A stretch of 64,000 nucleotides of DNA from positions 682,001 to 746,000 of the forward strand of contig NZ_SWDE01000001.1 of assembly GCF_013337185.1 (NCBI RefSeq), given 5' to 3'. The notes below the pieces were generated by a model that had not been told where the DNA came from, did not search any database, and saw only the letters and a program-made list of their open reading frames with translations. Below, in pieces: positions 1 through 64,000 of the stretch. Origin of the DNA: Serratia proteamaculans (GTDB lineage: Bacteria; Pseudomonadota; Gammaproteobacteria; Enterobacterales; Enterobacteriaceae). The first letter of the stretch is position 1. The number at the start of each line of letters is the position of its first letter. A program made the position numbers and the translations under genes.

Positions 1-1887
1 AATGCGCGTGACCGCTACTTCGCCGCTGGCCTTGTCGATCGCCACATCGGCGACCCAGGCCGCCCAGGCGGCACCAAAGCCGGGGAATTTGCTGTGGATG
101 TAGCGCGCATAGGCAAAACCACGCCCGCGCAACACACCGTCTTCCGCTGGGGTTTGCATCGGTTCGGTATGCGGCGTCCAGCCAGCGCGCTCGGCGGTGC
201 TGAGCATCAGTTCAGTGGCACGTTGATCCTTGATATAACGCAGGCGGTACTCGAGCGGATCCACACCGGCCGCGATGGCCAGCTCATCAATATAGGACTC
301 GTGCGCGAAGGTATTCGGCAGTGCCGACACGCCGCGCATCCAGGAGGCACGAACGATGGGTGCCATGTCCTCAATGCTGACGCGCAGTTCCGGGTATTCA
401 TATGGCGGCACTGAGGTGCGGTCCCCCATCTCATAAGCCACCGGTACCGGCTCCACCATGCCGGTCAGCAACAACGCCAGCGTGGGGGCGCCGTTGGACG
501 GATAATAAGTGCGAAAATCATAGGCCACCGGATGACCGGCGGCGTCCAACCCACCATCCACCTCCATCAACTGTGCCGTGCCCTTGGGTTCCCACAGGTG
601 TTCCTGCTCACGGGTGAGCTGCACCCGCACCGGACGCCCTACCGCACGCGACAATAATGCCGCATCGGCGCAGACATCATCGGCACAGTTGCGGCCATAG
701 CATCCCGCCGCCTCCATACGAATAATGTCGATCTGTTCTTCCGGGTACTCCAGCAACCAGGCGAGATCGGCACGCAGCAGATGCGGGTTCTGGCTACCTG
801 ACCACACCCGTAACAGCTTTGGCTGGTAGTCCGCCAATGCGCAGGAGGGCCCGATCGAAGCATGCAGTTGGTACGGCCACAGGTAGCTGCGGGTAAAGCG
901 CCGATCGGCTGCGGCCAATGCCGCATCCACATTGCCGGTGTCATGCACCACCCGCGTCGAATGCGGGTTATCACGCAGCGCCTGCGCCACATCGGTCATC
1001 TGCGACAGGTTACGCCGCCAGTCCTTCCAACTGACCTGCAGCGCCTCTGCTGCCTTGATCGCCTGCTCTTCGCGCTCGGCGACGATGCCGATAAAATCCC
1101 CGATCACCACCAGTTTGACGATGCCGGGAATATGGGCAATAGACTGCTCGTCCACCGCCAACAGGCTGGTGCCGACAAACTCTCCACTGTCATAGCCGGC
1201 ATAGGGCGGCCGTACCACCCGGCCATGCAGCATATTTGGCAGACGCATGTCGTGCACATAGGTAGATTCGCCGGTAGCCTTGGCCGGGATATCAACGCGT
1301 GCGGTGCTGGTGCCGACCAGGCGGTATTCGGCCTGCGGCTTGAGCGGTGCATCGCCGGAAACAGGCAGTTCTACATGCACGCCGGTGACCAGTTCGCCGT
1401 AGCTCAGCGCTGGCCCTTGTGGGCTGATAATCAGGCCGTCGTTCAACGTCAGTTGCTCAACCGCAACGCCAAAACGCTGCGCCGCCTGTTGCAGCAGCCA
1501 GCGGCGTGCCTCGGCGGCGGCATTACGCAGCGGCACGGCGGAAATCTGCAGCGTCGCGCTGGCGATGGTCGCGCCCTGATTCGGCGTGCTCTCGGTATCG
1601 CCCAACACCATGCGCACCTGCTCCATACGCAGGTAGAGCTCTTCGGCGACGATTTGCCCCAGCGCGGTGCGCACACCGGTGCCAAGATCAACATGGCCGT
1701 TGAAGGCGTAGACCTCTCCACTGTCGCAAATGGCGATAAACAGCCCCTGCTCTTTGGGTTTCAGGATCGGCGTCTGGCCTTTCGGCACCAGCCCCGGCGG
1801 CGGTTGGATCTGATCGATAATCAGCAGCGTGCCATGACGCTGCAATAGTTCGGCCTGGCTCGGTAATGAGGAATGGGTGTCAGTCAT
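1..1887 (-). CDS. nicB: Nicotinate dehydrogenase large (molybdopterin) subunit, 3' end outside the window
   Basis: The reading frame stays open to the left edge, so only the first 629 codons are visible. The translation is a molybdopterin-binding hydroxylase of the xanthine dehydrogenase family, in the branch of isoquinoline/nicotinate dehydrogenases: it opens with MTDTHSSLPSQAELLQRHG, then has Gly-rich substrate/cofactor segments such as FNGHVDLGTGVRTALGQ and EAAGCYGRNCADDV. With NicA it should hydroxylate nicotinate at C6, the first step of the pathway. Its ATG overlaps the end of nicA by 8 bp, which implies translational coupling. Pseudomonas NicB carries cytochrome c domains at its C-terminus; whether this one does cannot be seen. 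The nic context makes nicotinate the best substrate guess, though a related N-heterocycle is possible. Confidence 0.85.
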   Translation of the reverse strand, partial: MTDTHSSLPSQAELLQRHGTLLIIDQIQPPPGLVPKGQTPILKPKEQGLFIAICDSGEVYAFNGHVDLGTGVRTALGQIVAEELYLRMEQVRMVLGDTESTPNQGATIASATLQISAVPLRNAAAEARRWLLQQAAQRFGVAVEQLTLNDGLIISPQGPALSYGELVTGVHVELPVSGDAPLKPQAEYRLVGTSTARVDIPAKATGESTYVHDMRLPNMLHGRVVRPPYAGYDSGEFVGTSLLAVDEQSIAHIPGIVKLVVIGDFIGIVAEREEQAIKAAEALQVSWKDWRRNLSQMTDVAQALRDNPHSTRVVHDTGNVDAALAAADRRFTRSYLWPYQLHASIGPSCALADYQPKLLRVWSGSQNPHLLRADLAWLLEYPEEQIDIIRMEAAGCYGRNCADDVCADAALLSRAVGRPVRVQLTREQEHLWEPKGTAQLMEVDGGLDAAGHPVAYDFRTYYPSNGAPTLALLLTGMVEPVPVAYEMGDRTSVPPYEYPELRVSIEDMAPIVRASWMRGVSALPNTFAHESYIDELAIAAGVDPLEYRLRYIKDQRATELMLSTAERAGWTPHTEPMQTPAEDGVLRGRGFAYARYIHSKFPGFGAAWAAWVADVAIDKASGEVAVTRI

Positions 1888-2422
1888 GGGGCGAGGTTTC
1901 CTCACTGCGGCAGAGAATGATCGCGCGCTGAACTGCACGCAGGATTTCGATATGGGTGCCGCAGCGGCACAGGTTGCCGGACAGCGCCTGGCGGATTTCG
2001 CGATCGCTGGGCGACGGGTTGCGATCCAGCAGGGCTTTGGTGGTCATGATCATGCCATTGAGGCAGTAGCCGCACTGCGCAGCCTGTTCCTCAATAAAGG
2101 CACGCTGCACCGGGTGCAGATGGTCGCGATCGCCCAGCCCTTCCAGCGTGGTCACCGCGCGACCGGTCATACCCAGCGCCGGGATCACACAAGAGCGAGC
2201 GGCAATGCCGTCGACCAACACGGTGCAGGCTCCGCATTCGCCGAGGCCACAGCCGTATTTCGGGCCGTTGAGCGCCAGATCGTTACGTAACACCAATAGC
2301 AGAGGAGTATCCGCCATTACCCGGGTATGAATATTTTCGCCGTTGACTGACAGCATCAGCGGATGCTCCGTCAGTGTTTTTACCGCGCCTTCCCTGGGCA
2401 ATTGCACTTCAGCTATCGCCAT
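1880..2422 (-). CDS. nicA: Nicotinate dehydrogenase small subunit, two [2Fe-2S] clusters
   Basis: This is the small iron-sulfur subunit that passes electrons from the molybdenum site of NicB. The N-terminal half has the plant-type ferredoxin motif (CGLGECGACTVLVDG plus a later Cys). The C-terminal half has the helical second-cluster motifs CGYCLNGM and CRCGTH. I chose the ATG at 2422 because GGAG sits 8 bases upstream; the frame extends to 2467 but that start lies inside an ERIC-type repeat. The product is 180 residues, slightly longer than usual because of an N-terminal leader of about 20 residues. It follows the MarR gene by 153 bp and overlaps nicB. The family is certain; nicotinate as substrate comes from the neighbourhood. 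Confidence 0.87.
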   Translation of the reverse strand: MAIAEVQLPREGAVKTLTEHPLMLSVNGENIHTRVMADTPLLLVLRNDLALNGPKYGCGLGECGACTVLVDGIAARSCVIPALGMTGRAVTTLEGLGDRDHLHPVQRAFIEEQAAQCGYCLNGMIMTTKALLDRNPSPSDREIRQALSGNLCRCGTHIEILRAVQRAIILCRSEETSPHD

Positions 2423-2449
2423 TATTGCGTCTCCGCCTGCGCTCTGGTT

Positions 2450-2511
2450 ATACCCGTCATCTTTCAAATCGCAGCTGGGCGCCTGGCTGCAACTTGAAAG
2501 CTATAGGGTAT
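2450..2511. repeat. Short, internally deleted ERIC-like element
   Basis: The ends are inverted repeats of about 26 bp: ATACCC...CTTTCAA..CGCAGC on the left, and its near complement GCTGCAACTTGAAAG...GGGTAT on the right. The same ends bound the 125-bp element at 59337-59461, but the central hairpin of that copy is missing here. It lies between the MarR gene and nicA, so it is transcribed if nicX-marR-nicA-nicB is one operon. Confidence 0.8.
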
Positions 2512-2575
2512 GTCTTGTGGGCCGTGGCCTCGCCGCCACCGCACTCACCAGACAACCGCAGTTGCGGATGGCGAA

Positions 2576-3049
2576 TCAGCCGGGCGGCTGGTCTTCCAGC
2601 ATTTTATTAAGCAGGAACATCAGTGCTATACGTTCGGCCGGATTCAAGGTGCCGAAAGTTAATTCTGTGATCGTCGCCGCATGCGGCACCGTTTCCGTCA
2701 GCAGTGCGGCACCGGTCTCGGTCAACCCGACCACCACTTTGCGTCGATCGACAGGATCCGGCATCACGGTAATCAGCTCGCGCGCTTTGAGCCGCTCGAT
2801 AATGCCGCGAATGGTGGCCTGATCGACCGCCGTCACCTGTACCAGCTCGGTCAACGAACTTGGGCCCATGTCACGTACCGCGCACAGGGTAATAAACTGC
2901 ACGGCGGTCAGTTGCGAATCGCCAACGTTTTGCTGGAAAATCGCCACATGGCGCTGATAAACCTTACGCAGCAAGTGCCCGACCTGTTCGGTAAAATGAT
3001 AATTTTCGGTCTTGCCGCTCTCTGCAGCCGGGTATTCGGGGGGCGTCAT
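2576..3049 (-). CDS. nicR: MarR-family regulator of the nicotinate cluster
   Basis: A 157-residue winged-helix protein of MarR type. The DNA-binding part runs about 45-115: LTELVQVTAVDQATIRGIIERL is the recognition helix region, followed by the DPVDRRKVVVGLT wing. The ATG at 3049 is preferred, with GAGAG upstream; a GTG at 3079 would add 10 residues with a poorer site. In Pseudomonas a MarR protein (NicR) represses the nic genes and is released by a pathway intermediate; position between nicX and nicA suggests the same role here. The likely operator is the imperfect palindrome at 4424-4445. The family call is firm; the gene symbol rests on context. Confidence 0.8.
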   Translation of the reverse strand: MTPPEYPAAESGKTENYHFTEQVGHLLRKVYQRHVAIFQQNVGDSQLTAVQFITLCAVRDMGPSSLTELVQVTAVDQATIRGIIERLKARELITVMPDPVDRRKVVVGLTETGAALLTETVPHAATITELTFGTLNPAERIALMFLLNKMLEDQPPG

Positions 3050-3114
3050 TGCGTTACTCTCACCATCTATGGAAACCACCGAGAATAGTACAAACCCCCG
3101 CGTTTGGCAGCAAG

Positions 3115-4173
3115 TTAACCCTGGCTGACTCGCGATGCTGCCGGTGCCACCACTTCACCATCCGCCACCACCGTGGTGCCGTCCAGGCTGATGTCGCAAT
3201 GACGTAGCGCGATATCCATATGGCACGGGGTTTTACGCGTGCCGCCGACTTCGGTATTCGGCCCGGTGGAGAACAGGAAATTGCCGTAGAAAGCGCGAGC
3301 ATCCATACACATACCGTCGTTTTTATCGTGCAGCCCCATCGCCGTCCATTGCGCTCGCGGCTGCAAGCCCCAGCCAATATGCGAAATACCGTACACTTCC
3401 GGATCGTTGAAATACTTCATGTACTCCCGCAGATATTCTGCCTCGAAGCCACCGTGAATGCGCGTAACAAAGCCTTTGTCGACCTCAAGCGTTATACGTT
3501 CGCGCGCGTAACTTTTAAACGGCAGCAGGATATCGCCCACCTCCAGCACCAAAACCCCTTCTGCCTGTTCTTCATTCGGCCAGGTGAACAGGAAACCGCT
3601 CGGCCAGTGATCCCAGCGCCCCGGTTCGTCGGCATAACCGTATTCGGTCACCGTCGGGTACTGCCCCAGTGGCGCACGGAAGTCACTGCCGGCGGCAGAC
3701 TTCACCTGCATCAGCTTGGCCTGCTCCAGTACTTCGGCAGCGGCCAGCACCCGCGCTTTATCCTCAGCATTAGGCAACATGCGTGCCAACACCTCCGGGG
3801 GCTCTACGGCCAGCAGAATGCGCGTGCCGGTTTTCAGGATCTGCTCCTGTTCCGGCGAATGCAGCAACATCATGGTGTCGACGATCAGATCGGCCGCCTC
3901 CAGTGCGCGTTGTGCCGCGTGGTTACCGGTCAGCGCCGTATCGCCACAGTAAGCCGTCATGTCATTGCCCATGGCGCGCGGATGGTTGAACGAAGGCAGT
4001 TCTACCGTGTAAACCTTGGCCCCCAGCCGCAATGCTGCATCGGTGGCGGCGCGCACCGTCCGCGCGTCGGAATAGTGACTTTTCAGGATCGCCACGCTTT
4101 GCGAAGCATCAACCTTCGACAGCGTAAGCACCTGCTCGAACAGTTGAACCAACTGACTATCATTGACCGCCAT
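3115..4173 (-). CDS. nicX: 2,5-dihydroxypyridine 5,6-dioxygenase
   Basis: Iron-dependent ring-opening enzyme that converts 2,5-dihydroxypyridine and O2 to N-formylmaleamate. It has 352 residues. His265 (in GISHIGWG), His318 and Asp320 (in TPCHMDIAL) fall at the residue numbers I recall for the iron ligands of Pseudomonas putida NicX, which makes the call strong. The ATG at 4173 follows AGGAG with normal spacing. It is the first gene of the minus-strand arm, 65 bp before the MarR gene, and is transcribed divergently from nicC across a 331-bp promoter region. Together with NicC and NicD it completes the aromatic-to-aliphatic part of the pathway. Confidence 0.92.
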   Translation of the reverse strand: MAVNDSQLVQLFEQVLTLSKVDASQSVAILKSHYSDARTVRAATDAALRLGAKVYTVELPSFNHPRAMGNDMTAYCGDTALTGNHAAQRALEAADLIVDTMMLLHSPEQEQILKTGTRILLAVEPPEVLARMLPNAEDKARVLAAAEVLEQAKLMQVKSAAGSDFRAPLGQYPTVTEYGYADEPGRWDHWPSGFLFTWPNEEQAEGVLVLEVGDILLPFKSYARERITLEVDKGFVTRIHGGFEAEYLREYMKYFNDPEVYGISHIGWGLQPRAQWTAMGLHDKNDGMCMDARAFYGNFLFSTGPNTEVGGTRKTPCHMDIALRHCDISLDGTTVVADGEVVAPAASRVSQG

Positions 4174-6444
<2,271 letters not shown>

Positions 6445-6460
6445 TCAAGGAGCCTTTGTC

Positions 6461-7213
6461 ATGAGCAAAAATTACCGTATCGGCCAGATAGTACCCAGTT
6501 CCAACACCACGATGGAAACCGAGATCCCGGCGATGCTGACCGCGCGCCAGTTGATCCGCCCGGAACGCTTTACCTTCCACTCCAGCCGCATGCGCATGAA
6601 GCACGTCAGCAAGGCAGAACTGGCGGCGATGGACGCCGAATCAGACCGCTGCGCACTGGAGCTTTCCGACGCGCAGGTTGACGTACTGGGCTATGCCTGC
6701 CTGGTGGCAATTATGTCGATGGGCCTGGGCTATCACCGTGAGTCCCAGGCCAGATTGGCGCAGGTTACCCAAAACAACAACGCCGCTGCCCCGGTGATCA
6801 GCAGCGCCGGTGCGTTGGTCAACGGCCTGAAGGTGCTGGGTGCCAAACGCATTGCGCTGGTGGCCCCCTACATGAAGCCGCTGACCCAAATGGTGGTGGA
6901 CTATATCGAGCACGAAGGCATTGAGGTCAAGGTCTGGCGCGCACTGGAGATCGCCGACAATCTGGCGGTAGGTCGCCATGATCCGGCCAATCTGCCAGGC
7001 ATTGTCGCCGAGATGGATCTGAGCGATGTCGACGCTATTGTGCTGTCCGCCTGCGTACAAATGCCGTCCTTACCGGCAGTTGCCACCGTAGAGGCGCAAA
7101 CCGGCAAGCCGGTGCTGACCGCCGCCATCGCCACCACCTACGCCATGCTGACCGCACTGGAACTGGAGCCGATCGTTCCCGGTGCCGGCGCCCTGCTTTC
7201 CGGCGCTTATTAA
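6461..7213 (+). CDS. nicE: Maleate cis-trans isomerase
   Basis: Isomerises maleate to fumarate, feeding the TCA cycle. The 250-residue protein belongs to the Asp/Glu racemase-like fold. Two Cys sit in equivalent halves, Cys80 in LGYACLVAIMS and Cys198 in LSACVQMPSL, as expected for the two catalytic cysteines. The N-terminus RIGQIVPSSNTTMETEIPAM is typical of maleate isomerases. AAGGAG lies 9 bp upstream of the ATG. It is in the nicC-D-E-F run and is followed by nicF after 9 bp. Confidence 0.9.
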   Translation: MSKNYRIGQIVPSSNTTMETEIPAMLTARQLIRPERFTFHSSRMRMKHVSKAELAAMDAESDRCALELSDAQVDVLGYACLVAIMSMGLGYHRESQARLAQVTQNNNAAAPVISSAGALVNGLKVLGAKRIALVAPYMKPLTQMVVDYIEHEGIEVKVWRALEIADNLAVGRHDPANLPGIVAEMDLSDVDAIVLSACVQMPSLPAVATVEAQTGKPVLTAAIATTYAMLTALELEPIVPGAGALLSGAY

Positions 7214-7222
7214 GGAGGCAAA

Positions 7223-7858
7223 ATGTCTGCCGATAATTCACTCACCGATAACTACCAGGGCGTTTGGGGCAACCGCATCGGTTTCGGCCAACGTCCGGCC
7301 CTGTTGGTGGTCGACTTTATGCAGGGCTACACCACCGAGGGCGCGCCTCTGTTCGCCCCCGGCGTAGTCAGCGCGGTCGAAGAAAGCGTAGCGCTGCTGG
7401 CAACCGCTCGCCAGACAGGAGTTCCGGTGATCCACACCAATATCCGCTATCATGCAGGGCATTTTGCCGATGGCGGCATCTGGGTAAAAAAAGCACCGGT
7501 TATGAAAGACATGGTGGAAGGGAATCCGCTGGCGGCGTTCTGCCCGCAGGTGGCCCCGCTGGCGACGGAGGTGGTGCTGACCAAGCAGTATGCCAGCGCT
7601 TTTTTCGGTACTTCGCTGGCCCCGATGCTGGTGGCGCTCGGCATCGATACCCTGCTGCTGGCCGGCTGTTCCACCAGCGGTTGCATCCGTGCCAGCGCTG
7701 TGGACGCGGTGCAGCACGGATTCCGTACCATCGTGGTACGTGAATGTGTCGGCGATCGCCACCCTGGTCCGCATGAGGCCAACCTGTTCGATATCGACAG
7801 TAAATACGGCGACGTCGTGGCCAAACAGGAGGCTATCGCTTATCTGAAACGGTTGTAA
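7223..7858 (+). CDS. nicF: Maleamate amidohydrolase
   Basis: Cysteine hydrolase of the isochorismatase fold that turns maleamate into maleate plus ammonia. The 211 residues show the expected triad: Asp31 in LLVVDFMQGY, Lys121 in VLTKQYASAF and Cys154 in STSGCIRASA. The AAGGAGGCAAA site before the ATG is strong. It ends the tight catabolic run; a 144-bp gap with a short hairpin (AGGCGC/GCGCCT, 7898-7914) separates it from the transporter, which may lower read-through. The fold also covers nicotinamidases, but operon position favours maleamate. Confidence 0.9.
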   Translation: MSADNSLTDNYQGVWGNRIGFGQRPALLVVDFMQGYTTEGAPLFAPGVVSAVEESVALLATARQTGVPVIHTNIRYHAGHFADGGIWVKKAPVMKDMVEGNPLAAFCPQVAPLATEVVLTKQYASAFFGTSLAPMLVALGIDTLLLAGCSTSGCIRASAVDAVQHGFRTIVVRECVGDRHPGPHEANLFDIDSKYGDVVAKQEAIAYLKRL

Positions 7859-8002
7859 TCGAGAGATTCACCTGCACGGAGTGCTGAAAAATCAAGAAGG
7901 CGCGGCAAGCGCCTCAGGTGACCGCCCGAGACAGAGCGGCTGCCAGCAAACACACAACGCTCCTCCTCCGGAGGCCACTATGCACCACCTGGAGACATCA
8001 TC

Positions 8003-9310
8003 ATGGCCATTGTTGAAACCCCGCTAGCCGGGAAAGCGGGCGCAGAATCGCTTCTGTACCGCAAAATCACCTGGAAGCTGATCCCGTTCCTCTGTCTGTG
8101 CTATTTGGCCGCCTACCTCGACCGCATTAACGTCGGGCTGGCCAAGTTGCAGATGGCCGATCAACTGCAACTGAGCGAAGCGGCCTTCGGTCTGGGGGCC
8201 GGGCTGTTCTTTGTCGGCTATATCCTGTTTGAGGTGCCGAGCAACCTGATCCTGCAACGGGTCGGCGCCAAGGTGTGGATTGCCCGCATCATGATCACCT
8301 GGGGCCTGCTTTCCGCCTGCACCATGTTCGTCACCACCCCGAACCAGTTTTATGTCATCCGTTTTCTGCTCGGCGTGGCGGAAGCCGGTTTTCTGCCCGG
8401 CGTGCTGTATTACCTGACGCTGTGGTTCCCGACCTACCGTCGCGGCCGCATTATTGCGCTGTTCATGATCGGTCTGCCGCTGTCGAGCGTGCTCGGTGGC
8501 CCGATTTCCGGCTGGATCATGGGGCATTTTGATATGCGCCACGGGCTGCACGGCTGGCAATGGCTGTTCCTGCTGGAAGGTATCCCCAGCGTACTGTTGG
8601 GCATATTGACGTTCTGGGTGTTACCGAACCATTTCCGTCAGGCCAAATGGTTATCCGAGGAAGAGAAACAACGTATTGCCGAGGATTTGGCAAGGGACGA
8701 CGCCGAAGCCAGCCACAGTAAACACAGCTTCCGCGATGGCTTCTTTAATCTCAAGGTCTGGATGCTAGGCGGCATAGACTTCTCGATCCTGCTGAGTGCC
8801 TATGCGATGGGATTCTGGATGCCGACCTTTATCAAAACCGCCGGGGTGACCGACATTACCACCATCGGTATGCTGACCGCGCTACCGAGCGTCGCCGCCC
8901 TGCTGGGTATGCTGGTGATCGGCACCAGTTCGGACCGTATGCGTGAGCGGCGCTGGCATATCATAGTGCCGTTTATTGTTGGCGCGATGGCGATGGCCGG
9001 TAGTACCTTCTTCACCCATAGCGTGATCGCCACGGTGTTGTTGTTCTCTGTTGCTCAGGCGGCGATCATCGGTGCAGTACCGGTGTTCTTCAGCCTGCCC
9101 GCCACCTTCCTGCGCGGTACCGCGGCGGCAACCGGCTTCGCGCTGGCCTGCTCGTTGGCCAATATTGCCGGGTTGGTGAGTAATTCGCTGATGGGGCTGG
9201 CGCTGGATCTGACCGGTAAAAGCGGTGGCGCCCTCTGGGCGTTCGCCGGTTGCCTGCTGTTAAGTTCGTTACTGGTGGTCGCTCTGCCGGCCAAGGTGGT
9301 TAACCGCTGA
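8003..9310 (+). CDS. nicT: MFS transporter for nicotinate or a pathway metabolite
   Basis: A 435-residue inner-membrane transporter of the anion:cation symporter family (phthalate/glucarate permease type). The family signature LDRINVGLAKLQM is at residues 36-48, and about 12 hydrophobic segments follow with a central charged loop near 215-240. GGAG lies 8 bp before the ATG. It is on the same strand as nicCDEF and probably co-transcribed. Import of nicotinate or a hydroxylated derivative is the natural reading, but substrate cannot be read from sequence. No outer-membrane porin (nicP in Pseudomonas) is next to it. Confidence 0.8.
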   Translation: MAIVETPLAGKAGAESLLYRKITWKLIPFLCLCYLAAYLDRINVGLAKLQMADQLQLSEAAFGLGAGLFFVGYILFEVPSNLILQRVGAKVWIARIMITWGLLSACTMFVTTPNQFYVIRFLLGVAEAGFLPGVLYYLTLWFPTYRRGRIIALFMIGLPLSSVLGGPISGWIMGHFDMRHGLHGWQWLFLLEGIPSVLLGILTFWVLPNHFRQAKWLSEEEKQRIAEDLARDDAEASHSKHSFRDGFFNLKVWMLGGIDFSILLSAYAMGFWMPTFIKTAGVTDITTIGMLTALPSVAALLGMLVIGTSSDRMRERRWHIIVPFIVGAMAMAGSTFFTHSVIATVLLFSVAQAAIIGAVPVFFSLPATFLRGTAAATGFALACSLANIAGLVSNSLMGLALDLTGKSGGALWAFAGCLLLSSLLVVALPAKVVNR

Positions 9311-9340
9311 GGAGGTTGGGCTCCGTTCGCGGGGCCCGGC

Positions 9341-10546
9341 TTATTGGCAGGTAAAATGCCCGTCCGCCGCCTCGCCCATGCGTTGCAGCAGGCGGTGACC
9401 AATATTATTGCTCCAGTTGAAGCTGTTTTGCAGCACCACTACCGCCGTTTTATGGCGCAGATCCAACCCGATGTAGCTGGAATAGCCACCGATAAACCCC
9501 ACCTGATAGGTAATTTGCTGGCTACCTACGTCATCGACCACCCAGGCGATAGCCGCGGCCTCTTTACTGCGTGCAAAATGCACGGTCAGCGAGTCTTTCA
9601 ACGCCTGATCCAATGCCGTCGAACCGGTCGGGACAAAATGCGCCTGCGCATAGCGCAACAAATCGTCGGCGTCGGTATACAGCCCGGCGGCACCCATCAT
9701 ATAAGAAGAAAACTGCCAGTCGGGCACCGGCTGTCCACGCCGAATAAACTTGGGCTGATCGCCGGCATGGCCAATAGCCCGCTGCACGTAGCCCGGCAAT
9801 TGCTGAGCATCGTAACTGGTGTGGGTCAGCCCCAATGGCTGGAGGATGTTTTCCGTCGTCAGGCGATCGACGGTTTTGCCGGTGCGCCGTTGCAGAATGT
9901 AATCAAGCAGCGCATAGCCCAGATTGGAATAGCGCGGCGCTTGCTCCGCCGGAGCTTTAAAATAGGCCAGGTCATCAAGGACTTTAGGCGTATCCAGCGA
10001 GCCATAAAAATTATCGCCGGTAAACAGGTAGCGGACAAAGGCACCCAGCATCTCCGGCGTCATCATCTGACGTGGCAGACCCGAGGTATGGGTCACCAAC
10101 TGCAGCAAGGTAATTTTGGCCGCATCCTTGCTGAGCAAGGTACCCGGCGGCAGTAAGGTTGCCAACGTATCGTCCCAATGCAGCACGCCCTTGTTGACCA
10201 ACACCACCGTGACTTCGGCAATAAATCCCTTGCTGACCGACCCCACGGCAAACAGCGTGTTGCCGTTAACCGGATAGCGCTGCTGCGCATCGGTCACGCC
10301 GTAGCCATAGGTGCGCGCCTGCCCGTCTGCCGTCAATACGCCCACCACCAACCCCGGCGTCTGCCCGCTGTCGACTATCGGCCGCGCCAGGTTGTCGACC
10401 TCGGCCTGCAGGTCAGCACTGCACGCCAAACGCCGGCTTTCCAGCGATGATGTGTCGGTCGGCATGCGTGACAACGTGCCACAGGCTGAAAGCAGCAATG
10501 GCATAATCAAAGAAAAACAGTGTGTTAGGAGGATTCTTATCTTCAT
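9341..10546 (-). CDS. Serine-hydrolase lipoprotein, beta-lactamase / PBP fold
   Basis: A 401-residue exported protein. The N-terminus MKIRILLTHCFSLIMPLLLSAC ends in the lipobox LLSAC, so it should be lipid-anchored at Cys22. The enzymatic domain has the SxxK motif SVSK (about residue 103) and YSN (about 206), which define the class C beta-lactamase/esterase/PBP4 fold; no clear KTG is seen, and VGFIGGYSSY is in its place. Such proteins act on peptidoglycan peptides or esters, rarely on beta-lactams. It converges with nicT and stands alone between nicT and dcp. Substrate unknown. Confidence 0.75.
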   Translation of the reverse strand: MKIRILLTHCFSLIMPLLLSACGTLSRMPTDTSSLESRRLACSADLQAEVDNLARPIVDSGQTPGLVVGVLTADGQARTYGYGVTDAQQRYPVNGNTLFAVGSVSKGFIAEVTVVLVNKGVLHWDDTLATLLPPGTLLSKDAAKITLLQLVTHTSGLPRQMMTPEMLGAFVRYLFTGDNFYGSLDTPKVLDDLAYFKAPAEQAPRYSNLGYALLDYILQRRTGKTVDRLTTENILQPLGLTHTSYDAQQLPGYVQRAIGHAGDQPKFIRRGQPVPDWQFSSYMMGAAGLYTDADDLLRYAQAHFVPTGSTALDQALKDSLTVHFARSKEAAAIAWVVDDVGSQQITYQVGFIGGYSSYIGLDLRHKTAVVVLQNSFNWSNNIGHRLLQRMGEAADGHFTCQ

Positions 10547-10611
10547 TGCTCACGGGCCAAAAAACAATCGGCGCATGATAAACCATCACACCGCCCATGT
10601 CCCCGTGGAAT

Positions 10612-10648
10612 GAAAAAAGGACGCAAGCAAGCTTGCGTCCTTTTTTTA
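10612..10648. terminator. Bidirectional rho-independent terminator downstream of dcp
   Basis: A 10-bp perfect stem GGACGCAAGC/GCTTGCGTCC (10619-10628 and 10631-10640) flanked by A6 on the left and T7 on the right. It can end the minus-strand dcp transcript and also act on the opposite strand. Confidence 0.85.
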
Positions 10649-10747
10649 TGGTAGGGGCGCTGCATGCTGCGCCCTGTCTAACAATCAATGGGTTACATCG
10701 GGTCGAACATGTTCGACCCCTACCGATGTAGCCCTCCACCATGAGGG

Positions 10748-12949
10748 TTATTCGTCTTTCAGACCACGGTTAATCAGCATCGGCTCAATGCTTGGCGCTT
10801 TGCCGCGCCAGTCGATGTAGAGTTTTTCCAGATCCTGGCTGTTACCGCGCGACAGGATCATATTACGGAAACGCTGGCCGTTCTCTGCGGTCAGGCCGCC
10901 ATGTTCGCTGAACCACTGGAAGGCGTCATCCGCCAGCATTTCGGTCCACAGATAGGCGTAATAACCGGCAGCATAGCCGTTACCCCAAATGTGCTTGAAG
11001 TAGCTGGAGCGATAGCGCGGCGGCACATAGCTGAGATCGATTTTGTCTTTCATCAGCGAGTCGGCCTCGAACTTGTCCACGTCCTGCTGCGGCTGATCGG
11101 CGCTCAACATATGCCAGTGCATGTCCAGCAGTGCCGCAGACAGCAGTTCGGTCATGTCATAGCCTTTGTTGAACTTGTCAGCCTTTTTGATTTTATCGAC
11201 CAGTTCCTGCGGCATGGCTTCACCGGTTTTGTAATGCTTGGCGAAGTGGGCAAAGACTTTCGGATCGCTGGCCCAGTGCTCGTTAAACTGCGAGGGGAAT
11301 TCAACGAAGTCACGGGCGGTGTTGGTGCCGGACAAGCTTGGATATTCCTGATCGGCGAACATGCCGTGCAGCGCATGACCAAACTCGTGGAACATGGTGA
11401 TCACATCATCGTACGACAACAGCGCAGGCTGACCCGGTGCCGGTTTGGTGAAGTTGGCGACGTTGTAAATCACCGGCCTGGTGCCTTTCAGCTTCGACTG
11501 TTCGACAAAGTTGCTCATCCAGGCGCCACCGCCCTTGTTGTCGCGTTTAAAGAAGTCGGTATAGAACAGCGCCAGCGACTTGCCGTCTTTATCGAACACC
11601 TCATAAACCCGCACGTCCGGCTGATAAACCGGGATGTCCTTGCGCTCTTTGAAACTGATGCCGTACAGCAGATTGGCGGCATAGAACACGCCGTTGTTCA
11701 GCACGTTATCCAGTTCGAAATAGGGTTTGATCTGCGACTCATCCAGGTCATATTTCGCTTTGCGCACCTGTTCAGCGTAGAACTGCCAGTCCCAGGCTTC
11801 GACCTTGAAATTGCCTTTCTGCTGGTCGATTACCGCCTGAATGTCTTTGGCTTCACGTTCAGCACGCGCGGTCGCCGCCGGCACGATATTGCGCATAAAG
11901 CTCAGCGCCGCATCCGGGGTCTTGGCCATCTGGTTTTGCAGCTTCCAGGCCGCGTAATTTGGGAAGCCCAGCAGTTTGGCCTGCTCGGCACGGACTTTAG
12001 CCAGGCGAGCAATGGTCTGACGGGTGTCGTTAGCGTCGCCCTTTTCCGCACGGTTCCACGAGGCATCAAACAGGGCCTTGCGGGTTTCGCGGTTTTTCAG
12101 GCTCTGCAATTCCGGCTGTTGGGTGGTGTTTTGCAACACCAGCAGCCACTGTTTATCCAGCTTGCGTTCGCCGGCCGCCTGGGCCGCCGCTGCCAGTTCG
12201 CTTTCCGACAGGCCGTCCAGCTTGCCTTTATCCGCGATCGCCAGTGCGCCATCTTTGGTCGCCGCCAACAGTTTGTTGGAGAACTGGGTGCTCAGCGTTG
12301 CCGCTTCCTGGTTCAGCGCCTTAAGTTTGGTTTTATCGGCGTCGGACAGATTGGCCCCCGCCAGCTCAAAGTTCTTATAGGTCACTTCTACCAGTCGGCG
12401 CGATTCCGCATCCAGTTTTAGCGCATCGAGCTGTTGATAAACGGCCTTGATACGGGCAAACAGCTTGCTGTTGAGCATGATGGCGTCATCCAGCGCCGCC
12501 AGCTTCGGTGAGCTTTGCTCATCGAGTTTTTGCAACCCGTCGCTGGTGTTGGCCGAAGTCATGGCGCCAAAGACGTTCATCACTCGCGACAGCAACGCAC
12601 CGCTTTGTTCCATTGCCACAAAGGTATTCTTAAAATCAGGCTTGGCCGGGTTGTTGGCAATCTTCTCAATCTCTTCCAGCTTCTGCTTGATGCCCGCATC
12701 AATCGCCGGGGCATAATCGCTTTCTTTGATCAGATTGAAAGGTGGCGCCTGGAATGGCAGACGGCTTTGATAGAAGAACGGGTTTTGGTTCTTTTTGTTG
12801 TCGTGTTGGTTGGCTTCACCGGTCACGTTAGCCTCCTTCGCCTGGCCACTTGGCAACGCGCTATGGTCTGCGTGCGGGTTGGTTTCTGCTGCCTGTGCCT
12901 GCGTGCCCAGCGCCATGCCGATCGCCAACACCAATGTCGATAAACGCAT
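10748..12949 (-). CDS. dcp: Peptidyl-dipeptidase Dcp, exported form
   Basis: Zinc metallopeptidase of family M3 that removes C-terminal dipeptides. The 733-residue product has the zinc motif FHEFGHALHGMF, with the third ligand Glu in the downstream ARDFVEFPSQFNEHW region, as in all M3 enzymes. The N-terminus MRLSTLVLAIGMALGTQAQA is a signal peptide followed by a polar linker, so this form should be periplasmic; E. coli Dcp lacks such a leader. The ATG at 12949 is used (a TTG codon precedes it), with GGAGGAG about 10 bp upstream. The gene ends at the terminator at 10612-10648. E. coli dcp is next to ydfG, which here lies 20 kb away. Confidence 0.92.
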   Translation of the reverse strand: MRLSTLVLAIGMALGTQAQAAETNPHADHSALPSGQAKEANVTGEANQHDNKKNQNPFFYQSRLPFQAPPFNLIKESDYAPAIDAGIKQKLEEIEKIANNPAKPDFKNTFVAMEQSGALLSRVMNVFGAMTSANTSDGLQKLDEQSSPKLAALDDAIMLNSKLFARIKAVYQQLDALKLDAESRRLVEVTYKNFELAGANLSDADKTKLKALNQEAATLSTQFSNKLLAATKDGALAIADKGKLDGLSESELAAAAQAAGERKLDKQWLLVLQNTTQQPELQSLKNRETRKALFDASWNRAEKGDANDTRQTIARLAKVRAEQAKLLGFPNYAAWKLQNQMAKTPDAALSFMRNIVPAATARAEREAKDIQAVIDQQKGNFKVEAWDWQFYAEQVRKAKYDLDESQIKPYFELDNVLNNGVFYAANLLYGISFKERKDIPVYQPDVRVYEVFDKDGKSLALFYTDFFKRDNKGGGAWMSNFVEQSKLKGTRPVIYNVANFTKPAPGQPALLSYDDVITMFHEFGHALHGMFADQEYPSLSGTNTARDFVEFPSQFNEHWASDPKVFAHFAKHYKTGEAMPQELVDKIKKADKFNKGYDMTELLSAALLDMHWHMLSADQPQQDVDKFEADSLMKDKIDLSYVPPRYRSSYFKHIWGNGYAAGYYAYLWTEMLADDAFQWFSEHGGLTAENGQRFRNMILSRGNSQDLEKLYIDWRGKAPSIEPMLINRGLKDE

Positions 12950-13329
12950 CAAATCGAAACTCCTCCATGTCCACAGAATAATGTCGCGGAGAGCTCATCT
13001 CCCCTTGAGTCACATCCTAGCTTAGGCGCAGTTGGCAGATTGAGCAAAAACAAGTGATTAGAAGTCCTGCAGCCTCAACAACATGGCAGTTGATTGTCCG
13101 ATTTTATATAACGGTTCATCCCAAACTCACCTATAGACGCTTTATTGGCCGCGCATTAGCCTTATTCAACCGATGAATCATTCACCGAAATATCCCGACG
13201 TAACCCCATACCGACATCAGATCCACAGGTTACATCATCCTCAAATAATTCTGAATTCGCGTCATGCAGATGACCCATTCCGCAACGCCCAGTGACGTGC
13301 GGTTATTAAAATCAGGAGATTGATATTTC
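12950..13329. promoter_or_regulatory. Divergent promoter region, dcp / alpha-beta hydrolase operon
   Basis: 380 bp without a convincing gene, AT-rich compared with its surroundings. It must hold the promoters for dcp (leftward) and for the three-gene set beginning at 13330. I see no clear palindrome or sigma-70 pair to name, and no regulator gene is adjacent. Confidence 0.5.
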
Positions 13330-14163
13330 ATGGCTATAACACCTCAACCCGATGAACTGATTATGGGGGGGCGAGAAAATGGAACCCCGAACGAAAGCCC
13401 CCTGCTTGGCACCAGAATAATCGGACAGGGTAGCCGGTGCGTGGTCATGCTACCGGGTTGGTTTGGCGATCATAGTGTCTATCAGCCGATGTTTCCCTAT
13501 CTGGACACCCAAGCCTTCACTTATGTATTCGTGGATTTTCGTGGCTACGGAATATCACGCACCCTGGCCGGCAGTTACACCACCAGTGAGATGGTCGCAG
13601 ACATAGTCGCCCTGATGGACAGTCTGGGTTGGTATCGCTTCGACGTCGTCGGGCACTCTATGGGGGGTAAAATTGCGCAGGTCATTGCGGCTCGACACCC
13701 TGAACGTGTGCGCAGTGCCATAGGTCTGACTCCCGTTCCGGCCAGTGGGTTGGACGTAGAGCAGCAAGTCTGGCGCATCTTCGAACAGGCCGTCACGGAT
13801 GATGCCTGCCGTCATTCTCTGATTGATTATTCCACCCATCAGCGACTTCCCCGCCGCTGGGTCAGCGATACCGTTCAACAGTCACGTGCGGCATGTGAGC
13901 CACAAGTGTTCGCAGCCTATCTCCAAAGCTGGGCGCTGGAGGATTGTTCCATTGAAACATACGGCTGCACGGTTCCCTTGCTTTTGCTGATCGGTCAGCA
14001 CGATCCGGCGCAGACACTGCCGATGATGGATAGCACCTGCAAGAAGTGGTTCGTCAATGTGCAGATGGAACTGCTTGAAGGTTGTGGACATTACCCAATG
14101 CAAGAAATTCCGCTTTATTTGGTGGGTGCCATTGAGGGTTTCTTGCGTAAACAAACTAAGTAG
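13330..14163 (+). CDS. Alpha/beta-fold hydrolase, first gene of a ring-cleavage-like set
   Basis: A 277-residue hydrolase with the nucleophile elbow VVGHSMGGK (Ser110), an oxyanion segment LPGWFGDHS near 41-49, a probable acid Asp in GQHDPAQ (about 236) and His in CGHYPMQ (about 258). It resembles carbon-carbon bond hydrolases that act on meta-cleavage products, but sequence alone cannot separate these from esterases. The start at 13330 has AGGAG 11 bp upstream. The VOC dioxygenase follows after 26 bp and the FAH-family gene overlaps that one, so the three look like one operon for breakdown of an aromatic or quinone-like compound. Confidence 0.75.
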   Translation: MAITPQPDELIMGGRENGTPNESPLLGTRIIGQGSRCVVMLPGWFGDHSVYQPMFPYLDTQAFTYVFVDFRGYGISRTLAGSYTTSEMVADIVALMDSLGWYRFDVVGHSMGGKIAQVIAARHPERVRSAIGLTPVPASGLDVEQQVWRIFEQAVTDDACRHSLIDYSTHQRLPRRWVSDTVQQSRAACEPQVFAAYLQSWALEDCSIETYGCTVPLLLLIGQHDPAQTLPMMDSTCKKWFVNVQMELLEGCGHYPMQEIPLYLVGAIEGFLRKQTK

Positions 14164-14189
14164 CAGCGACTCTGCTGGAGGTTTACATC

Positions 14190-14771
14190 ATGCATACTGA
14201 TCTTCCATCATCTAAAAAAACGGCGGTTAAAGCCGGTGACCCTGCCAGACCGATCCGTCGGCTGCACCATTTTGCCTGGCGCTGCCGGGACGCAGAAGAA
14301 ACCCGACATTTCTATGAAGATATTCTCGGGTTACCGCTGGTCCATGTGATAAAAAACGATCATGTCCCCAGCACCGGGGAATACTGCCCGTATGTGCATA
14401 TCTTTTTCCGCATGAAAGATGATTCGCATATCGCCTTCTTCGATCTGGGTGATGGGATAGCGGCACAACCCAGCCCAAATACCCCTGAGTGGGTCAACCA
14501 CATTGCCTTGAAAGTGGATAACCGCGCCGATCTGGACAGCATGCATCAACGACTGCTCGCGCAAGGCATTGAGGTTATTGGGGTTACCGATCACGACGGC
14601 TATCTTGAATCCATCTACTTTTTTGATCCGAACGGCTTTCGTCTGGAATTGACCACGGAAGTGGCGACGGCTGAAACAGTGGAAGACTTTGCCCGTACGG
14701 CACATCAAGAGTTGGCGATTTGGACCCGGGAACAGGCACGACGTCAGACCTTGGCGGAGGGGAAATCATGA
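14190..14771 (+). CDS. VOC-superfamily protein, probable extradiol-type dioxygenase
   Basis: A 193-residue protein built from paired beta-alpha-beta-beta-beta modules. Candidate metal ligands are His in RLHHFAWRC (about 27-28), His in WVNHIALKV (about 98) and Glu in GFRLELTTE (about 150), the His-His-Glu pattern of extradiol dioxygenases and glyoxalases. The preceding motif RHFYEDILGLPLV is typical of the superfamily. A 20-residue polar N-terminal extension precedes the fold. GGAGG lies upstream of the ATG. It is flanked by a hydrolase and an FAH-family protein, which favours ring cleavage over glyoxalase activity; substrate unknown. Confidence 0.75.
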   Translation: MHTDLPSSKKTAVKAGDPARPIRRLHHFAWRCRDAEETRHFYEDILGLPLVHVIKNDHVPSTGEYCPYVHIFFRMKDDSHIAFFDLGDGIAAQPSPNTPEWVNHIALKVDNRADLDSMHQRLLAQGIEVIGVTDHDGYLESIYFFDPNGFRLELTTEVATAETVEDFARTAHQELAIWTREQARRQTLAEGKS

Positions 14772-15790
14772 GCATCACTCTGGCTCCGCAATTACGTTTG
14801 GCCTCACGTGAAAACGGCCGTCGGGATGGCGAATTGGTGCTGGTTTCACCCGATCTTTCGCGTTGCATTGCCGTGCCCGCTATTGCACATACCCTGCAGG
14901 AAGCCCTGGATAACTGGTCGACCGTAGCGCCGCAACTGATGCAGGTTGCAGCGAACGGCTGGTCCGCCGCTGAACCCTTCAAGGTATCAAGCTGCCTGGC
15001 TCCGCTACCCCGTGCCTATCAGTGGGTCGATGGTTCCGTTTATCGCCACCACGCCAAACTGATGTATCAATGGCGCAATGAACCCATTCCTCCGCAATAT
15101 GAAGAAAAACCGTTGGTTTATCAGGGGGGATCGGACGTGATGTTAAAGGCAACCGCACCGATAGAAGCCACGGGTGATGAACTGGATATTGATTTTGAAG
15201 CGGAGATCGCCGTGATAACCACGGACGTCCCTATCGGGGTCACACCCGAGCAGGCGCTGGATTGCATCGCATTAGTGGTGTTGCTTAATGACGTCTCTCT
15301 GCGCAGGTTGATCCCCGGCGAACTGGCCCGGGGTTTCGGTTTCTATCAGAGCAAGCCCGCAACCAGCTTCGCCCCGCTTGCCGTGACGCCTGCTGCGCTC
15401 GGCGCGAACTGGCGGGATGCAATGTTGCATTTGCCGGTGCGCGTTAGCCTGAATGGAAAATGGTTCGGTGCTCCGGACGCCGGTCATGATACGGCGTTTA
15501 ATTTCGGACAGCTTATTGCACACCTTGCCTGCACCCGCGCTTTGGCGGCCGGCACCATCGTGGGTGCAGGTACGATAAGCAATGCCGATCCGGCATCCGG
15601 CAGCGCCTGCATTACCGAAGCCCGTGTGCGTCAGGCGTTGCAGGGTGTAGATGAAAGCCGGCGGCAACCTTATTTGACACAGGGTGACCAGGTGCGGATT
15701 GAGGTGCTCGATACCAACGGACATTCCGTGTTTGGGGCCATCGTTCAACAGGTGGCGATCCTTCAAAATAATCCTCAGTGGCCAGGTTAG
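14768..15790 (+). CDS. Fumarylacetoacetate hydrolase (FAH) family protein
   Basis: 340 residues if started at the ATG at 14768, which overlaps the previous stop (ATGA) and has GGAGGGG upstream. The FAH core is in the C-terminal two thirds: the acidic metal ligands appear in DIDFEAEIAVIT and LLNDVSLRRL, followed by QSKPATSFAPL. Members hydrolyse C-C bonds of ring-cleavage products, decarboxylate, or hydrate 2-oxo acids. Coupling to a VOC dioxygenase and an alpha/beta hydrolase points to a short aromatic-degradation route. Its stop overlaps that of the convergent xdhC by 4 bp. Confidence 0.78.
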   Translation: MSITLAPQLRLASRENGRRDGELVLVSPDLSRCIAVPAIAHTLQEALDNWSTVAPQLMQVAANGWSAAEPFKVSSCLAPLPRAYQWVDGSVYRHHAKLMYQWRNEPIPPQYEEKPLVYQGGSDVMLKATAPIEATGDELDIDFEAEIAVITTDVPIGVTPEQALDCIALVVLLNDVSLRRLIPGELARGFGFYQSKPATSFAPLAVTPAALGANWRDAMLHLPVRVSLNGKWFGAPDAGHDTAFNFGQLIAHLACTRALAAGTIVGAGTISNADPASGSACITEARVRQALQGVDESRRQPYLTQGDQVRIEVLDTNGHSVFGAIVQQVAILQNNPQWPG

Positions 15791-16554
15791 CGCTGCCCAT
15801 AACAGGCAATGATCTCTCCGGCCACCGCCACCGCAATCTCGGCCGGCAGTTTGCCTTTTACGTCCGGCAGACCCAACGGGCAGCGCATGCCGGCGATCGC
15901 CGCTTCGCTAATGCCGCGTTGGCCGAGTTTATATTCGAAGCGTTTGCGCTTGGTCAGCGAGCCGATCAGGCCGAAATAACCGGCATCGCCACGGCGTAAA
16001 ATCCGTTCCGCCAGCGCCAGATCCAGTGCGTGGTCGTGGGTCATGACGATGAAATAGCTGCCCGGCGGCATGGCGTCGACGATCTCCAGCGGCTCCTCGC
16101 AAACCTCTTGTTGTACCCCTAGCGGAATAAGCGCAGGGAACTCCGCCGCACGGCCATCAACCCAGCGTACCCGGCACGGCAGCGTAGCCAGGATATTCAC
16201 CAGAGCGCGCCCCACATGCCCGGCGCCAAACAGAGCAATTTGTGGGCGCGGCGGGATCAAGGGTTCGAACAGCACGCTGGTAGTACCGCCACAGCACTGT
16301 CCAAGACGTGCCGCCAGCGGGAAACGCTCCAGCCGCAGCGTGACTGCCCCTTGCTGTAGCATCTCGCGAGCAATCGCCAGCGCCTGGAACTCCAGGTGTC
16401 CGCCGCCAATGGTATTCACCGCCCGTTCGGCAGTCACCAACATTTTGGTGCCACGATTGCGCGGCGTGGAGCCCAGTTCATCCACCAGCGTCACCAGTAC
16501 GCAGGGCTCTCCGCGCCGTCGCAAGTCGGCCAGTGCCTCAATCCACTCATCCAT
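15787..16554 (-). CDS. xdhC: Xanthine dehydrogenase accessory protein
   Basis: Chaperone that inserts the sulfurated molybdenum cofactor into xanthine dehydrogenase. The 255-residue product has the N-terminal XdhC/CoxI domain (GEPCVLVTLVDELGSTPRNRG, with GGGHLEFQA and GQCCGG) and a C-terminal Rossmann-like domain (IALFGAGHVGRALV, later GYFGLIGSLTKRKRF). I start it at 16554 (GGGAG upstream), which overlaps the xdhB stop by 8 bp; a longer start at 16590 would run deeper into xdhB. It is the last gene of the guaD-xdhABC operon. It might also serve the nearby nicAB enzyme, for which no chaperone is visible. Confidence 0.9.
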   Translation of the reverse strand: MDEWIEALADLRRRGEPCVLVTLVDELGSTPRNRGTKMLVTAERAVNTIGGGHLEFQALAIAREMLQQGAVTLRLERFPLAARLGQCCGGTTSVLFEPLIPPRPQIALFGAGHVGRALVNILATLPCRVRWVDGRAAEFPALIPLGVQQEVCEEPLEIVDAMPPGSYFIVMTHDHALDLALAERILRRGDAGYFGLIGSLTKRKRFEYKLGQRGISEAAIAGMRCPLGLPDVKGKLPAEIAVAVAGEIIACYGQR

Positions 16555-18940
16555 CGCCGTTCTCCCTCGCCAATTCAGTGACAATGTCACTTGACAGCAT
16601 CTGCTGCACGCCCCACAGCACCCGTTCCGGCGTGGCCGGCGCGTCGATATTGGGCTGCAGACGGTAATCTGCCAGACTGGCTACCGCGTCCTTGATTGCG
16701 CACCAGACCGAGATCCCCAGCATAAACGGTGGCTCTCCCACCGCTTTGGAATGAAATACCGTGTCCTCGGGGTTTTTGCGGTTCTCCAGCAGTGTGACGC
16801 GTAGATCCGCCGGTACATCGCCAATCGCCGGAATTTTGTAGCTGGCCGGGCCATGGGTCAGCAACCTGCCTTGCTCGTCCCACACCAGTTCTTCACTGGT
16901 TAGCCAGCCCATGCCCTGCACAAAACCGCCCTCTACCTGACCGGTGTCGATCGCCGGGTTCAGCGAGTCACCCACGTCGTGCAAAATGTCGGCCCGCAGC
17001 AGTTTGTATTCGCCGGTCAGGGTGTCGATCAACACCTCTGCGCAGGCCGCGCCGTAGGCGAAGTAATAGAAAGGATGGCCGCTGGCCTTATCGCGATCGT
17101 AAAAGATCTTCGGAGTGCGGTAGTAACCGGTACTGGCGAGGGAAATTTGATTAAAATAGGCCTGTTCAACCACCTGTTCGAAACTGAAATAGCGCTCACC
17201 CACCCTGACCTGGCCATTGTTGAAGACGATCTGCCCGGCGCTGACCTGATGCTCTCTGGCCAGCATGTCGATTAACCGTTGTTTGATGGTCAGAGCGGCA
17301 TTCTCCGCCGCCTTGCCGTTCAGGTCGGTGCCGGATGACGCCGCCGTCGGTGAGGTGTTCGGCACTTTACCGGTATCAGTGGCGGTGATCTGGATACGCT
17401 CTATTTCCACCTGGAACACTTCGGCGACAATCTGCGCCACCTTGGTGTTCAACCCCTGGCCCATCTCGGTACCGCCGTGGTTGAGCTGAATACTGCCGTC
17501 GGTGTAAATCAGCACCAGCGCTCCCGCCTGATTGAGGAAACCGGCGGTAAAGGAGATACCAAATTTGACCGGCGTCAGCGCCAGCCCTTTCTTGAGGATG
17601 GGGTTTTGTGCGTTGAACTGCCGGATAGCCAGCCGCCGCGCCTGATAATCCGCGCTGTGCTCCAGTTCGGCGGTGATCTCCTGCAGCAGATTCTGTTCCA
17701 CCGGCTGATGGTAATGGGTGACGTTGCGCTGGTCTTTGCCGTAATAATTGGTTTTACGCACCGCCAGCGGATCGAGCGCCAGATAGCGCGCAATGTGGTC
17801 CATGATCTGCTCGATCGCCATCATACCCTGCGGCCCGCCAAAGCCGCGATAAGCCGTATTGGAGGCGATATGGGTTTTACAGCGGTGGCCGGTTATCAAG
17901 ACATCCTGCAGGAAATAGGCATTATCGGCGTGAAACATGGCGCGATCGACAATCGAACCGGACAGATCGAGCGAGTAACCGCAGTTACCGGCCAGGCTGA
18001 TTTTCACCCCATTCAACAGACCGCTGTCGTCAAAGCCGACGTCATACTGAATGTAAAACGGATGGCGTTTGCCGGTGATCAGCATGTCGTCACGGCGGTT
18101 AAGCCGCATTTTGACCGGTCGTCCGGTAAGATGCGCCACCACCGCACACAGGCACGCCGGGCCGGCGGCCTGAGTCTCTTTACCACCAAAGCCACCGCCC
18201 ATGCGCCGCGTGTCGATAGTTACCTTGTGCATCGGCAAATTAAGCACCGAGGCCACCAGCTTTTGGATCTCGGTGGGGTTTTGGGTCGATGAATACACCA
18301 GCATGCCGCCGTCTTCGGCCGGCATTACCGAGGCAATCTGGGTCTCCAGATAAAAATGCTCCTGACCACCGACGTGCAGTTCGCCCTGAATGCGGTGCAA
18401 TGCTTGCGCCAGTGCGCCGTCGGCGTCACCGCGTCGATGGTGGTGCGCTTCCTGTACCACGAAGCCTTCCCGCAGCGATTGTGTGACGTCCAGCTGTGCA
18501 GGCAGCTCCTGATAGCTCACTTTAATGGCCTGAGCGGCCCGCCAGGCGACCTCCGGATCCTCTGCCGCCACCACCGCGATCACCTGCCCGACATACTCCA
18601 CCTCGTCTTTCGCCAGTAGCGGATCGCCGTGGGTTAACGGAGCAATATCCAGTTCGCCCGGCACATCCTGCCAGGTGATCACCCGCACCACGCCAGGAAA
18701 ATCGTAACAGGCCGACAGATCCAGCTTTTCAATGCGCGCATGCGCTTTCTCGCTCAGTTTTGCCGCCAGGTGCAACTGGTTGGGAAACTCCAGCCGGTCG
18801 TCGATGTATTGCGCTTCACCGCTGACGTGCTTATCGGCACTCTCGTGTTTGCGACTGCGCCCCACACCGCTGGTTAACGCTTGACGGAAACGTTCGGCCA
18901 ACTGCTGCTGGGTATATTCGGTGCGTTTGCGATTACTCAT
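16547..18940 (-). CDS. xdhB: Xanthine dehydrogenase molybdopterin-binding subunit
   Basis: Catalytic subunit (797 residues) that oxidises hypoxanthine and xanthine to urate. Molybdopterin-contact motifs are present in order: GGGFGGKETQ near 250, AYRGFGGPQGM near 350, GTEMGQGL near 475, and VGEPPFML with the presumed catalytic Glu at about 736. The start ATG at 18940 overlaps the end of xdhA by 8 bp. It is a separate polypeptide from the Fe-S/FAD subunit, as in the two-subunit bacterial enzymes of Rhodobacter type. Operon context with guaD supports a purine substrate. Confidence 0.93.
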   Translation of the reverse strand: MSNRKRTEYTQQQLAERFRQALTSGVGRSRKHESADKHVSGEAQYIDDRLEFPNQLHLAAKLSEKAHARIEKLDLSACYDFPGVVRVITWQDVPGELDIAPLTHGDPLLAKDEVEYVGQVIAVVAAEDPEVAWRAAQAIKVSYQELPAQLDVTQSLREGFVVQEAHHHRRGDADGALAQALHRIQGELHVGGQEHFYLETQIASVMPAEDGGMLVYSSTQNPTEIQKLVASVLNLPMHKVTIDTRRMGGGFGGKETQAAGPACLCAVVAHLTGRPVKMRLNRRDDMLITGKRHPFYIQYDVGFDDSGLLNGVKISLAGNCGYSLDLSGSIVDRAMFHADNAYFLQDVLITGHRCKTHIASNTAYRGFGGPQGMMAIEQIMDHIARYLALDPLAVRKTNYYGKDQRNVTHYHQPVEQNLLQEITAELEHSADYQARRLAIRQFNAQNPILKKGLALTPVKFGISFTAGFLNQAGALVLIYTDGSIQLNHGGTEMGQGLNTKVAQIVAEVFQVEIERIQITATDTGKVPNTSPTAASSGTDLNGKAAENAALTIKQRLIDMLAREHQVSAGQIVFNNGQVRVGERYFSFEQVVEQAYFNQISLASTGYYRTPKIFYDRDKASGHPFYYFAYGAACAEVLIDTLTGEYKLLRADILHDVGDSLNPAIDTGQVEGGFVQGMGWLTSEELVWDEQGRLLTHGPASYKIPAIGDVPADLRVTLLENRKNPEDTVFHSKAVGEPPFMLGISVWCAIKDAVASLADYRLQPNIDAPATPERVLWGVQQMLSSDIVTELARENGDG

Positions 18941-20363
18941 GCGTGGTCACCTCGATCGCCAGTTGTGGCTCCGTCAGCGTAATGAAATAGCGACGCAACA
19001 GATTCTGCGCCACCAGCAGGCGATAAGCGCTGCTGGCACGGAAATCGCTCAGCGGCGTAAAGTCCTGCGCCAACGCCTGAGCCGCAAGCTCCACGGTCGC
19101 CCGTCGCCACGGCTGCCCTACCAGTTGCTGTTCACACAGCTTTGCACGTTTAGGCGTCGCGGCCATGCCACCAAAGGCCAGCCGTGCCTCACGGATCGTC
19201 CCTTGTTCGAGGGTCAGGTTGAAGGCACCGCACACCGCCGAAATATCATCTTCCAGCCGCTTGGACACTTTCCAGGCGCGGAAATCCGCCGGTGCCTGGG
19301 CCGGCAGCACGATGCTTTCAATAAACTCCCCCGGCTGCAGCGCGGTCTGGCGATAGTCCAGGAAGAAGTCGCTCAGCGGCAGTTCACGCCGCACGGCACC
19401 ACAGCGCAGCATCAGGCACGCATCCAACGCCAGCAACAACGGCGCTGCGTCGCCAATCGGTGAGGCATTGGCGATATTGCCCCCCAGCGTGCCCTGGTTG
19501 CGGATCTGCTGCGAAGCAAAACGCGCCAGCAGTTCACCAAAGGCCGGGTGGTAATCGGCCAATAGCGGGTAAAGGTCGCTCAATGTGACACCGGCCCCCA
19601 GGATCAGACGATCGCCTTGTTGGTTCACCTGCTTTAATGCCTCAATCTGGCCAATGGCGATCATCAAGGGTAAATCCTGATGACGCTGTGTGACTTCCAG
19701 CGCTAAATCGGTGCCGCCGGCCAACAGTTTGGCCTGCGGATGCTGTTGATACAGCGTCGCCAATTCCTCGAGGGTCTGTGGCAACAGGCAACGCTTGCCT
19801 GCCGCCGCTAAGGGTGTGGCGGCGGGTATCGCCAGCAGGCGTTGCAACGTTTGTTGTTGATGACGGTCGAAGCTGTCTGGCATTTTGCTGTCGCAGGCCT
19901 GTTGCGCCGCCGCCAAAATCGGCCGGTAGCCGGTACAGCGGCACAGATTACCGGCCAGTGCCTGCTGTGCCTGTTCGCGATGATAGCTTTCGACGTTCTT
20001 TTGCAGGCAAAACATCGACATCACGAAGCCCGGAGTACAAAAACCGCACTGCGAGCCGTGGCAGTCGACCATCGCCTGCTGCACACTGTGCAATTCACCC
20101 TGCTGTTTCAGGTCCTCTACGCTGATCAACTGCTTGCCATGCAGCGCGCTGACAAACGTCAGGCAGGCATTAACGCTGCGATAGCGCAACTGGTCGCCAT
20201 CCGGCTCCGCCAGCACCACGGTGCAGGCGCCACAATCACCGGAAGCGCAGCCTTCTTTGGTGCCACAGCGGCCGAGATCGCGGCGCAGATAATTGAGCAC
20301 CGTGGTATTGGGGTCGAGCGCAGTTTCATTTTTCAGCGTTTGATTAAGCAGAAACTGGATCAT
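18933..20363 (-). CDS. xdhA: Xanthine dehydrogenase small subunit, [2Fe-2S] and FAD domains
   Basis: 476 residues. Cys39, Cys44, Cys47 and Cys67 form the first [2Fe-2S] motif (GCASGDCGAC...NAC). Cys106, Cys109, Cys141 and Cys143 form the second (CGFCTPGF, CRCTGYRP). The FAD domain follows, with LLAGGTDLALEV near 215 and TLGGNIANASPIGDAAP near 290. Electrons flow from the molybdenum site through both clusters to FAD and NAD. The ATG overlaps the guaD stop, so the four genes guaD-xdhA-xdhB-xdhC should be translated as a coupled series. Confidence 0.93.
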   Translation of the reverse strand: MIQFLLNQTLKNETALDPNTTVLNYLRRDLGRCGTKEGCASGDCGACTVVLAEPDGDQLRYRSVNACLTFVSALHGKQLISVEDLKQQGELHSVQQAMVDCHGSQCGFCTPGFVMSMFCLQKNVESYHREQAQQALAGNLCRCTGYRPILAAAQQACDSKMPDSFDRHQQQTLQRLLAIPAATPLAAAGKRCLLPQTLEELATLYQQHPQAKLLAGGTDLALEVTQRHQDLPLMIAIGQIEALKQVNQQGDRLILGAGVTLSDLYPLLADYHPAFGELLARFASQQIRNQGTLGGNIANASPIGDAAPLLLALDACLMLRCGAVRRELPLSDFFLDYRQTALQPGEFIESIVLPAQAPADFRAWKVSKRLEDDISAVCGAFNLTLEQGTIREARLAFGGMAATPKRAKLCEQQLVGQPWRRATVELAAQALAQDFTPLSDFRASSAYRLLVAQNLLRRYFITLTEPQLAIEVTTHE

Positions 20364-21691
20364 GCGGCCTCCTGCTGCGTAGCCGGTCGGTACACCACTT
20401 TACCGTCGACATAGGTTCGGTAAACGTTGCGGTCATCGCCCAGCGTCATCAGCACAAACAGTTGCTCCGCCAGCTCACGGCTGTTTTCATGACGCAGTTT
20501 CTGCAGCGGCGATACCGCCGGATCCAGCACTACAAAATCCGCCTCTTTACCGACCGCAAAATTACCGATTTTGTCATCCAGCGACAGCGCCCGCGCCCCA
20601 CCCAATGTGGCGTGGTAGAAGGCTTCGCAGGCCGAGAGCTGATAGCGTTGCAGTTGACCGACCTTGTAGGCCTCACCCAGCGTTTGCAGCATATTGAAAG
20701 TGGTACCGGCGCCCACGTCGGTCCCAATGCCCAGCTTGACCTGCTTGTGCCAGGCCTTTTGCAGATTGAACAGACCGCTGCCAAGAAACAGGTTGGAGGT
20801 CGGGCAAAAAGCGATGGCCGAACCGGTGTGGCACAGGCAATCCCACTCTTGCTCTTCCAGATGCAGGCAGTGAGCAAACACGCTTCTCTCTCCGGTCAAT
20901 CCATACTGGTGGTAGACATCCAGGTAACTGCGGTTGTCCGGGAACAGCTCTTTCACCCAGGCGACTTCTTCCTGGTTCTCGCTCAGGTGGGTGTGCAGAT
21001 AGGTATCCGGAAACTCTTCACGCAACCTTTGTACCTGAGCCAACAGCGCCGGGGTGCAGGTGGGCGCAAAGCGCGGCGTGATGGCATAGCTGAGCCGTTG
21101 CTTGCCGTGCCAGCGCTCGATCAGTTCGCGCGTCTGTCTGTAGCTCTGTTCCGGGGTTTCCAGCAGTTCTTCCGGCGCGTTGCGGTCCATCATCACCTTG
21201 CCGGCGATCAGCCGCATATTCAGCGCCGCCGCCTGAGTGAACAGTGCTTCAACCGACTGAGGATGCACGGTGCCGAACACCAGCGCCGTGGTGGTGCCGT
21301 TGCTTAACAGTTGCTGCAAAAAGAACGCCGACATCTTGCCGGAGTGCTGCTCGCAGCAGAATTGGCTTTCCGTCGGGAAGGTGTAATGCTTCAGCCATGC
21401 CAATAGCCGATCGCCGTAGGCACCGATCATTTCGGTTTGCGGATAGTGAATATGGGTATCGATAAAACCCGGCACGATCAGTTTGTCCGGATAGTGGGTA
21501 ACCTCAAAACCCGGTGGCAACAGCGTTTCACCCTGCTGCCAGGGGCCAAACCAGACAATGCGGCCTTCATCGAGCAGCAGCAATCCATCAGGAATATGTC
21601 GCAATTGCTGCTCCAATTGCTGCGGTTGTATGACGCAGGCAGCAATATCGAAAAAATTGCCACGGATAGCCGTGGTGAATGACAGGCTCAT
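20360..21691 (-). CDS. guaD: Guanine deaminase
   Basis: Zinc amidohydrolase converting guanine to xanthine, the substrate of the next three gene products. The 443-residue protein has the metal motif PGFIDTHIHYPQ (about 80-90), TPRFAPTC, HTHLSENQEE, FAHCLHL and the last ligand in GIGTDVGAG. I chose the ATG at 21691 (AAGGA upstream); the frame continues to 21796 but the extra 35 residues have no family counterpart. It is first in the operon, so its promoter is in 21692-21900. No purine permease or dedicated regulator is adjacent. Confidence 0.92.
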   Translation of the reverse strand: MSLSFTTAIRGNFFDIAACVIQPQQLEQQLRHIPDGLLLLDEGRIVWFGPWQQGETLLPPGFEVTHYPDKLIVPGFIDTHIHYPQTEMIGAYGDRLLAWLKHYTFPTESQFCCEQHSGKMSAFFLQQLLSNGTTTALVFGTVHPQSVEALFTQAAALNMRLIAGKVMMDRNAPEELLETPEQSYRQTRELIERWHGKQRLSYAITPRFAPTCTPALLAQVQRLREEFPDTYLHTHLSENQEEVAWVKELFPDNRSYLDVYHQYGLTGERSVFAHCLHLEEQEWDCLCHTGSAIAFCPTSNLFLGSGLFNLQKAWHKQVKLGIGTDVGAGTTFNMLQTLGEAYKVGQLQRYQLSACEAFYHATLGGARALSLDDKIGNFAVGKEADFVVLDPAVSPLQKLRHENSRELAEQLFVLMTLGDDRNVYRTYVDGKVVYRPATQQEAA

Positions 21692-22005
21692 TTTGCTTTC
21701 CTTCTCTACCGGCCAGCGCACAGCCCCCGGCTGAGTTATTTCAGCCCGGGGAACTATGGCGGTCTTTTTATCGATCGCAGGTGATGTTTTAAGCATAGCA
21801 AGCAGCGTGCCAGTTGGTTTTTTATTGGTTCTTATTATTTAAAAACAACAAGATAAATACATGACACCCAATAATCTGAGTCGATAAAAATAAACAGAAA
21901 ATAAGCAAACGGTTGCCTTTAAATAGCAACCGTTTGCTTGTATTGGGTTAATTGTGAGCCTGCACCAATAACGGGCAACAATACAAATTGGGGGAATGAA
22001 ATTGA
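21692..22005. promoter_or_regulatory. guaD upstream region
   Basis: 314 bp between the guaD start and the ROK gene stop. The half next to guaD is GC-rich; the part around 21800-21900 is very AT-rich and likely carries the guaD promoter. The terminator of the ROK gene lies within it at 21903-21939. No other gene is seen. Confidence 0.5.
21896..21939 (-). terminator. Rho-independent terminator of the ROK regulator gene
   Basis: Perfect 14-bp inverted repeat AAGCAAACGGTTGC / GCAACCGTTTGCTT separated by 9 bases. On the minus strand it is followed by TTATTTTC. It stands about 70 bp past the ROK stop. Confidence 0.7.
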
Positions 22006-23178
22006 TTACTTCAATAACACTTCATAACGCGGGTTAAATTCATCAAACAGCGGTAATGCGGCCGCGCCTAATGCAGCGGTATCCGCACCGGTCGTCCCCA
22101 ATCGAACCCGCAGGCCGTCGAGGTATTTGCTGCGCACCGAACGGTGCAGTGGCGCCAGGCGCTTGATCAACTGCTCTACGATACTTTCCGGCATCAGCCC
22201 GCCAATAATCACGGCCTCGGCATCGAACATACACTCGATGATGTTGATCGCCTGGCGTAATGCCGGCACCGCCGTATCCAGCCAGGTGTCAATCTGCGAC
22301 TGCGGTAACGTCAGTAGGTCTTGCGGCATGGCGCTCATTGGATCCAGCCCGCAGCTCTCGTAGGCTGCCTGCAACGAGACATAACGCTCGAGGCACCCCT
22401 GGTTACCGCAGTAGCAGGCCCGCCCGCCCGGTTGCACAATCATGTGGCCGACTTCACCAGCATTGTGCGCATGGCCGGTATAAATTCGGCCATCGGTAAA
22501 AATCCCTGCCCCAAGTCCGGTACCGAGATACAAATAAATAAAGGAATTAAGCTGCCTGGCCACGCCGTGCAAACGCTCGCCGATAGCGGCCACGGTGGCA
22601 TCGTTCTCCAGCGTGACCGGCAGGCCACTTTGCGCGTTAAGCTCAGCCACCACGTCGATATCTTCCCAACCGTTAAGCGTGGTCGGCCCGACCGATGAGA
22701 TCCCTTCCACGCCAAACGGCCCAGGCATCACTACGCCGATGCCCAGCATTTTTCTCCAGCTCAGATCCGGCTGCTGGCGCATTTCTTGCAGTACATCACA
22801 AATCAGTTTCAAGGTGGCAGCAGGTTGCGGCTTTTGCACCATAATCAGCCGGTGGAAACGAACGCTGCCTGAGAGATCAACCACGATGATCAGCAGTGAC
22901 TGGTGATCCAGATGGATACCGATGGAATACGCGCTATCTGGATTCAGGGTCAACGGCGTGGCCGGTTGACCTCGCCCTCCGGCACGACGCGGCAGGTGCG
23001 AGGAGAGAATACCGGCCTGTTCCAGTTCTGTTGCAATGTTTGAAACGGTTTGCGGCGTCAGTGAGGTCAGCCGGGCAATTTCGGCACGGGTCAGTTCACC
23101 GTGCAGACGGATAGCCTCTATCACTACGCGCCGGTTGTGTGCACGAGCATGTTCAAGGTTAGTGCCGGAAGTCGTCAT
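22006..23178 (-). CDS. ROK-family transcriptional repressor for the sugar ABC locus
   Basis: 390 residues. An N-terminal winged helix (LTRAEIARLTSLTPQTVSNIATELEQ, about 29-54) is followed by a sugar-kinase-like ROK domain. The zinc motif is seen at GEVGHMIVQPGGRACYCGNQGCLE (one His and three Cys). A conserved LENDATVAAIGE stretch also fits the family. It is divergent from the ABC transporter operon across a 100-bp gap holding the inverted repeat at 23235-23247, so it very likely represses that operon until its sugar or sugar phosphate appears. It is distinct from the mlc gene at 38597. Confidence 0.85.
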   Translation of the reverse strand: MTTSGTNLEHARAHNRRVVIEAIRLHGELTRAEIARLTSLTPQTVSNIATELEQAGILSSHLPRRAGGRGQPATPLTLNPDSAYSIGIHLDHQSLLIIVVDLSGSVRFHRLIMVQKPQPAATLKLICDVLQEMRQQPDLSWRKMLGIGVVMPGPFGVEGISSVGPTTLNGWEDIDVVAELNAQSGLPVTLENDATVAAIGERLHGVARQLNSFIYLYLGTGLGAGIFTDGRIYTGHAHNAGEVGHMIVQPGGRACYCGNQGCLERYVSLQAAYESCGLDPMSAMPQDLLTLPQSQIDTWLDTAVPALRQAINIIECMFDAEAVIIGGLMPESIVEQLIKRLAPLHRSVRSKYLDGLRVRLGTTGADTAALGAAALPLFDEFNPRYEVLLK

Positions 23179-23234
23179 AACTGCCTATGCAGAAAGGGAA
23201 ATCGTCTTTGCAGTATGGTGCCCTCCAATAAAGC

Positions 23235-23247
23235 AATCAAATTGATT
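23235..23247. promoter_or_regulatory. Candidate ROK operator
   Basis: Inverted repeat AATCA-AAT-TGATT in the short gap between the divergent ROK gene and the substrate-binding protein gene, about 32 bp before the latter's start. It sits where a repressor would block the promoter. Binding is inference. Confidence 0.4.
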
Positions 23248-23278
23248 TAAGAATCTTTTTAACACCGGAGAACGCACA

Positions 23279-24529
23279 ATGAAAAGCCATACCCTTGCCG
23301 CTACGGCAGTCTGTACCCTTTCTGCCCTGGCGCTTAGCCTGTCGTCTGCCTATGCCGCCCCGACGCAAATCAACGCGTTGTTTATGACCCAAGCGGCGTA
23401 CAGCGAAAATGATATCCGTGCCATGACCGCTGATTTTAGCAAACAGCACCCGGACATCACCGTGAACCTGGAGTTCGTTCCTTACGAGGCGCTGCACGAT
23501 AAAATCGTCGCGGCGCGCGGTGCCGGCAGCAACGGCTACGATGTGGTGCTGTTCGACGCCATCTGGCCGGCGGAATTCACCAAGTTCGGCCTGTTGCAGG
23601 ACGTAACCTCGCGCATCAGCGCCGACGACAGCGCCAAGATCTTTGCCGGAGCCATGACCACCGTCACCTATAAGGACAAACGCTGGGGCATGCCGTGGAT
23701 CCTTGACACCAAATACCTGTATTACAACAAAGCCATGCTGGCCAAGGCCGGGATCGGCGCTCCGCCGAAAACCTGGCAGGAACTGGCGCAGCAGGCAGAA
23801 ATTATCAAGCAGAAGAACCTGGTCAAATATCCGCTGGTGTGGAGCTGGTCACAGGCCGAGGCGCTGGTTTGCGATTACACCACCCTGGTGTCCGCCTATA
23901 AGGGGCAGTTTATTCAGCAGGGGAAAATTACCTTCTCCAGCCCGGGTTCACTGCAGGCCGTCGACTATATGAAAGCGTCGCTGGACAAGGGGCTGACTAA
24001 TCCGAACTCCCGCGAGTATCTGGAAGAGGACGTGCGCAAGGCGTTTTCCAACGGTGACGCGGCCTTCGCCCTTAACTGGACTTACATGTACAACATGGCC
24101 AACGATCCCAAGCAAAGCAAAGTGGCCGGTGACGTCGGTATCGTGCCGGCTCCGGGATCGGTGGCAGGTCAGGTCTCGGCGGTTAACGGTTCGATGGGGC
24201 TGGGCATCGCCAAGGCCAGCGCCCACCCCGATCAGGCCTGGCAATACATCAGCTATATGACCTCACAGCCGGTGCAGGACAAATACGCCAAGCTGAGCCT
24301 GCCGATCTGGAAGTCGTCATATGACGATCCAGCGGTGCAGAAAGGTCAGGAACCGCTGATCGCCGCCGCCAAACAGTCGCTGAACGTGATGCTGTCGCGT
24401 CCTGAAACCGCCGATTACTCTCGTTTGTCCAACGGCCTGCAACAGGACTTGCAGCAAATTCTGCAGGGCAAGGTGACGCCGCAAGCCGGACTGGATGCGG
24501 CAACCCAAAGCGCTGCGCGGCTGCGTTAA
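23279..24529 (+). CDS. Sugar ABC transporter, periplasmic substrate-binding protein
   Basis: 416 residues with a signal peptide MKSHTLAATAVCTLSALALS...AYA cleaved before PTQINALF. The rest has the cluster B binding-protein fold of maltose-type extracellular sugar receptors: ALFMTQAAYSENDIRAMTADF, then DVVLFDAIWPAEF and a typical PYDLDT-like segment GMPWILDTKYLYYNK. GGAG precedes the ATG. It leads an operon with two permeases, a PfkB kinase and an ATPase. The sugar cannot be read from sequence; the kinase suggests that a monosaccharide is delivered. Confidence 0.88.
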   Translation: MKSHTLAATAVCTLSALALSLSSAYAAPTQINALFMTQAAYSENDIRAMTADFSKQHPDITVNLEFVPYEALHDKIVAARGAGSNGYDVVLFDAIWPAEFTKFGLLQDVTSRISADDSAKIFAGAMTTVTYKDKRWGMPWILDTKYLYYNKAMLAKAGIGAPPKTWQELAQQAEIIKQKNLVKYPLVWSWSQAEALVCDYTTLVSAYKGQFIQQGKITFSSPGSLQAVDYMKASLDKGLTNPNSREYLEEDVRKAFSNGDAAFALNWTYMYNMANDPKQSKVAGDVGIVPAPGSVAGQVSAVNGSMGLGIAKASAHPDQAWQYISYMTSQPVQDKYAKLSLPIWKSSYDDPAVQKGQEPLIAAAKQSLNVMLSRPETADYSRLSNGLQQDLQQILQGKVTPQAGLDAATQSAARLR

Positions 24530-24532
24530 GCG

Positions 24533-25447
24533 ATGACGATGCTCACTTTACCTCAACGTGAGCGGCGTCAGGCATGGGTGCTGCTGGCACCCATGCTGCT
24601 GATGATGCTGCTGTTAACCGCCTGGCCGCTGGCTCGCACCCTGTGGCTGAGCTTTACCGATGCGGCGCTGGTGGGCGACGGCGTTACGCCGGCCTGGGTC
24701 GGTACGGATAACTTTTTCTACGCGCTGACCGACCCGGATTTCCAGGCCGCACTGGGGCGCACGCTGTATTTCACCCTGGTTTCGGTGGCGTTCGAAGGGG
24801 TGATCGGCGTACTGGTGGCGCTGCTGCTTAACCAAAAGTTTCACGGCCGTAATGTTCTGCGGGTACTGGTTATTTTGCCCTGGGCGCTCCCGACCATCGT
24901 CAACGCCACGATGTGGCGGCTGAACTTCAACCCGGATTACGGCAGCATCAACGCACTGTTAACCCAGCTTGGGGTGATTGACCACTACCGCAGCTGGCTG
25001 GGTGACCCGGCCTCGGCGCTCAACGCGGTGATGCTGGCGGATATTTGGAAGAACTACCCGCTGATTACCCTGCTAACGCTGGCGGCGTTGCAATCCATCC
25101 CGGACGATTTGTACGAAGCTGCGCGACTGGACGGTGCCTCTGCCTGGCGACGCTTCCGGGCCATCACCCTGCCCGCCATTCTGGCCCCGCTGGCGGTGGC
25201 GTTGGTGTTGCGAACCATTGATGCCTTCAAGGTGTTCGACATCATTTATGTGATGACGCGCGGCGGCCCCATGGACAGCACCAAGACCCTCAGCTTCTTC
25301 GTGTATCAGGAGTCGTTCAGCTATCTGCGAGCCGGCAGCGGCGCTGCCTATGCGGTATTGATGACCTTGCTATGCGGCCTGCTGATCGCGTTATACATGC
25401 TGATGCTGTTCCGCCAGCGCAGAAGGAGCCTCGCCGATGAAGCGTAA
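24533..25447 (+). CDS. Sugar ABC transporter permease (MalF type)
   Basis: 304 residues, six predicted membrane segments. The inner-membrane coupling motif is DDLYEAARLDGASAWRRFRAITLPAI (about 197-222), the EAA loop that docks on the ATPase. It lies 3 bp after the binding-protein gene with little ribosome site of its own, so it probably depends on translational coupling. It forms the transmembrane pore with the next gene product. Confidence 0.88.
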   Translation: MTMLTLPQRERRQAWVLLAPMLLMMLLLTAWPLARTLWLSFTDAALVGDGVTPAWVGTDNFFYALTDPDFQAALGRTLYFTLVSVAFEGVIGVLVALLLNQKFHGRNVLRVLVILPWALPTIVNATMWRLNFNPDYGSINALLTQLGVIDHYRSWLGDPASALNAVMLADIWKNYPLITLLTLAALQSIPDDLYEAARLDGASAWRRFRAITLPAILAPLAVALVLRTIDAFKVFDIIYVMTRGGPMDSTKTLSFFVYQESFSYLRAGSGAAYAVLMTLLCGLLIALYMLMLFRQRRRSLADEA

Positions 25448-26276
25448 AATCCGCCTGGTATTGCGCTACGGTGCCGCGCTGCTGCTGGCTGTGTCGATCC
25501 TGGCGCCGATGCTGTGGCTGTTTCTGATGAGCGTCAGTTCCTCGGCCGATCTCACCCGCGTGCCGCTGGAATGGCTGCCGCGCCATTGGGACTTTTCGCG
25601 CTACGGTAGCCTGTTGTCACTACAGCCCGGCCAGCCGGGCACCTTGTTCTTGCATGCGCTGTTCAACAGCCTGCTGGTGGCCTGCGGCGCGACGCTGATT
25701 TCGCTGTTGCTGGCGATCCCGGCGGCGTTCAGCTTCTCGCGTTATCCGGGGCGCGACGGTTGGCTGTTCGCCAGCCTGGCGATTTACATGGTGCCGCCGG
25801 TGGCCTTTGTGCTGCCGCTGTACTTTATTCTGCAGCAGTTGGCGCTGCTGAACACCCATATCGGTCTGGTACTGGTCTACTGCTCGCTGATCCTGCCATT
25901 CCTCACCTGGATGCTGAAAAACCAGTTCGATGCCCTGCCGATAGACATCGAACAGGCCGCGCGGCTGGACGGACTGCGTCAGTGGCAGGTGCTGCTGCGC
26001 ATTACTCTGCCGCTGGCCAAACCGGCACTGGGCGCTTCTGCGCTGTTTGGCTGGCTGCTGGCCTGGGACGAATTTTTCTACGCGCTGCTGTTCACCAGCA
26101 ATATTCAGGCGCAGACGCTACCGGTGACCATCGCCGGTTTCACCGCCGGGCGCGCCACCGATGACGGATTGATCGCCGCCGTCGGCATTCTGGCCGCCAT
26201 TCCACCTCTTTTTATTGCCATCTGGCTGCAAAAAACGCTGGTTAGCGGCTTAACCAGCGGCGGCAGCAAAGGCTAA
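25437..26276 (+). CDS. Sugar ABC transporter permease (MalG type)
   Basis: 279 residues with six hydrophobic segments and the EAA loop DIEQAARLDGLRQWQVLLRITLPLA (about 170-195). The start overlaps the previous permease by 11 bp and has AAGGAG 9 bp upstream. Its closing stretch FTAGRATDDGLIAAVGIL is usual for this permease family. Second half of the membrane channel. Confidence 0.88.
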   Translation: MKRKIRLVLRYGAALLLAVSILAPMLWLFLMSVSSSADLTRVPLEWLPRHWDFSRYGSLLSLQPGQPGTLFLHALFNSLLVACGATLISLLLAIPAAFSFSRYPGRDGWLFASLAIYMVPPVAFVLPLYFILQQLALLNTHIGLVLVYCSLILPFLTWMLKNQFDALPIDIEQAARLDGLRQWQVLLRITLPLAKPALGASALFGWLLAWDEFFYALLFTSNIQAQTLPVTIAGFTAGRATDDGLIAAVGILAAIPPLFIAIWLQKTLVSGLTSGGSKG

Positions 26277-26296
26277 TTTTATTCAGGGAAATTAAC

Positions 26297-27250
26297 ATGA
26301 TGAGCACCAACACCCGGCCCACGCTGTACGTGGTGGGCAATATCAACGTCGATGTGATCATGAGCACCTTGCAGCAGTGGCCGCAAAAAGGCACCGAGGC
26401 AATGCTGGATCACAGCGAACTGCGCCCCGGCGGTTCGGCCGGTAACTGCGCGCTGGCGCTGGCGGCGCTGGAAACCCCTTACCGGCTGGTGGCCAATCAG
26501 GGCAACGACTATTTCAGCCCCTGGCTGGCACAGCTGTTCCCGGAAAGCTCGCTGTACTGGCCGACCTACAGTTGTGAAACCTCGCTGACCTTCGGTGTCA
26601 CCCACCCCGACAACGAGCGCACCTTTTTCAGCAATCAGGGCCACATCACCCGCCTGAGCCAGGACGATGTATTGCATCAAATCCCACTGTTTGCCGGTAA
26701 TGGTGACACCATTTTGCTGTGCGGCACCTTCCTGTGTACCACCCTGCTGGCGGAATACCCGGCACTGCTGCAAACCCTGCGTCAGCGCGGCTATCGCATT
26801 GCGGTTGACACCGGCTGGCCGCCGCAGGGCTGGAGCGATGCGCTGCGTGGGCAGATCGCCGACTGGCTGCCGTTCTGCGACATCCTGCTACTCAATGAAG
26901 TGGAAACCTGTGGCATGGCAGGTCATGAAGATTTGTACACCGCCGCCCGTACTCTGAACCGGCAACAACCGGCCGACGCCGCCTGCGTGGTGAAATGCGG
27001 CCCGGACGGTGCACGCATGTGGTGCGGCGAACGCCAGCTGCAGGCGGCGGCACACCCGATCAAGGTGGTCGACACCATCGGAGCAGGTGACAGTTTTAAC
27101 GCCGGTTTCCTGACCGCTTGCCTGCACGGTCATTCGGCTGCGGTAGCGCTGCGCTGGGGCATTCGCGCCGCCAGCCACGCCATCAGCAGTTCGCCACGCC
27201 AGTATCTGGACTGGAATACGCTGAAAACCTGCGCCGGAGAAATGGTCTGA
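26297..27250 (+). CDS. PfkB-family carbohydrate kinase
   Basis: 317 residues of ribokinase fold. The substrate motif GGSAGNCALALAAL is at 45-58; the second PfkB signature DTIGAGDSFNAGF is at 259-271 with catalytic Asp265. It sits between the permeases and the ATPase of an ABC sugar importer, so it probably phosphorylates the imported sugar. It could be a fructose-, ribose- or nucleoside-type kinase; no residue lets me choose. AGGGAA precedes the ATG. Its TGA overlaps the ATPase ATG by one base. Confidence 0.85.
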   Translation: MMSTNTRPTLYVVGNINVDVIMSTLQQWPQKGTEAMLDHSELRPGGSAGNCALALAALETPYRLVANQGNDYFSPWLAQLFPESSLYWPTYSCETSLTFGVTHPDNERTFFSNQGHITRLSQDDVLHQIPLFAGNGDTILLCGTFLCTTLLAEYPALLQTLRQRGYRIAVDTGWPPQGWSDALRGQIADWLPFCDILLLNEVETCGMAGHEDLYTAARTLNRQQPADAACVVKCGPDGARMWCGERQLQAAAHPIKVVDTIGAGDSFNAGFLTACLHGHSAAVALRWGIRAASHAISSSPRQYLDWNTLKTCAGEMV

Positions 27251-28329
27251 TGGCAAGTGTCGAACTGGTAAAAGTCGCCAAATACTATGGCAAGCAGCGG
27301 GTGCTGAATCCGCTGGATCTGACTATCCCCGACGGCAGCTTTACCGTGCTGGTTGGCCCGTCCGGCTGCGGCAAGTCCACGCTGCTGCGGCTGCTGGCCG
27401 GGCTGGATACGCTGACCGAAGGGGCGATCCTGCTGGATAAGCAAAAGATTAACGATCTGGATCCCGCCGATCGCGATATTGCCATGGTGTTCCAGAGCTA
27501 TGCGCTCTACCCGCACCTGACGGTGGCGGAAAACATGGCGTTCCACATGCAGGTGATGAAGGTCGCCAAAAGCGAACAACAGGCCAAGGTGCAGCAGGCA
27601 GCGCGCATTTTGGCAATCGACCATCTTTTACAACGCTACCCGAAAGAACTGTCCGGTGGCCAACGCCAGCGAGTGGCGATGGGCCGTGCTATGGTGCGTA
27701 ACCCGAAAGTGTTTTTATTCGATGAACCGCTGTCCAACCTCGACGCCCAACTGCGGATGGAGCTGCGCGCCGAGATTAAATCACTGCATCAGCAGTTCAA
27801 GACCACCACGGTGTACGTCACCCACGATCAGATTGAAGCGATGACGTTGGCCGACCAAATCGTGGTGATGAAAGACGGCAATATCGTGCAGCAAGGCAAG
27901 CCGCTGGAGATCTACGATGCGCCCGCCAATACCTTTGTGGCGCGTTTTATCGGCTCACCGCCAATGAATCTGTTGGAGGGTATCGTCACGCCATGCAATG
28001 ACCGGCCCGGAGTGACCTGCGGTGAACTGTGGTTCCCGCTGCCGGCCAAATGGCGATTGGCGACGCCCGGCAGCCCGGTGATCCTCGGGCTGCGGCCGCA
28101 CGATTTCCATTTGGTCGATGTCAGCGAACAACCTTCCGCCACCTTGCGCCTGATGGAGATCACCGGCGATGTCAGCCTTCTGCACCTGACCTGGGGCGGT
28201 TACCGCCTGCATGTGCAACTCAGCGGGCGGGTCAATGCCGAAAGCGGTCAACCGCTTTGGCTGATGCCCAACTTTGATGCGATCCACCTGTTCGATGCCG
28301 CAACAGGGCTACGATTGAGTGAAAATTGA
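27250..28329 (+). CDS. Sugar ABC transporter ATP-binding protein (MalK/UgpC type)
   Basis: 359 residues. Walker A GPSGCGKST is at 36-44, the Q loop at MVFQSYALYPHLT, the ABC signature LSGGQRQR near 135, Walker B VFLFDEPLSNLD near 158 and the His loop VYVTHDQIEA near 192. A C-terminal regulatory domain of about 120 residues follows, as in CUT1-family ATPases. I start it at 27250 (ATG in TGATG), since the frame's upstream extension lies inside the kinase gene. Last gene of the operon; a weak hairpin (28370-28394) follows. Confidence 0.9.
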   Translation: MASVELVKVAKYYGKQRVLNPLDLTIPDGSFTVLVGPSGCGKSTLLRLLAGLDTLTEGAILLDKQKINDLDPADRDIAMVFQSYALYPHLTVAENMAFHMQVMKVAKSEQQAKVQQAARILAIDHLLQRYPKELSGGQRQRVAMGRAMVRNPKVFLFDEPLSNLDAQLRMELRAEIKSLHQQFKTTTVYVTHDQIEAMTLADQIVVMKDGNIVQQGKPLEIYDAPANTFVARFIGSPPMNLLEGIVTPCNDRPGVTCGELWFPLPAKWRLATPGSPVILGLRPHDFHLVDVSEQPSATLRLMEITGDVSLLHLTWGGYRLHVQLSGRVNAESGQPLWLMPNFDAIHLFDAATGLRLSEN

Positions 28330-28489
28330 GTCGCTGATAATGCGCGAAGACTTAACCGGTAACCCCCTCAGCGGGCTCCATTGCTGCGCCCGCTAATTAT
28401 CACCTGCTTAAGCTCTTTTTAACCTCTGTGCGATGCGCTATGCTCCAAAACTCTGCCAGCGTTAACATTTTTGAAACGGGGTTTCTGTC

Positions 28490-28534
28490 ATGTCCATCTG
28501 CTGTTTTTGCTCCGCCCGGCGCACTCAACCATGA
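28490..28534 (+). CDS. Possible 14-codon leader peptide overlapping the exporter start
   Basis: ATG at 28490 opens a short frame MSICCFCSARRTQP whose TGA overlaps the ATG of the downstream exporter (ATGA at 28531). Three Cys and two Arg in 14 residues are unusual. The exporter lacks a clear ribosome site of its own, so re-initiation after this peptide would make sense. It could be chance: the frame is short and only ACGGGG upstream resembles a ribosome site. Confidence 0.35.
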   Translation: MSICCFCSARRTQP

Positions 28535-29952
28535 GTTTTTTTTCACGTGCCAGCGCGCTGCCGCTGCTGGTGGCGGGCGCCTTTTTTATGGAAAACCTCG
28601 ACGGCACGGTGATTGTCACCGCCATGCCGCAGATGGCGGCGGCCTTCGGCGTAAGGCCGGTGGACATGAACATTGGTATCTCGGCTTACATTCTGACGCT
28701 GACGGTGTTTATTCCTGCCAGTGGCTGGATTGCCAACCGCTTCGGCGCCCGCAATATCTTTGCCGCTGCGGTGCTGATTTTTACCCTGGCATCGGTACTG
28801 TGCGCCGCCAGCGTTGACCTGCCCACCTTCACCGCCGCCCGTATTCTTCAGGGCTTCGGCGGTGCACTGATGGTGCCGGTGGGTCGCCTGGTGGTGCTAC
28901 GCAACACGGCTAAACCGGACCTGATCAAGGCCATTGCCACCATTACCTGGCCAGGGTTGGTAGCCCCAATCCTCGGCCCGCCGGTCGGCGGTTTTATTAC
29001 CACCTACGCCTCATGGCACTGGATCTTTATTCTTAATGTGCCGCTGGGTATCGCCGCGCTGTGGTTGGCCTGGCGGCTGATCCCGCAGGAAGCACCGCAG
29101 AAAGGCGTGCCTTTTGACGCACTCGGCTTCGTGTTGACCGGCATCGCCTGCTTCGGCCTGATGTTCGGTCTGGATTTGATCAACCATCCGCAACTGTCCT
29201 GGCTGGTGCCTGCGCTTTGTATTATCGGCAGCCTGGCATTAGGCGCACTGGCGGTTCGTCACGCCAAACGCACCGAGCACCCGCTGATCAATCTGTGGGC
29301 GATGCGAATAAAAAGTTACGCGGTCACCATTTGGGGCGGCACGCTGTTTCGCATTGCCATTGGTGCCGTGCCCTTCCTGTTGCCGCTGCTGTTCCAGATC
29401 GGTTTTGGCCTGAACGCCTTCGACGCCGGGTTGCTGGTGCTGGCGGTATTTGCCGGGAATCTGGTGATGAAGCCGTTTACCTCGGCGGTGCTGTACCGTT
29501 TTCGCTTTCGCACCACGCTGGTGGTCAATGGTTTATTGAACGCCGCCACGATTTTCGCCTGTGCGCTGTTGACGCCACAGACCCCGACCTGGCTGATTCT
29601 GGCGCTGCTGTTCGTCAGTGGGCTGACGCGATCCATGCAGTTCACCGCGCTTAATACGCTGGCGTTTTCCGAAGTGCCGCAGCCGCAGATGAATGGCGCC
29701 AACACGCTGTTCAATGTGTCGCAGCAAATGGGCAGCGGCCTGGGTATCGCCATCGGCGCGCTGGCCCTGCGGCTGGCAGAGATGCTGATGCCGCAAACGG
29801 CCGAGCGTATCCCTCTGGCTGATTTTCAGTGGGCGTTTGTGGTTATCGGCGTGATTGCCCTGCTGGCGGTGATCGACTGCTTTACCCTGAGCGCCAACGC
29901 CGGCAGCGAGGTACGCCAGAGAACCCCCGCTACCGCCCCAGTGCAGAAATAA
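28531..29952 (+). CDS. MFS drug exporter, DHA2 (14-segment) family
   Basis: 473 residues from the ATG at 28531. Membrane segments begin at once (LPLLVAGAFFMENLDGTVIVTAMPQMAAAFG), with the family motif A-like loop SGWIANRFGARNIF and motif C region near LVAPILGPPVGGFIT (about 140-155). Such proteins expel hydrophobic drugs by proton antiport. The frame extends to a TTG at 28471 but that start has no support. No neighbouring regulator or fusion-protein gene is present, so it likely works alone. Substrates unknown. Confidence 0.82.
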   Translation: MSFFSRASALPLLVAGAFFMENLDGTVIVTAMPQMAAAFGVRPVDMNIGISAYILTLTVFIPASGWIANRFGARNIFAAAVLIFTLASVLCAASVDLPTFTAARILQGFGGALMVPVGRLVVLRNTAKPDLIKAIATITWPGLVAPILGPPVGGFITTYASWHWIFILNVPLGIAALWLAWRLIPQEAPQKGVPFDALGFVLTGIACFGLMFGLDLINHPQLSWLVPALCIIGSLALGALAVRHAKRTEHPLINLWAMRIKSYAVTIWGGTLFRIAIGAVPFLLPLLFQIGFGLNAFDAGLLVLAVFAGNLVMKPFTSAVLYRFRFRTTLVVNGLLNAATIFACALLTPQTPTWLILALLFVSGLTRSMQFTALNTLAFSEVPQPQMNGANTLFNVSQQMGSGLGIAIGALALRLAEMLMPQTAERIPLADFQWAFVVIGVIALLAVIDCFTLSANAGSEVRQRTPATAPVQK

Positions 29953-30049
29953 GTCGCATCTGCCGCCAATCAACGTAATATCGATGATCCGCCCCGTTTC
30001 ACCGGTGCGGATTTTTTGCCGTTTTGGCCTGAAAAGCGAGGTAATAATA

Positions 30050-30571
30050 ATGAATCACAGTGACCTTTCTCAGTGCCGCGTTAACACCGACCGGTTGTTG
30101 ATTGCCCCATTTACCGCAGCAGACGCCGACGATGTCTACCAGGCGATCACCCCTACCTTGACACGCTATATGAACTTTGAGCCCGAGGAGTCGCCGGAAG
30201 CCTTTGCCAACGTTTGGCAAACCTGGCTGCCGCTGATCCGCGAAGGCGAGGAAATGATTTACATCGCCCGGCTGCGCGACACCAAACAGTTTGTCGGCAT
30301 GGGCGGCGTTCACGACTTGTACAACACCACGCCTGAACTGGGCATCTGGGTGAAAGAGAACCTGCACGGCAAAGGCTACGGGCGCGAAATCGTTCACGCC
30401 ATGGCGGTGTGGGCAAGCGAGCGTTACCATCCGCGCCACTTTATCTACCCGGTGGCCGAACAGAATACGCCAAGCCGACGTATCGCCGAATCTCTGGGCG
30501 GCGTAGTGGCCGGCCGACGCGAAAACACCAAATACGACTGCGTGGTCTATCACATACCGCCACAGCTATAA
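30050..30571 (+). CDS. GNAT-family N-acetyltransferase (RimJ/RimL type)
   Basis: 173 residues from the ATG at 30050, which has GAGG 8 bp upstream. The fold is recognisable from NTDRLLIAPFTAADADDVYQ at the start, GMGGVHDLYNTTPELGIWV in the middle and the acetyl-CoA loop HGKGYGREIVHAMAVWA near 112-128, then ENTPSRRIAESLGG. It probably acetylates an amino group of a small molecule or protein N-terminus; the acceptor is unknown. A strong hairpin terminator follows. Confidence 0.8.
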   Translation: MNHSDLSQCRVNTDRLLIAPFTAADADDVYQAITPTLTRYMNFEPEESPEAFANVWQTWLPLIREGEEMIYIARLRDTKQFVGMGGVHDLYNTTPELGIWVKENLHGKGYGREIVHAMAVWASERYHPRHFIYPVAEQNTPSRRIAESLGGVVAGRRENTKYDCVVYHIPPQL

Positions 30572-30591
30572 TCGAAGTCATAGCATTGCCT

Positions 30592-30625
30592 AATGCCGCT
30601 CAGTGAATGCTGAGTGGCATTTTAT
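30592..30625 (+). terminator. Rho-independent terminator after the acetyltransferase
   Basis: 12-bp stem AATGCCGCTCAG / CTGAGTGGCATT with one G-T pair and a 6-base loop, followed by TTATT. Confidence 0.75.
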
Positions 30626-30710
30626 TATCCAAATTAAACTATCGTGTTGTTTGGCTAACCACAAAACGTAAGCTCATATAACCCATTGTTTTTCTCCGCT
30701 AGGATTTTCA

Positions 30711-30737
30711 CACACAAAAGACATTACAGTTTGTGTG
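30711..30737. promoter_or_regulatory. Inverted repeat upstream of the metalloprotease gene
   Basis: CACACAAA (30711-30718) and its exact complement TTTGTGTG (30730-30737) with an 11-base spacer, giving arms 19 bp apart centre to centre. It lies 44 bp before the metalloprotease start. It could be a repressor or activator site, or a 5'-UTR stem-loop. Confidence 0.4.
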
Positions 30738-30781
30738 GAAAATAAACGCTGAAATATTTTAATATCCTTAGGAGAACAACA

Positions 30782-32500
30782 ATGAGCAACAAAACCCTAT
30801 CAACCTCCCCTAACCAACTCGGTAGCGGTAATTTACCTTCAGGTTATGATGAGATTAATTTCAGGATGGAAAATGGCAACTGGACAAAGGAAATAAAACT
30901 GCCATTAGAACCTACCGATAAAAACAAGGTAAATATTATCTCTAACGCAGCTTATACTGCTTACCTTGATACTACAGAGGTCGACGTACCATTAAAGTCA
31001 ATACCTATTAAAACCGGAAGCAGCTTCACTCTGGTCTATCAGGCAAACATCAGCAAATGGTCCATTAGTGGACCTGGAATCAGTTATCTTTCACCTAATA
31101 GCGTTGGTGATACCATTCCTGAAAAACCAGACAATATCACTTTTTACACACTGGCTGACCACAACTGGGTCCCGGCAGTTACGCTACCCGCCAAGGCTAA
31201 CGATGGCGCCTATATTGTTGTCCGCTCCCGTGCAGCCTGGAACGCAAAAGTAAATACAACGAACATGTTGTATGCCAGCACGACCACTATCTTTACCAAT
31301 GACATTTATACCTTCAAATATCTGGCAGCATTTAATGGTTGGGTGATTGACTCCGCACCGATCCGAACTCTATTTGCTGATAATATTAACGTTCAAATGC
31401 CAAAACCGACTTCGCAGTTCACTGAGGTGAAATTTACAAGTCAGCACTGGATTGAGCTAATAAGACTGCCGGAAAACGCCGGCGATCGCGATAAAGTATC
31501 AATAAAATCTTCGTCCATTTTCTATGCAGCCATTGATGTCTCTAACGTCAATATGCCTGGCGCAATGTATTTATACAACGGTGACCAATATGATTTCATT
31601 TATATTTCCGAGAATAAAAAGTGGCAATTAATGAAACATCCAGACTCACGTTTCTACGCTTATGAGCTTCCTAATGGAAGACTTGGACAACTCGGCCGGC
31701 CACGCACGCTGATCCATGCTGGCGTCGGTAATCCTCATTCGCAATTGGAATTACCTGGAAACCAACCAGCGGGAAGCCGCGTCGTTATCACCAGTGATGC
31801 TGTCAAGGACTTTACCGTATTAGCCGATGGGAAAACCTATCCTGTTTCTAATGGTGAAATCGTGGCGTTTAAGGTGGATGAAAATAAAGCCTGGAGTAAA
31901 GAAACCATCACCATCGATCTATTGCTGCTTTACAGCGACAAAGCCGCCGCTCGAATGGGGGAGGACACCATGCGCAACCGGCTGATTGAGGGTTTCAATA
32001 TGACTAATGAGGCTCTGGAAAACTCCGGTGCCAACTTCCGCTATCGTATGCGTGGTCTGCGCCAGGTTGTTGCAAAAGACCATTGGAAAGAATTGATTGA
32101 CCCACTTCGTGAGTTACGCAGCGATCCTACCGTTCAGGGGTGGAGAGATAGTCTAAAAGCAGATGGCATTTACTATGAAGGTACTGAAGATGGTTGTGGT
32201 TTGGCCTGGCTTCGCTCCAGTGCCTACAACATGGTAGCTACCGGCTCAATCAATTGTGGCACCACGGTAATGCGACATGAACTTGGCCATAATATGGGCG
32301 TGAATCATGCCGATACAGGCAGTTCCTATAATCAGGGCTATTCATTGGTCAGGAGTATTATGGGTGGCAACACCATTCCCTATTACTCCACTCCACATCG
32401 CTATACTCAGGATTATGGCATTCCAATGGGGATCGTGGATAAGGTCGATGCTGTACGCGCGATGAATGAGTTTTCTGCGACGGTCGCCGCATACCGTTAA
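30782..32500 (+). CDS. Metzincin zinc metalloprotease with repeated N-terminal domains
   Basis: 572 residues. The C-terminal domain (about 376-572) has the zinc motif HELGHNMGVNH with His499, Glu500, His503 and His509, and a Met-turn SIMGG at Met527, so it is a metzincin akin to reprolysin/peptidyl-Asp endopeptidases. The first 375 residues hold three or four related units of about 75 residues (near 22-96, 117-192, 213-287, possibly 306-375), each ending in W-x-I/L after a Y-x-F/Y-x-Y strand. There is no signal peptide and no RTX repeat, so its export route is unclear. AGGAG precedes the ATG. The DNA is clearly richer in A and T than its neighbours, suggesting transfer. Target unknown; a secreted toxin or effector is possible. 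Confidence 0.8.
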   Translation: MSNKTLSTSPNQLGSGNLPSGYDEINFRMENGNWTKEIKLPLEPTDKNKVNIISNAAYTAYLDTTEVDVPLKSIPIKTGSSFTLVYQANISKWSISGPGISYLSPNSVGDTIPEKPDNITFYTLADHNWVPAVTLPAKANDGAYIVVRSRAAWNAKVNTTNMLYASTTTIFTNDIYTFKYLAAFNGWVIDSAPIRTLFADNINVQMPKPTSQFTEVKFTSQHWIELIRLPENAGDRDKVSIKSSSIFYAAIDVSNVNMPGAMYLYNGDQYDFIYISENKKWQLMKHPDSRFYAYELPNGRLGQLGRPRTLIHAGVGNPHSQLELPGNQPAGSRVVITSDAVKDFTVLADGKTYPVSNGEIVAFKVDENKAWSKETITIDLLLLYSDKAAARMGEDTMRNRLIEGFNMTNEALENSGANFRYRMRGLRQVVAKDHWKELIDPLRELRSDPTVQGWRDSLKADGIYYEGTEDGCGLAWLRSSAYNMVATGSINCGTTVMRHELGHNMGVNHADTGSSYNQGYSLVRSIMGGNTIPYYSTPHRYTQDYGIPMGIVDKVDAVRAMNEFSATVAAYR

Positions 32501-32547
32501 ATGTTGACCTAACCGGTGCATCTGCGCCGGTTAATCAAAAGCAGTTT

Positions 32548-32586
32548 AAAAAACCGCCCGACTGGCAACAGCGATGGCGGTTTTTC
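32548..32586 (+). terminator. Terminator of the metalloprotease gene
   Basis: AAAAAACCGCC (32548-32558) pairs with GGCGGTTTTT (32576-32585) around a 17-base loop, with a T-run at the end. A second, weaker hairpin (AACCGG/CCGGTT) precedes it at 32511-32532. Confidence 0.7.
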
Positions 32587-32675
32587 AGCGTGGATGCCGA
32601 TAACCACTGCCACTTGAAGTAGGATTATGCTAATGCTAGTAGCATCCTGATTAAAAACAGTTGAGGAACAGCAAC

Positions 32676-33425
32676 ATGATCATTTTTGTTACGGGCGCTA
32701 CATCCGGTTTTGGTGAAGCCATTACACGACGCTTTATCCGCGAAGGGCATCAGGTGATTGCCTCCGGTCGTCGTGTCGAACGTCTGGAAGAGTTGAAAGA
32801 CGAGTTGGGTGAAGCTCTGCATATCGTCCGCCTCGACGTACGTAATCGCGCGGCCATTCAGCAGGTGATTGATGAGCTGCCTGCGGCGCTGCGCCACATC
32901 GACGTCCTGGTGAATAACGCCGGGCTGGCGTTGGGTATGGAACCCGCGCACAAGGCCAATGCCGATGACTGGGAAACCATGATCGACACCAACACCAAAG
33001 GCCTGGTGAACATGACCCGCGCCCTGCTGCCGGACATGGTAGAACGTAATATTGGCCACGTGATCAATATCGGCTCGGTTGCAGCCAACTGGCCGTATGC
33101 CGGTGGCAACGTTTATGGCGCAACCAAAGCCTTTGTCAAACAGTTCAGCCTCGGCCTGCGTGCCGATCTGCACGGTACCCGCATCCGTGTGACCGATATT
33201 GAACCGGGCCTGGTGGGCGGCACCGAATTTTCCAACGTGCGTTTCAAAGGCGACGACGGCAAGGTGGAAAAGGTCTACGACGGTGCCAATGCGCTGACGC
33301 CAGAAGATATCGCCGAGTCGGTGTTCTGGGTCGCGACCCTGCCGGCCCACGTCAACATTAACTCGCTGGAAATCATGCCGGTCAGCCAATCCTTTGCCGG
33401 GTTGAATATCCACCGCGAGTCTTAA
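32676..33425 (+). CDS. ydfG: NADP-dependent 3-hydroxy acid / L-allo-threonine dehydrogenase
   Basis: Short-chain dehydrogenase of 249 residues. The nucleotide motif TGATSGFG is at 6-13, NNAG at 80-83, and the catalytic Ser134, Tyr147 and Lys151 are all in place (NIGSVAANWP, VYGATKAF). The E. coli enzyme oxidises serine, allo-threonine and 3-hydroxy acids and also reduces malonic semialdehyde. The ATG at 32676 has GAGGAA upstream; a TTG at 32661 is not needed. It is on the same strand as in E. coli, where dcp is its divergent neighbour. Confidence 0.93.
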   Translation: MIIFVTGATSGFGEAITRRFIREGHQVIASGRRVERLEELKDELGEALHIVRLDVRNRAAIQQVIDELPAALRHIDVLVNNAGLALGMEPAHKANADDWETMIDTNTKGLVNMTRALLPDMVERNIGHVINIGSVAANWPYAGGNVYGATKAFVKQFSLGLRADLHGTRIRVTDIEPGLVGGTEFSNVRFKGDDGKVEKVYDGANALTPEDIAESVFWVATLPAHVNINSLEIMPVSQSFAGLNIHRES

Positions 33426-33432
33426 TCCTGAG

Positions 33433-33458
33433 CGGCAGGGCCTGCCCCTGCCGTCGTT
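33433..33458. terminator. Hairpin between convergent ydfG and ynfA
   Basis: 8-bp stem CGGCAGGG / CCCTGCCG with a 5-base loop, followed by TCGTTTCTC. It fills the 35-bp gap between the two stops and may end both transcripts. Confidence 0.55.
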
Positions 33459-33460
33459 TC

Positions 33461-33787
33461 TCAGGCCGCACGCCAGCCGGAAACGATAATCAGCATACCG
33501 GCCAGAGCCACACCGGCCCCCAGCCAGTCCAGCGCCGATAACTTCACTCCGTCCACCACCCGCAGCCACAGTAACGCCGTTGCTACATAGACCCCGCCAT
33601 AGGCCGCGTAGACCCGCCCACTGGCCGCCGGGTGCAGCGTCAACAACCAGACAAACAGCATCAGACTGGCCGCTGCCGGTAACAGTAACCAGGCACTGGC
33701 GCTTTTTTTCAGCCACAAATAGGGCAAGAAACAGCCGATGATCTCGGCCAATGCGGTGGCGAAAAATAACAGGGTAGTCTTTAACAT
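33461..33787 (-). CDS. ynfA: YnfA-family inner-membrane protein
   Basis: 108 residues made of four hydrophobic segments ([20 protein letters not shown], then [33 protein letters not shown] and [15 protein letters not shown]). This is the usual size and pattern of the YnfA/UPF0060 family, a four-helix relative of small multidrug exporters. Function is not settled. It lies beside ydfG and ynfB. Confidence 0.9.
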
Positions 33788-33935
33788 CGGGGAAACTTTC
33801 TCTCTGTTAACTAAACAAGGCCGTGCTTGACTGGTGCAGTCCGACAGCGCGATGGTATATTTATCAACACGCCTGCGGGCGCGGTAAAGACAGTGTTGCC
33901 GTTTTCAGGCAACACTAACTCATAAGGATGAAACG

Positions 33936-34304
33936 ATGAAAACACTTTCGACTCAACGACTGCTGCGCGGGATGCTGCCGGTCGCCATGCTGATGCTGAT
34001 GGGTGCCTGGCAGGCTCCGGCGCTGGCCGCCAGCTGCACACAGGGCAGCACCTGCGTTACCGTCGATGGCAGCAACAGCGGCGCAATGAGTACCGAAGCG
34101 GCCCGTCAGAGCAAACAGCAGTTTAACGATACCAAATCCCTGCGCAACAAGGTTAATACCCGCGTGGAGAAAGAGTTCGACAAGGTAGACAAGGCGATTG
34201 ATAGCGAAGAACGCTGCGATGACAGCCTGAACGTTAACGCTTACTGGGAACCCAACACCCGTAAATGTCTGGATCGCCAGACCGGTCGTCAGATTAATCC
34301 TTAA
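33936..34304 (+). CDS. ynfB: YnfB-family (DUF1283) periplasmic protein
   Basis: 122 residues with a signal peptide ([24 protein letters not shown]) and a mature part holding four Cys (CTQGSTC, ERCDD, RKCLD), likely two disulfides, plus a charged helical stretch [23 protein letters not shown] shortened here to its key residues. It matches the DUF1283 family that sits next to ynfA in E. coli. Function unknown. It is followed by ynfD after 90 bp. Confidence 0.87.
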
Positions 34305-34394
34305 TCTGGTTGCAGCAAGGCGGTGGCCGTTACCCTACGCCACCGTTGCTGCTATCCTGACAAAGGAAGCTCATTTTCAAATAAGGACGAATGG

Positions 34395-34694
34395 ATGAAA
34401 AAAGCGCTTATCCTGGGTGCACTGCTGATGGCCGCTGCGCCATTAGCCGCCCTGGCCTCATGCGAAAGCGTGAAGGCAGACATTTCGCAGAAAATCGTCA
34501 AAAACGGCGTGCCGGAATCTGGTTTCAAACTGGATATCGTGCCGAACGATCAGGCCCAACAGGCCGGTGGTCTGGTAGTAGGCCACTGCGAAAACGACAC
34601 GCAGAAGATTGTTTATACTCGCCTTGGTAACGGCGATGACAACGGTGACGCGGCTCAGACCGGCACCAGCCAGGATACGAAAACCTCGCAATAA
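34395..34694 (+). CDS. ynfD: YnfD-family (DUF1161) periplasmic protein
   Basis: 99 residues: a signal peptide MKKALILGALLMAAAPLAALA, then the DUF1161 pattern CESVKADISQKIVKNGVPE, FKLDIVPN and VVGHCENDTQKIVY with two Cys that may pair. The C-terminal tail is Asp/Thr/Gln-rich. The start at 34395 has AAGGACG upstream; an ATG four bases earlier is out of frame. Function unknown; small stress-related secreted proteins of this family are common in enterobacteria. Confidence 0.85.
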   Translation: MKKALILGALLMAAAPLAALASCESVKADISQKIVKNGVPESGFKLDIVPNDQAQQAGGLVVGHCENDTQKIVYTRLGNGDDNGDAAQTGTSQDTKTSQ

Positions 34695-34704
34695 TTACCG
34701 TTTT

Positions 34705-34734
34705 AGGGCGCTCTGTGCGCCCTTTCCTTTTTAT
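34705..34734 (+). terminator. Terminator after ynfD
   Basis: 7-bp stem AGGGCGC / GCGCCCT with a 5-base loop, then TTCCTTTTTATTT. It lies right at the end of the convergent exporter gene. Confidence 0.7.
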
Positions 34735-36222
34735 TTATGCCTGCTCTGCCTCTTCCCCCTCACCCTGTGGCCGATGCCGCGCGGGGATCAGCATCGCCGC
34801 CGCCAGTGCCAGCAATGACAACAGTGCAGAAACCAAAAACACCCAATGCAACGAAGCGGCCACCTGCTGCGTCATGCTCGCCAGTATTTCCGGCGTCATC
34901 GCACTACGCGCTGCCGGCTCCATCAGTTGCTGTACCGGATCGGTCGTTTGCGGCAAACGAAGCTGCAGGTTGATATTCAGCGTCGCACCTAAAATAGCGG
35001 TACCCATCGCCGACCCCATCATACGGGTAAACACCGTGCAGGCGGTGGCAATGCCGCGGATGCTGTGGTGAGCCGCGTTCTGCACCGAAACCAGAAACGT
35101 GGTGTTGCACAACCCCATACCGGCACCGACCATAAACGCCGCCACCCGGCCCCACAATAAACCGCCGGTCGGCTGCAGCAACAATAGAATCAGGCCACCG
35201 GCCAGTAATAACAACGCCCCCAGTAACGCCGTGGTGCGATAAGACGTCATCAGCATCAGTCGACCGCTGAAGGTACTGGCCAACGGCCAGCCAATCGACA
35301 TCAGTGCCAGCGTGGTACCCGCTTCCAAGGGTGTTCCACCCATCACCCCCTGAATAAAGGTCGGCAGAAATGCACTGATGCCCATCATCGCCGCGCCAAT
35401 CACCAGACCGCCAATATTACCGGCGACGATCACCCGGCTTTGCCATAACGCCAGCGGGAACAGTGGCTCCGGCGCTCGTCGTTCCTGGCGGATCAGCAAC
35501 ATCAGCGAAACGGCCGCTAACGCCAACAGCGGCAGCACCCACCAACCGAGATTTTCTGCCTGCAGCAGTGACAGCAGCAGCGCGGTAACAAACAGCGTCA
35601 GCCAGGCGGTCCCCGCCAGATCCAGCGCATGTTTACGCATCTGCTGGCGAGAAGGCAGATAACGAGCCAGGAGAAACATCGCCAGCAAACCGATCGGCAA
35701 GTTGACCCAGAATACTAACGCCCAGGGCAAATGCTGGACGATAAACGCCCCCAGCAACGGGCCAATAATCGCCGACACGCCCCAAACGCTGGAAATGTAG
35801 CCCATCACCTTGGGCCGCTCGGTAGGACTGTAGATATCCCCAATAATGGTGGTCGCTGTCGGCATAATTGCCCCGGCGCCCAGCCCCTGCAACAACCTAA
35901 AACCAATCAGCCAGTACATGTTCGGCGAGAAACCGCACAGCACCGAACCCAGTAAAAACAGCGATGCACCAAAGAAAAATACCCGTTTGCGCCCCAGCAG
36001 GTCCGCCAACCGACCATAAATGGGAATGGTGATGGCCTGCGCCAACAGATAGACCGCGAATACCCAACCCAGCAGGGAAAAGCCGCCAAGATCACCGATA
36101 ATGGTTGGCATCGCCGTGGCGACAATGGTCGCCTCTATGGCCGACATGAACATCGCCAACATGCAGGCAATCAGGATTAAGGGACGATGAGCGATTGGAG
36201 CAGGTGTCTCGTTATTTGTCAT
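34735..36222 (-). CDS. MFS drug exporter, DHA2 (14-segment) family
   Basis: 495 residues with 14 hydrophobic segments. Family motifs are SAIEATIVATAMPTI in the first segment, YGRLADLLGRKRVF in the first loop and SAIIGPLLGAFIV (motif C) near 150. It resembles EmrB/Bmr-type proton-driven exporters of hydrophobic drugs or dyes. It has no adjacent EmrA-like partner. It converges with ynfD and is divergent from clcB across 274 bp. The DHA2 gene at 28531 has a different sequence, so this is not a recent duplicate. Substrate unknown. Confidence 0.85.
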   Translation of the reverse strand: MTNNETPAPIAHRPLILIACMLAMFMSAIEATIVATAMPTIIGDLGGFSLLGWVFAVYLLAQAITIPIYGRLADLLGRKRVFFFGASLFLLGSVLCGFSPNMYWLIGFRLLQGLGAGAIMPTATTIIGDIYSPTERPKVMGYISSVWGVSAIIGPLLGAFIVQHLPWALVFWVNLPIGLLAMFLLARYLPSRQQMRKHALDLAGTAWLTLFVTALLLSLLQAENLGWWVLPLLALAAVSLMLLIRQERRAPEPLFPLALWQSRVIVAGNIGGLVIGAAMMGISAFLPTFIQGVMGGTPLEAGTTLALMSIGWPLASTFSGRLMLMTSYRTTALLGALLLLAGGLILLLLQPTGGLLWGRVAAFMVGAGMGLCNTTFLVSVQNAAHHSIRGIATACTVFTRMMGSAMGTAILGATLNINLQLRLPQTTDPVQQLMEPAARSAMTPEILASMTQQVAASLHWVFLVSALLSLLALAAAMLIPARHRPQGEGEEAEQA

Positions 36223-36496
36223 AGCGTTTTACAAACCGTGGATTCTTGTTTGCCTTAAATTATACCAGCCGGATTAAGGGTTGCCGTTACCGGTGTCTGG
36301 TTCCCTGTTTTTACTGGCTATAAACGCACCATTTGAACAGAAAGTGACATCGTCACTAAAATACCATTCGTGGCTCGCTGCAACGAGTAAACCGCGATGC
36401 TGCCGGCGAATCTGTAAAGATTCACTGGCCTTCGGCCGGGCCGGCAAGCACAATGTTCAGCTGAACCTTTCATTTTTCTCACGATTTTACTGACGC

Positions 36497-37777
36497 ATGA
36501 AACGATTGGTCCATCTGCACCACTATCGCGCCCTGCTGCGCCGTCTGTTTATTGCCATCTTTCTTGGTATTGCCGCTGCGTTGGTGGTTTGGCTATTTCA
36601 CCGTGCGATGCTCGGGCTGGAATGGTTACTGCTCGATCACGGAGAAGGTAGCCTGGTGGCCGCCGCCGCCGCGTTACCTGGCTGGCGCAGAGCGTTAACC
36701 CCGGCGCTGGGTGGGCTGGCGGCAGGCCTGTTATTGTGGGTATATCAACGCTATCAGCACCAGCGGCAGGTTGCCCCCACTGATTATATGGAAGCGATCG
36801 AAACCGGTGACGGCCGCCTCGACGTCAGCGCCAGCCTGGTGAAATGCCTGGCCTCACTGCTGGTGGTCTCCAGCGGCAGTGCTATCGGCCGCGAAGGCGC
36901 GATGATACTGCTGGCGGCATTGGTAGGTTCCGTGTTTGCCCAGCGCTTTACCCATGAAAAAGAGTGGAAACTGTGGGTGGCCTGCGGGGCCGCAGCCGGT
37001 ATGGCCAGCGCTTATCATGCCCCACTGGCCGGCAGTCTGTTTATCGCCGAAATTCTGTTTGGCACCCTGATGCTGGCTTCACTGGGGCCGGTGGTGATTG
37101 CCGCCGTCAGCGCCCTGCTGGTGACCAATTTGCTCAACGGCGGGCAGGCACCGCTGTATTTGGTAGAGCCGCTGCCTGCGCCCTGGCCGGTGCAATATCT
37201 GTTGATGGCGCTACTCGGCGTTTTAGCTGGGGTCTGCGGTCCGTTGTTCCTGTGGGCAATGTCTTCTTCCGGTCGCGCATTCCGTTCGCTACGGCTAAAA
37301 CCACCGCTGCAATTGGCGTTAGGGGGGCTGATTGTCGGGCTGCTGTCGCTGCTGTTTCCTGAGGTATGGGGCAATGGCTACAGCGTGGTGCAGTCGCTGC
37401 TCAGTGCGCCGCCCGGCGTATTGCTGGTAGGCGCCATTCTGATCTGCAAGTTGCTGGCGGTGCTCGCCAGCAGTGGTTCCGGGGCGCCTGGCGGTGTATT
37501 CACGCCAACGCTGTTTGTCGGGGCAGCGCTTGGCTCGGTAGTTGGGCAACTCTGTGCCATCTGGCCGGAACTGGGCAGTGCGGTACCGATTCTGATGGCG
37601 TTAACCGGCATGGCTACGCTGTTGGCGGCTACCACCCACGCGCCGATTATGGCTGCGCTGATGGTGTTCGAAATGACCGGTGAATATACCCTGCTACCGG
37701 GTATTCTGTTGGCCTGTGTGATCGCCACCACCGTCTCACGCGGCTTGCGTTCGGTGTCGGTCTATCACAATGCCTAG
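36497..37777 (+). CDS. clcB: ClC-type chloride channel/antiporter ClcB
   Basis: 426 residues with the ClC selectivity signatures: [20 protein letters not shown] (about 132-151) and [22 protein letters not shown] (about 321-342). Many hydrophobic helices cover the whole length. It moves chloride across the inner membrane and helps survive acid stress in E. coli. No cytoplasmic CBS domain is present, as usual for the bacterial form. Its end overlaps the convergent bioD2 gene by 4 bp, the same order as in E. coli (clcB-ynfK). Confidence 0.92.
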
Positions 37778-38445
37778 CGATTTAGCAGTGGTGAGATATC
37801 CAGATAGCGTGCCAATTCACGCTGTTCGGCGCGTGGCAAATAAGGGATTTCACCCAGCAGCGGCGCAGGAATGCGTTGCTGCATCGCATCAATAGTTTCG
37901 GCGTAGTGCGCCAGCCCCGGATTGATGCGGTTCGCGACCCAGCCCAGCAGGGGCAAACCGTCATTTATGATCGCCTGCGCCGTTAATAAAGCGTGGCTGA
38001 CGCAGCCCAGTTTGATCCCCACCACCAAAACCACCGGCAGCTGTTCCTGAATGACCCATTCGGCGTAAGGCCGCATATCGTTCATCAATACGCGCCAGCC
38101 GCCGCTCCCTTCTACCACCACGGTATCGGCTTTGGTGGACAAATGTTGTAGCCCACTGCTCATCACGCCGTAGTTGATATCGTCGGTAGGTTGCGCGTGA
38201 AACACCTCTTCCAGACAGGTGATGGGATTAACTTCCTGATACGACAGCGGCATGGTTGAGGATGCCTGTAAAACCAAAGCGTCTTTATTGCGAAGGCCTT
38301 CGCTGGTTTCCTGACAGCGCGCAGCGACAGGTTTGTAGCCGGCCACAGAACGGCCTTGCGCGGCAAGCGCCTGTAATAAAGCGCGGGAAACCACGGTTTT
38401 ACCGACATCGGTATCCGTACCTGTAACAAATAAACGCGTTAACAT
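37774..38445 (-). CDS. bioD2: Dethiobiotin synthase paralogue (YnfK type)
   Basis: 223 residues. The P-loop GTDTDVGKT is at 9-17, followed by [13 protein letters not shown] and the substrate-binding [14 protein letters not shown]. BioD forms dethiobiotin from diaminopelargonic acid, CO2 and ATP. This copy sits outside a biotin operon, next to clcB and mlc, exactly like E. coli ynfK. Its contribution to biotin synthesis beside the main bioD is not known from sequence. It is 151 bp downstream of mlc on the same strand and may share its transcript. Confidence 0.9.
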
Positions 38446-38596
38446 GAATTAATTGCCCCGAGATGCACCGTTAACCAAAAAATCGCCAAGAATGTGGCGA
38501 AAGAGACGAACGGGAAAAGTCTAGAGGATGCCGGGGGGACGGGGCTTGAGGTAGCTCAACCTTTTGTCGTTAAACGATAAGAATTACTGATTGGTA

Positions 38597-39814
38597 TTAG
38601 CCTTGCAGCAACTGCACCAGCAGCGAACCGTTGTATAACGCTTCTTTCACCAGTGCCGCGCCGGGCATGGTGCCTTTATTGAAGAACTGGGTGGACTCCA
38701 CCTGAACCTGCTCACTGTAGGCCGGCAGCGACTGCTGACGTATACAGGAGGCAATGGCCGGGTGCAGAATTTCCGCCGCCCGGTTCAACGGAGAACCGAC
38801 CAGAATTTTTTCCGGATTGAACAGATTAACCATGATCGCCAGGATACGGCCCACGCTGTGCCCCACCCCAAGGATAATATCTTTCGCCAACTGGTCGCCC
38901 GCCAGCGCCGCATCACAAAGAGACTCGACGGTCAGCGGCGCACCGTGCAGGCTGGAACTCATGGAGGCACTGAGACGCTGCTGGGCGATTTCCAGTATAT
39001 TTTCGATGCTGGCGACGGTTTCCAGGCAACCGTGATTGCCGCAGTAACAGCGTTTGCCGTAAGGATCAACCTGAGTATGGCCAATCTCCACCACGCTGTG
39101 GCTACCGGCATGCAGCACCCTGCCACCGGTGATTACCCCAGCACCGACGTTGTGGTCAATCACCACCTGAATCACGTTTTGACTGCCGCGAGAAGCGCCG
39201 TATAAGGCTTCGGCCATGGTCCAGGCACTGATGTCGTGCTGCAGGTAAACCGGCAGACCGGTACGCGTTTCCAGCGCCGGACCTAATGGCATATCTTCGA
39301 CGTCGTAAAACGGCATGCGGTGCACCACGCCGGAGATCGCATCAACCATACCCGGCAGCGTAATGGCGATCGCCGTCAGGCGTTCAAGCTTGCTTTGATG
39401 GCGGATAAAGAACTGGTCGACTTCAACAAGAATGCGTTTTAACAGTGGGTCGGGGTGCTCGGCGGCCAGTGGCAGCAACTCTTCCACCACCAGTTTGCTG
39501 CTGATATCACGCAGCGCCAGCGTAATGGTGCCACGACTGATGCGGGCGGAAAGGTAGTGCCAGGCTTCGGTATCCAGTACCAGCCCAACCGCCGGACGGC
39601 CACGGCTGCCAACCTCCTGAAACTCGGTTTCTTTAACCAGATGGGCTTCCAGCAGTTCGCGTACGATTTTGGTGATACTGGCGGGGGCGAGCTGCGCCCG
39701 TTTTGACAGTTCGATGCGCGAAATCGGGCCCAGTTGATCGATTAACCGATAAACTGCCCCTGCATTTGTTTGCTTGATTTGATCGATATGCCCAGGCTGT
39801 CCAACCGCAATCAC
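38597..39814 (-). CDS. mlc: Global glucose repressor Mlc (ROK family)
   Basis: 405 residues. The N-terminal HTH (ISRIELSKRAQLAPASITKIVREL) is followed by the ROK domain with zinc motif GHTQVDPYGKRCYCGNHGC (one His, three Cys). The near identity of the start GQPGHIDQIKQTNAGAVYRL to enterobacterial Mlc makes the call safe. Mlc represses pts, ptsG, mal and its own gene and is released by binding unphosphorylated PtsG. Translation starts at a GTG (39814) with AGGAG upstream. Gene order bioD2-mlc-ynfL-ynfM equals E. coli. Confidence 0.95.
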   Translation of the reverse strand: MIAVGQPGHIDQIKQTNAGAVYRLIDQLGPISRIELSKRAQLAPASITKIVRELLEAHLVKETEFQEVGSRGRPAVGLVLDTEAWHYLSARISRGTITLALRDISSKLVVEELLPLAAEHPDPLLKRILVEVDQFFIRHQSKLERLTAIAITLPGMVDAISGVVHRMPFYDVEDMPLGPALETRTGLPVYLQHDISAWTMAEALYGASRGSQNVIQVVIDHNVGAGVITGGRVLHAGSHSVVEIGHTQVDPYGKRCYCGNHGCLETVASIENILEIAQQRLSASMSSSLHGAPLTVESLCDAALAGDQLAKDIILGVGHSVGRILAIMVNLFNPEKILVGSPLNRAAEILHPAIASCIRQQSLPAYSEQVQVESTQFFNKGTMPGAALVKEALYNGSLLVQLLQG

Positions 39815-39972
39815 AAACCTGCTCCTACTATTTTTCGCGCTTCTAAATAAAGACTATCGGCTATGGTGGGGCTTTTGTAATACAGCGTCAACTATTTGAT
39901 TCGTTATGTGATTTGCTGCACAAATTCACCCCACTTTCCCTGCGGATTGCGTTTTATTTGCCCAGTTGGCTT

Positions 39973-40863
39973 TCAGGGCAACAGTAGCGCCATCAGGGAT
40001 TTGGCCGCGGCCGTCAGGGGGCGTTGGCGATGATGTACCAACCAAACTTCGGTCATCGCCTCAGGCTCCGCCAGCGGTAAATATTGCACACCATCGATTT
40101 TAACCCGGGCGAAAGACGCCGGCAGAATCGAGATGCCCAACCCGGAGGAGACCAGGCCGATAATGGTCATCGCCTCGCCGACTTCCTGGGTGATATAAGG
40201 GGTGATCCCCGCTTTGGCCAGCAGCGACAAGATCTCGTCATGCAGCGCGGTTCCCACTTCACGCGAGAAAAAGACAAAGGGTTCTTCCGCCAGATGTTGG
40301 AAGCGCAGCGTACCGGGTGCCACATGGGTTAACGGATGCCCTTCCGGCACCACCGCCACCAAGGGTTCACACAGTAAAAGCTGATGCTTTAACACATCCG
40401 GTAAGCGCGTGTTGCGCATTACGCCCAGATCCAGCTCGCCATTGAGCAAGGGTTCAATCTGCTGCTTGGTGTTCACTTCGCGCATCTTGATATGCACCTG
40501 TGAGTGCTGCTGACGAAAAGCTCGCAGGCTGCGCGATACCACGCTGATAAAGGGGGCCGAAGAGGTGAAACCTATGGTCAATTCGCCCAGTTCGCCACGT
40601 TCCAACCGTGCTGCTTTCTCGGCGGCGCGACTCACCTGATCGAGCACCTGATAGGCTTCTTTCAGAAACATTTCCCCCGCCTGCGTCAGGCTGACATTGC
40701 GGTTGTTGCGCGCCAGCAGGCGTGCGCCGACCATTTCCTCCAGCGCCTGGATTTGCTGGCTAAGCGGCGGCTGAGAAATGCGCAAGCGTTCTGCAGCACG
40801 ACCAAAATGCAACTCTTCCGCCACGGCGACAAAATAACGCAGATGCCTCAATTCGATATTCAT
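39973..40863 (-). CDS. ynfL: LysR-family regulator YnfL
   Basis: 296 residues, with the LysR HTH LRHLRYFVAVAEELHFGRAAERLRISQPPLSQQI shortened to its key parts: AAERLRISQPPLSQQIQALE is the recognition region at about 23-42. A ligand-binding domain follows (AELTIGFTSSAPF-like start, FFSREVGTALHDEIL, LVSSGLGISILP). It resembles regulators of the CatM/CbnR group. It is divergent from ynfM across 115 bp that are rich in A and T, and presumably controls that transporter gene. Inducer unknown. Confidence 0.88.
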   Translation of the reverse strand: MNIELRHLRYFVAVAEELHFGRAAERLRISQPPLSQQIQALEEMVGARLLARNNRNVSLTQAGEMFLKEAYQVLDQVSRAAEKAARLERGELGELTIGFTSSAPFISVVSRSLRAFRQQHSQVHIKMREVNTKQQIEPLLNGELDLGVMRNTRLPDVLKHQLLLCEPLVAVVPEGHPLTHVAPGTLRFQHLAEEPFVFFSREVGTALHDEILSLLAKAGITPYITQEVGEAMTIIGLVSSGLGISILPASFARVKIDGVQYLPLAEPEAMTEVWLVHHRQRPLTAAAKSLMALLLP

Positions 40864-40978
40864 ACTTTAAACATCTCAATTTTAATTATTAATATATTAG
40901 ACAAAAAACTGCCCTCTCCCTATGATTTTGTTAACCAAAGATGTACTTGTTTAACCCCATGTTCGGTAAGGAAAGACT

Positions 40979-42274
40979 GTGACAACCCCCGTGCGTTCTG
41001 CGGCCGCTATGCCGTCGACGCTGGCCGCCAACGATGATGCGGCTGCTGCGCCAAAAACCCGACGTTCCACGCTTAACAAACTTCCCTACATCGAACGAGG
41101 AACGCCGCAGTTTATGCGCGTCACTCTGGCGTTGTTTTCCGCCGGCCTGGCCACTTTCGCCCTGCTGTATTGCGTGCAGCCGATCCTGCCGGTTCTGTCC
41201 CAGGACTTCGGTATCTCCCCGGCGGAAAGCAGCCTGTCGCTGTCGGTTTCCACCGGGCTGTTGGCGATCGGCCTGATGTTTACCGGCCCGCTGTCCGACG
41301 CCATCGGCCGTAAGTCAGTGATGGTGGTGGCGCTGCTGTTAGCGGCTATTTGCACCCTGATTTGCGCCTTTATGACCAGCTGGCATGGCATTTTGCTGAT
41401 GCGCGCGCTGATAGGCCTTTCGCTAAGTGGCGTCGCCGCCGTCGGCATGACCTACCTGAGCGAAGAGATCCATCCCAGTTTTGTCGCCTTTTCGATGGGG
41501 CTGTATATCAGCGGTAACTCCATCGGCGGCATGAGCGGTCGCCTGGTCACGGGGGTACTGACCGACTTCTTTTCCTGGCGGGTATCGCTGGCGGTGATCG
41601 GCCTGTTCGCGCTGGCCGCGGCCTGCATGTTTTGGCGCATTTTGCCCGAATCAAAGCATTTTCGTGCCAGTTCGTTGCGCCCGCGCACCCTGCTAATTAA
41701 CTTCCGCCTGCATTGGCACGACAAAGGCTTACCGCTGCTGTTTGCCGAGGGTTTTCTGTTGATGGGCAGCTTTATCACCATGTTCAACTATATTGGCTAC
41801 CGCCTGCTGTCGGATCCTTATCACCTCAGCCAGGCGATAGTGGGCCTGCTGTCGGTGGTGTACCTGACCGGTTCCTACAGTTCGCCGAAAGCCGGTGCCA
41901 TGACCTCTCGTTTTGGCCGAGGGCCGGTACTATTGGCATCGACGCTGATTATGCTGATCGGGATCCTGATTACCGCACTGGCACCGGTAGCGGTTATTTT
42001 TATCGGCATGATGCTGTTCACCGCCGGTTTCTTTGCTGCCCATTCGGTTGCCAGCAGTTGGATTGGTCGCCGCGCGCGCCGCGCCAAGGGCCAGGCATCT
42101 TCGCTTTATTTGTTCTGTTACTACGTGGGTTCCAGCGTCGCCGGTACCCTCGGCGGCGTGTTCTGGCACAGTTTCGGCTGGAACGGTGTGGTGGCCTTTA
42201 TCAGCGTGATGCTGTTACTGGCTCTGTTGGTAGTGCATTACCTGAAGAAACTGCCGGAAGCCGCACGCGTTTAA
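40979..42274 (+). CDS. ynfM: MFS exporter YnfM
   Basis: 431 residues with 12 hydrophobic segments. The first segment LALFSAGLATFALLYCVQPILPVLSQ and loop GPLSDAIGRKSVM are typical of the YnfM/YgaY branch of MFS exporters. I use the GTG at 40979, which has AAGGAAAG at good spacing; a polar N-terminal tail of about 45 residues precedes the first helix. It is divergent from ynfL. E. coli YnfM has been linked to arabinose-like sugar efflux, but its natural cargo is uncertain. Confidence 0.88.
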   Translation: MTTPVRSAAAMPSTLAANDDAAAAPKTRRSTLNKLPYIERGTPQFMRVTLALFSAGLATFALLYCVQPILPVLSQDFGISPAESSLSLSVSTGLLAIGLMFTGPLSDAIGRKSVMVVALLLAAICTLICAFMTSWHGILLMRALIGLSLSGVAAVGMTYLSEEIHPSFVAFSMGLYISGNSIGGMSGRLVTGVLTDFFSWRVSLAVIGLFALAAACMFWRILPESKHFRASSLRPRTLLINFRLHWHDKGLPLLFAEGFLLMGSFITMFNYIGYRLLSDPYHLSQAIVGLLSVVYLTGSYSSPKAGAMTSRFGRGPVLLASTLIMLIGILITALAPVAVIFIGMMLFTAGFFAAHSVASSWIGRRARRAKGQASSLYLFCYYVGSSVAGTLGGVFWHSFGWNGVVAFISVMLLLALLVVHYLKKLPEAARV

Positions 42275-42395
42275 TCCCTGCCTTACCGCCTGCCTCTGGT
42301 GCAGGCGGTAATCCCCCTTAAAACCTCTGCCAGGCTGGACCACTCGGGCTCCCTGCTCACACTGTTGCGGATGTTGCCCTTTCGTTTGCTACTCT

Positions 42396-42418
42396 CTTAT
42401 TGTATGTTGTAACTAAAA
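42396..42418 (+). promoter_or_regulatory. Replication terminator (Ter) site at the tus promoter
   Basis: The core GTATGTTGTAACTAAA (42402-42417) equals the E. coli TerB core, including the G at position 6 that pairs with the cytosine flipped into Tus. Its 5' flank TTATT differs from the E. coli AATAA. The position just upstream of tus is the TerB arrangement. By analogy with TerB, forks moving rightward in this window should be blocked, and Tus bound here would also repress its own gene. Confidence 0.93.
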
Positions 42419-42430
42419 TAGGAGTGCATG

Positions 42431-43369
42431 ATGGATAAATACGGTTTAATCGGTAGGATGAATGCTTGCTTCAGTGAACTGGAACAGGCACTGACGGGCC
42501 TCCACCAGCAGATCCTGCCATTGCGCTTGCTGGCTGGGCGGGTATTTAGCCTGCCCGAAATAGAGAAAGGCAAAGAGCATGACGCGGTGGCGCAGATTAC
42601 CGTCGAACAGCATCTTGGCGTGGCCGCACGTGATTTGGCGCTGGAGCACTATCAGCGGCTGTTTATCCATCACAACAAGCACAACATCAGTAGCAAAGCG
42701 GCAGTGCGCCTGCCCGGTGTGATTTGCCTGGCGGTGGAACAGCCGGAATACCTGGCGTTGCAGCAGCAAATTACCCTGATTAACCGGCTGAAGGCCGAAC
42801 TGGAGCAGATCATCACCGTCGACTCCGGCCTGGCACCGGAGCAACGTTTTGACTTCGTCCACACCCACCTGCACGGCTTAATCACCCTTAGCGCCTACCG
42901 TACCCTCACCCTTTTAACCAATCCGGATTCGGTGCGTTTCGGCTGGGCCAACAAACACATTATCAAGAACGTGAAACGCGACGATATTCTGGCTCAATTG
43001 GAAAAAAGCCTGAAGGCCGGGCGCGCAGTGCCCCCCCATAATCGCGAGCAATGGGCCGAACTGGTCAGCCGTGAGATAGACGACGTCAGCCGCCTGCCCC
43101 AGCAGGCAGTGTTGAAAATCAAACGGCCGGTAAAAGTGCAACCCATTGCCCGGGTGTGGTATCAGCCGCAGCAAAAGCAGGTGCAACACCCCTGCCCGCT
43201 GCCGCTGATTGCCCTGTGCCAGGTGGAAAACGGTGCCCAGGTGCCGAAAATTGGCGAATTACTCAATTACGACGCCGCGGCGGTAAAACATAAATACAAA
43301 CCGGATGCCAGGCCGCTACGGCTGCTGGTCAAACGGCTGCATTTATACACCGACGTTCCTACTCGCTGA
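42431..43369 (+). CDS. tus: Tus, replication terminus site-binding protein
   Basis: Binds Ter DNA and stops the replicative helicase from one side. Started at the second ATG (42431; AGGAG 6 bp upstream) the 312 residues align in number with E. coli Tus. Ile79, Phe140, His144, Gly149 and Leu150, which form the pocket for the flipped C6 base, are all conserved. The long identical stretches FGWANKHIIKN, LEKSLK and KIKRPVKVQPIARVWY are DNA-contact parts. Its own Ter site overlaps the promoter, so it should be autoregulated. The last 11 bp overlap the convergent VOC gene. Confidence 0.96.
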   Translation: MDKYGLIGRMNACFSELEQALTGLHQQILPLRLLAGRVFSLPEIEKGKEHDAVAQITVEQHLGVAARDLALEHYQRLFIHHNKHNISSKAAVRLPGVICLAVEQPEYLALQQQITLINRLKAELEQIITVDSGLAPEQRFDFVHTHLHGLITLSAYRTLTLLTNPDSVRFGWANKHIIKNVKRDDILAQLEKSLKAGRAVPPHNREQWAELVSREIDDVSRLPQQAVLKIKRPVKVQPIARVWYQPQQKQVQHPCPLPLIALCQVENGAQVPKIGELLNYDAAAVKHKYKPDARPLRLLVKRLHLYTDVPTR

Positions 43370-43727
43370 GGCTGTACACCCGCAGCCGATGACCATCCGG
43401 ATCGCAGGCGACGAAGCTATAGCCAAAGTCCAGCGTCACGGGCGGCTGAATCATCTTCAACCCCTGTTCGCTCCACCGCTGATAGAGCACGTCCACCTGC
43501 TGCGGCAGTTCGCACATAAAGCCGATTTCGCCACCCCCACCGGTCGCCGTTGCGGCAGGCTCGACGCTATGTTTCGACCACATCGCCAGTTTTAGGCCAT
43601 TGCTCAATACGAACAGCGCGAAAGTGGGTGACAGCTCCACCGGTGCCTGCCCTAGTAATCGACGGTAGAAAGCGGCGCTGTTTTCTGGATTATCAACATA
43701 GAGAAGGGTCATGTTTGGAGTTGTCAT
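43359..43727 (-). CDS. VOC-family protein, glyoxalase/bleomycin-resistance fold
   Basis: 122 residues in one pair of beta-alpha-beta modules: MTLLYVDNPENSAAFYRRLLG, then FALFVLSNGLKLAMWS and the second-half signature DPDGHRLRVYSL. It resembles single-domain VOC proteins that bind small molecules or act as phenazine/antibiotic-binding or glyoxalase-like enzymes. No full set of metal ligands is clear, so binding rather than catalysis is possible. A WYL regulator gene lies 91 bp upstream on the same strand. Confidence 0.78.
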   Translation of the reverse strand: MTTPNMTLLYVDNPENSAAFYRRLLGQAPVELSPTFALFVLSNGLKLAMWSKHSVEPAATATGGGGEIGFMCELPQQVDVLYQRWSEQGLKMIQPPVTLDFGYSFVACDPDGHRLRVYSLSE

Positions 43728-43818
43728 CGCGCTAACCTCTTGGCTGAAGGGAACCGGCCGGCTCCCGATAACCCAAGGCTAAATCGCTCTACTGACAGTT
43801 TTTGGCAGCAGTGAAGAA

Positions 43819-44508
43819 TTATTGTGGCGCAATGCCCTGAGTCTCATGCCACTCTTTCATCAGCGAACGGCGGCCACGTGGATAACGTTGCGCCAACGGC
43901 GTCGCCAGACGGATACGGTCGAGGCGGAAATGGCGAAATGACTGGCGCAGCTCACACCAGGCAACCAGCATCCGTGCCTGTTCAAAATAGCCCAGAGCAA
44001 AGGGCCAGAGAATACGTTCGCTGGGGTTACCGTCTCGATCGCAATAATCCACCACCAGTTTGCGTTCCTGGCGGATCACCTCGCGGATCAGCACCAGCGT
44101 CTCGTCTGCCACCTTCACCAGATCTACCGGGCCAATCAGCAGCGTGCTGGCCTCCAACTCATCGCGCAGCGCAGCAGGCAGAACGTCGGCGATTTTCGCC
44201 AGCGCATTTTTGGCCGCGCCGGCCAATTGGCTGTCACCACGACGTCCCACCCAACGCATTCCCAACACCAGCGCTTCTATTTCCTGCTGTGAGAACATCA
44301 GTGGCGGCAGCATAAATCCTGGCCGCAGCACATAACCCACCCCCGCTTCGCCGACAATCTCAGCGCCCTGCTGTTGCAGCGTGGCGATATCGCGGTACAG
44401 CGTGCGCATGCTGATATTCATTTCCTGCGCCAACGCATGGCCGGCAACCGGATAGCGATGCCGTCGCAGGATCTGCATCAGGTCGAGTAAACGCTCGGTA
44501 CGTGACAT
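43819..44508 (-). CDS. WYL-domain transcriptional regulator (YafY type)
   Basis: 229 residues. An N-terminal HTH_11 domain (LLDLMQILRRHRYPVAGHALAQEMNI, SMRTLYRDIATLQQQGAEI) is followed by a WYL ligand-sensing domain. In the WYL part the pattern appears as ILWPFALGYFEQARMLVAWCELRQSFRHFRLDRI, shortened to ALGYFEQARMLVAWCELR and FRHFRLDRI. Such proteins are often repressors of a neighbouring gene. The VOC gene just downstream on the same strand is the obvious candidate target. Inducer unknown. Confidence 0.83.
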   Translation of the reverse strand: MSRTERLLDLMQILRRHRYPVAGHALAQEMNISMRTLYRDIATLQQQGAEIVGEAGVGYVLRPGFMLPPLMFSQQEIEALVLGMRWVGRRGDSQLAGAAKNALAKIADVLPAALRDELEASTLLIGPVDLVKVADETLVLIREVIRQERKLVVDYCDRDGNPSERILWPFALGYFEQARMLVAWCELRQSFRHFRLDRIRLATPLAQRYPRGRRSLMKEWHETQGIAPQ

Positions 44509-44522
44509 TCATTTTTTCCCAC

Positions 44523-44551
44523 AAAAAAGGCTTACCCAAGTAAGCCCTTTG
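44523..44551 (-). terminator. Terminator of fumC
   Basis: 7-bp stem GGCTTAC / GTAAGCC around CCAA; on the minus strand a run of six T follows. It lies 17 bp past the fumC stop. Confidence 0.85.
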
Positions 44552-44567
44552 CCGCTGACACTATCAA

Positions 44568-45965
44568 TTACTTCTTCATGCTGCCGACCATATCTTCCGG
44601 GCGCACCCACAGGTCGAATTCCTCTTCGGTCAGGTAGCCCAGCTTCAGCGCCGAGGCTTTCAGCGTCAGGCCTTCCTTGTGCGCTTTCTTGGCGATTTCT
44701 GCCGCTTTGTCATAACCAATATGGGTATTGAGCGCGGTCACCAGCATCAAGGACTCATTCAGCAACTGGCTGATGCGGTCACGGTTAGGTTCGATGCCCA
44801 CCGCACAGTGCTCATTAAAGCCCTGCATACCGTCGGCCAGCAGGCGAATGGATTGTAAATAGTTGTGGATCACCATCGGCCGGAACACGTTTAACTCAAA
44901 GTTGCCGGAAGCGCCGCCGATGTTCACCGCTACGTCGTTGCCCAGCACCTGCGCGCACAGCATGGTCATCGCTTCGCATTGGGTTGGGTTGACCTTACCC
45001 GGCATGATGGAGCTGCCCGGTTCGTTTTCCGGAATAGAAATTTCCCCGATGCCGCAACGCGGGCCGGAGGATAACCAGCGTACATCGTTGGCAATTTTCA
45101 TCAGCGAAGCCGCCAGCCCTTTCAGCGCACCATGACCATGCACCAACGCGTCGCAGGTGGCCAGCGCTTCAAATTTGTTGGGCGCGGTAATGAACGGCTG
45201 CCCGGTCAAATCAGCCAGCGCTTTGGCAACGCGAACCGCGTATTCCGGATGGGTATTGAGCCCGGTTCCCACGGCAGTGCCGCCCAACGCCAGCTCACAG
45301 ATATGCGGGATGCTGGCTTCAATATGCTGCAGGTTATGCGCCAGCATGGCTGCCCAGCCGGAAATCTCCTGGCCGAGGGTCAACGGGGTCGCGTCCTGCA
45401 AATGGGTGCGGCCAATTTTGACGATATCGCGGTAGGCTTCCGCCTTGTCGCTCAGAGTTTTATGCAGCACTTTCAGTTCCGGGATCAAATGCTCTCGCAC
45501 CGCGATCACCGCGGCCACGTGCATCGCGGTCGGGAACACGTCGTTGGAGCTCTGGCTCTTGTTGACGTCGTCGTTCGGGTGCACTCGTCGCTCTTCGCCA
45601 CGCACCCCGCCCAACAGTTCACTGGCGCGGTTGGCCAGCACTTCATTCATGTTCATGTTGGTCTGGGTGCCGGAACCGGTTTGCCAGATGGATAACGGGA
45701 ATTCTTCGGTATGCTGATCCGCCAGCACTTCATCGGCGGCGCTGATAATGGCGTTGGCACGCTCGGCAGGCAGTAAACCCAGGTCCATATTCACGCTGGC
45801 CGCCGCGCGTTTGGTCAACGCCAGCGCATGGATCAAGGCGGTGGGCATCTTTTCGGAAGAAATACGGAAGTGCTCCAGTGAGCGCTGAGTTTGCGCCCCC
45901 CATAGCCGATCGGCCGGTACTTCAATCGGTCCCATAGAGTCTTTTTCAATACGAACGGCTGCCAT
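44568..45965 (-). CDS. fumC: Class II fumarase FumC
   Basis: 465 residues; oxygen-stable, iron-free fumarase that interconverts fumarate and malate. The superfamily signature [16 protein letters not shown] is present, with the catalytic region [16 protein letters not shown] and the N-terminal [14 protein letters not shown]. The ATG at 45965 follows AAGGAG with 6-base spacing; a GTG just before is not needed. E. coli has fumA between fumC and manA; here a small exported-protein gene takes that place. It would receive fumarate produced by NicE, though it is a housekeeping gene. Confidence 0.96.
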
Positions 45966-46171
45966 CACGATCTCCTTAGTACAATTCCTAAAAATGTACG
46001 ATTACGCCAACGCACTCATGCCCGCCGGCACACCCCAATCAGTATAGTGACATAATAACTATTCGCATTAAGAGAGTTGGCTCACAGCATTTTTTCTCCC
46101 TATGCCCCGTTTATCGTACGGCCATTATTGGTTGGTGAATTTTCTCAGTCAAAAAGATGAACGTCGGCAAT

Positions 46172-46195
46172 AAAAAAAGCGCCGTCTGGCGCTCT
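46172..46195 (-). terminator. Terminator of the Pro/Val-rich protein gene
   Basis: AGCGCC / GGCGCT stem with a 4-base loop; the minus strand ends in seven T. Located 25 bp past the stop. Confidence 0.85.
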
Positions 46196-46219
46196 GATTA
46201 TTAATTTTCAGTCAGAAGA

Positions 46220-46552
46220 TTAATGGTGATGTTGATTATAGGCATTAATTCTCTGGTCCTGCAGATGATTGATTTCATCATAAGCGTCCTGACGTTCATT
46301 ATGGCGATAGACACCCGCCCCCACGGCACCGACAGCAGCGGCAACCGGGTGAGCAACCGGTGTTGCCACCACCGGTGCAGCAGACACCACCACTGGCACC
46401 GGCGTGACTACCACCGGCCGTGGCACGACCACCACCGGTCGGGGTGCTACGATCACCGGCCGGGCAACCCCATAACCATAGGCATGGGTGACCACCACGG
46501 CCGCATTGGCACCGGAAGTACAGAGAAGCAGAGCCAGTAACATTTTTTTCAT
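46220..46552 (-). CDS. Small exported protein with Pro-Val repeats
   Basis: 110 residues from the ATG at 46552 (GAGG 5 bp upstream; another ATG directly precedes it). A signal peptide MKKMLLALLLCTSGANA is followed by a low-complexity run of PRPVVV-type repeats (about 30-70), an Ala-rich stretch and a polar, His-ending tail (LQDQRINAYNQHHH). Such Pro/Val runs form extended, stiff segments and appear in periplasmic or surface spacer proteins. It has its own terminator, which argues that it is a real gene. I do not recognise a named family; function unknown. Confidence 0.65.
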   Translation of the reverse strand: MKKMLLALLLCTSGANAAVVVTHAYGYGVARPVIVAPRPVVVVPRPVVVTPVPVVVSAAPVVATPVAHPVAAAVGAVGAGVYRHNERQDAYDEINHLQDQRINAYNQHHH

Positions 46553-47005
46553 CATCGCCTCATTATTAATAATATTTAAACGGGTTTATAGGCGAGCACT
46601 GTATAGCGGCACTGCCTATTAAATTTAGCTAGCCGTGTGGTTGCCAATACAAATGGAATAATTATGATGAGAAAGATATTCAGCCGGTAATAATTCAATG
46701 CAAAAAACACAGTTTGAAATATACGGCAGTGATGGGGGCCAAAATATTTTGACTCAGATTTTCCGCCAGAAGATATATTCAACGGTAAACGTATTGGCGT
46801 TTTTTTAAACTCTGTTTCCTCTGTTGTAACCGAAGGTGCAATTGTGACACTGGTTGCTATCACGTTATACTTTGTCGGCCTTGGGCCACTTGTTTGATCG
46901 CGCCCCGCTTCTACGCCGTAGTTCGCGTGTAGGATAAGGCGCACAAGGTTTTTAACAGTCAGCTACTACCGCCCCTGGCGGCGAACGCAAAGGATGTTTT
47001 TCAAG
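46553..47005. promoter_or_regulatory. manA upstream region
   Basis: 453 bp, AT-rich, without a convincing gene. A good sigma-70 pair is present: TTGTGA (46842-46847), 17 bases, TTATAC (46865-46870), pointing at manA. That leaves a 5' leader of about 130 bases, whose GC-rich end (CGCCCCTGGCGGCG near 46968-46984) can form a short hairpin. A minus-strand frame at 46576-46944 is not supported. Confidence 0.55.
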
Positions 47006-48184
47006 ATGCAAAAAATGACCAACGCAGTGCAAAACTACGCATGGGGCAGCCACGACGCGTTAACCAAGCTTTATGGCATCGCCAACCCACAAGGGCAGCC
47101 GATGGCTGAGTTGTGGATGGGCGCTCATCCGAAAAGCAGCTCCCGCGTGGCCGGTGCCGATGGCAATTTGCGCTCGTTGCGCGACGTCATTGATGAAGAT
47201 CAACCCAAACAGCTGGGTGCCAACGTTGCCAAACGCTTCGGTGAGTTGCCGTTCCTGTTCAAGGTGCTGTGTGCCGACCAACCGCTGTCTATTCAGGTGC
47301 ACCCGAGCAAATCGGCAGCAGAAGCCGGTTTTGCCAAAGAAAACGCCGCCGGTATTCCTCTGGACGCAGCTGAACGCAACTATAAAGATCCTAACCACAA
47401 GCCGGAGCTGGTGTTCGCCCTGACGCCTTTCCTGGCGATGAATGGCTTCCGCGAGCTGTCCGACATTGTTTCCCTGCTGCAGCCGATCGCCGGTGCCCAT
47501 CATGATATCGCCGCCTTCCTGCAACAGCCGGATGTCAGCCATCTGTCTTCCCTGTTTGCCAGCCTGCTGGCGATGAGCGGCGAGCAGAAATCGCTGGCGC
47601 TGGGCGTGCTGAAAGCCGCGCTGAATAACCAACAGGGCGAAACCTGGGACACCATCCGCTTTATCGCCGGTTTTTATCCGGACGACAGTGGCCTGTTCTC
47701 ACCGCTGCTGCTGAACGTGGTGCAGCTCCAACCGGGTGAAGCGATGTTCCTGTATGCCGAAACGCCGCATGCCTACCTGAAAGGCGTGGCGCTGGAAGTG
47801 ATGGCTAACTCGGACAACGTGCTGCGTGCCGGTCTGACACCTAAATTCATCGATATTCCAGAACTGTTAGCCAACCTGCAGTTCCGTCCACAGCCGGCAT
47901 CCGGCCTGCTGACCCAACCGCAAAAGCGCGGTGACGAACTGTTCTTCCCGATCCCGGTTGAAGACTTCGCTTTCTCACTGCATGACCTTTCCGCGGCCCC
48001 ACAGGCGCTGGCACAAAATAGCGCAGCCATTGTGTTCTGCGTTGAGGGTGAAGCGGTATTAAACAAACAGGACCTGCAACTGGTGCTCAAGCCAGGTGAA
48101 TCCTGCTTTATCGGCGCGTTCGAATCGCCGGTCAGCGTCAGTGGCAGCGGCCGAATCGCTCGCGTTTATAACCTGTTGTCGTAA
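47006..48184 (+). CDS. manA: Mannose-6-phosphate isomerase
   Basis: 392 residues; zinc enzyme interconverting mannose 6-phosphate and fructose 6-phosphate. Zinc ligands lie in SIQVHPSKS (Gln, His), HKPELVFAL (Glu) and AETPHAYLKG (His). Signature YKDPNHKPELVFALTPF is almost unchanged from E. coli. I use the ATG at 47006, matching the E. coli start MQK; the ATG at 46994 sits too close to AAAGG. The order tus-fumC-manA-ydgA agrees with E. coli. A terminator follows before ydgA. Confidence 0.95.
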   Translation: MQKMTNAVQNYAWGSHDALTKLYGIANPQGQPMAELWMGAHPKSSSRVAGADGNLRSLRDVIDEDQPKQLGANVAKRFGELPFLFKVLCADQPLSIQVHPSKSAAEAGFAKENAAGIPLDAAERNYKDPNHKPELVFALTPFLAMNGFRELSDIVSLLQPIAGAHHDIAAFLQQPDVSHLSSLFASLLAMSGEQKSLALGVLKAALNNQQGETWDTIRFIAGFYPDDSGLFSPLLLNVVQLQPGEAMFLYAETPHAYLKGVALEVMANSDNVLRAGLTPKFIDIPELLANLQFRPQPASGLLTQPQKRGDELFFPIPVEDFAFSLHDLSAAPQALAQNSAAIVFCVEGEAVLNKQDLQLVLKPGESCFIGAFESPVSVSGSGRIARVYNLLS

Positions 48185-48240
48185 ACACTCGGTAAATTTC
48201 TGCAAATTGGTTGCTGAAAGAGTGGCTTACCTTCACAATT

Positions 48241-48263
48241 AAACGCCTGCGGGCGTTTTTTTA
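48241..48263 (+). terminator. Terminator after manA
   Basis: AACGCC / GGCGTT stem with a 4-base loop, followed by seven T. Confidence 0.8.
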
Positions 48264-48325
48264 TTGGCCCAAATTTGCCCATCCATCTGTTTGAGACAGA
48301 TGGCTTAATAAGGATGAACAGAACT

Positions 48326-49855
48326 ATGAAAAAATCGTTAGTCGCTGTTAGCGTCATTGTGGTTCTTGGCGCAGCATGGACCGGGGCTTCCTGGTACACC
48401 GGCAAACTGATCGAACAACGGATGGGTGAAGTGGTTGATAACGCCAACAGCCAACTGAAAGCCTATCTGCCGAAAGCCGGCGTCAAACTGGGTTATGAAA
48501 ATTACCAACGCGGTATTTTCAGCAGTAAAATTCGCTATGTCCTGCGCGCTGACGGCAGCGTCACCACCGACGATGCTCCGCTGAAAGCCGGTGATGAAGT
48601 GGCGTTTATGGAAACCATCGACCATGGTCCCTTCCCGTTTGCCCAGTTGAAAAAATTCAACCTGCTGCCAAGCATGGCGTCGGTGCATACCGAACTGGAA
48701 AATACCCCAGCCACCAAGGGCCTGTTTGAAATCACCAAGGGCAAATCGCTGTTCACCGCCGATTCCCGCATCTCCTACAGTGGCGATACCTCGTCAGCCA
48801 TTGACGTGATCCCGCTGGAATATCAGAAAGAAAAGTCCTCGCTGAAATTTAGCGGTGCGACCATCAATGCCGACGTGTCACGCGATATGAAAGCCATCGC
48901 TCTGGACGCCAACAGCGACAACGCGGTGATCAGCGGCCCGAACCAGTTTGGTCAGACCGAGCAGGTTCAGTTGCAGGGCTTCTCGCTGAAAAGCCAGACC
49001 CACGCCGGGCAGTTCGATCTCAGCCTGGGCAACCAGAACATGGAGATAAAACAGGTCAAGGTTGCCGTTGACGGTAAAGAGACCCTGACGCTGGACGGCT
49101 TCAAGCTGGCGAGCCAATTCGGTGAGAAAGACACTAACCTGAACGGCCAGATTGATTACACCATGGACGCGCTGAAGATCCAGAACAGCGACTTCGGCTC
49201 TGGCAAGCTGTCGCTGAAAATCGACAAACTGGACGCCAAATCGCTGAAAGAGTTTGCCGACCGCTACAACCAGCAGGCCATGCAGATGCTGCAACAGGCG
49301 CAGACCATGGATCCGGTTGCCTACCAGCAACAAACCACCGATATCCTGCTGCAGAACCTGCCGCTGCTGTTGAAGGGCAACCCAAGCATCAGCGTTGCTC
49401 CACTCAGCTGGAAAAACAGCAAGGGTGAAAGTACCTTTACCCTGAATCTGGACCTGACCGATCCTGCGCAAGCAGGTTCCCCGGCAGAGTCACCGGATCA
49501 GCTGATTGCCCGTTCAGTGAAAAAACTGGACGCTAATCTGAGCATTCCAGTGGCGATGGCGACCGAAACCACTTCGCAAACCGCGTTACTGCAAGGCTAC
49601 AGCGCCGAAGAAGCACAGAAACTGGCACAGCAGCAGGTGCAGGGTCTGGCGGCCATGGGTCAGATGTTCAAACTGACTACCCTGAAAGACGGGGTGATCG
49701 GCAGCAGCTTCCATTACGCCGACAACCAGGTTGATCTGAACGGTAACAAGATGTCGCTGCAAGAATTCATCGGCACCTTCGGCCTGTTGGGTGCACCTGG
49801 CCCGGTCGAAACGCCGGCTCCGGACGCAGTCCCTGCTCCGGCACCAGCCCAGTAA
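48326..49855 (+). CDS. ydgA: YdgA family (DUF945) periplasmic protein
   Basis: 509 residues. The N-terminus MKKSLVAVSVIVVLGAAWTGASWYTGK is a signal anchor almost identical to E. coli YdgA; the rest is mostly beta-rich DUF945 sequence (GYENYQRGIFSSKIRYVL, TIDHGPFPFAQL) with a long helical stretch around 310-335. Frames start earlier (48275, 48314), but the ATG at 48326 matches the family. The tail is an Ala/Pro-rich run. It is probably anchored to the inner membrane and faces the periplasm; function is not established. A GC-rich terminator follows. Confidence 0.9.
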   Translation: MKKSLVAVSVIVVLGAAWTGASWYTGKLIEQRMGEVVDNANSQLKAYLPKAGVKLGYENYQRGIFSSKIRYVLRADGSVTTDDAPLKAGDEVAFMETIDHGPFPFAQLKKFNLLPSMASVHTELENTPATKGLFEITKGKSLFTADSRISYSGDTSSAIDVIPLEYQKEKSSLKFSGATINADVSRDMKAIALDANSDNAVISGPNQFGQTEQVQLQGFSLKSQTHAGQFDLSLGNQNMEIKQVKVAVDGKETLTLDGFKLASQFGEKDTNLNGQIDYTMDALKIQNSDFGSGKLSLKIDKLDAKSLKEFADRYNQQAMQMLQQAQTMDPVAYQQQTTDILLQNLPLLLKGNPSISVAPLSWKNSKGESTFTLNLDLTDPAQAGSPAESPDQLIARSVKKLDANLSIPVAMATETTSQTALLQGYSAEEAQKLAQQQVQGLAAMGQMFKLTTLKDGVIGSSFHYADNQVDLNGNKMSLQEFIGTFGLLGAPGPVETPAPDAVPAPAPAQ

Positions 49856-49866
49856 TATTTCCCCTC

Positions 49867-49893
49867 GGGGCCCGCTTGCCGGGCCCCTGTTTT
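49867..49893. terminator. Terminator between ydgA and the serine hydrolase gene
   Basis: 8-bp GC stem GGGGCCCG / CGGGCCCC with a short loop, followed by TGTTTTAT on the plus strand. It lies at the stop of the convergent minus-strand gene. Confidence 0.75.
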
Positions 49894-51049
49894 ATCCCTG
49901 AGCGCCATACACCGCATCGCGGATCTGCTGCGGATACAGCCCGCTCATGCCTTCAAACGCCGTATTGGTCAGCGCCACCACGCTTAATGCCGCCTGCGGG
50001 TCATAAAACCAACTGTGTCCATAAACGCCTCCCCACTGCAGGGTGCCATTGTGCTGTGGCGTTGCCGCCAATGGGGCATCTACCAGCACCGCACCGCCGA
50101 AACCAAAGCCCCAGCCCGGCCCCTGAGTTTCAGCTTCGGCCCCGACATGCGCCTGGCGCATCAGTTCGACGGTGGCCGGTTGTAAAATGCCCTCTCCACC
50201 ATTGCGCAACGTCTCCACCAGTCGCAGCACATCATCGGCATCACCGACCATACCGGCCCCGCCGGAGGCATAGGCATGAGGGTCAAACGCACGTGATGGC
50301 GAGAAGGCAATATCAAAACCAAAACCTTCAGGTAGCTTCAACTGCATACCGTCATAAATCGGTTCCGGCCGGGCAGCGGTATCCTGATAGGCCGTCGCCA
50401 TGTTTTCGCTGTCGGTGGTGTAAAAACCGGTATTACCCAACCCCAGCGGCTGCGCAACCCAACGCTTGAACAACTGCGGCAAGGGTTCACCCGCCGCCGC
50501 CTCCAGTACCGCACCCAGCACGTCGATCGCCAGTGAATAATGAAACTCCCTGCCCGGTTCCACCAGCAGTTCCGCCTGTGCCAGCAGACGCAAATTCTGC
50601 TCCAGCGTCAGCGACGACGATGTCATCCCGTCTTGAATACCCAACCGCTGATACTGCCCGCCTTCCGGCTGATTAAAACGATAATCCAGCCCGGCAGTGT
50701 GACTCAGCAAGTGACGGATTTTAATTTCTGGCTGGCGGCCGTCGGCCAGTGCCGGAGTAAACCACGGCAGCCAATGACTGACCACATCATCCAACCCCAG
50801 CTTGTGTTGTTCAACCATGCGCATCGCCGCCAGTGTGATATAGGGTTTGGACACCGATGACAGCCGGAACTGCGTCTCGCGCCGCATCGGCCGCTGTTGC
50901 TCACGGTCGGCGTAACCACTGGCCTCGGCATAAATCACCTTGCCGTGCTGGGCCACCAGCACCACGCTACCGACGATGCGTTCTTCGCAAATCGCCTGCC
51001 GGCTGACCGCCTGTACTCTTTCTGCTACTGACCGATTCAGTATCGTCAT
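49892..51049 (-). CDS. Cytoplasmic serine hydrolase, beta-lactamase-like (EstB type)
   Basis: 385 residues with no signal peptide. The SxxK motif SVSK is at about 64-67, a Tyr motif YSL (in FHYSLAIDV) at about 170, and the third-box equivalent WGGVYGHSWF near 345. This is the pattern of EstB-like esterases and of amide hydrolases with class C fold, not of true beta-lactamases (which need KTG and export). It is divergent from a LysR gene across 102 bp, which suggests inducible expression. Substrate unknown. Confidence 0.78.
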   Translation of the reverse strand: MTILNRSVAERVQAVSRQAICEERIVGSVVLVAQHGKVIYAEASGYADREQQRPMRRETQFRLSSVSKPYITLAAMRMVEQHKLGLDDVVSHWLPWFTPALADGRQPEIKIRHLLSHTAGLDYRFNQPEGGQYQRLGIQDGMTSSSLTLEQNLRLLAQAELLVEPGREFHYSLAIDVLGAVLEAAAGEPLPQLFKRWVAQPLGLGNTGFYTTDSENMATAYQDTAARPEPIYDGMQLKLPEGFGFDIAFSPSRAFDPHAYASGGAGMVGDADDVLRLVETLRNGGEGILQPATVELMRQAHVGAEAETQGPGWGFGFGGAVLVDAPLAATPQHNGTLQWGGVYGHSWFYDPQAALSVVALTNTAFEGMSGLYPQQIRDAVYGAQG

Positions 51050-51151
51050 GCTTTGATGCTCTCTGAGGGGGTATCAAAACACTTTAAAGCGATTATTATA
51101 AAATTAAATACCCGATAACTTAACGAATCATTAAGCAGGGGTTACTGATAG

Positions 51152-52081
51152 ATGAGCTCACTATTACAGTTACTGCCGTTTTTCGAAGCCGTCGCCCGGC
51201 TGGGCAGTTTTACCCAGGCGGCAAATCAGCTGGGCGTCACCCCGCCTGCGGTGTCGCAAAACATTCAGGCATTGGAAACCCGCTTGGGTGTACGGCTGTT
51301 CAACCGTACCAGCCGATCGGTGCGACTGAGCGATGAAGGCCGCCTCTTTTTCCAACGGGTAGCACCGGCGATGGGCCAGATAGACATGGCAGCAGAAGAT
51401 CTTCGGACCCTGCACGGCCGCCCTTCTGGTCTGTTGCGCATCACCCTGCCGCAGTTAGCGGCTTCGCTGCTGGTGATGCCTTATCTGGCCGAATTTCAGG
51501 CGCTTTATCCCGAGGTGCAGCTTGAGCTGTTTACCGACGACCATTTTTCCGATCTGGTGTTGGACAGTTTCGATGCCGGTATTCGCATGCGTGCCATGGT
51601 GCAAAAAGACATGGTTGCGGTGCCGATCGACAACGACCAACAGCGGGTGATTATTGCCACTCCCGCCTATCTGGCGCAGCACGGCACGCCATTAACGCCA
51701 CAGGCGCTGAGCGCGCACAACTGCCTGCGCTATCGTTTCCCCGGCAGCGGCAAGTTTGAACCCTGGTATTTTCGGCAGGAAGGCGGGCAACTCACGCTGG
51801 AAGTCAGCGGTAACCTGATATTCAACGAAGACCGGCTGATAAAAGACGCGGCGTTGATGGGGCTGGGGATCACCCAACGTTTTGTCAGCACGGTACAACG
51901 CGAGCTGGACACTGGGCAACTGGTGGAAATATTGGCGGAATATCGCTGTCATTTTCCCGGTTTTTTCATCTACTTCCCGGCCAGTCGGCATATGCCACTC
52001 AAGCTACGGGTGTTTGTTGATTTCATACGGGAAAAGCGGCCGCTACAGTCATCGTCTCAGGACGCCATTACAACGTCCTGA
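51152..52081 (+). CDS. LysR-family regulator, divergent from the serine hydrolase
   Basis: 309 residues. The HTH is LLPFFEAVARLGSFTQAANQLGVTP and PAVSQNIQALETRLGVRLFNR, followed by a CrgA-like effector domain (LLVMPYLAEFQALYPEVQLELF, DSFDAGIRM). It fits the large CrgA/DmlR-like group whose members usually control the gene transcribed away from them. Here that is the serine hydrolase at 49892-51049. It converges with ampC, their stops being 11 bp apart. Confidence 0.85.
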   Translation: MSSLLQLLPFFEAVARLGSFTQAANQLGVTPPAVSQNIQALETRLGVRLFNRTSRSVRLSDEGRLFFQRVAPAMGQIDMAAEDLRTLHGRPSGLLRITLPQLAASLLVMPYLAEFQALYPEVQLELFTDDHFSDLVLDSFDAGIRMRAMVQKDMVAVPIDNDQQRVIIATPAYLAQHGTPLTPQALSAHNCLRYRFPGSGKFEPWYFRQEGGQLTLEVSGNLIFNEDRLIKDAALMGLGITQRFVSTVQRELDTGQLVEILAEYRCHFPGFFIYFPASRHMPLKLRVFVDFIREKRPLQSSSQDAITTS

Positions 52082-52092
52082 GAGGCCATTAA

Positions 52093-53229
52093 TTAACGCT
52101 TATCCAACGCCTGTACCAACTGGTAGGTGGCCGCGACCCGATCGTCGTTCGGGAACCATTTGTTGGCCAGCATCACCACGGCGATTTTCTTCGATGGGAT
52201 GAATACCGCATAGGTGGAGAACCCACCGGTCGAGCCGGTTTTATTATACCAGGCAGCGCTTTGCTCTTGCTGCGGCGGCGTGATGGCGGTGGCCGGAGTG
52301 CCGTTCATGATCATCCCGGCGTTGTTGCCTTCCGTCAGCTTCGCCAGCGCGACCGGATAAGCGTAGCTTTCCCACATCAGATCCTGGGTGAACACCCCAG
52401 CCCGGTAGTAACCGGTATGGGTAGCAGCCAGGGCCTTGCGCCACTTATCCCCCACCTTGGCTACCTGCATGTTGGCTTCAAGGTAACGGATCAGGTCCTT
52501 GGCATTGGATTTGATACCGTAGGATTCTGCGTCCAACGGGCCGGGCGTGACTCGTACCGGTTGGTCTTTCTTGTTGTAGCCCTGAGCGTAATTATCCATC
52601 TGCGCAGCCGGCACATTAACGTAGCTGTGGCCCATGCCCAAAGCCGGCAGCAGCTGTTTTTCCATCGCCTGCGCAAAAGGTTGGTTCAGGCTTTTGGCAG
52701 TGATCATCCCCAGCATGCCAATGCCCAGGTTGGAATAAACCCGATAACTCCCCACGGCATGTGGCGGCTGCCAGTTTTTGTAATACGCCATCAATTGCGC
52801 GTCGTTGGTCACTTCGTCCGGGACAAACAGCGGCAAGCCGGAGGTATGTGTCGCCAGGTTCAGCAGGCTGACGTGGTCAAAGGCGCTGCCACGCAGCTCA
52901 GGCAGGTAATGGCTGGCCGGTTCGGCGAACGACAGCTTGCCCTCATTTTGCGCATAGGCCGCCAGCGTGGCGGTGAAGGTTTTGCTCAATGAGCCCACTT
53001 CAAACAAGGTTTGATTGGTGATCGGCTTGCCGGTCTGTTTGGACGCCACGCCATAATCATAAAACTGCTGTTTCCCGTCCACCGACACGGCGATGGCCAT
53101 GCCCGGCACGCCATATTTTTGCATCAATGGCTGAATAATGGCGTCAATCTCGGCTTTGTCGGCGGCATGGCCTGCCGGCAGGATCATTGCGGCTAACAAC
53201 GCGGCCGCCAGGCGATTTATTTTGGTCAT
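52093..53229 (-). CDS. ampC: Class C beta-lactamase AmpC
   Basis: 378 residues with a signal peptide [22 protein letters not shown]. All three active-site boxes are there: SLSK at 80-83, YSN at 165-167 and KTG at 330-332 ([11 protein letters not shown]). It hydrolyses cephalosporins in the periplasm. The ATG at 53229 is used; the frame extends to 53268 but the extra part is not signal-like. A divergent ampR gene sits 191 bp away, so expression should be inducible through muropeptides from cell-wall recycling. Intrinsic, not plasmid-like: no mobile element is near. Confidence 0.96.
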
Positions 53230-53420
53230 GTGAAAGCTCTTGGGTTGCAGGGTATCGGCCGATGGCAAAAGATTTTATTGCCTGTCGACGCGAGGATATC
53301 CTTGGATGATGGTGTTATTCCTTTTCTGACTGCGTTAATTCCGCACCAGCAGGCTAAATATCAGGGTTTATCCCTGGGTTGACAAGCGATAAGAATTTCA
53401 GCCAGCATAAAGAAAAACTT
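53230..53420. promoter_or_regulatory. ampR-ampC divergent control region
   Basis: 191 bp between the divergent starts, the classical place of the AmpR-binding site that overlaps the ampR promoter. I see AT-rich patches around 53315-53375 but cannot assign the LysR box with certainty. Confidence 0.6.
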
Positions 53421-54308
53421 ATGGCTAACTTTATGCGTAACCGACTTCCCCTCAATGCCCTGCGGGCGTTTGAATCCTCCGCCCGTCACCTGAACTTTAC
53501 CCGCGCCGGGCTGGAGCTGAGCGTCACCCAGGCTGCCGTCAGCCAGCAGGTGCGTACGCTGGAACAGCAACTGGGCATTCAACTGTTCCGCCGTCTGCCG
53601 CGTGGGTTGGATTTGACCGAAGAAGGACAGGCGCTGTTGCCGATATTGACCGACGCTTTCGACCGCATTGAATCGGTGTTGCAACAGTTTGAGGGCGGGC
53701 ATTTCCATGAGGTGCTGACGGTCGCGGTGGTCGGTACCTTTGCCGTCGGCTGGCTGATGCCCCGTCTGGCGGCATTCAGAGAATCGCATCCGTTTATCGA
53801 TCTGCGGGTGTTAACCAACAATAACCTGGTTAATTTGTCCGCCGACGGAATGGACTTTGCTATCCGTTTTGGCGAAGGCCGCTGGCCGGCAACCCACAAC
53901 CTCAAACTGTTTGATGCCCCACTGACGGTGCTCTGCCCGCCGGAAGTGGCCAGGCAACTCCACACACCGCAGGATCTGCAACACCAATTGCTGATGCGCA
54001 GCTACCGGAAAGACGAATGGGAACGCTGGTTTGCCGCCGCACAGATAACCCCATGGCGCATCAACGGCCCGGTGTTCGACTCTTCCCGACTGATGGTGGA
54101 AGGGGCGATCCACAGCGGCGGTGTCGCGCTGGCTCCGGCGCGCATGTTTGCTCGTGAGCTGCGTGAAGGTCTGTTACAGCGGCCTTTCAGCGCCGAAGCG
54201 GATCTCGGTGGCTACTGGCTGACCCATCTGAAATCACGCGATATGACCCCGGCCATGAAAGTGTTTGTCAGTTGGATCCAGCAACAGGTCAAGGACGAAC
54301 AGCAATGA
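53421..54308 (+). CDS. ampR: LysR-family regulator AmpR
   Basis: 295 residues from the ATG at 53421. The HTH (LNALRAFESSARHLNFTRAGLELS, VTQAAVSQQVRTLEQQLGIQLF) and effector domain (VVGTFAVGWLMPRLAAF, FDSSRLMVEGAIHSGGVALAP, YWLTHLKSRDMTPAM) follow AmpR closely. AmpR senses UDP-MurNAc-pentapeptide as corepressor and anhydro-muropeptides as inducers, and switches ampC. The frame extends to a TTG at 53379 that is not needed. Convergent with malI, with 2 bases between the stops. Confidence 0.92.
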   Translation: MANFMRNRLPLNALRAFESSARHLNFTRAGLELSVTQAAVSQQVRTLEQQLGIQLFRRLPRGLDLTEEGQALLPILTDAFDRIESVLQQFEGGHFHEVLTVAVVGTFAVGWLMPRLAAFRESHPFIDLRVLTNNNLVNLSADGMDFAIRFGEGRWPATHNLKLFDAPLTVLCPPEVARQLHTPQDLQHQLLMRSYRKDEWERWFAAAQITPWRINGPVFDSSRLMVEGAIHSGGVALAPARMFARELREGLLQRPFSAEADLGGYWLTHLKSRDMTPAMKVFVSWIQQQVKDEQQ

Positions 54309-54310
54309 GG

Positions 54311-55342
54311 TCAGGCCGAGCCGCGCTTGATCAACACCGGCGGCAGAATCACGTTTTGCGGCGGTAACTCGGCGTCGGCGATCCGTTGCAGCAAGCGTGA
54401 GGCGGCGCTGCGCCCCACTTCTCGCGCGGAACTGGAGACCAGCGTCAGCGGCGGCTCGGTCAGTTCGGCCTCAGGCACATCGCCAAAACCAATCAACGCC
54501 ACCTGCTGTCCGTAGTAGCTATCCACACCTTCAGAACCGATGCTGCGCCCACTACGCACAATGCCAAAATAAGCTCCCAGGGCCACCGATGCCTTGTGGC
54601 AAACCAGCGCGCTGATATTGGGATGCTGTCGCAGCAGGTTTTCCGCCGCCTCCGCCGCCGCCCGTTGATGGCAGTCACATTCGACAATCCAGTCGGAGCG
54701 GAAAGGCAGGCCATATTGCACCAGCGTGGCACAAAAGCCCCCCAGCCGTTCGGCGCGGGTCAGCGAACTGCTTTGCCCGCCCAGATAGGCGATTTGGCTG
54801 TGGCCGCGTTTGATCAGAAATTCGGTGGCCATTTTAGCCGCCTGCATATTGTCCGGCCGCACCACATCAACCCCTTCCACCCCATTCGAGCGCGCTGCAC
54901 ACACCAATGGCACCCCCTGTTCGGCGGCTTTTTCCTTCAGGCCTTCGGCCGAGCGTACGCCGCCCGCCAGCACCATGCCGTCAACCCCGTGTTCCAGCAG
55001 CGTATCAAAACAGCGCATCAGCCCTTTGCCTTCACGCCCGCTTTGGGTCAGAAACAGCACTTTGCCGTGCGCCTCCAGTACCTCGCTCAGGCCCGCGGTC
55101 ATTTCCGCATAAAACGGCTCGCAAATATCACGCAGGATCAGACCAATCACGCCCGACTCCCCGCCACGCAGCGTTGCCGCCTGACGGTTACGTACGTAGC
55201 CAAGGCGCTCGATCGCCTGGTTCACCCGCGCCACGGTGGTGGGTGAAATACGCCCTTTGCCGCTCAGCACCAGCGAAACGGTCGTGACGGAGACGCCGGC
55301 CTGCTGTGCGACATCGGTGATGGTGATCTTTTTGATGGTCAT
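54311..55342 (-). CDS. malI: LacI-family repressor MalI
   Basis: 343 residues. N-terminal HTH KITITDVAQQAGVSVTTVSLVLSGKGR with the hinge RNRQAATLRGG, then a periplasmic-binding-like effector domain (VIGLILRDICEPFYAEMTAG, VRPDNMQAAKMATEFL, YLGGQSSSLTRAERLGG). These blocks match E. coli MalI. It represses malX-malY and its own gene; two matching operators lie in the divergent region. The ATG at 55342 is preferred to one at 55369. Inducer unknown. Confidence 0.93.
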   Translation of the reverse strand: MTIKKITITDVAQQAGVSVTTVSLVLSGKGRISPTTVARVNQAIERLGYVRNRQAATLRGGESGVIGLILRDICEPFYAEMTAGLSEVLEAHGKVLFLTQSGREGKGLMRCFDTLLEHGVDGMVLAGGVRSAEGLKEKAAEQGVPLVCAARSNGVEGVDVVRPDNMQAAKMATEFLIKRGHSQIAYLGGQSSSLTRAERLGGFCATLVQYGLPFRSDWIVECDCHQRAAAEAAENLLRQHPNISALVCHKASVALGAYFGIVRSGRSIGSEGVDSYYGQQVALIGFGDVPEAELTEPPLTLVSSSAREVGRSAASRLLQRIADAELPPQNVILPPVLIKRGSA

Positions 55343-55408
55343 AACCTCTGCTAGCCCGATCCTGGGCATTGAGCATCTTGCAACAAATGGTATACCGAAT
55401 CGGTTTGA

Positions 55409-55428
55409 CCAGTAAAACGTTTTACTGG
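55409..55428. promoter_or_regulatory. MalI operator 1 (malI side)
   Basis: Perfect palindrome CCAGTAAAACGTTTTACTGG. Its core TAAAACGTTTTA equals the known E. coli MalI operator core. It lies 67 bp upstream of malI. Confidence 0.85.
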
Positions 55429-55488
55429 CATCAGCATTGTCGCCGCAAAGTGCAGGCTAAAATTGTGATTAGCGGCGCATTTTTGCTA

Positions 55489-55504
55489 GGTAAAACGTTT
55501 TATC
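55489..55504. promoter_or_regulatory. MalI operator 2 (malX side)
   Basis: GGTAAAACGTTTTATC, one mismatch from a perfect palindrome, same core as operator 1 and 78 bp from it centre to centre. A weak CRP-like half site TGTGA (55464-55468) lies between the two. Confidence 0.8.
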
Positions 55505-55567
55505 TTATTTTTACCTAACAGGGGTACACACCACTTTCGCACGTTTTTTCGCCAGGAGCCGCCGGTT

Positions 55568-57187
55568 ATGCCAGCACCTAAAAAACAAAAAATCACGCTT
55601 TGGGAGTTTTTCCAGAGCCTGGGCAAAACATTCATGCTGCCCGTCGCCTTGTTGTCGTTCTGCGGCATCATGCTGGGCATCGGCAGTTCGCTAAGCAGCC
55701 GTGATGTCATCACCCTGCTGCCGTTTATCGGTCACCCGGCCTTCCAGTTACTGTTCACCTGGATGAGCAAGATCGGTTCCTTTGCCTTCAGCTTCCTGCC
55801 GGTGATGTTCTCCATCGCCATTCCGCTCGGCATGGCGCGTGAAAACAAAGGGGTCGCCGCTTTCTCCGGTTTTGTCGGCTTTGCGGTGCTGAATCTGGCC
55901 ACCAACTTCTATCTGACCACCACCGGCATTTTACCCACCACCGATCCGCTGGTGCTGAAAGCCAACAACATCCAGAACATTCTCGGGATCCAGTCGATTG
56001 ATACCGGCATTCTGGGGGCGGTGATCGTCGGGATTATCGTTTATAAATTGCATGAGCGTTTCCATACCATTCGCCTGCCGGATGCGCTGGCGTTTTTCGG
56101 TGGCACCCGCTTTGTCCCGATCGTCACCACCGTGGTACTGGGCCTGTGTGGTCTGGTGATCCCGCTGATCTGGCCGTGGTTCGCCGCCGGCATTACCGGT
56201 CTGGGCTGGGTGATCAACAGCGCCGGCGCCTTTGGCCCGATGCTGTTTGGCACCGGTGAGCGGCTGCTGCTGCCCTTTGGTTTGCAGCATATTCTGGTGG
56301 CGCTGATCCGCTTTACCGAAGCGGGCGGCACGCTGGACGTTTGCGGTCATACCGTGAGCGGTGCGCTGACCATTTTCCAGGCGCAGCTCTCTTGCCCGAC
56401 CACCACCGGCTTTGCCGAAAGTGCCACTCGCTTCCTGTCCCAGGGCAAGATGCCGGCCTTCCTCGGTGGCCTGCCAGGGGCCGCATTGGCGATGTACCAT
56501 TGTGCCAAGCCGGAAAACCGCCATAAGATTAAGGGCCTGCTGATCTCCGGCGTGGTGGCCTGCGTGGTCGGTGGCACCACCGAACCGATCGAGTTCCTGT
56601 TCCTGTTTGTCGCGCCTTTCCTGTACCTGATCCACGCCGTCCTGACCGGACTGGGCTTCACCGTGATGGCGCTGCTGGGCGTGACCATCGGCAACACCGA
56701 CGGCAACATCATCGACTTCGTGGTGTTTGGCATCCTGCACGGCACTGCCACCAAGTGGTATCTGGTGCCCGTCGTCGCGGCCATTTGGTTCGCCGCCTAC
56801 TACGCCATTTTCCGCTTCTCCATCCAGCGCTTTAATATCAAAACGCCGGGCCGCGAGAGTGAAACGGCCGCCAGCCAAAGCGCATCTGCAGGCCCGGTCG
56901 GCAAATCCGGCTATAACGTACCGGCCATTTTGGCGGCGCTGGGCGGCAGTGAGAATATTGTTTCGCTGGATAACTGCATCACCCGCCTGCGCCTGTCGGT
57001 CGACGACATGAGCAAGGTGGATGACGCGGCGTTGAAGGCCAATCGCGCCATCGGCGTGGTACACCTCAACGAACACAATCTGCAGGTGGTGATCGGCCCG
57101 CAGGTGCAATCGGTGAAAGATGAATTAGACTCACTGATAGCGGCAGCGCCTCCGGCTGCGGCCCTGCAGGGAGCGTCAAATGTTTGA
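55568..57187 (+). CDS. malX: PTS maltose/glucose-type EIICB component MalX
   Basis: 539 residues. The EIIC membrane domain covers about 1-400 (VALLSFCGIMLGIGSSL, GTTEPIEFLFLFVAPFLY), and the EIIB domain carries the phosphorylation-site Cys470 in LDNCITRLRLSV. It imports glucose or maltose by facilitated diffusion/phosphotransfer in E. coli; the true substrate is unsettled. AGGAG lies 9 bp before the ATG. Its end overlaps malY by 8 bp. Mlc, encoded 16 kb away, also acts on sugar PTS genes. Confidence 0.93.
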   Translation: MPAPKKQKITLWEFFQSLGKTFMLPVALLSFCGIMLGIGSSLSSRDVITLLPFIGHPAFQLLFTWMSKIGSFAFSFLPVMFSIAIPLGMARENKGVAAFSGFVGFAVLNLATNFYLTTTGILPTTDPLVLKANNIQNILGIQSIDTGILGAVIVGIIVYKLHERFHTIRLPDALAFFGGTRFVPIVTTVVLGLCGLVIPLIWPWFAAGITGLGWVINSAGAFGPMLFGTGERLLLPFGLQHILVALIRFTEAGGTLDVCGHTVSGALTIFQAQLSCPTTTGFAESATRFLSQGKMPAFLGGLPGAALAMYHCAKPENRHKIKGLLISGVVACVVGGTTEPIEFLFLFVAPFLYLIHAVLTGLGFTVMALLGVTIGNTDGNIIDFVVFGILHGTATKWYLVPVVAAIWFAAYYAIFRFSIQRFNIKTPGRESETAASQSASAGPVGKSGYNVPAILAALGGSENIVSLDNCITRLRLSVDDMSKVDDAALKANRAIGVVHLNEHNLQVVIGPQVQSVKDELDSLIAAAPPAAALQGASNV

Positions 57188-58361
57188 TTTTTCCACCCCG
57201 GTCGATCGGCACGGCACCTGGTGTACGCAATGGGATTATATCGCTGACCGCTTTGGCAGCGATGATCTGCTGCCGTTCACCATTTCCGATATGGATTTCG
57301 CCACCGCCCCCTGCATTCTCGAGGCGCTGCAACAGCGCCTGCAGCACGGTGTGCTGGGTTACAGCCGCTGGCAACATGAGGATTTCCTCGGGGCGGTGCG
57401 CCACTGGTATCAACAACGCTTTAATACCCCTATCGACACCCAAATGGCGGTGTATGGCCCGTCGGTGATTTACATGGTGGCACAGTTAATCCGCCTGTGG
57501 TCGGCACCGGGGGAATACGTGGTCACCCACACCCCGGCCTATGACGCTTTTTATAAGGTGATCCTCGGTAATCAGCGCCAACTGCTGGCCTGCCCATTGC
57601 AGAAAGACGGCAACGACTGGCAGTGTGATATGGCCCATCTGGAGGCGTTGCTGGCACGGCCACAAACCAAAATTCTGTTGCTGTGCAGCCCGCACAACCC
57701 GACCGGCAAAGTGTGGTGCGCCGAGGAATTGCAGCAAATGGCCGAGCTGTGTGAACGCCACGACGTGCGGGTGATCAGCGATGAGATCCATATGGATATG
57801 GTGTGGGGTGAACGGCAGCATACGCCGTGGAGCCAGGTTGCTGCCACCTCCTGGGCACTGCTGACTTCCGGTTCCAAAACCTTCAATATCCCGGCGTTGA
57901 CCGGGGCCTACGGCTTTATCAGTGATGATGCCACGCGCGAAGCCTACAGCCAGCAACTCAAGGCCCGCGATGGGCTGTCCTCCCCGGCGGTGTTGGCTAT
58001 AGTGGCGCATATTGCCGCTTATCGCCACGGCGAACCCTGGCTGGACGCGCTGCGCGATTACCTGCAGGACAACCTGATCTACGTTGCCGAAAGGCTCCAT
58101 CAGGCGTTCCCGCAACTGGGCTGGCAACCGCCGCAATCCACCTACCTGGCCTGGATCGATCTGCGTCCGCTGGGCATTGACGACCAACAGTTACAACAGG
58201 TGCTGATCGAGCAGGAGAAAGTCGCCATCATGCCGGGCTTCACTTATGGCGAAGAAGGCCGGGGCTTTCTGCGACTGAACGTCGGTTGTCCGCGCAGCAA
58301 GGTAGAGGCCGGCATGAATAAGCTGATTAGCGGCCTGAAGTCACTCACCGGGGAAAGATAA
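57180..58361 (+). CDS. malY: MalY, PLP-dependent cystathionine beta-lyase
   Basis: 393 residues of the class I/II aminotransferase fold. The PLP Lys is Lys233 in LTSGSKTFNIPAL, the number known for E. coli MalY. SPHNPTGKVW and ISDEIHMDMVW are other cofactor contacts. It cleaves cystathionine to homocysteine and, in E. coli, also binds and inhibits the activator MalT. Translated in overlap with malX, so the two form one unit under MalI. Confidence 0.93.
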   Translation: MFDFSTPVDRHGTWCTQWDYIADRFGSDDLLPFTISDMDFATAPCILEALQQRLQHGVLGYSRWQHEDFLGAVRHWYQQRFNTPIDTQMAVYGPSVIYMVAQLIRLWSAPGEYVVTHTPAYDAFYKVILGNQRQLLACPLQKDGNDWQCDMAHLEALLARPQTKILLLCSPHNPTGKVWCAEELQQMAELCERHDVRVISDEIHMDMVWGERQHTPWSQVAATSWALLTSGSKTFNIPALTGAYGFISDDATREAYSQQLKARDGLSSPAVLAIVAHIAAYRHGEPWLDALRDYLQDNLIYVAERLHQAFPQLGWQPPQSTYLAWIDLRPLGIDDQQLQQVLIEQEKVAIMPGFTYGEEGRGFLRLNVGCPRSKVEAGMNKLISGLKSLTGER

Positions 58362-58367
58362 CGGCGC

Positions 58368-58400
58368 GGCTCCTCTCCTTTTGAGGGGAGCCGGTATTTT
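58368..58400 (+). terminator. Terminator after malY
   Basis: GGCTCCTC pairs with GAGGAGCC-like sequence at 58385-58392, followed by GGTATTTT. It abuts the end of the convergent GntR gene. Confidence 0.6.
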
Positions 58401-59148
58401 AAGGGATGGTCGGGTGCGAAGAAGACAGCGTCGAGTGCAGGAAGGTCAGGTGTTCACAGGCCAGTTCCTGAGCCAGTTCCGCATCACCGGCGATGATCGC
58501 CTGCAGCAGTTGCTGATGGTGGCGATCGGTCTCATCCCAGTTCTGCTTGTCACGACGAATGGTATCGGCCGCATCCAGCACTGAGTCCTGCAATACTGTG
58601 TAGAATCCGCTCATCACGCTCAGCATGGCCTGATTATGCGCGGCCTCAATAATTCCCAGGTGAAATTTTGCGTCCGCCCGCGCGGCTTCTTGCAAGGTTC
58701 CCTGCGTATAAGCCCACGCCAGTTCCTGGTAAAGCTGGCGCAAATGCTGATGCTCCTGCGGCGTGCTGCGCTTGGCGGCATAGAACGCGGCGGCCCCTTC
58801 CAACAAGCGACGAAACTCCAAAATATCCAGCCGCACCTGAGGATTGGAAATCAGCAGGTTGCTCAGCGGAGAAGCCAGGGCATCTTCGAACATATCAGCC
58901 ACCTGCAGGCCATTACCCTGCCCGCCGGTCAACAGCCCTTCGGCCTGCAGCTTGGTTAAAGCCTCGCGAATTGGCGGACGGGAAACCCCCAGTTGGTCTT
59001 CCAGTTCACGCTGAGCCGGCAACCATTCACCCGGCTTGATTCGGCCGCTGACGATCGCATCCTTGAGGGTTTCATACACCAGCATGGCTAACGTAGCGCC
59101 TCGCTGGCGATCGTTGCGTTGAATTGGGGTGAATAGCTGTGCTGACAT
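58399..59148 (-). CDS. GntR/FadR-family regulator of the sugar-acid operon
   Basis: 249 residues. The winged helix LAMLVYETLKDAIVSGRIKPGEWLPAQRELEDQLGV...RPPIREALTKLQAEGL is shortened to PAQRELEDQLGVSRPPIREA (about 47-66). An all-helical FCD effector domain follows (LDILEFRRLLEGAAAFYAA, DAKFHLGIIEAAHNQ). This is the ExuR/UxuR/LldR class. Two adjacent ATGs exist; 59148 has better spacing to AGGAG. It lies 384 bp past the dehydratase gene on the same strand; an ExuR/UxuR-like site precedes the operon at 62123-62146, so it probably represses it. Confidence 0.83.
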   Translation of the reverse strand: MSAQLFTPIQRNDRQRGATLAMLVYETLKDAIVSGRIKPGEWLPAQRELEDQLGVSRPPIREALTKLQAEGLLTGGQGNGLQVADMFEDALASPLSNLLISNPQVRLDILEFRRLLEGAAAFYAAKRSTPQEHQHLRQLYQELAWAYTQGTLQEAARADAKFHLGIIEAAHNQAMLSVMSGFYTVLQDSVLDAADTIRRDKQNWDETDRHHQQLLQAIIAGDAELAQELACEHLTFLHSTLSSSHPTIP

Positions 59149-59532
59149 CATGTCGCTCCTGTTTTTTCTATTTAGTTATCATACATCACGGCAGGAGCCA
59201 CAAGCACGGGGCTATTGAGGAGAAACGGCTTTAATGACTGGAGAAGAATATAAAATAATAATTGATTAACAGTAATGTAAAAATTAGCGTCATATACAGA
59301 TGTAATTTCAACATGGGTCACCACCGATCTAAGCCTATACCCTATAGCTTTCAAGTTGCAGCTAGGCGCCTAGCTCGCTCATCCCCAGGCGCTTACTCGA
59401 GTAAGTTACTGGGGTGAGCGAGTGCAGGTAACAACGCTGCGGCTTGAAAGATGACGGGTATATGCCTGACGATTTAAAAAGCCCCACGCCGAACGAATAT
59501 AGCGTGGGGGCAACCTGAATTGCAGGCAGGTA
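59149..59532. other. 384-bp gap holding an ERIC element
   Basis: Between the GntR gene start and the dehydratase stop. The left part is AT-rich and may hold the GntR promoter; the ERIC repeat fills 59337-59461. I see no gene. Confidence 0.6.
59337..59461. repeat. ERIC (IRU) element, full length
   Basis: 125 bp bounded by ATACCC...GGGTAT inverted ends. The middle holds the ERIC-PCR core, GTAAGTTACTGGGGTGAGCG with one difference from the ERIC2 sequence, and its counterpart on the other arm (CTCGCTCATCCCCAG). Size and structure match the usual 127-bp element of enterobacteria. These are non-coding, mobilisable palindromes. Confidence 0.92.
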
Positions 59533-60705
59533 TTAAATTTTAGGGCCGTAAGTATGTATATCCATGGTGCGGTTGTAATTGATGGCTTCCGATTTGGTCA
59601 GCTCACCGGATAACACCCGCATAAACGCCGTCAGGGTCTCTTCTGTCACCTGTTCAATCGACTTGTTGCCCAAAATGATCTGACCGGCATCAATATCCAT
59701 ATCGTGGGAAAGCTGCTGATAGGTACGTGGGTTACCGCAAATCTTCAGCACAGGCACAATCGGGAAACCCTGTGGCGCGCCGCGCCCGGTAGAAAACACG
59801 ATACCTTGCGCACCGCCGGCAGCAATACCGGTTAGAATTTCCGGCTCAAACCCCGGAGAATCTTTAATCCACAGGCCTTTGCCTGGTACCACATCGGCGT
59901 AGTCCAACACCCCTTCGATAGTGCGCGAACCCGATTTATTGATCGCACCCAGCGATTTTTCCTCGATAGTGGATAACCCCCCGGCGATGTTGCCCGGCGT
60001 TGGCTGACCGTTACGCATGTCAACACCGACCGCCATTGCCCTTTTCTCCATGGCATCGACGATTTTATAAATGCGCTGCCCCACTTCCGGCGTACGGCCG
60101 CGGCGGGCAAGAATATGTTCGGCCCCCATAAATTCGGTGGTTTCGCCAAAGAGTACCGTACCGCAGGCGTCCACGATGCTGTCAGACATCTGACCGATCA
60201 CCATATTGGATGACAAGCCAGAAGTGGTGTCGGACGAACCGCACTTGATACCCATCACCAGATCTTCCAGACCGGCCTCGCTACGCTGCTGGGCGGAAAT
60301 GGCAATCGCCATTTTCTGCACCAGATCGATACCCTGCTGGATGGCGCGACTGGTGCCCCCCAGTTCCTGCATCACAATTTTCTCTACCGGGCGACCGGTT
60401 GAAGCAATCTGCGCGACGATCTCATCGGCGTTGGACCCTTCACAACCGAGGCTAATCACCAGCGCTGCACCGACGTTGGGGTGAGAGCCCAAACGGCCCA
60501 GGGTTTCGGTCACCAGGCTCAGATCCGGCATCAGCTGGCAGCAGCCACAATGGTGCAGCAGAGCTTTCGACATCTGGGTGTTATAAACAATCGCCTGGGC
60601 AATTTCGGTCACACAAACGGTAGCGGGAATAATGGCCACGATATTGCGAGAGCCTACCTGACCATTTTCCCGGCGATAGCCAAACCATTTAAATGAATTG
60701 TTCAT
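59533..60705 (-). CDS. UxaA/SuyB-type sugar-acid dehydratase, large subunit
   Basis: 390 residues of the altronate/galactarate dehydratase C-terminal domain (shared with sulfolactate sulfo-lyase beta). Blocks GYRRENGQVGSRNIVAII, HCGCCQLMPD, MGIKCGSSDTTSGLSSN and GFPIVPVLKICGNP carry the Cys and polar residues thought to hold iron. The substrate-binding SAF domain is on a separate gene 11 bp upstream. TAGGAG precedes the ATG. Paired with a KdgT-like permease it should dehydrate a sugar acid to a 2-keto-3-deoxy acid. Substrate unknown; SuyB (sulfolactate) is the alternative. Confidence 0.8.
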   Translation of the reverse strand: MNNSFKWFGYRRENGQVGSRNIVAIIPATVCVTEIAQAIVYNTQMSKALLHHCGCCQLMPDLSLVTETLGRLGSHPNVGAALVISLGCEGSNADEIVAQIASTGRPVEKIVMQELGGTSRAIQQGIDLVQKMAIAISAQQRSEAGLEDLVMGIKCGSSDTTSGLSSNMVIGQMSDSIVDACGTVLFGETTEFMGAEHILARRGRTPEVGQRIYKIVDAMEKRAMAVGVDMRNGQPTPGNIAGGLSTIEEKSLGAINKSGSRTIEGVLDYADVVPGKGLWIKDSPGFEPEILTGIAAGGAQGIVFSTGRGAPQGFPIVPVLKICGNPRTYQQLSHDMDIDAGQIILGNKSIEQVTEETLTAFMRVLSGELTKSEAINYNRTMDIHTYGPKI

Positions 60706-60716
60706 TATTCTATCTC

Positions 60717-61058
60717 CTAATAACGGGAAGCGCGGGTGTGAATAACCTGACCGCCATGATTAATATCTCCGCGACCGTACTGGCTTTCTAAATTATGGGT
60801 ATGCACATAGTCACCTATAATGATCTTTTTGGTGGCCACGCCCAGACTCTCGCCATACTTAAGCACTTCGTTGCCGACATTCAATTCCCCAACCGCGATC
60901 TTATGGCCGAATGGAATATCTGCGCGAGCGGTAACTTGTTCGGTATTTCCTGACTTGTCTTTTACTGTAATAACATCGCCGCTATGTACATCTTCCAATA
61001 CGGTGGCAACGCTATCACAAGGCATGATTTTTAATGCCAAAACCTTTGACTGTGACAT
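60717..61058 (-). CDS. SAF-domain small subunit of the dehydratase
   Basis: 113 residues: the SAF domain found at the N-terminus of altronate dehydratase and as SuyA in sulfo-lyases. Visible blocks are ALKIMPCDSVATVLEDV, VTARADIPFGHKIAVGEL and GDYVHTHNLESQYGRG. In full-length UxaA this domain is fused to the part now encoded by the next gene; here the two are separate but adjacent. GAGG precedes the ATG. It lies 20 bp after the permease. Confidence 0.8.
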   Translation of the reverse strand: MSQSKVLALKIMPCDSVATVLEDVHSGDVITVKDKSGNTEQVTARADIPFGHKIAVGELNVGNEVLKYGESLGVATKKIIIGDYVHTHNLESQYGRGDINHGGQVIHTRASRY

Positions 61059-61078
61059 TTTTTACCTCACTAAATGAA

Positions 61079-62035
61079 TTACTGAAATTTGTTGGCCGTC
61101 TGGCGTGTTGAGCGTTTTGCTAACACCGAGACCACCAAAGGACAAAGAATGGCGGTCACTATCACCGCGGACGAAATCTGGGCGGCCGCTACCGCTGCCA
61201 GATGGGTAAATCCGGGTGCCACCTGAGCGACTACCGCCGGGAACGCCACCGACAGACCGGCGGTGGTGCCGATTGCCGCACCGACAGCCGGTTTGGTATC
61301 GCGGAAGAACCACCGATAACCGAGGAACCCCAGCCCGCCAGTCACCACCAGCGTGATGACTCCCAGCGCGATGCCTTGTACACCCGCCGCCACCAACTGG
61401 TGGAAGTTAAGGTTCATCCCCAGTGACCAGGCGAAGAACGGCACCAGAAAATTCTGCGCTTTGGTCAGCATCTCTTTCCAGTCGTCATCCAAATTGCCGA
61501 GGACAAAACCGACAATCATCGGGAAAATCACCGCGAGCAGCGCGGTATAAGGCACGCTAATCAACCCGGAGGCTCCCAACGCAATCAGCGTAAAGAACGG
61601 GCTGCAGCCGAGCAGCACGGGAGCTAACGCCCCCACATCGGTGTTATCGCCAAACTCGCCGGCCAGGCCACCGAACAGCCCGCCATTGATCGCCGTCATC
61701 GCCGGAATTAACGCCAGGGGTGAAATACCCAGCAGGCCTTTAACGCCGTAGAAGTGCGCCACAATCAAGCCAATGACGATGCCGGACACCACTTTAGCGA
61801 CAAACAGGACTGCCCCTTTCTCCAGCGGACGTCCGACTTTGCGTACGTTAATACCGGCAGCGGCGCACAATAAATACAGGGCAATCAGCGGTGAGGAGCC
61901 AAACACAAACAGCTGCTCGGTAAATCCGCCAATGCGTAAGGCATGCGGGTAAAAAGTGTTGAGCAGCGCCGCCAGCAATAATGGGATCACCATCATGCCA
62001 CCGGGAAAACGCTGCATGGTTTTCATTATTTTCAT
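61079..62035 (-). CDS. 2-keto-3-deoxygluconate permease family (KdgT type)
   Basis: 318 residues, about ten hydrophobic segments. The KdgT signature shows in RFPGGMMVIPLLLAALLNTF, GSSPLIALYLLCAAAGINV, FGDNTDVGALAP and GTTAGLSVAFPAVVAQVAP. It is a proton symporter for sugar acids or keto-deoxy sugar acids. GAGG lies 5 bp before the ATG. First gene of an operon with a split dehydratase, so the substrate is likely a hexonate or hexuronate derivative. The family is sure; the exact substrate is not. Confidence 0.85.
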   Translation of the reverse strand: MKIMKTMQRFPGGMMVIPLLLAALLNTFYPHALRIGGFTEQLFVFGSSPLIALYLLCAAAGINVRKVGRPLEKGAVLFVAKVVSGIVIGLIVAHFYGVKGLLGISPLALIPAMTAINGGLFGGLAGEFGDNTDVGALAPVLLGCSPFFTLIALGASGLISVPYTALLAVIFPMIVGFVLGNLDDDWKEMLTKAQNFLVPFFAWSLGMNLNFHQLVAAGVQGIALGVITLVVTGGLGFLGYRWFFRDTKPAVGAAIGTTAGLSVAFPAVVAQVAPGFTHLAAVAAAQISSAVIVTAILCPLVVSVLAKRSTRQTANKFQ

Positions 62036-62122
62036 TTGAGCCTCGTAGTGTCAGCCTGCTTATACAGAAGTTTTTGAGGCTGGCTATGCGGTTCGATGCT
62101 TTGCGCTGACCTCATGGAACAC

Positions 62123-62146
62123 CATGGTATACCAAGTTATACCAAC
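62123..62146. promoter_or_regulatory. ExuR/UxuR-like operator
   Basis: TGGTATACCA (62125-62134), a perfect palindrome, followed directly by AGTTATACCA, so TATACCA occurs twice 10 bp apart. The ExuR/UxuR box of E. coli has the same ATTGGTATACCAAT core. It lies about 90 bp before the permease start, in promoter position. Confidence 0.6.
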
Positions 62147-62247
62147 AACCTTGATCTACATCATGGTTGCAGCGCAAAGTGAGGCAGGACAAGGGTTCTG
62201 GTTTCAGTGAGATGACTAATTTATTTATAAAATCAGTTTATTAGGAT

Positions 62248-62272
62248 AAAAAAAACCGCCAACGACGGCGGT
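62248..62272 (-). terminator. Terminator of the Nudix-DUF4406 pair
   Basis: ACCGCC / GGCGGT stem with a 6-base loop; the minus strand ends in eight T. It is 235 bp past the nearest stop. Confidence 0.75.
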
Positions 62273-62505
62273 AAAGGGATGAAGCTTTGACCGTTAAACG
62301 CAATGGGGCGATTGCATCATTCTGGTGATGATGTTTTTTTGTCTTTGATCATGCTGATTGTTTATACCCTGAGCGAACCCCATATCATTGAGCTGAGCAC
62401 CTTGCTCAATTAGCCCCGCTCCGGCTCCCCGGTTTAAAACAGCACTGCGTGAACACCAGCCAACTTTCAGGGGCGTCAGTTGCACGGCTTCACGCAGTGC
62501 TCCCG

Positions 62506-62883
62506 TTAACCAGAAATGACTGTAGCCTGCGGGATTTCCTCCACGCTGTGATATACCCTCAACCCCCATTCATTAGCCAGTAACACATCCTTATCTGCGC
62601 CTGCAGAGGCACCCTCAATACGATAAACCGCCTGACACTGGGCAATCAGCCGATGGGCCACCGGATAGAGATACTCCTCGCAAATGGCGTCGCCATGCTG
62701 GGTGGAACCGGCCGCCGCCGCCAGCGGTAACGCCAGCCACTCCCCAATCACCGGAACATGACCACGCTGGTACACCTCCAGCGCCGCCTGCTCCAACCGC
62801 TGCAAATTAGCGGCAATCCGCTGTGCGTCGCCATCGGTGCCGCTCCGGTAAGGGCCGGCAATCAAAATCAGTTGAGCTTTCAT
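62506..62883 (-). CDS. DUF4406 / nucleoside deoxyribosyltransferase-like protein
   Basis: 125 residues with the Rossmann-like fold of nucleoside 2-deoxyribosyltransferases: start LILIAGPYRSGTDGDAQRIAANL, then a family-typical HVPVIGEWLALPL and the C-terminal ADKDVLLANEWGLRVYHSVEE. The known family hydrolyses or transfers N-glycosidic bonds of nucleosides or nucleotides. Its ATG overlaps the Nudix gene stop by 4 bp, which ties both products together. Function unproven. Confidence 0.75.
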   Translation of the reverse strand: MKAQLILIAGPYRSGTDGDAQRIAANLQRLEQAALEVYQRGHVPVIGEWLALPLAAAAGSTQHGDAICEEYLYPVAHRLIAQCQAVYRIEGASAGADKDVLLANEWGLRVYHSVEEIPQATVISG

Positions 62884-63476
62884 AACCTATTCCCCAGAGT
62901 GTGGTTCAGAGCGACAAACTGCAACAGCATGATGGTTTTGGCATCGACGATGCTCCCCTGCGCAATAGCGCTCAAGGCCTCCGCCAGCGGCAGTTCAATC
63001 ACCTCCAGGTCTTCGCCTTCCGCTTCCACCCCGCCACCGTCACTAACCTGGTCGGCGGCATGGTACTCACCGACAAAGAAATACAACTTCTCGGTGACCG
63101 AGCCGGGGCTCATATAGGCTTCAAATACCTTTTGCACGTTTTGCACGATATAGCCGGTTTCCTCTTCTGCTTCGGCACGAATGCGTTCTTCCGGCGAGGC
63201 GTTGTCCAGTAATCCAGCGGCAGCCTCGACCAACATGCCGTCATGGCCGTTGACGAATACCGGGAAGCGAAATTGACGAGTCAGCACTACCGTCTGCGCC
63301 TGCCGGTTGAACAGTAAAATGGTTGCACCGTCACCGCGATCGTAGGTTTCACGGCTTTGTCGTTGCCATACGCCATCACGGCGTAGAAAATCAAAGGTGG
63401 TTTTTTTCAGCAGATACCAGTCATCGGACAGCACGCGGGTTTCAATAATACGAACCCGATCTTTAGTGGCGAGCAT
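62880..63476 (-). CDS. nudK: Nudix hydrolase (NudK / GDP-mannose pyrophosphatase type)
   Basis: 198 residues with the Nudix box GLLDNASPEERIRAEAEEETG, in which the metal-binding Glu residues of REXXEEXGU are conserved (EAEEETG). GNGAT-like GDGATILLF, YMSPGSVTEKLYFF and GGGVEAEGEDLEVIELP match NudK, which cleaves GDP-mannose and related sugar nucleotides. ADP-ribose pyrophosphatase is the alternative. I take the ATG at 63476 (GGAG 9 bp upstream); a GTG at 63491 is weaker. It overlaps the DUF4406 gene and is divergent from the DeoR gene. Confidence 0.8.
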   Translation of the reverse strand: MLATKDRVRIIETRVLSDDWYLLKKTTFDFLRRDGVWQRQSRETYDRGDGATILLFNRQAQTVVLTRQFRFPVFVNGHDGMLVEAAAGLLDNASPEERIRAEAEEETGYIVQNVQKVFEAYMSPGSVTEKLYFFVGEYHAADQVSDGGGVEAEGEDLEVIELPLAEALSAIAQGSIVDAKTIMLLQFVALNHTLGNRL

Positions 63477-63513
63477 GTTGGTCAACTCCACATCCAGGAA
63501 AGGAAAATGATAC

Positions 63514-63550
63514 TATCGTGCACTTTCGTGTATGATCAAGGTATTTCGTG
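63514..63550. promoter_or_regulatory. Phased TWTCGTG repeats before the DeoR-family gene
   Basis: TATCGTG at 63514, TTTCGTG at 63524 and TTTCGTG at 63544: same face of the helix, spaced 10 and 20 bp. They sit in the 100-bp divergent gap between nudK and the regulator. DeoR-family proteins often bind such direct repeats; likely autoregulation. Confidence 0.5.
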
Positions 63551-63576
63551 CAAACAAATTCAACCGGGGAAACGCC

Positions 63577-64000
63577 ATGCTCACCAGCCAACGTAAAAAA
63601 ATCATTCTGGAAAAACTGGCCCAGGACGGGCAGGTTCTGGCCAAACAGCTCAGCGAAATGTTCGGCTTGTCCGAGGATACTCTGCGGCGTGACTTGCGCG
63701 AACTGGACAGCGAAGGACTGTTGCAACGGGTACACGGCGGCGCGCTGCCGGTCTCCCCGGCCATTGCCACCTTTGCCGAAAGAAACGGCCAGGAATCCGC
63801 CGCCAAGCGGGCAATCGCCAAAGCCGCTGCGGCAATGATCGCCCCCGGCCAGGTAGTGATCATTGATGGCGGCACCACCTCCGCCGAACTGGTCAGGCAG
63901 CTTCCCGCTACGCTGGAGGCCACCATCGTCACCCACAGCCCCAGCGTCGCCGTCGGCCTGGTTGATCACCCCAAAGTGGAAGTGATCCTGATCGGTGGGC
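63577..64000 (+). CDS. DeoR-family transcriptional regulator, 3' end outside the window
   Basis: 141 codons are visible before the right edge. The N-terminal winged helix is QRKKIILEKLAQDGQVLAKQLSEMFGLSEDTLRRDLRELDSEGL (about 5-48), shortened to GLSEDTLRRDLRELDSEGLL for the recognition part; it is followed by the family hallmark QRVHGGALP and a sugar-phosphate-binding domain start VVIIDGGTTSAELVRQLP. GGGGAA lies 5 bp before the ATG. Genes regulated by it are probably to the right, outside view. Confidence 0.9.
   Translation, partial: MLTSQRKKIILEKLAQDGQVLAKQLSEMFGLSEDTLRRDLRELDSEGLLQRVHGGALPVSPAIATFAERNGQESAAKRAIAKAAAAMIAPGQVVIIDGGTTSAELVRQLPATLEATIVTHSPSVAVGLVDHPKVEVILIGG

What the first reader, a model, noticed from the sequence alone, without database searches (positions are those of the whole stretch)
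30782..32500. Orphan AT-rich metzincin with repeated N-terminal modules and no signal peptide
Seen: a full HExxHxxGxxH-type zinc motif (His499 to His509), a Met-turn at 527, and three to four related ~75-residue units in the first 375 residues. The gene is clearly richer in A and T than its neighbours, stands alone with its own terminator and has no leader peptide. Known: metzincins are nearly always exported. Inference: a horizontally acquired toxin or effector, whose export uses type VI, another specialised system or lysis; the N-terminal units may bind glycans or proteins. This is the best candidate for something undescribed in the window.
Basis: partly seen in the sequence, partly recalled or inferred. 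Interest (0 to 1): 0.72.

Follow-up and report, generated by a model that had tools for sequence, protein, structure and literature searches.

The report
Leaderless CpaA-like mucin-cutting protease gene
This bacterial gene encodes a relative of a known protease that cuts sugar-coated proteins, but it and its closest relatives have no export tag, and no helper gene was found beside them, so how the enzyme leaves the cell is an open and testable question.

Summary
ORF 30782-32500 (572 aa) has HELGHNMGVNH at 499-509, Met527, four related N-terminal modules, the lowest GC of 45 window ORFs and no signal peptide. It is not an undescribed fold: it aligns end to end with the Acinetobacter glycoprotease CpaA (PDB 6o38, E 9e-99), and the modules are StcE-type beta-sandwiches. 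The difference is export. CpaA has a signal peptide, leaves by type II secretion and needs the chaperone CpaB. This protein has no leader and no CpaB among the neighbours tested. The same holds for its closest relatives (55-66% identical): Pectobacterium plasmid Drgb3 from a cabbage-fly gut, tsetse-symbiont Sodalis plasmids, and another chromosome of the same family. All four more distant relatives read have leader-like N-termini. The gene is a lone ~1.97 kb insertion: 1 of 30 genus genomes has it; 24 of the other 29 hold the flanks 38-78 nt apart. Best reading: an O-glycoprotease for mucin-like (perhaps insect gut) glycoproteins, made in the cytoplasm and released without Sec, most plausibly by holin/lysis (type 10) release. 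Activity and export route are inferred; type 10 genes were not sought in this genome.

The parts
30782..32500 (+). CpaA-like metzincin ORF, 572 aa, no signal peptide
30770..30774 (+). AGGAG ribosome-binding site, supporting the annotated ATG
   Evidence: read from the sequence
30866..31066 (+). StcE-type beta-sandwich module 1 (about residues 29-95)
31136..31354 (+). StcE-type beta-sandwich module 2 (residues 119-191)
   Evidence: (best stretch)
31436..31627 (+). StcE-type beta-sandwich module 3 (about residues 219-282)
31697..31894 (+). StcE-type beta-sandwich module 4 (about residues 306-371; boundaries approximate)
   Evidence: Pfam counts four stretches; placed by eye on the alignment to CpaA; not found by the self-search
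31895..32497 (+). Reprolysin/adamalysin-like catalytic domain (residues 372-572)
32276..32308 (+). HELGHNMGVNH zinc site (residues 499-509); Glu500 aligns with CpaA Glu520
   Evidence: the E520A mutant of CpaA is inactive, PMC7542363 passages
32360..32362 (+). Met527, candidate Met-turn
32195..32257 (+). Cys472 to Cys492, the only two cysteines, aligned with CpaA Cys491 and Cys512
30572..32543 (.). Stretch absent from relatives (insertion of about 1972 nt holding this one gene)
   Evidence: edges from the G019 and G020 alignments
30592..30621 (+). Hairpin at the left edge of the insertion; similar hairpins are dispersed in other genomes of the genus
32548..32585 (.). Terminator-like inverted repeat in the flank shared with empty-site relatives

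Best explanation
A horizontally acquired member of the CpaA branch of metzincin glycoproteases. Four StcE-type Ig-like modules and a reprolysin-like zinc domain form a cleft that recognises and cuts O-glycosylated, mucin-like proteins. It belongs to a sub-branch that lacks the Sec signal peptide and a linked CpaB chaperone. It therefore folds in the cytoplasm without a linked CpaB and meets its substrates only when released without Sec, most plausibly by holin/endolysin (type 10) or other programmed lysis of some cells in an animal, perhaps insect, gut. Shown: homology, architecture, conserved catalytic residues, no leader in this sub-branch, no CpaB among neighbouring ORFs tested, lone insertion, sequence constraint. 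Inferred: glycoprotease activity, extracellular site of action, lysis as the route, insect host.
For: CpaA 6o38 aligned over residues 9-570, E 9.3e-99; NF033511 CpaA over 6-572, 579.9 bits; four StcE modules. Zinc histidines, Glu500, Met527 and both cysteines are kept in 4 of 4 leaderless proteins of alignment A4 (window, Drgb3, pSG4, G771). pN is below pS in all 6 pairs of those four genes; window against Drgb3 gives pN/pS 0.28 overall and 0.16 in the catalytic domain, synonymous sites saturated. Leader-like hydropathy in 0 of 5 leaderless proteins (the four plus pSG2; -0.16 to 0.62) and in 4 of 4 distant relatives (2.32 to 2.94). Leaderless proteins begin about where mature CpaA begins. CpaB (NF033512, cut-off 90) lies next to Acinetobacter CpaA (251.8 bits) and the G052 pair (94.0); it matched 0 of 7 ORFs beside the window gene and 0 of 20 ORFs near the four leaderless relatives. 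Of the carriers, the two with names and sources come from insects: Delia radicum intestine and Glossina. Literature, passages only: CpaA cuts O-glycoproteins, leaves by T2SS and depends on CpaB (PMC7542363); Y. entomophaga releases a cocktail that nearly all lacks signal sequences by T10SS-dependent lysis, and a figure legend says the S. [quoted passage not shown] S. [quoted passage not shown] a Serratia mucinase, SmE, is described as degrading mosquito gut mucins (PMC10550946).
Against: Score below the curated CpaA cut-off (579.9 against 750). CpaA Trp493, which shapes its Pro-Ser/Thr selectivity, is Leu474 here, and PMC7542363 says glycoproteases cannot be assigned from sequence alone. The genome has a T2SS secretin and a T6SS gene, so other routes exist. 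Hosts of the window genome and G771 are unknown. PMC5778951 reports the chitinases of lysis-cassette mutants accumulating in the periplasm, so in that paper the cassette was not simply a cytoplasm-to-outside route. The Y. entomophaga paper's main text does not mention proteases, peptidases, enhancin or mucin. An active protease in the cytoplasm without its CpaB needs explaining. pSG2 has lost one of the two cysteines and its usual C-terminus. No expression or activity data.
Confidence: 0.45

Rival explanations
1. Same enzyme, but carried out of the living cell by a specialised leader-independent system: type VI, or the flagellar type III apparatus.
For: A T6SS gene (TIGR03355) above cut-off in this genome, G771 and G052. 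A hit of 602.5 bits to the SctV/HrcV model, below its cut-off of 692.25, which I read as flagellar FlhA, in this genome. Flagellar export of non-flagellar proteins has been proposed in entomopathogens, with a caution (PMC6023292 passages).
Against: No vgrG, PAAR, adaptor or immunity gene was recognised among the annotated genes or ORFs read or scanned beside it and its relatives; unlinked partners are not excluded. The stretch before the first conserved module is only about 8-10 residues and differs among relatives, leaving little room for a conserved N-terminal signal. An injectisome gene above cut-off was found in G771 only, of 3 genomes searched.
Confidence: 0.2
2. A cytoplasmic protein with no export: an intracellular protease, or a leftover of a secreted enzyme that is released only by accident.
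For: No leader in 5 of 5 near relatives including itself and no CpaB in the neighbouring ORFs tested. The pSG2 copy has a changed C-terminus and has lost one cysteine.
Against: Sequence constraint on the catalytic domain and retention of the zinc site and both cysteines in 4 of 4 leaderless proteins of A4. Carriage on several plasmids and in lone chromosomal insertions. StcE modules retained, six in G771.
Confidence: 0.2
3. Sec/type II export after all, with the leader missed because of a wrong start or a sequencing error.
For: The genome has a T2SS secretin above cut-off (491.6 against 351.35 bits) and the mature part is CpaA-like.
Against: A good ribosome-binding site precedes the ATG and the open frame upstream has no hydrophobic codons. 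Drgb3, pSG4, pSG2 and G771 also begin directly before a first module without a leader.
Confidence: 0.03

Closest known systems
CpaA of Acinetobacter (PDB 6o38; NCBIfam NF033511; listed as M72 metzincin in PMC7542363)
   Same: End-to-end alignment, four StcE-type Ig-like modules plus C-terminal reprolysin-like domain, zinc site, the two aligned cysteines, Asn551 equivalent kept
   Different: 32% identical, 579.9 bits against cut-off 750; no signal peptide; no CpaB among neighbours tested; Trp493 is Leu474
M12 family metallo-peptidases of Pectobacterium plasmid Drgb3 and Sodalis plasmids pSG4 and pSG2
   Same: 58-66% identical, about the same length, same leaderless start, no CpaB among neighbouring ORFs tested
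   Different: On plasmids rather than a chromosomal insertion; the pSG2 copy has a diverged C-terminus
   Same: Leaderless, lone gene among genes such as truC, a flavodoxin gene and dapD, 55% identical over the shared part
   Different: 806 aa with six StcE modules
StcE / TagA (M66) mucinases
   Same: StcE-type beta-sandwich modules and metzincin zinc site
   Different: M66 model below its cut-off (17.2 against 20.6); different domain organisation (PMC7542363 passages)

Membership tests
CpaA (NCBIfam NF033511) | Score at or above the curated cut-off of 750 bits | tested here: not met
   579.9 bits; the G052 proteins, which have leaders and a CpaB neighbour, also miss it with 454.3 and 468.2
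CpaA (NCBIfam NF033511) | Four StcE-type Ig-like modules followed by a metzincin domain | tested here: met
CpaA (NCBIfam NF033511) | Catalytic HExxHxxGxxH and Met | tested here: met
CpaA (NCBIfam NF033511) | Sec signal peptide for T2SS secretion | tested here: not met
   hydropathy and reading-frame inspection, no SignalP
CpaA (NCBIfam NF033511) | Adjacent CpaB chaperone | tested here: not met
   0 of 7 neighbouring ORFs match NF033512. A whole-genome search with one CpaB protein gave 0 matches, but without a positive control
CpaA (NCBIfam NF033511) | Cleavage of O-glycosylated proteins at Pro-Ser/Thr | not testable with these tools
   needs an enzyme assay
StcE / peptidase M66 (PF10462) | M66 catalytic domain above cut-off | tested here: not met
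   17.2 bits against 20.6
Type 10 (holin) secretion cargo | No signal peptide | tested here: met
   not diagnostic, since ChiA and Cbp21 have one (PMC5778951 passage)
Type 10 (holin) secretion cargo | Release depends on a holin/endolysin cassette in the same genome | not tested
Type VI secretion effector | Linked vgrG, PAAR, adaptor or immunity gene | tested here: not met
   none recognised among 7 window ORFs scanned or in the relatives' loci; unlinked partners not excluded

The most novel reading that the evidence does not exclude
A branch of T2SS-type glycoproteases has dropped both its signal peptide and its dedicated chaperone and been rewired as cargo of a lysis-type release system, spreading by plasmids and lone insertions among insect-associated Enterobacterales, where it dissolves gut mucins.
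Probability: 0.3. Interest if true: 0.62.

Novelty: new variant of a known kind. Interest (0 to 1): 0.42.

Why it matters
CpaA is a studied case of chaperone-dependent type II secretion. A sub-branch with the same architecture but no leader and no linked chaperone is a natural contrast: it asks what CpaB is for and how a secreted enzyme changes export route. If released by lysis, it would extend the recent finding that Yersinia entomophaga releases leaderless toxins through a type 10 system to a mucin-type glycoprotease, and would point to a role in insect gut colonisation. Leaderless glycoproteases that fold without a chaperone could also be convenient reagents for glycoproteomics.

Tried and rejected
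Undescribed fold: rejected, full-length match to 6o38. Wrong start: rejected, see rivals. Phage origin: the two 'Acinetobacter phage' hits look like mislabelled bacterial contigs; I read the flanks of one of the two, which hold many metabolic genes and a cpaB. One scan of viral contigs gave no relative. Two genome-contig scans gave no relative, though relatives exist elsewhere, so those scans say little. AlphaFold2 on the single sequence was useless (mean pLDDT 32.5) and was not used. The eCIS search was uninformative: Pvc16_N rang in 0 of 3 genomes and 0 of 14 controls. The CpaB search of this genome had no positive control. 20,395 E. coli records held no similar DNA to 30572-32543, and PLSDB none to 28000-36000 at megablast level. 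At class level 6 of 369 genomes matched, in full only the window genome; most weaker hits match only the catalytic region. No paper in the held library has 'CpaA-like' or 'CpaA homolog'; other spellings were not searched. Papers on Sodalis plasmid metalloproteases, Serratia with CpaA, and peritrophic mucin with Serratia were seen as listings only, save PMC10550946. The CpaA-CpaB structure and interaction papers are not held.

Full report
WHAT IS THERE. The ORF at 30782-32500 encodes 572 residues from an ATG preceded by AGGAG. The open frame extends only 12 codons upstream and codes for no hydrophobic stretch. GC is 45.6% against a mean of 58.2%, the lowest of 45 ORFs; residues 1-375 are at 43.3% and the rest at 49.9%.

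WHAT IT IS. A search of solved structures gives CpaA of Acinetobacter (6o38) over residues 9-570 at E 9.3e-99; the next hit is at E 0.024. NCBIfam gives CpaA over 6-572 at 579.9 bits, below its cut-off of 750. Pfam gives four StcE_b-sandwich stretches and three Reprolysin models above cut-off. Repeats and catalytic domain together are the CpaA architecture.

WHERE ELSE. Of 30 genomes of the genus, 1 (this one) has it. In 295 order-level genomes 20 matched this protein; besides this genome one (G052) matched over the full length, twice, at 34-35%. In 394 order-level genomes 34 matched a profile; full-length matches were this genome, G771 and G052. In 369 class-level genomes 6 matched, only this one in full. 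These draws overlap. Among 72,556 plasmid records 50 matched, 6 over at least 80% of the query: Pectobacterium Drgb3 (66%) and five Sodalis records (59%). Two of 50,697 phage records matched, both Acinetobacter contigs that I take to be mislabelled.

THE LEADERLESS BRANCH. The window protein, Drgb3, pSG4, pSG2 and G771 all start directly before a first module. The highest hydropathy of a 10-residue stretch in their first 45 residues is -0.16 to 0.62, against 2.32 to 2.94 in Acinetobacter CpaA, the two G052 paralogues and the Photobacterium protein. An unrooted FastTree of 8 sequences separates the groups with local support 0.964 (pSG2 left out); with so few sequences this is suggestive only. 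CpaB (NF033512) is next to Acinetobacter CpaA and the G052 pair. It matched 0 of 7 ORFs beside the window gene and 0 of 20 ORFs near the four relatives, out of 64 ORFs listed there besides the protease genes, many of them overlapping chance ORFs. The window neighbours are an acetyltransferase-like gene (weak matches only, at most 16.8 bits) and ydfG (493.2 bits, above cut-off). I did not look for CpaB beside the Photobacterium gene.

HOW IT CAME. In 24 of the other 29 genus genomes both flanks are found in place with 38-78 nt between the aligned ends; the remaining 5 gave no flank match (4) or only a 27-nt match (1). In G019 the gap is 56 nt, here 1972 nt (30572-32543). An alignment of six empty sites shows the first arm of the downstream inverted repeat in all six and the second arm in four; the other two stretches were cut short of it. 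In G771 the gene sits alone between a flavodoxin gene with truC on one side and DUF3461 and dapD on the other. A hairpin at the left edge (z -3.29) resembles hairpins dispersed in other genomes of the genus (7 copies aligned).

IS IT FUNCTIONAL. The zinc ligands, Glu500, both cysteines and Met527 are kept in 4 of 4 leaderless proteins of alignment A4. Against the Drgb3 gene pN is 0.22 overall, 0.27 in the modules and 0.12 in the catalytic domain, with pS near saturation at 0.78; pN is below pS in all 6 pairs of the four genes. The residue at CpaA Trp493, which influences Pro selectivity (PMC7542363 passages), is Leu/Leu/Met/Leu in the four, and Leu and Arg in the G052 pair; Asn551, modelled to contact GalNAc, is Asn in three and Ser in G771. 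The cleavage preference may thus differ from CpaA. pSG2, not in A4, has lost one cysteine and its usual C-terminus.

HOW IT MAY WORK. CpaA cuts O-glycoproteins, leaves by T2SS and depends on membrane-bound CpaB (PMC7542363 passages; PMC6299215 passages). Without a leader the Sec/T2SS route should be closed to this protein, although the genome has a T2SS secretin. It also has a T6SS gene and, by score, only what I read as flagellar FlhA. The literature gives a fitting alternative in related bacteria: T10SS-dependent lysis in Yersinia entomophaga releases toxins that nearly all lack signals, and a legend says the S. [quoted passage not shown] Against a simple reading, chitinases of S. marcescens cassette mutants were reported to accumulate in the periplasm (PMC5778951 passage). 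I put lysis-type release at about 0.4, other leader-independent routes at about 0.2 and no export at about 0.2. The insect-gut setting rests on Drgb3 (Delia radicum intestine; the plasmid is discussed in PMC5404199, passage) and Sodalis (tsetse) only.

LIMITS. No call names the organism; that the genus is Serratia is my inference from recall. T10SS genes were not sought. SignalP was not available. The structure model failed. The names FlhA and T6SS sheath for the model hits, and the metzincin Met-turn, are from recall.

Noticed in passing
window 30583-30631: A hairpin element at the left edge of the insertion resembles hairpins with a TTTTTTATCC tail dispersed in other genomes of the genus. 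One search listed no second copy in this genome, but it scored only 10 of 36 candidate places there. It may be a repeat or shared terminator carried in with the gene.
   Followed up: partly
L071 8659-11079: The G771 homologue has six StcE modules, apparently by duplication of the first two, joined by a linker.
   Followed up: partly
L024 (CAKLQH020000020.1): A record labelled Acinetobacter phage carries cpaA, cpaB and many metabolic genes; it looks like a mislabelled bacterial contig.
   Followed up: no
L025 7812-10697: A Photobacterium damselae plasmid protein joins a shorter CpaA-like protease (two StcE stretches) to five PAN stretches and a crystallin-like domain.
   Followed up: no
L026 8170-15028: G052 carries two leader-bearing CpaA-like paralogues in tandem with one CpaB-like gene (94.0 bits, cut-off 90).
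   Followed up: partly
L023 21560-22099: About 3 kb from the Sodalis pSG2 protease lies a lytic-transglycosylase-like ORF whose best match is the type III secretion protein IagB, 140.6 bits, below its cut-off of 208.
   Followed up: no
G000:C17:188891-190054: A second, partial type II secretin-like match in this genome has one TGA inside the matched stretch.
   Followed up: no
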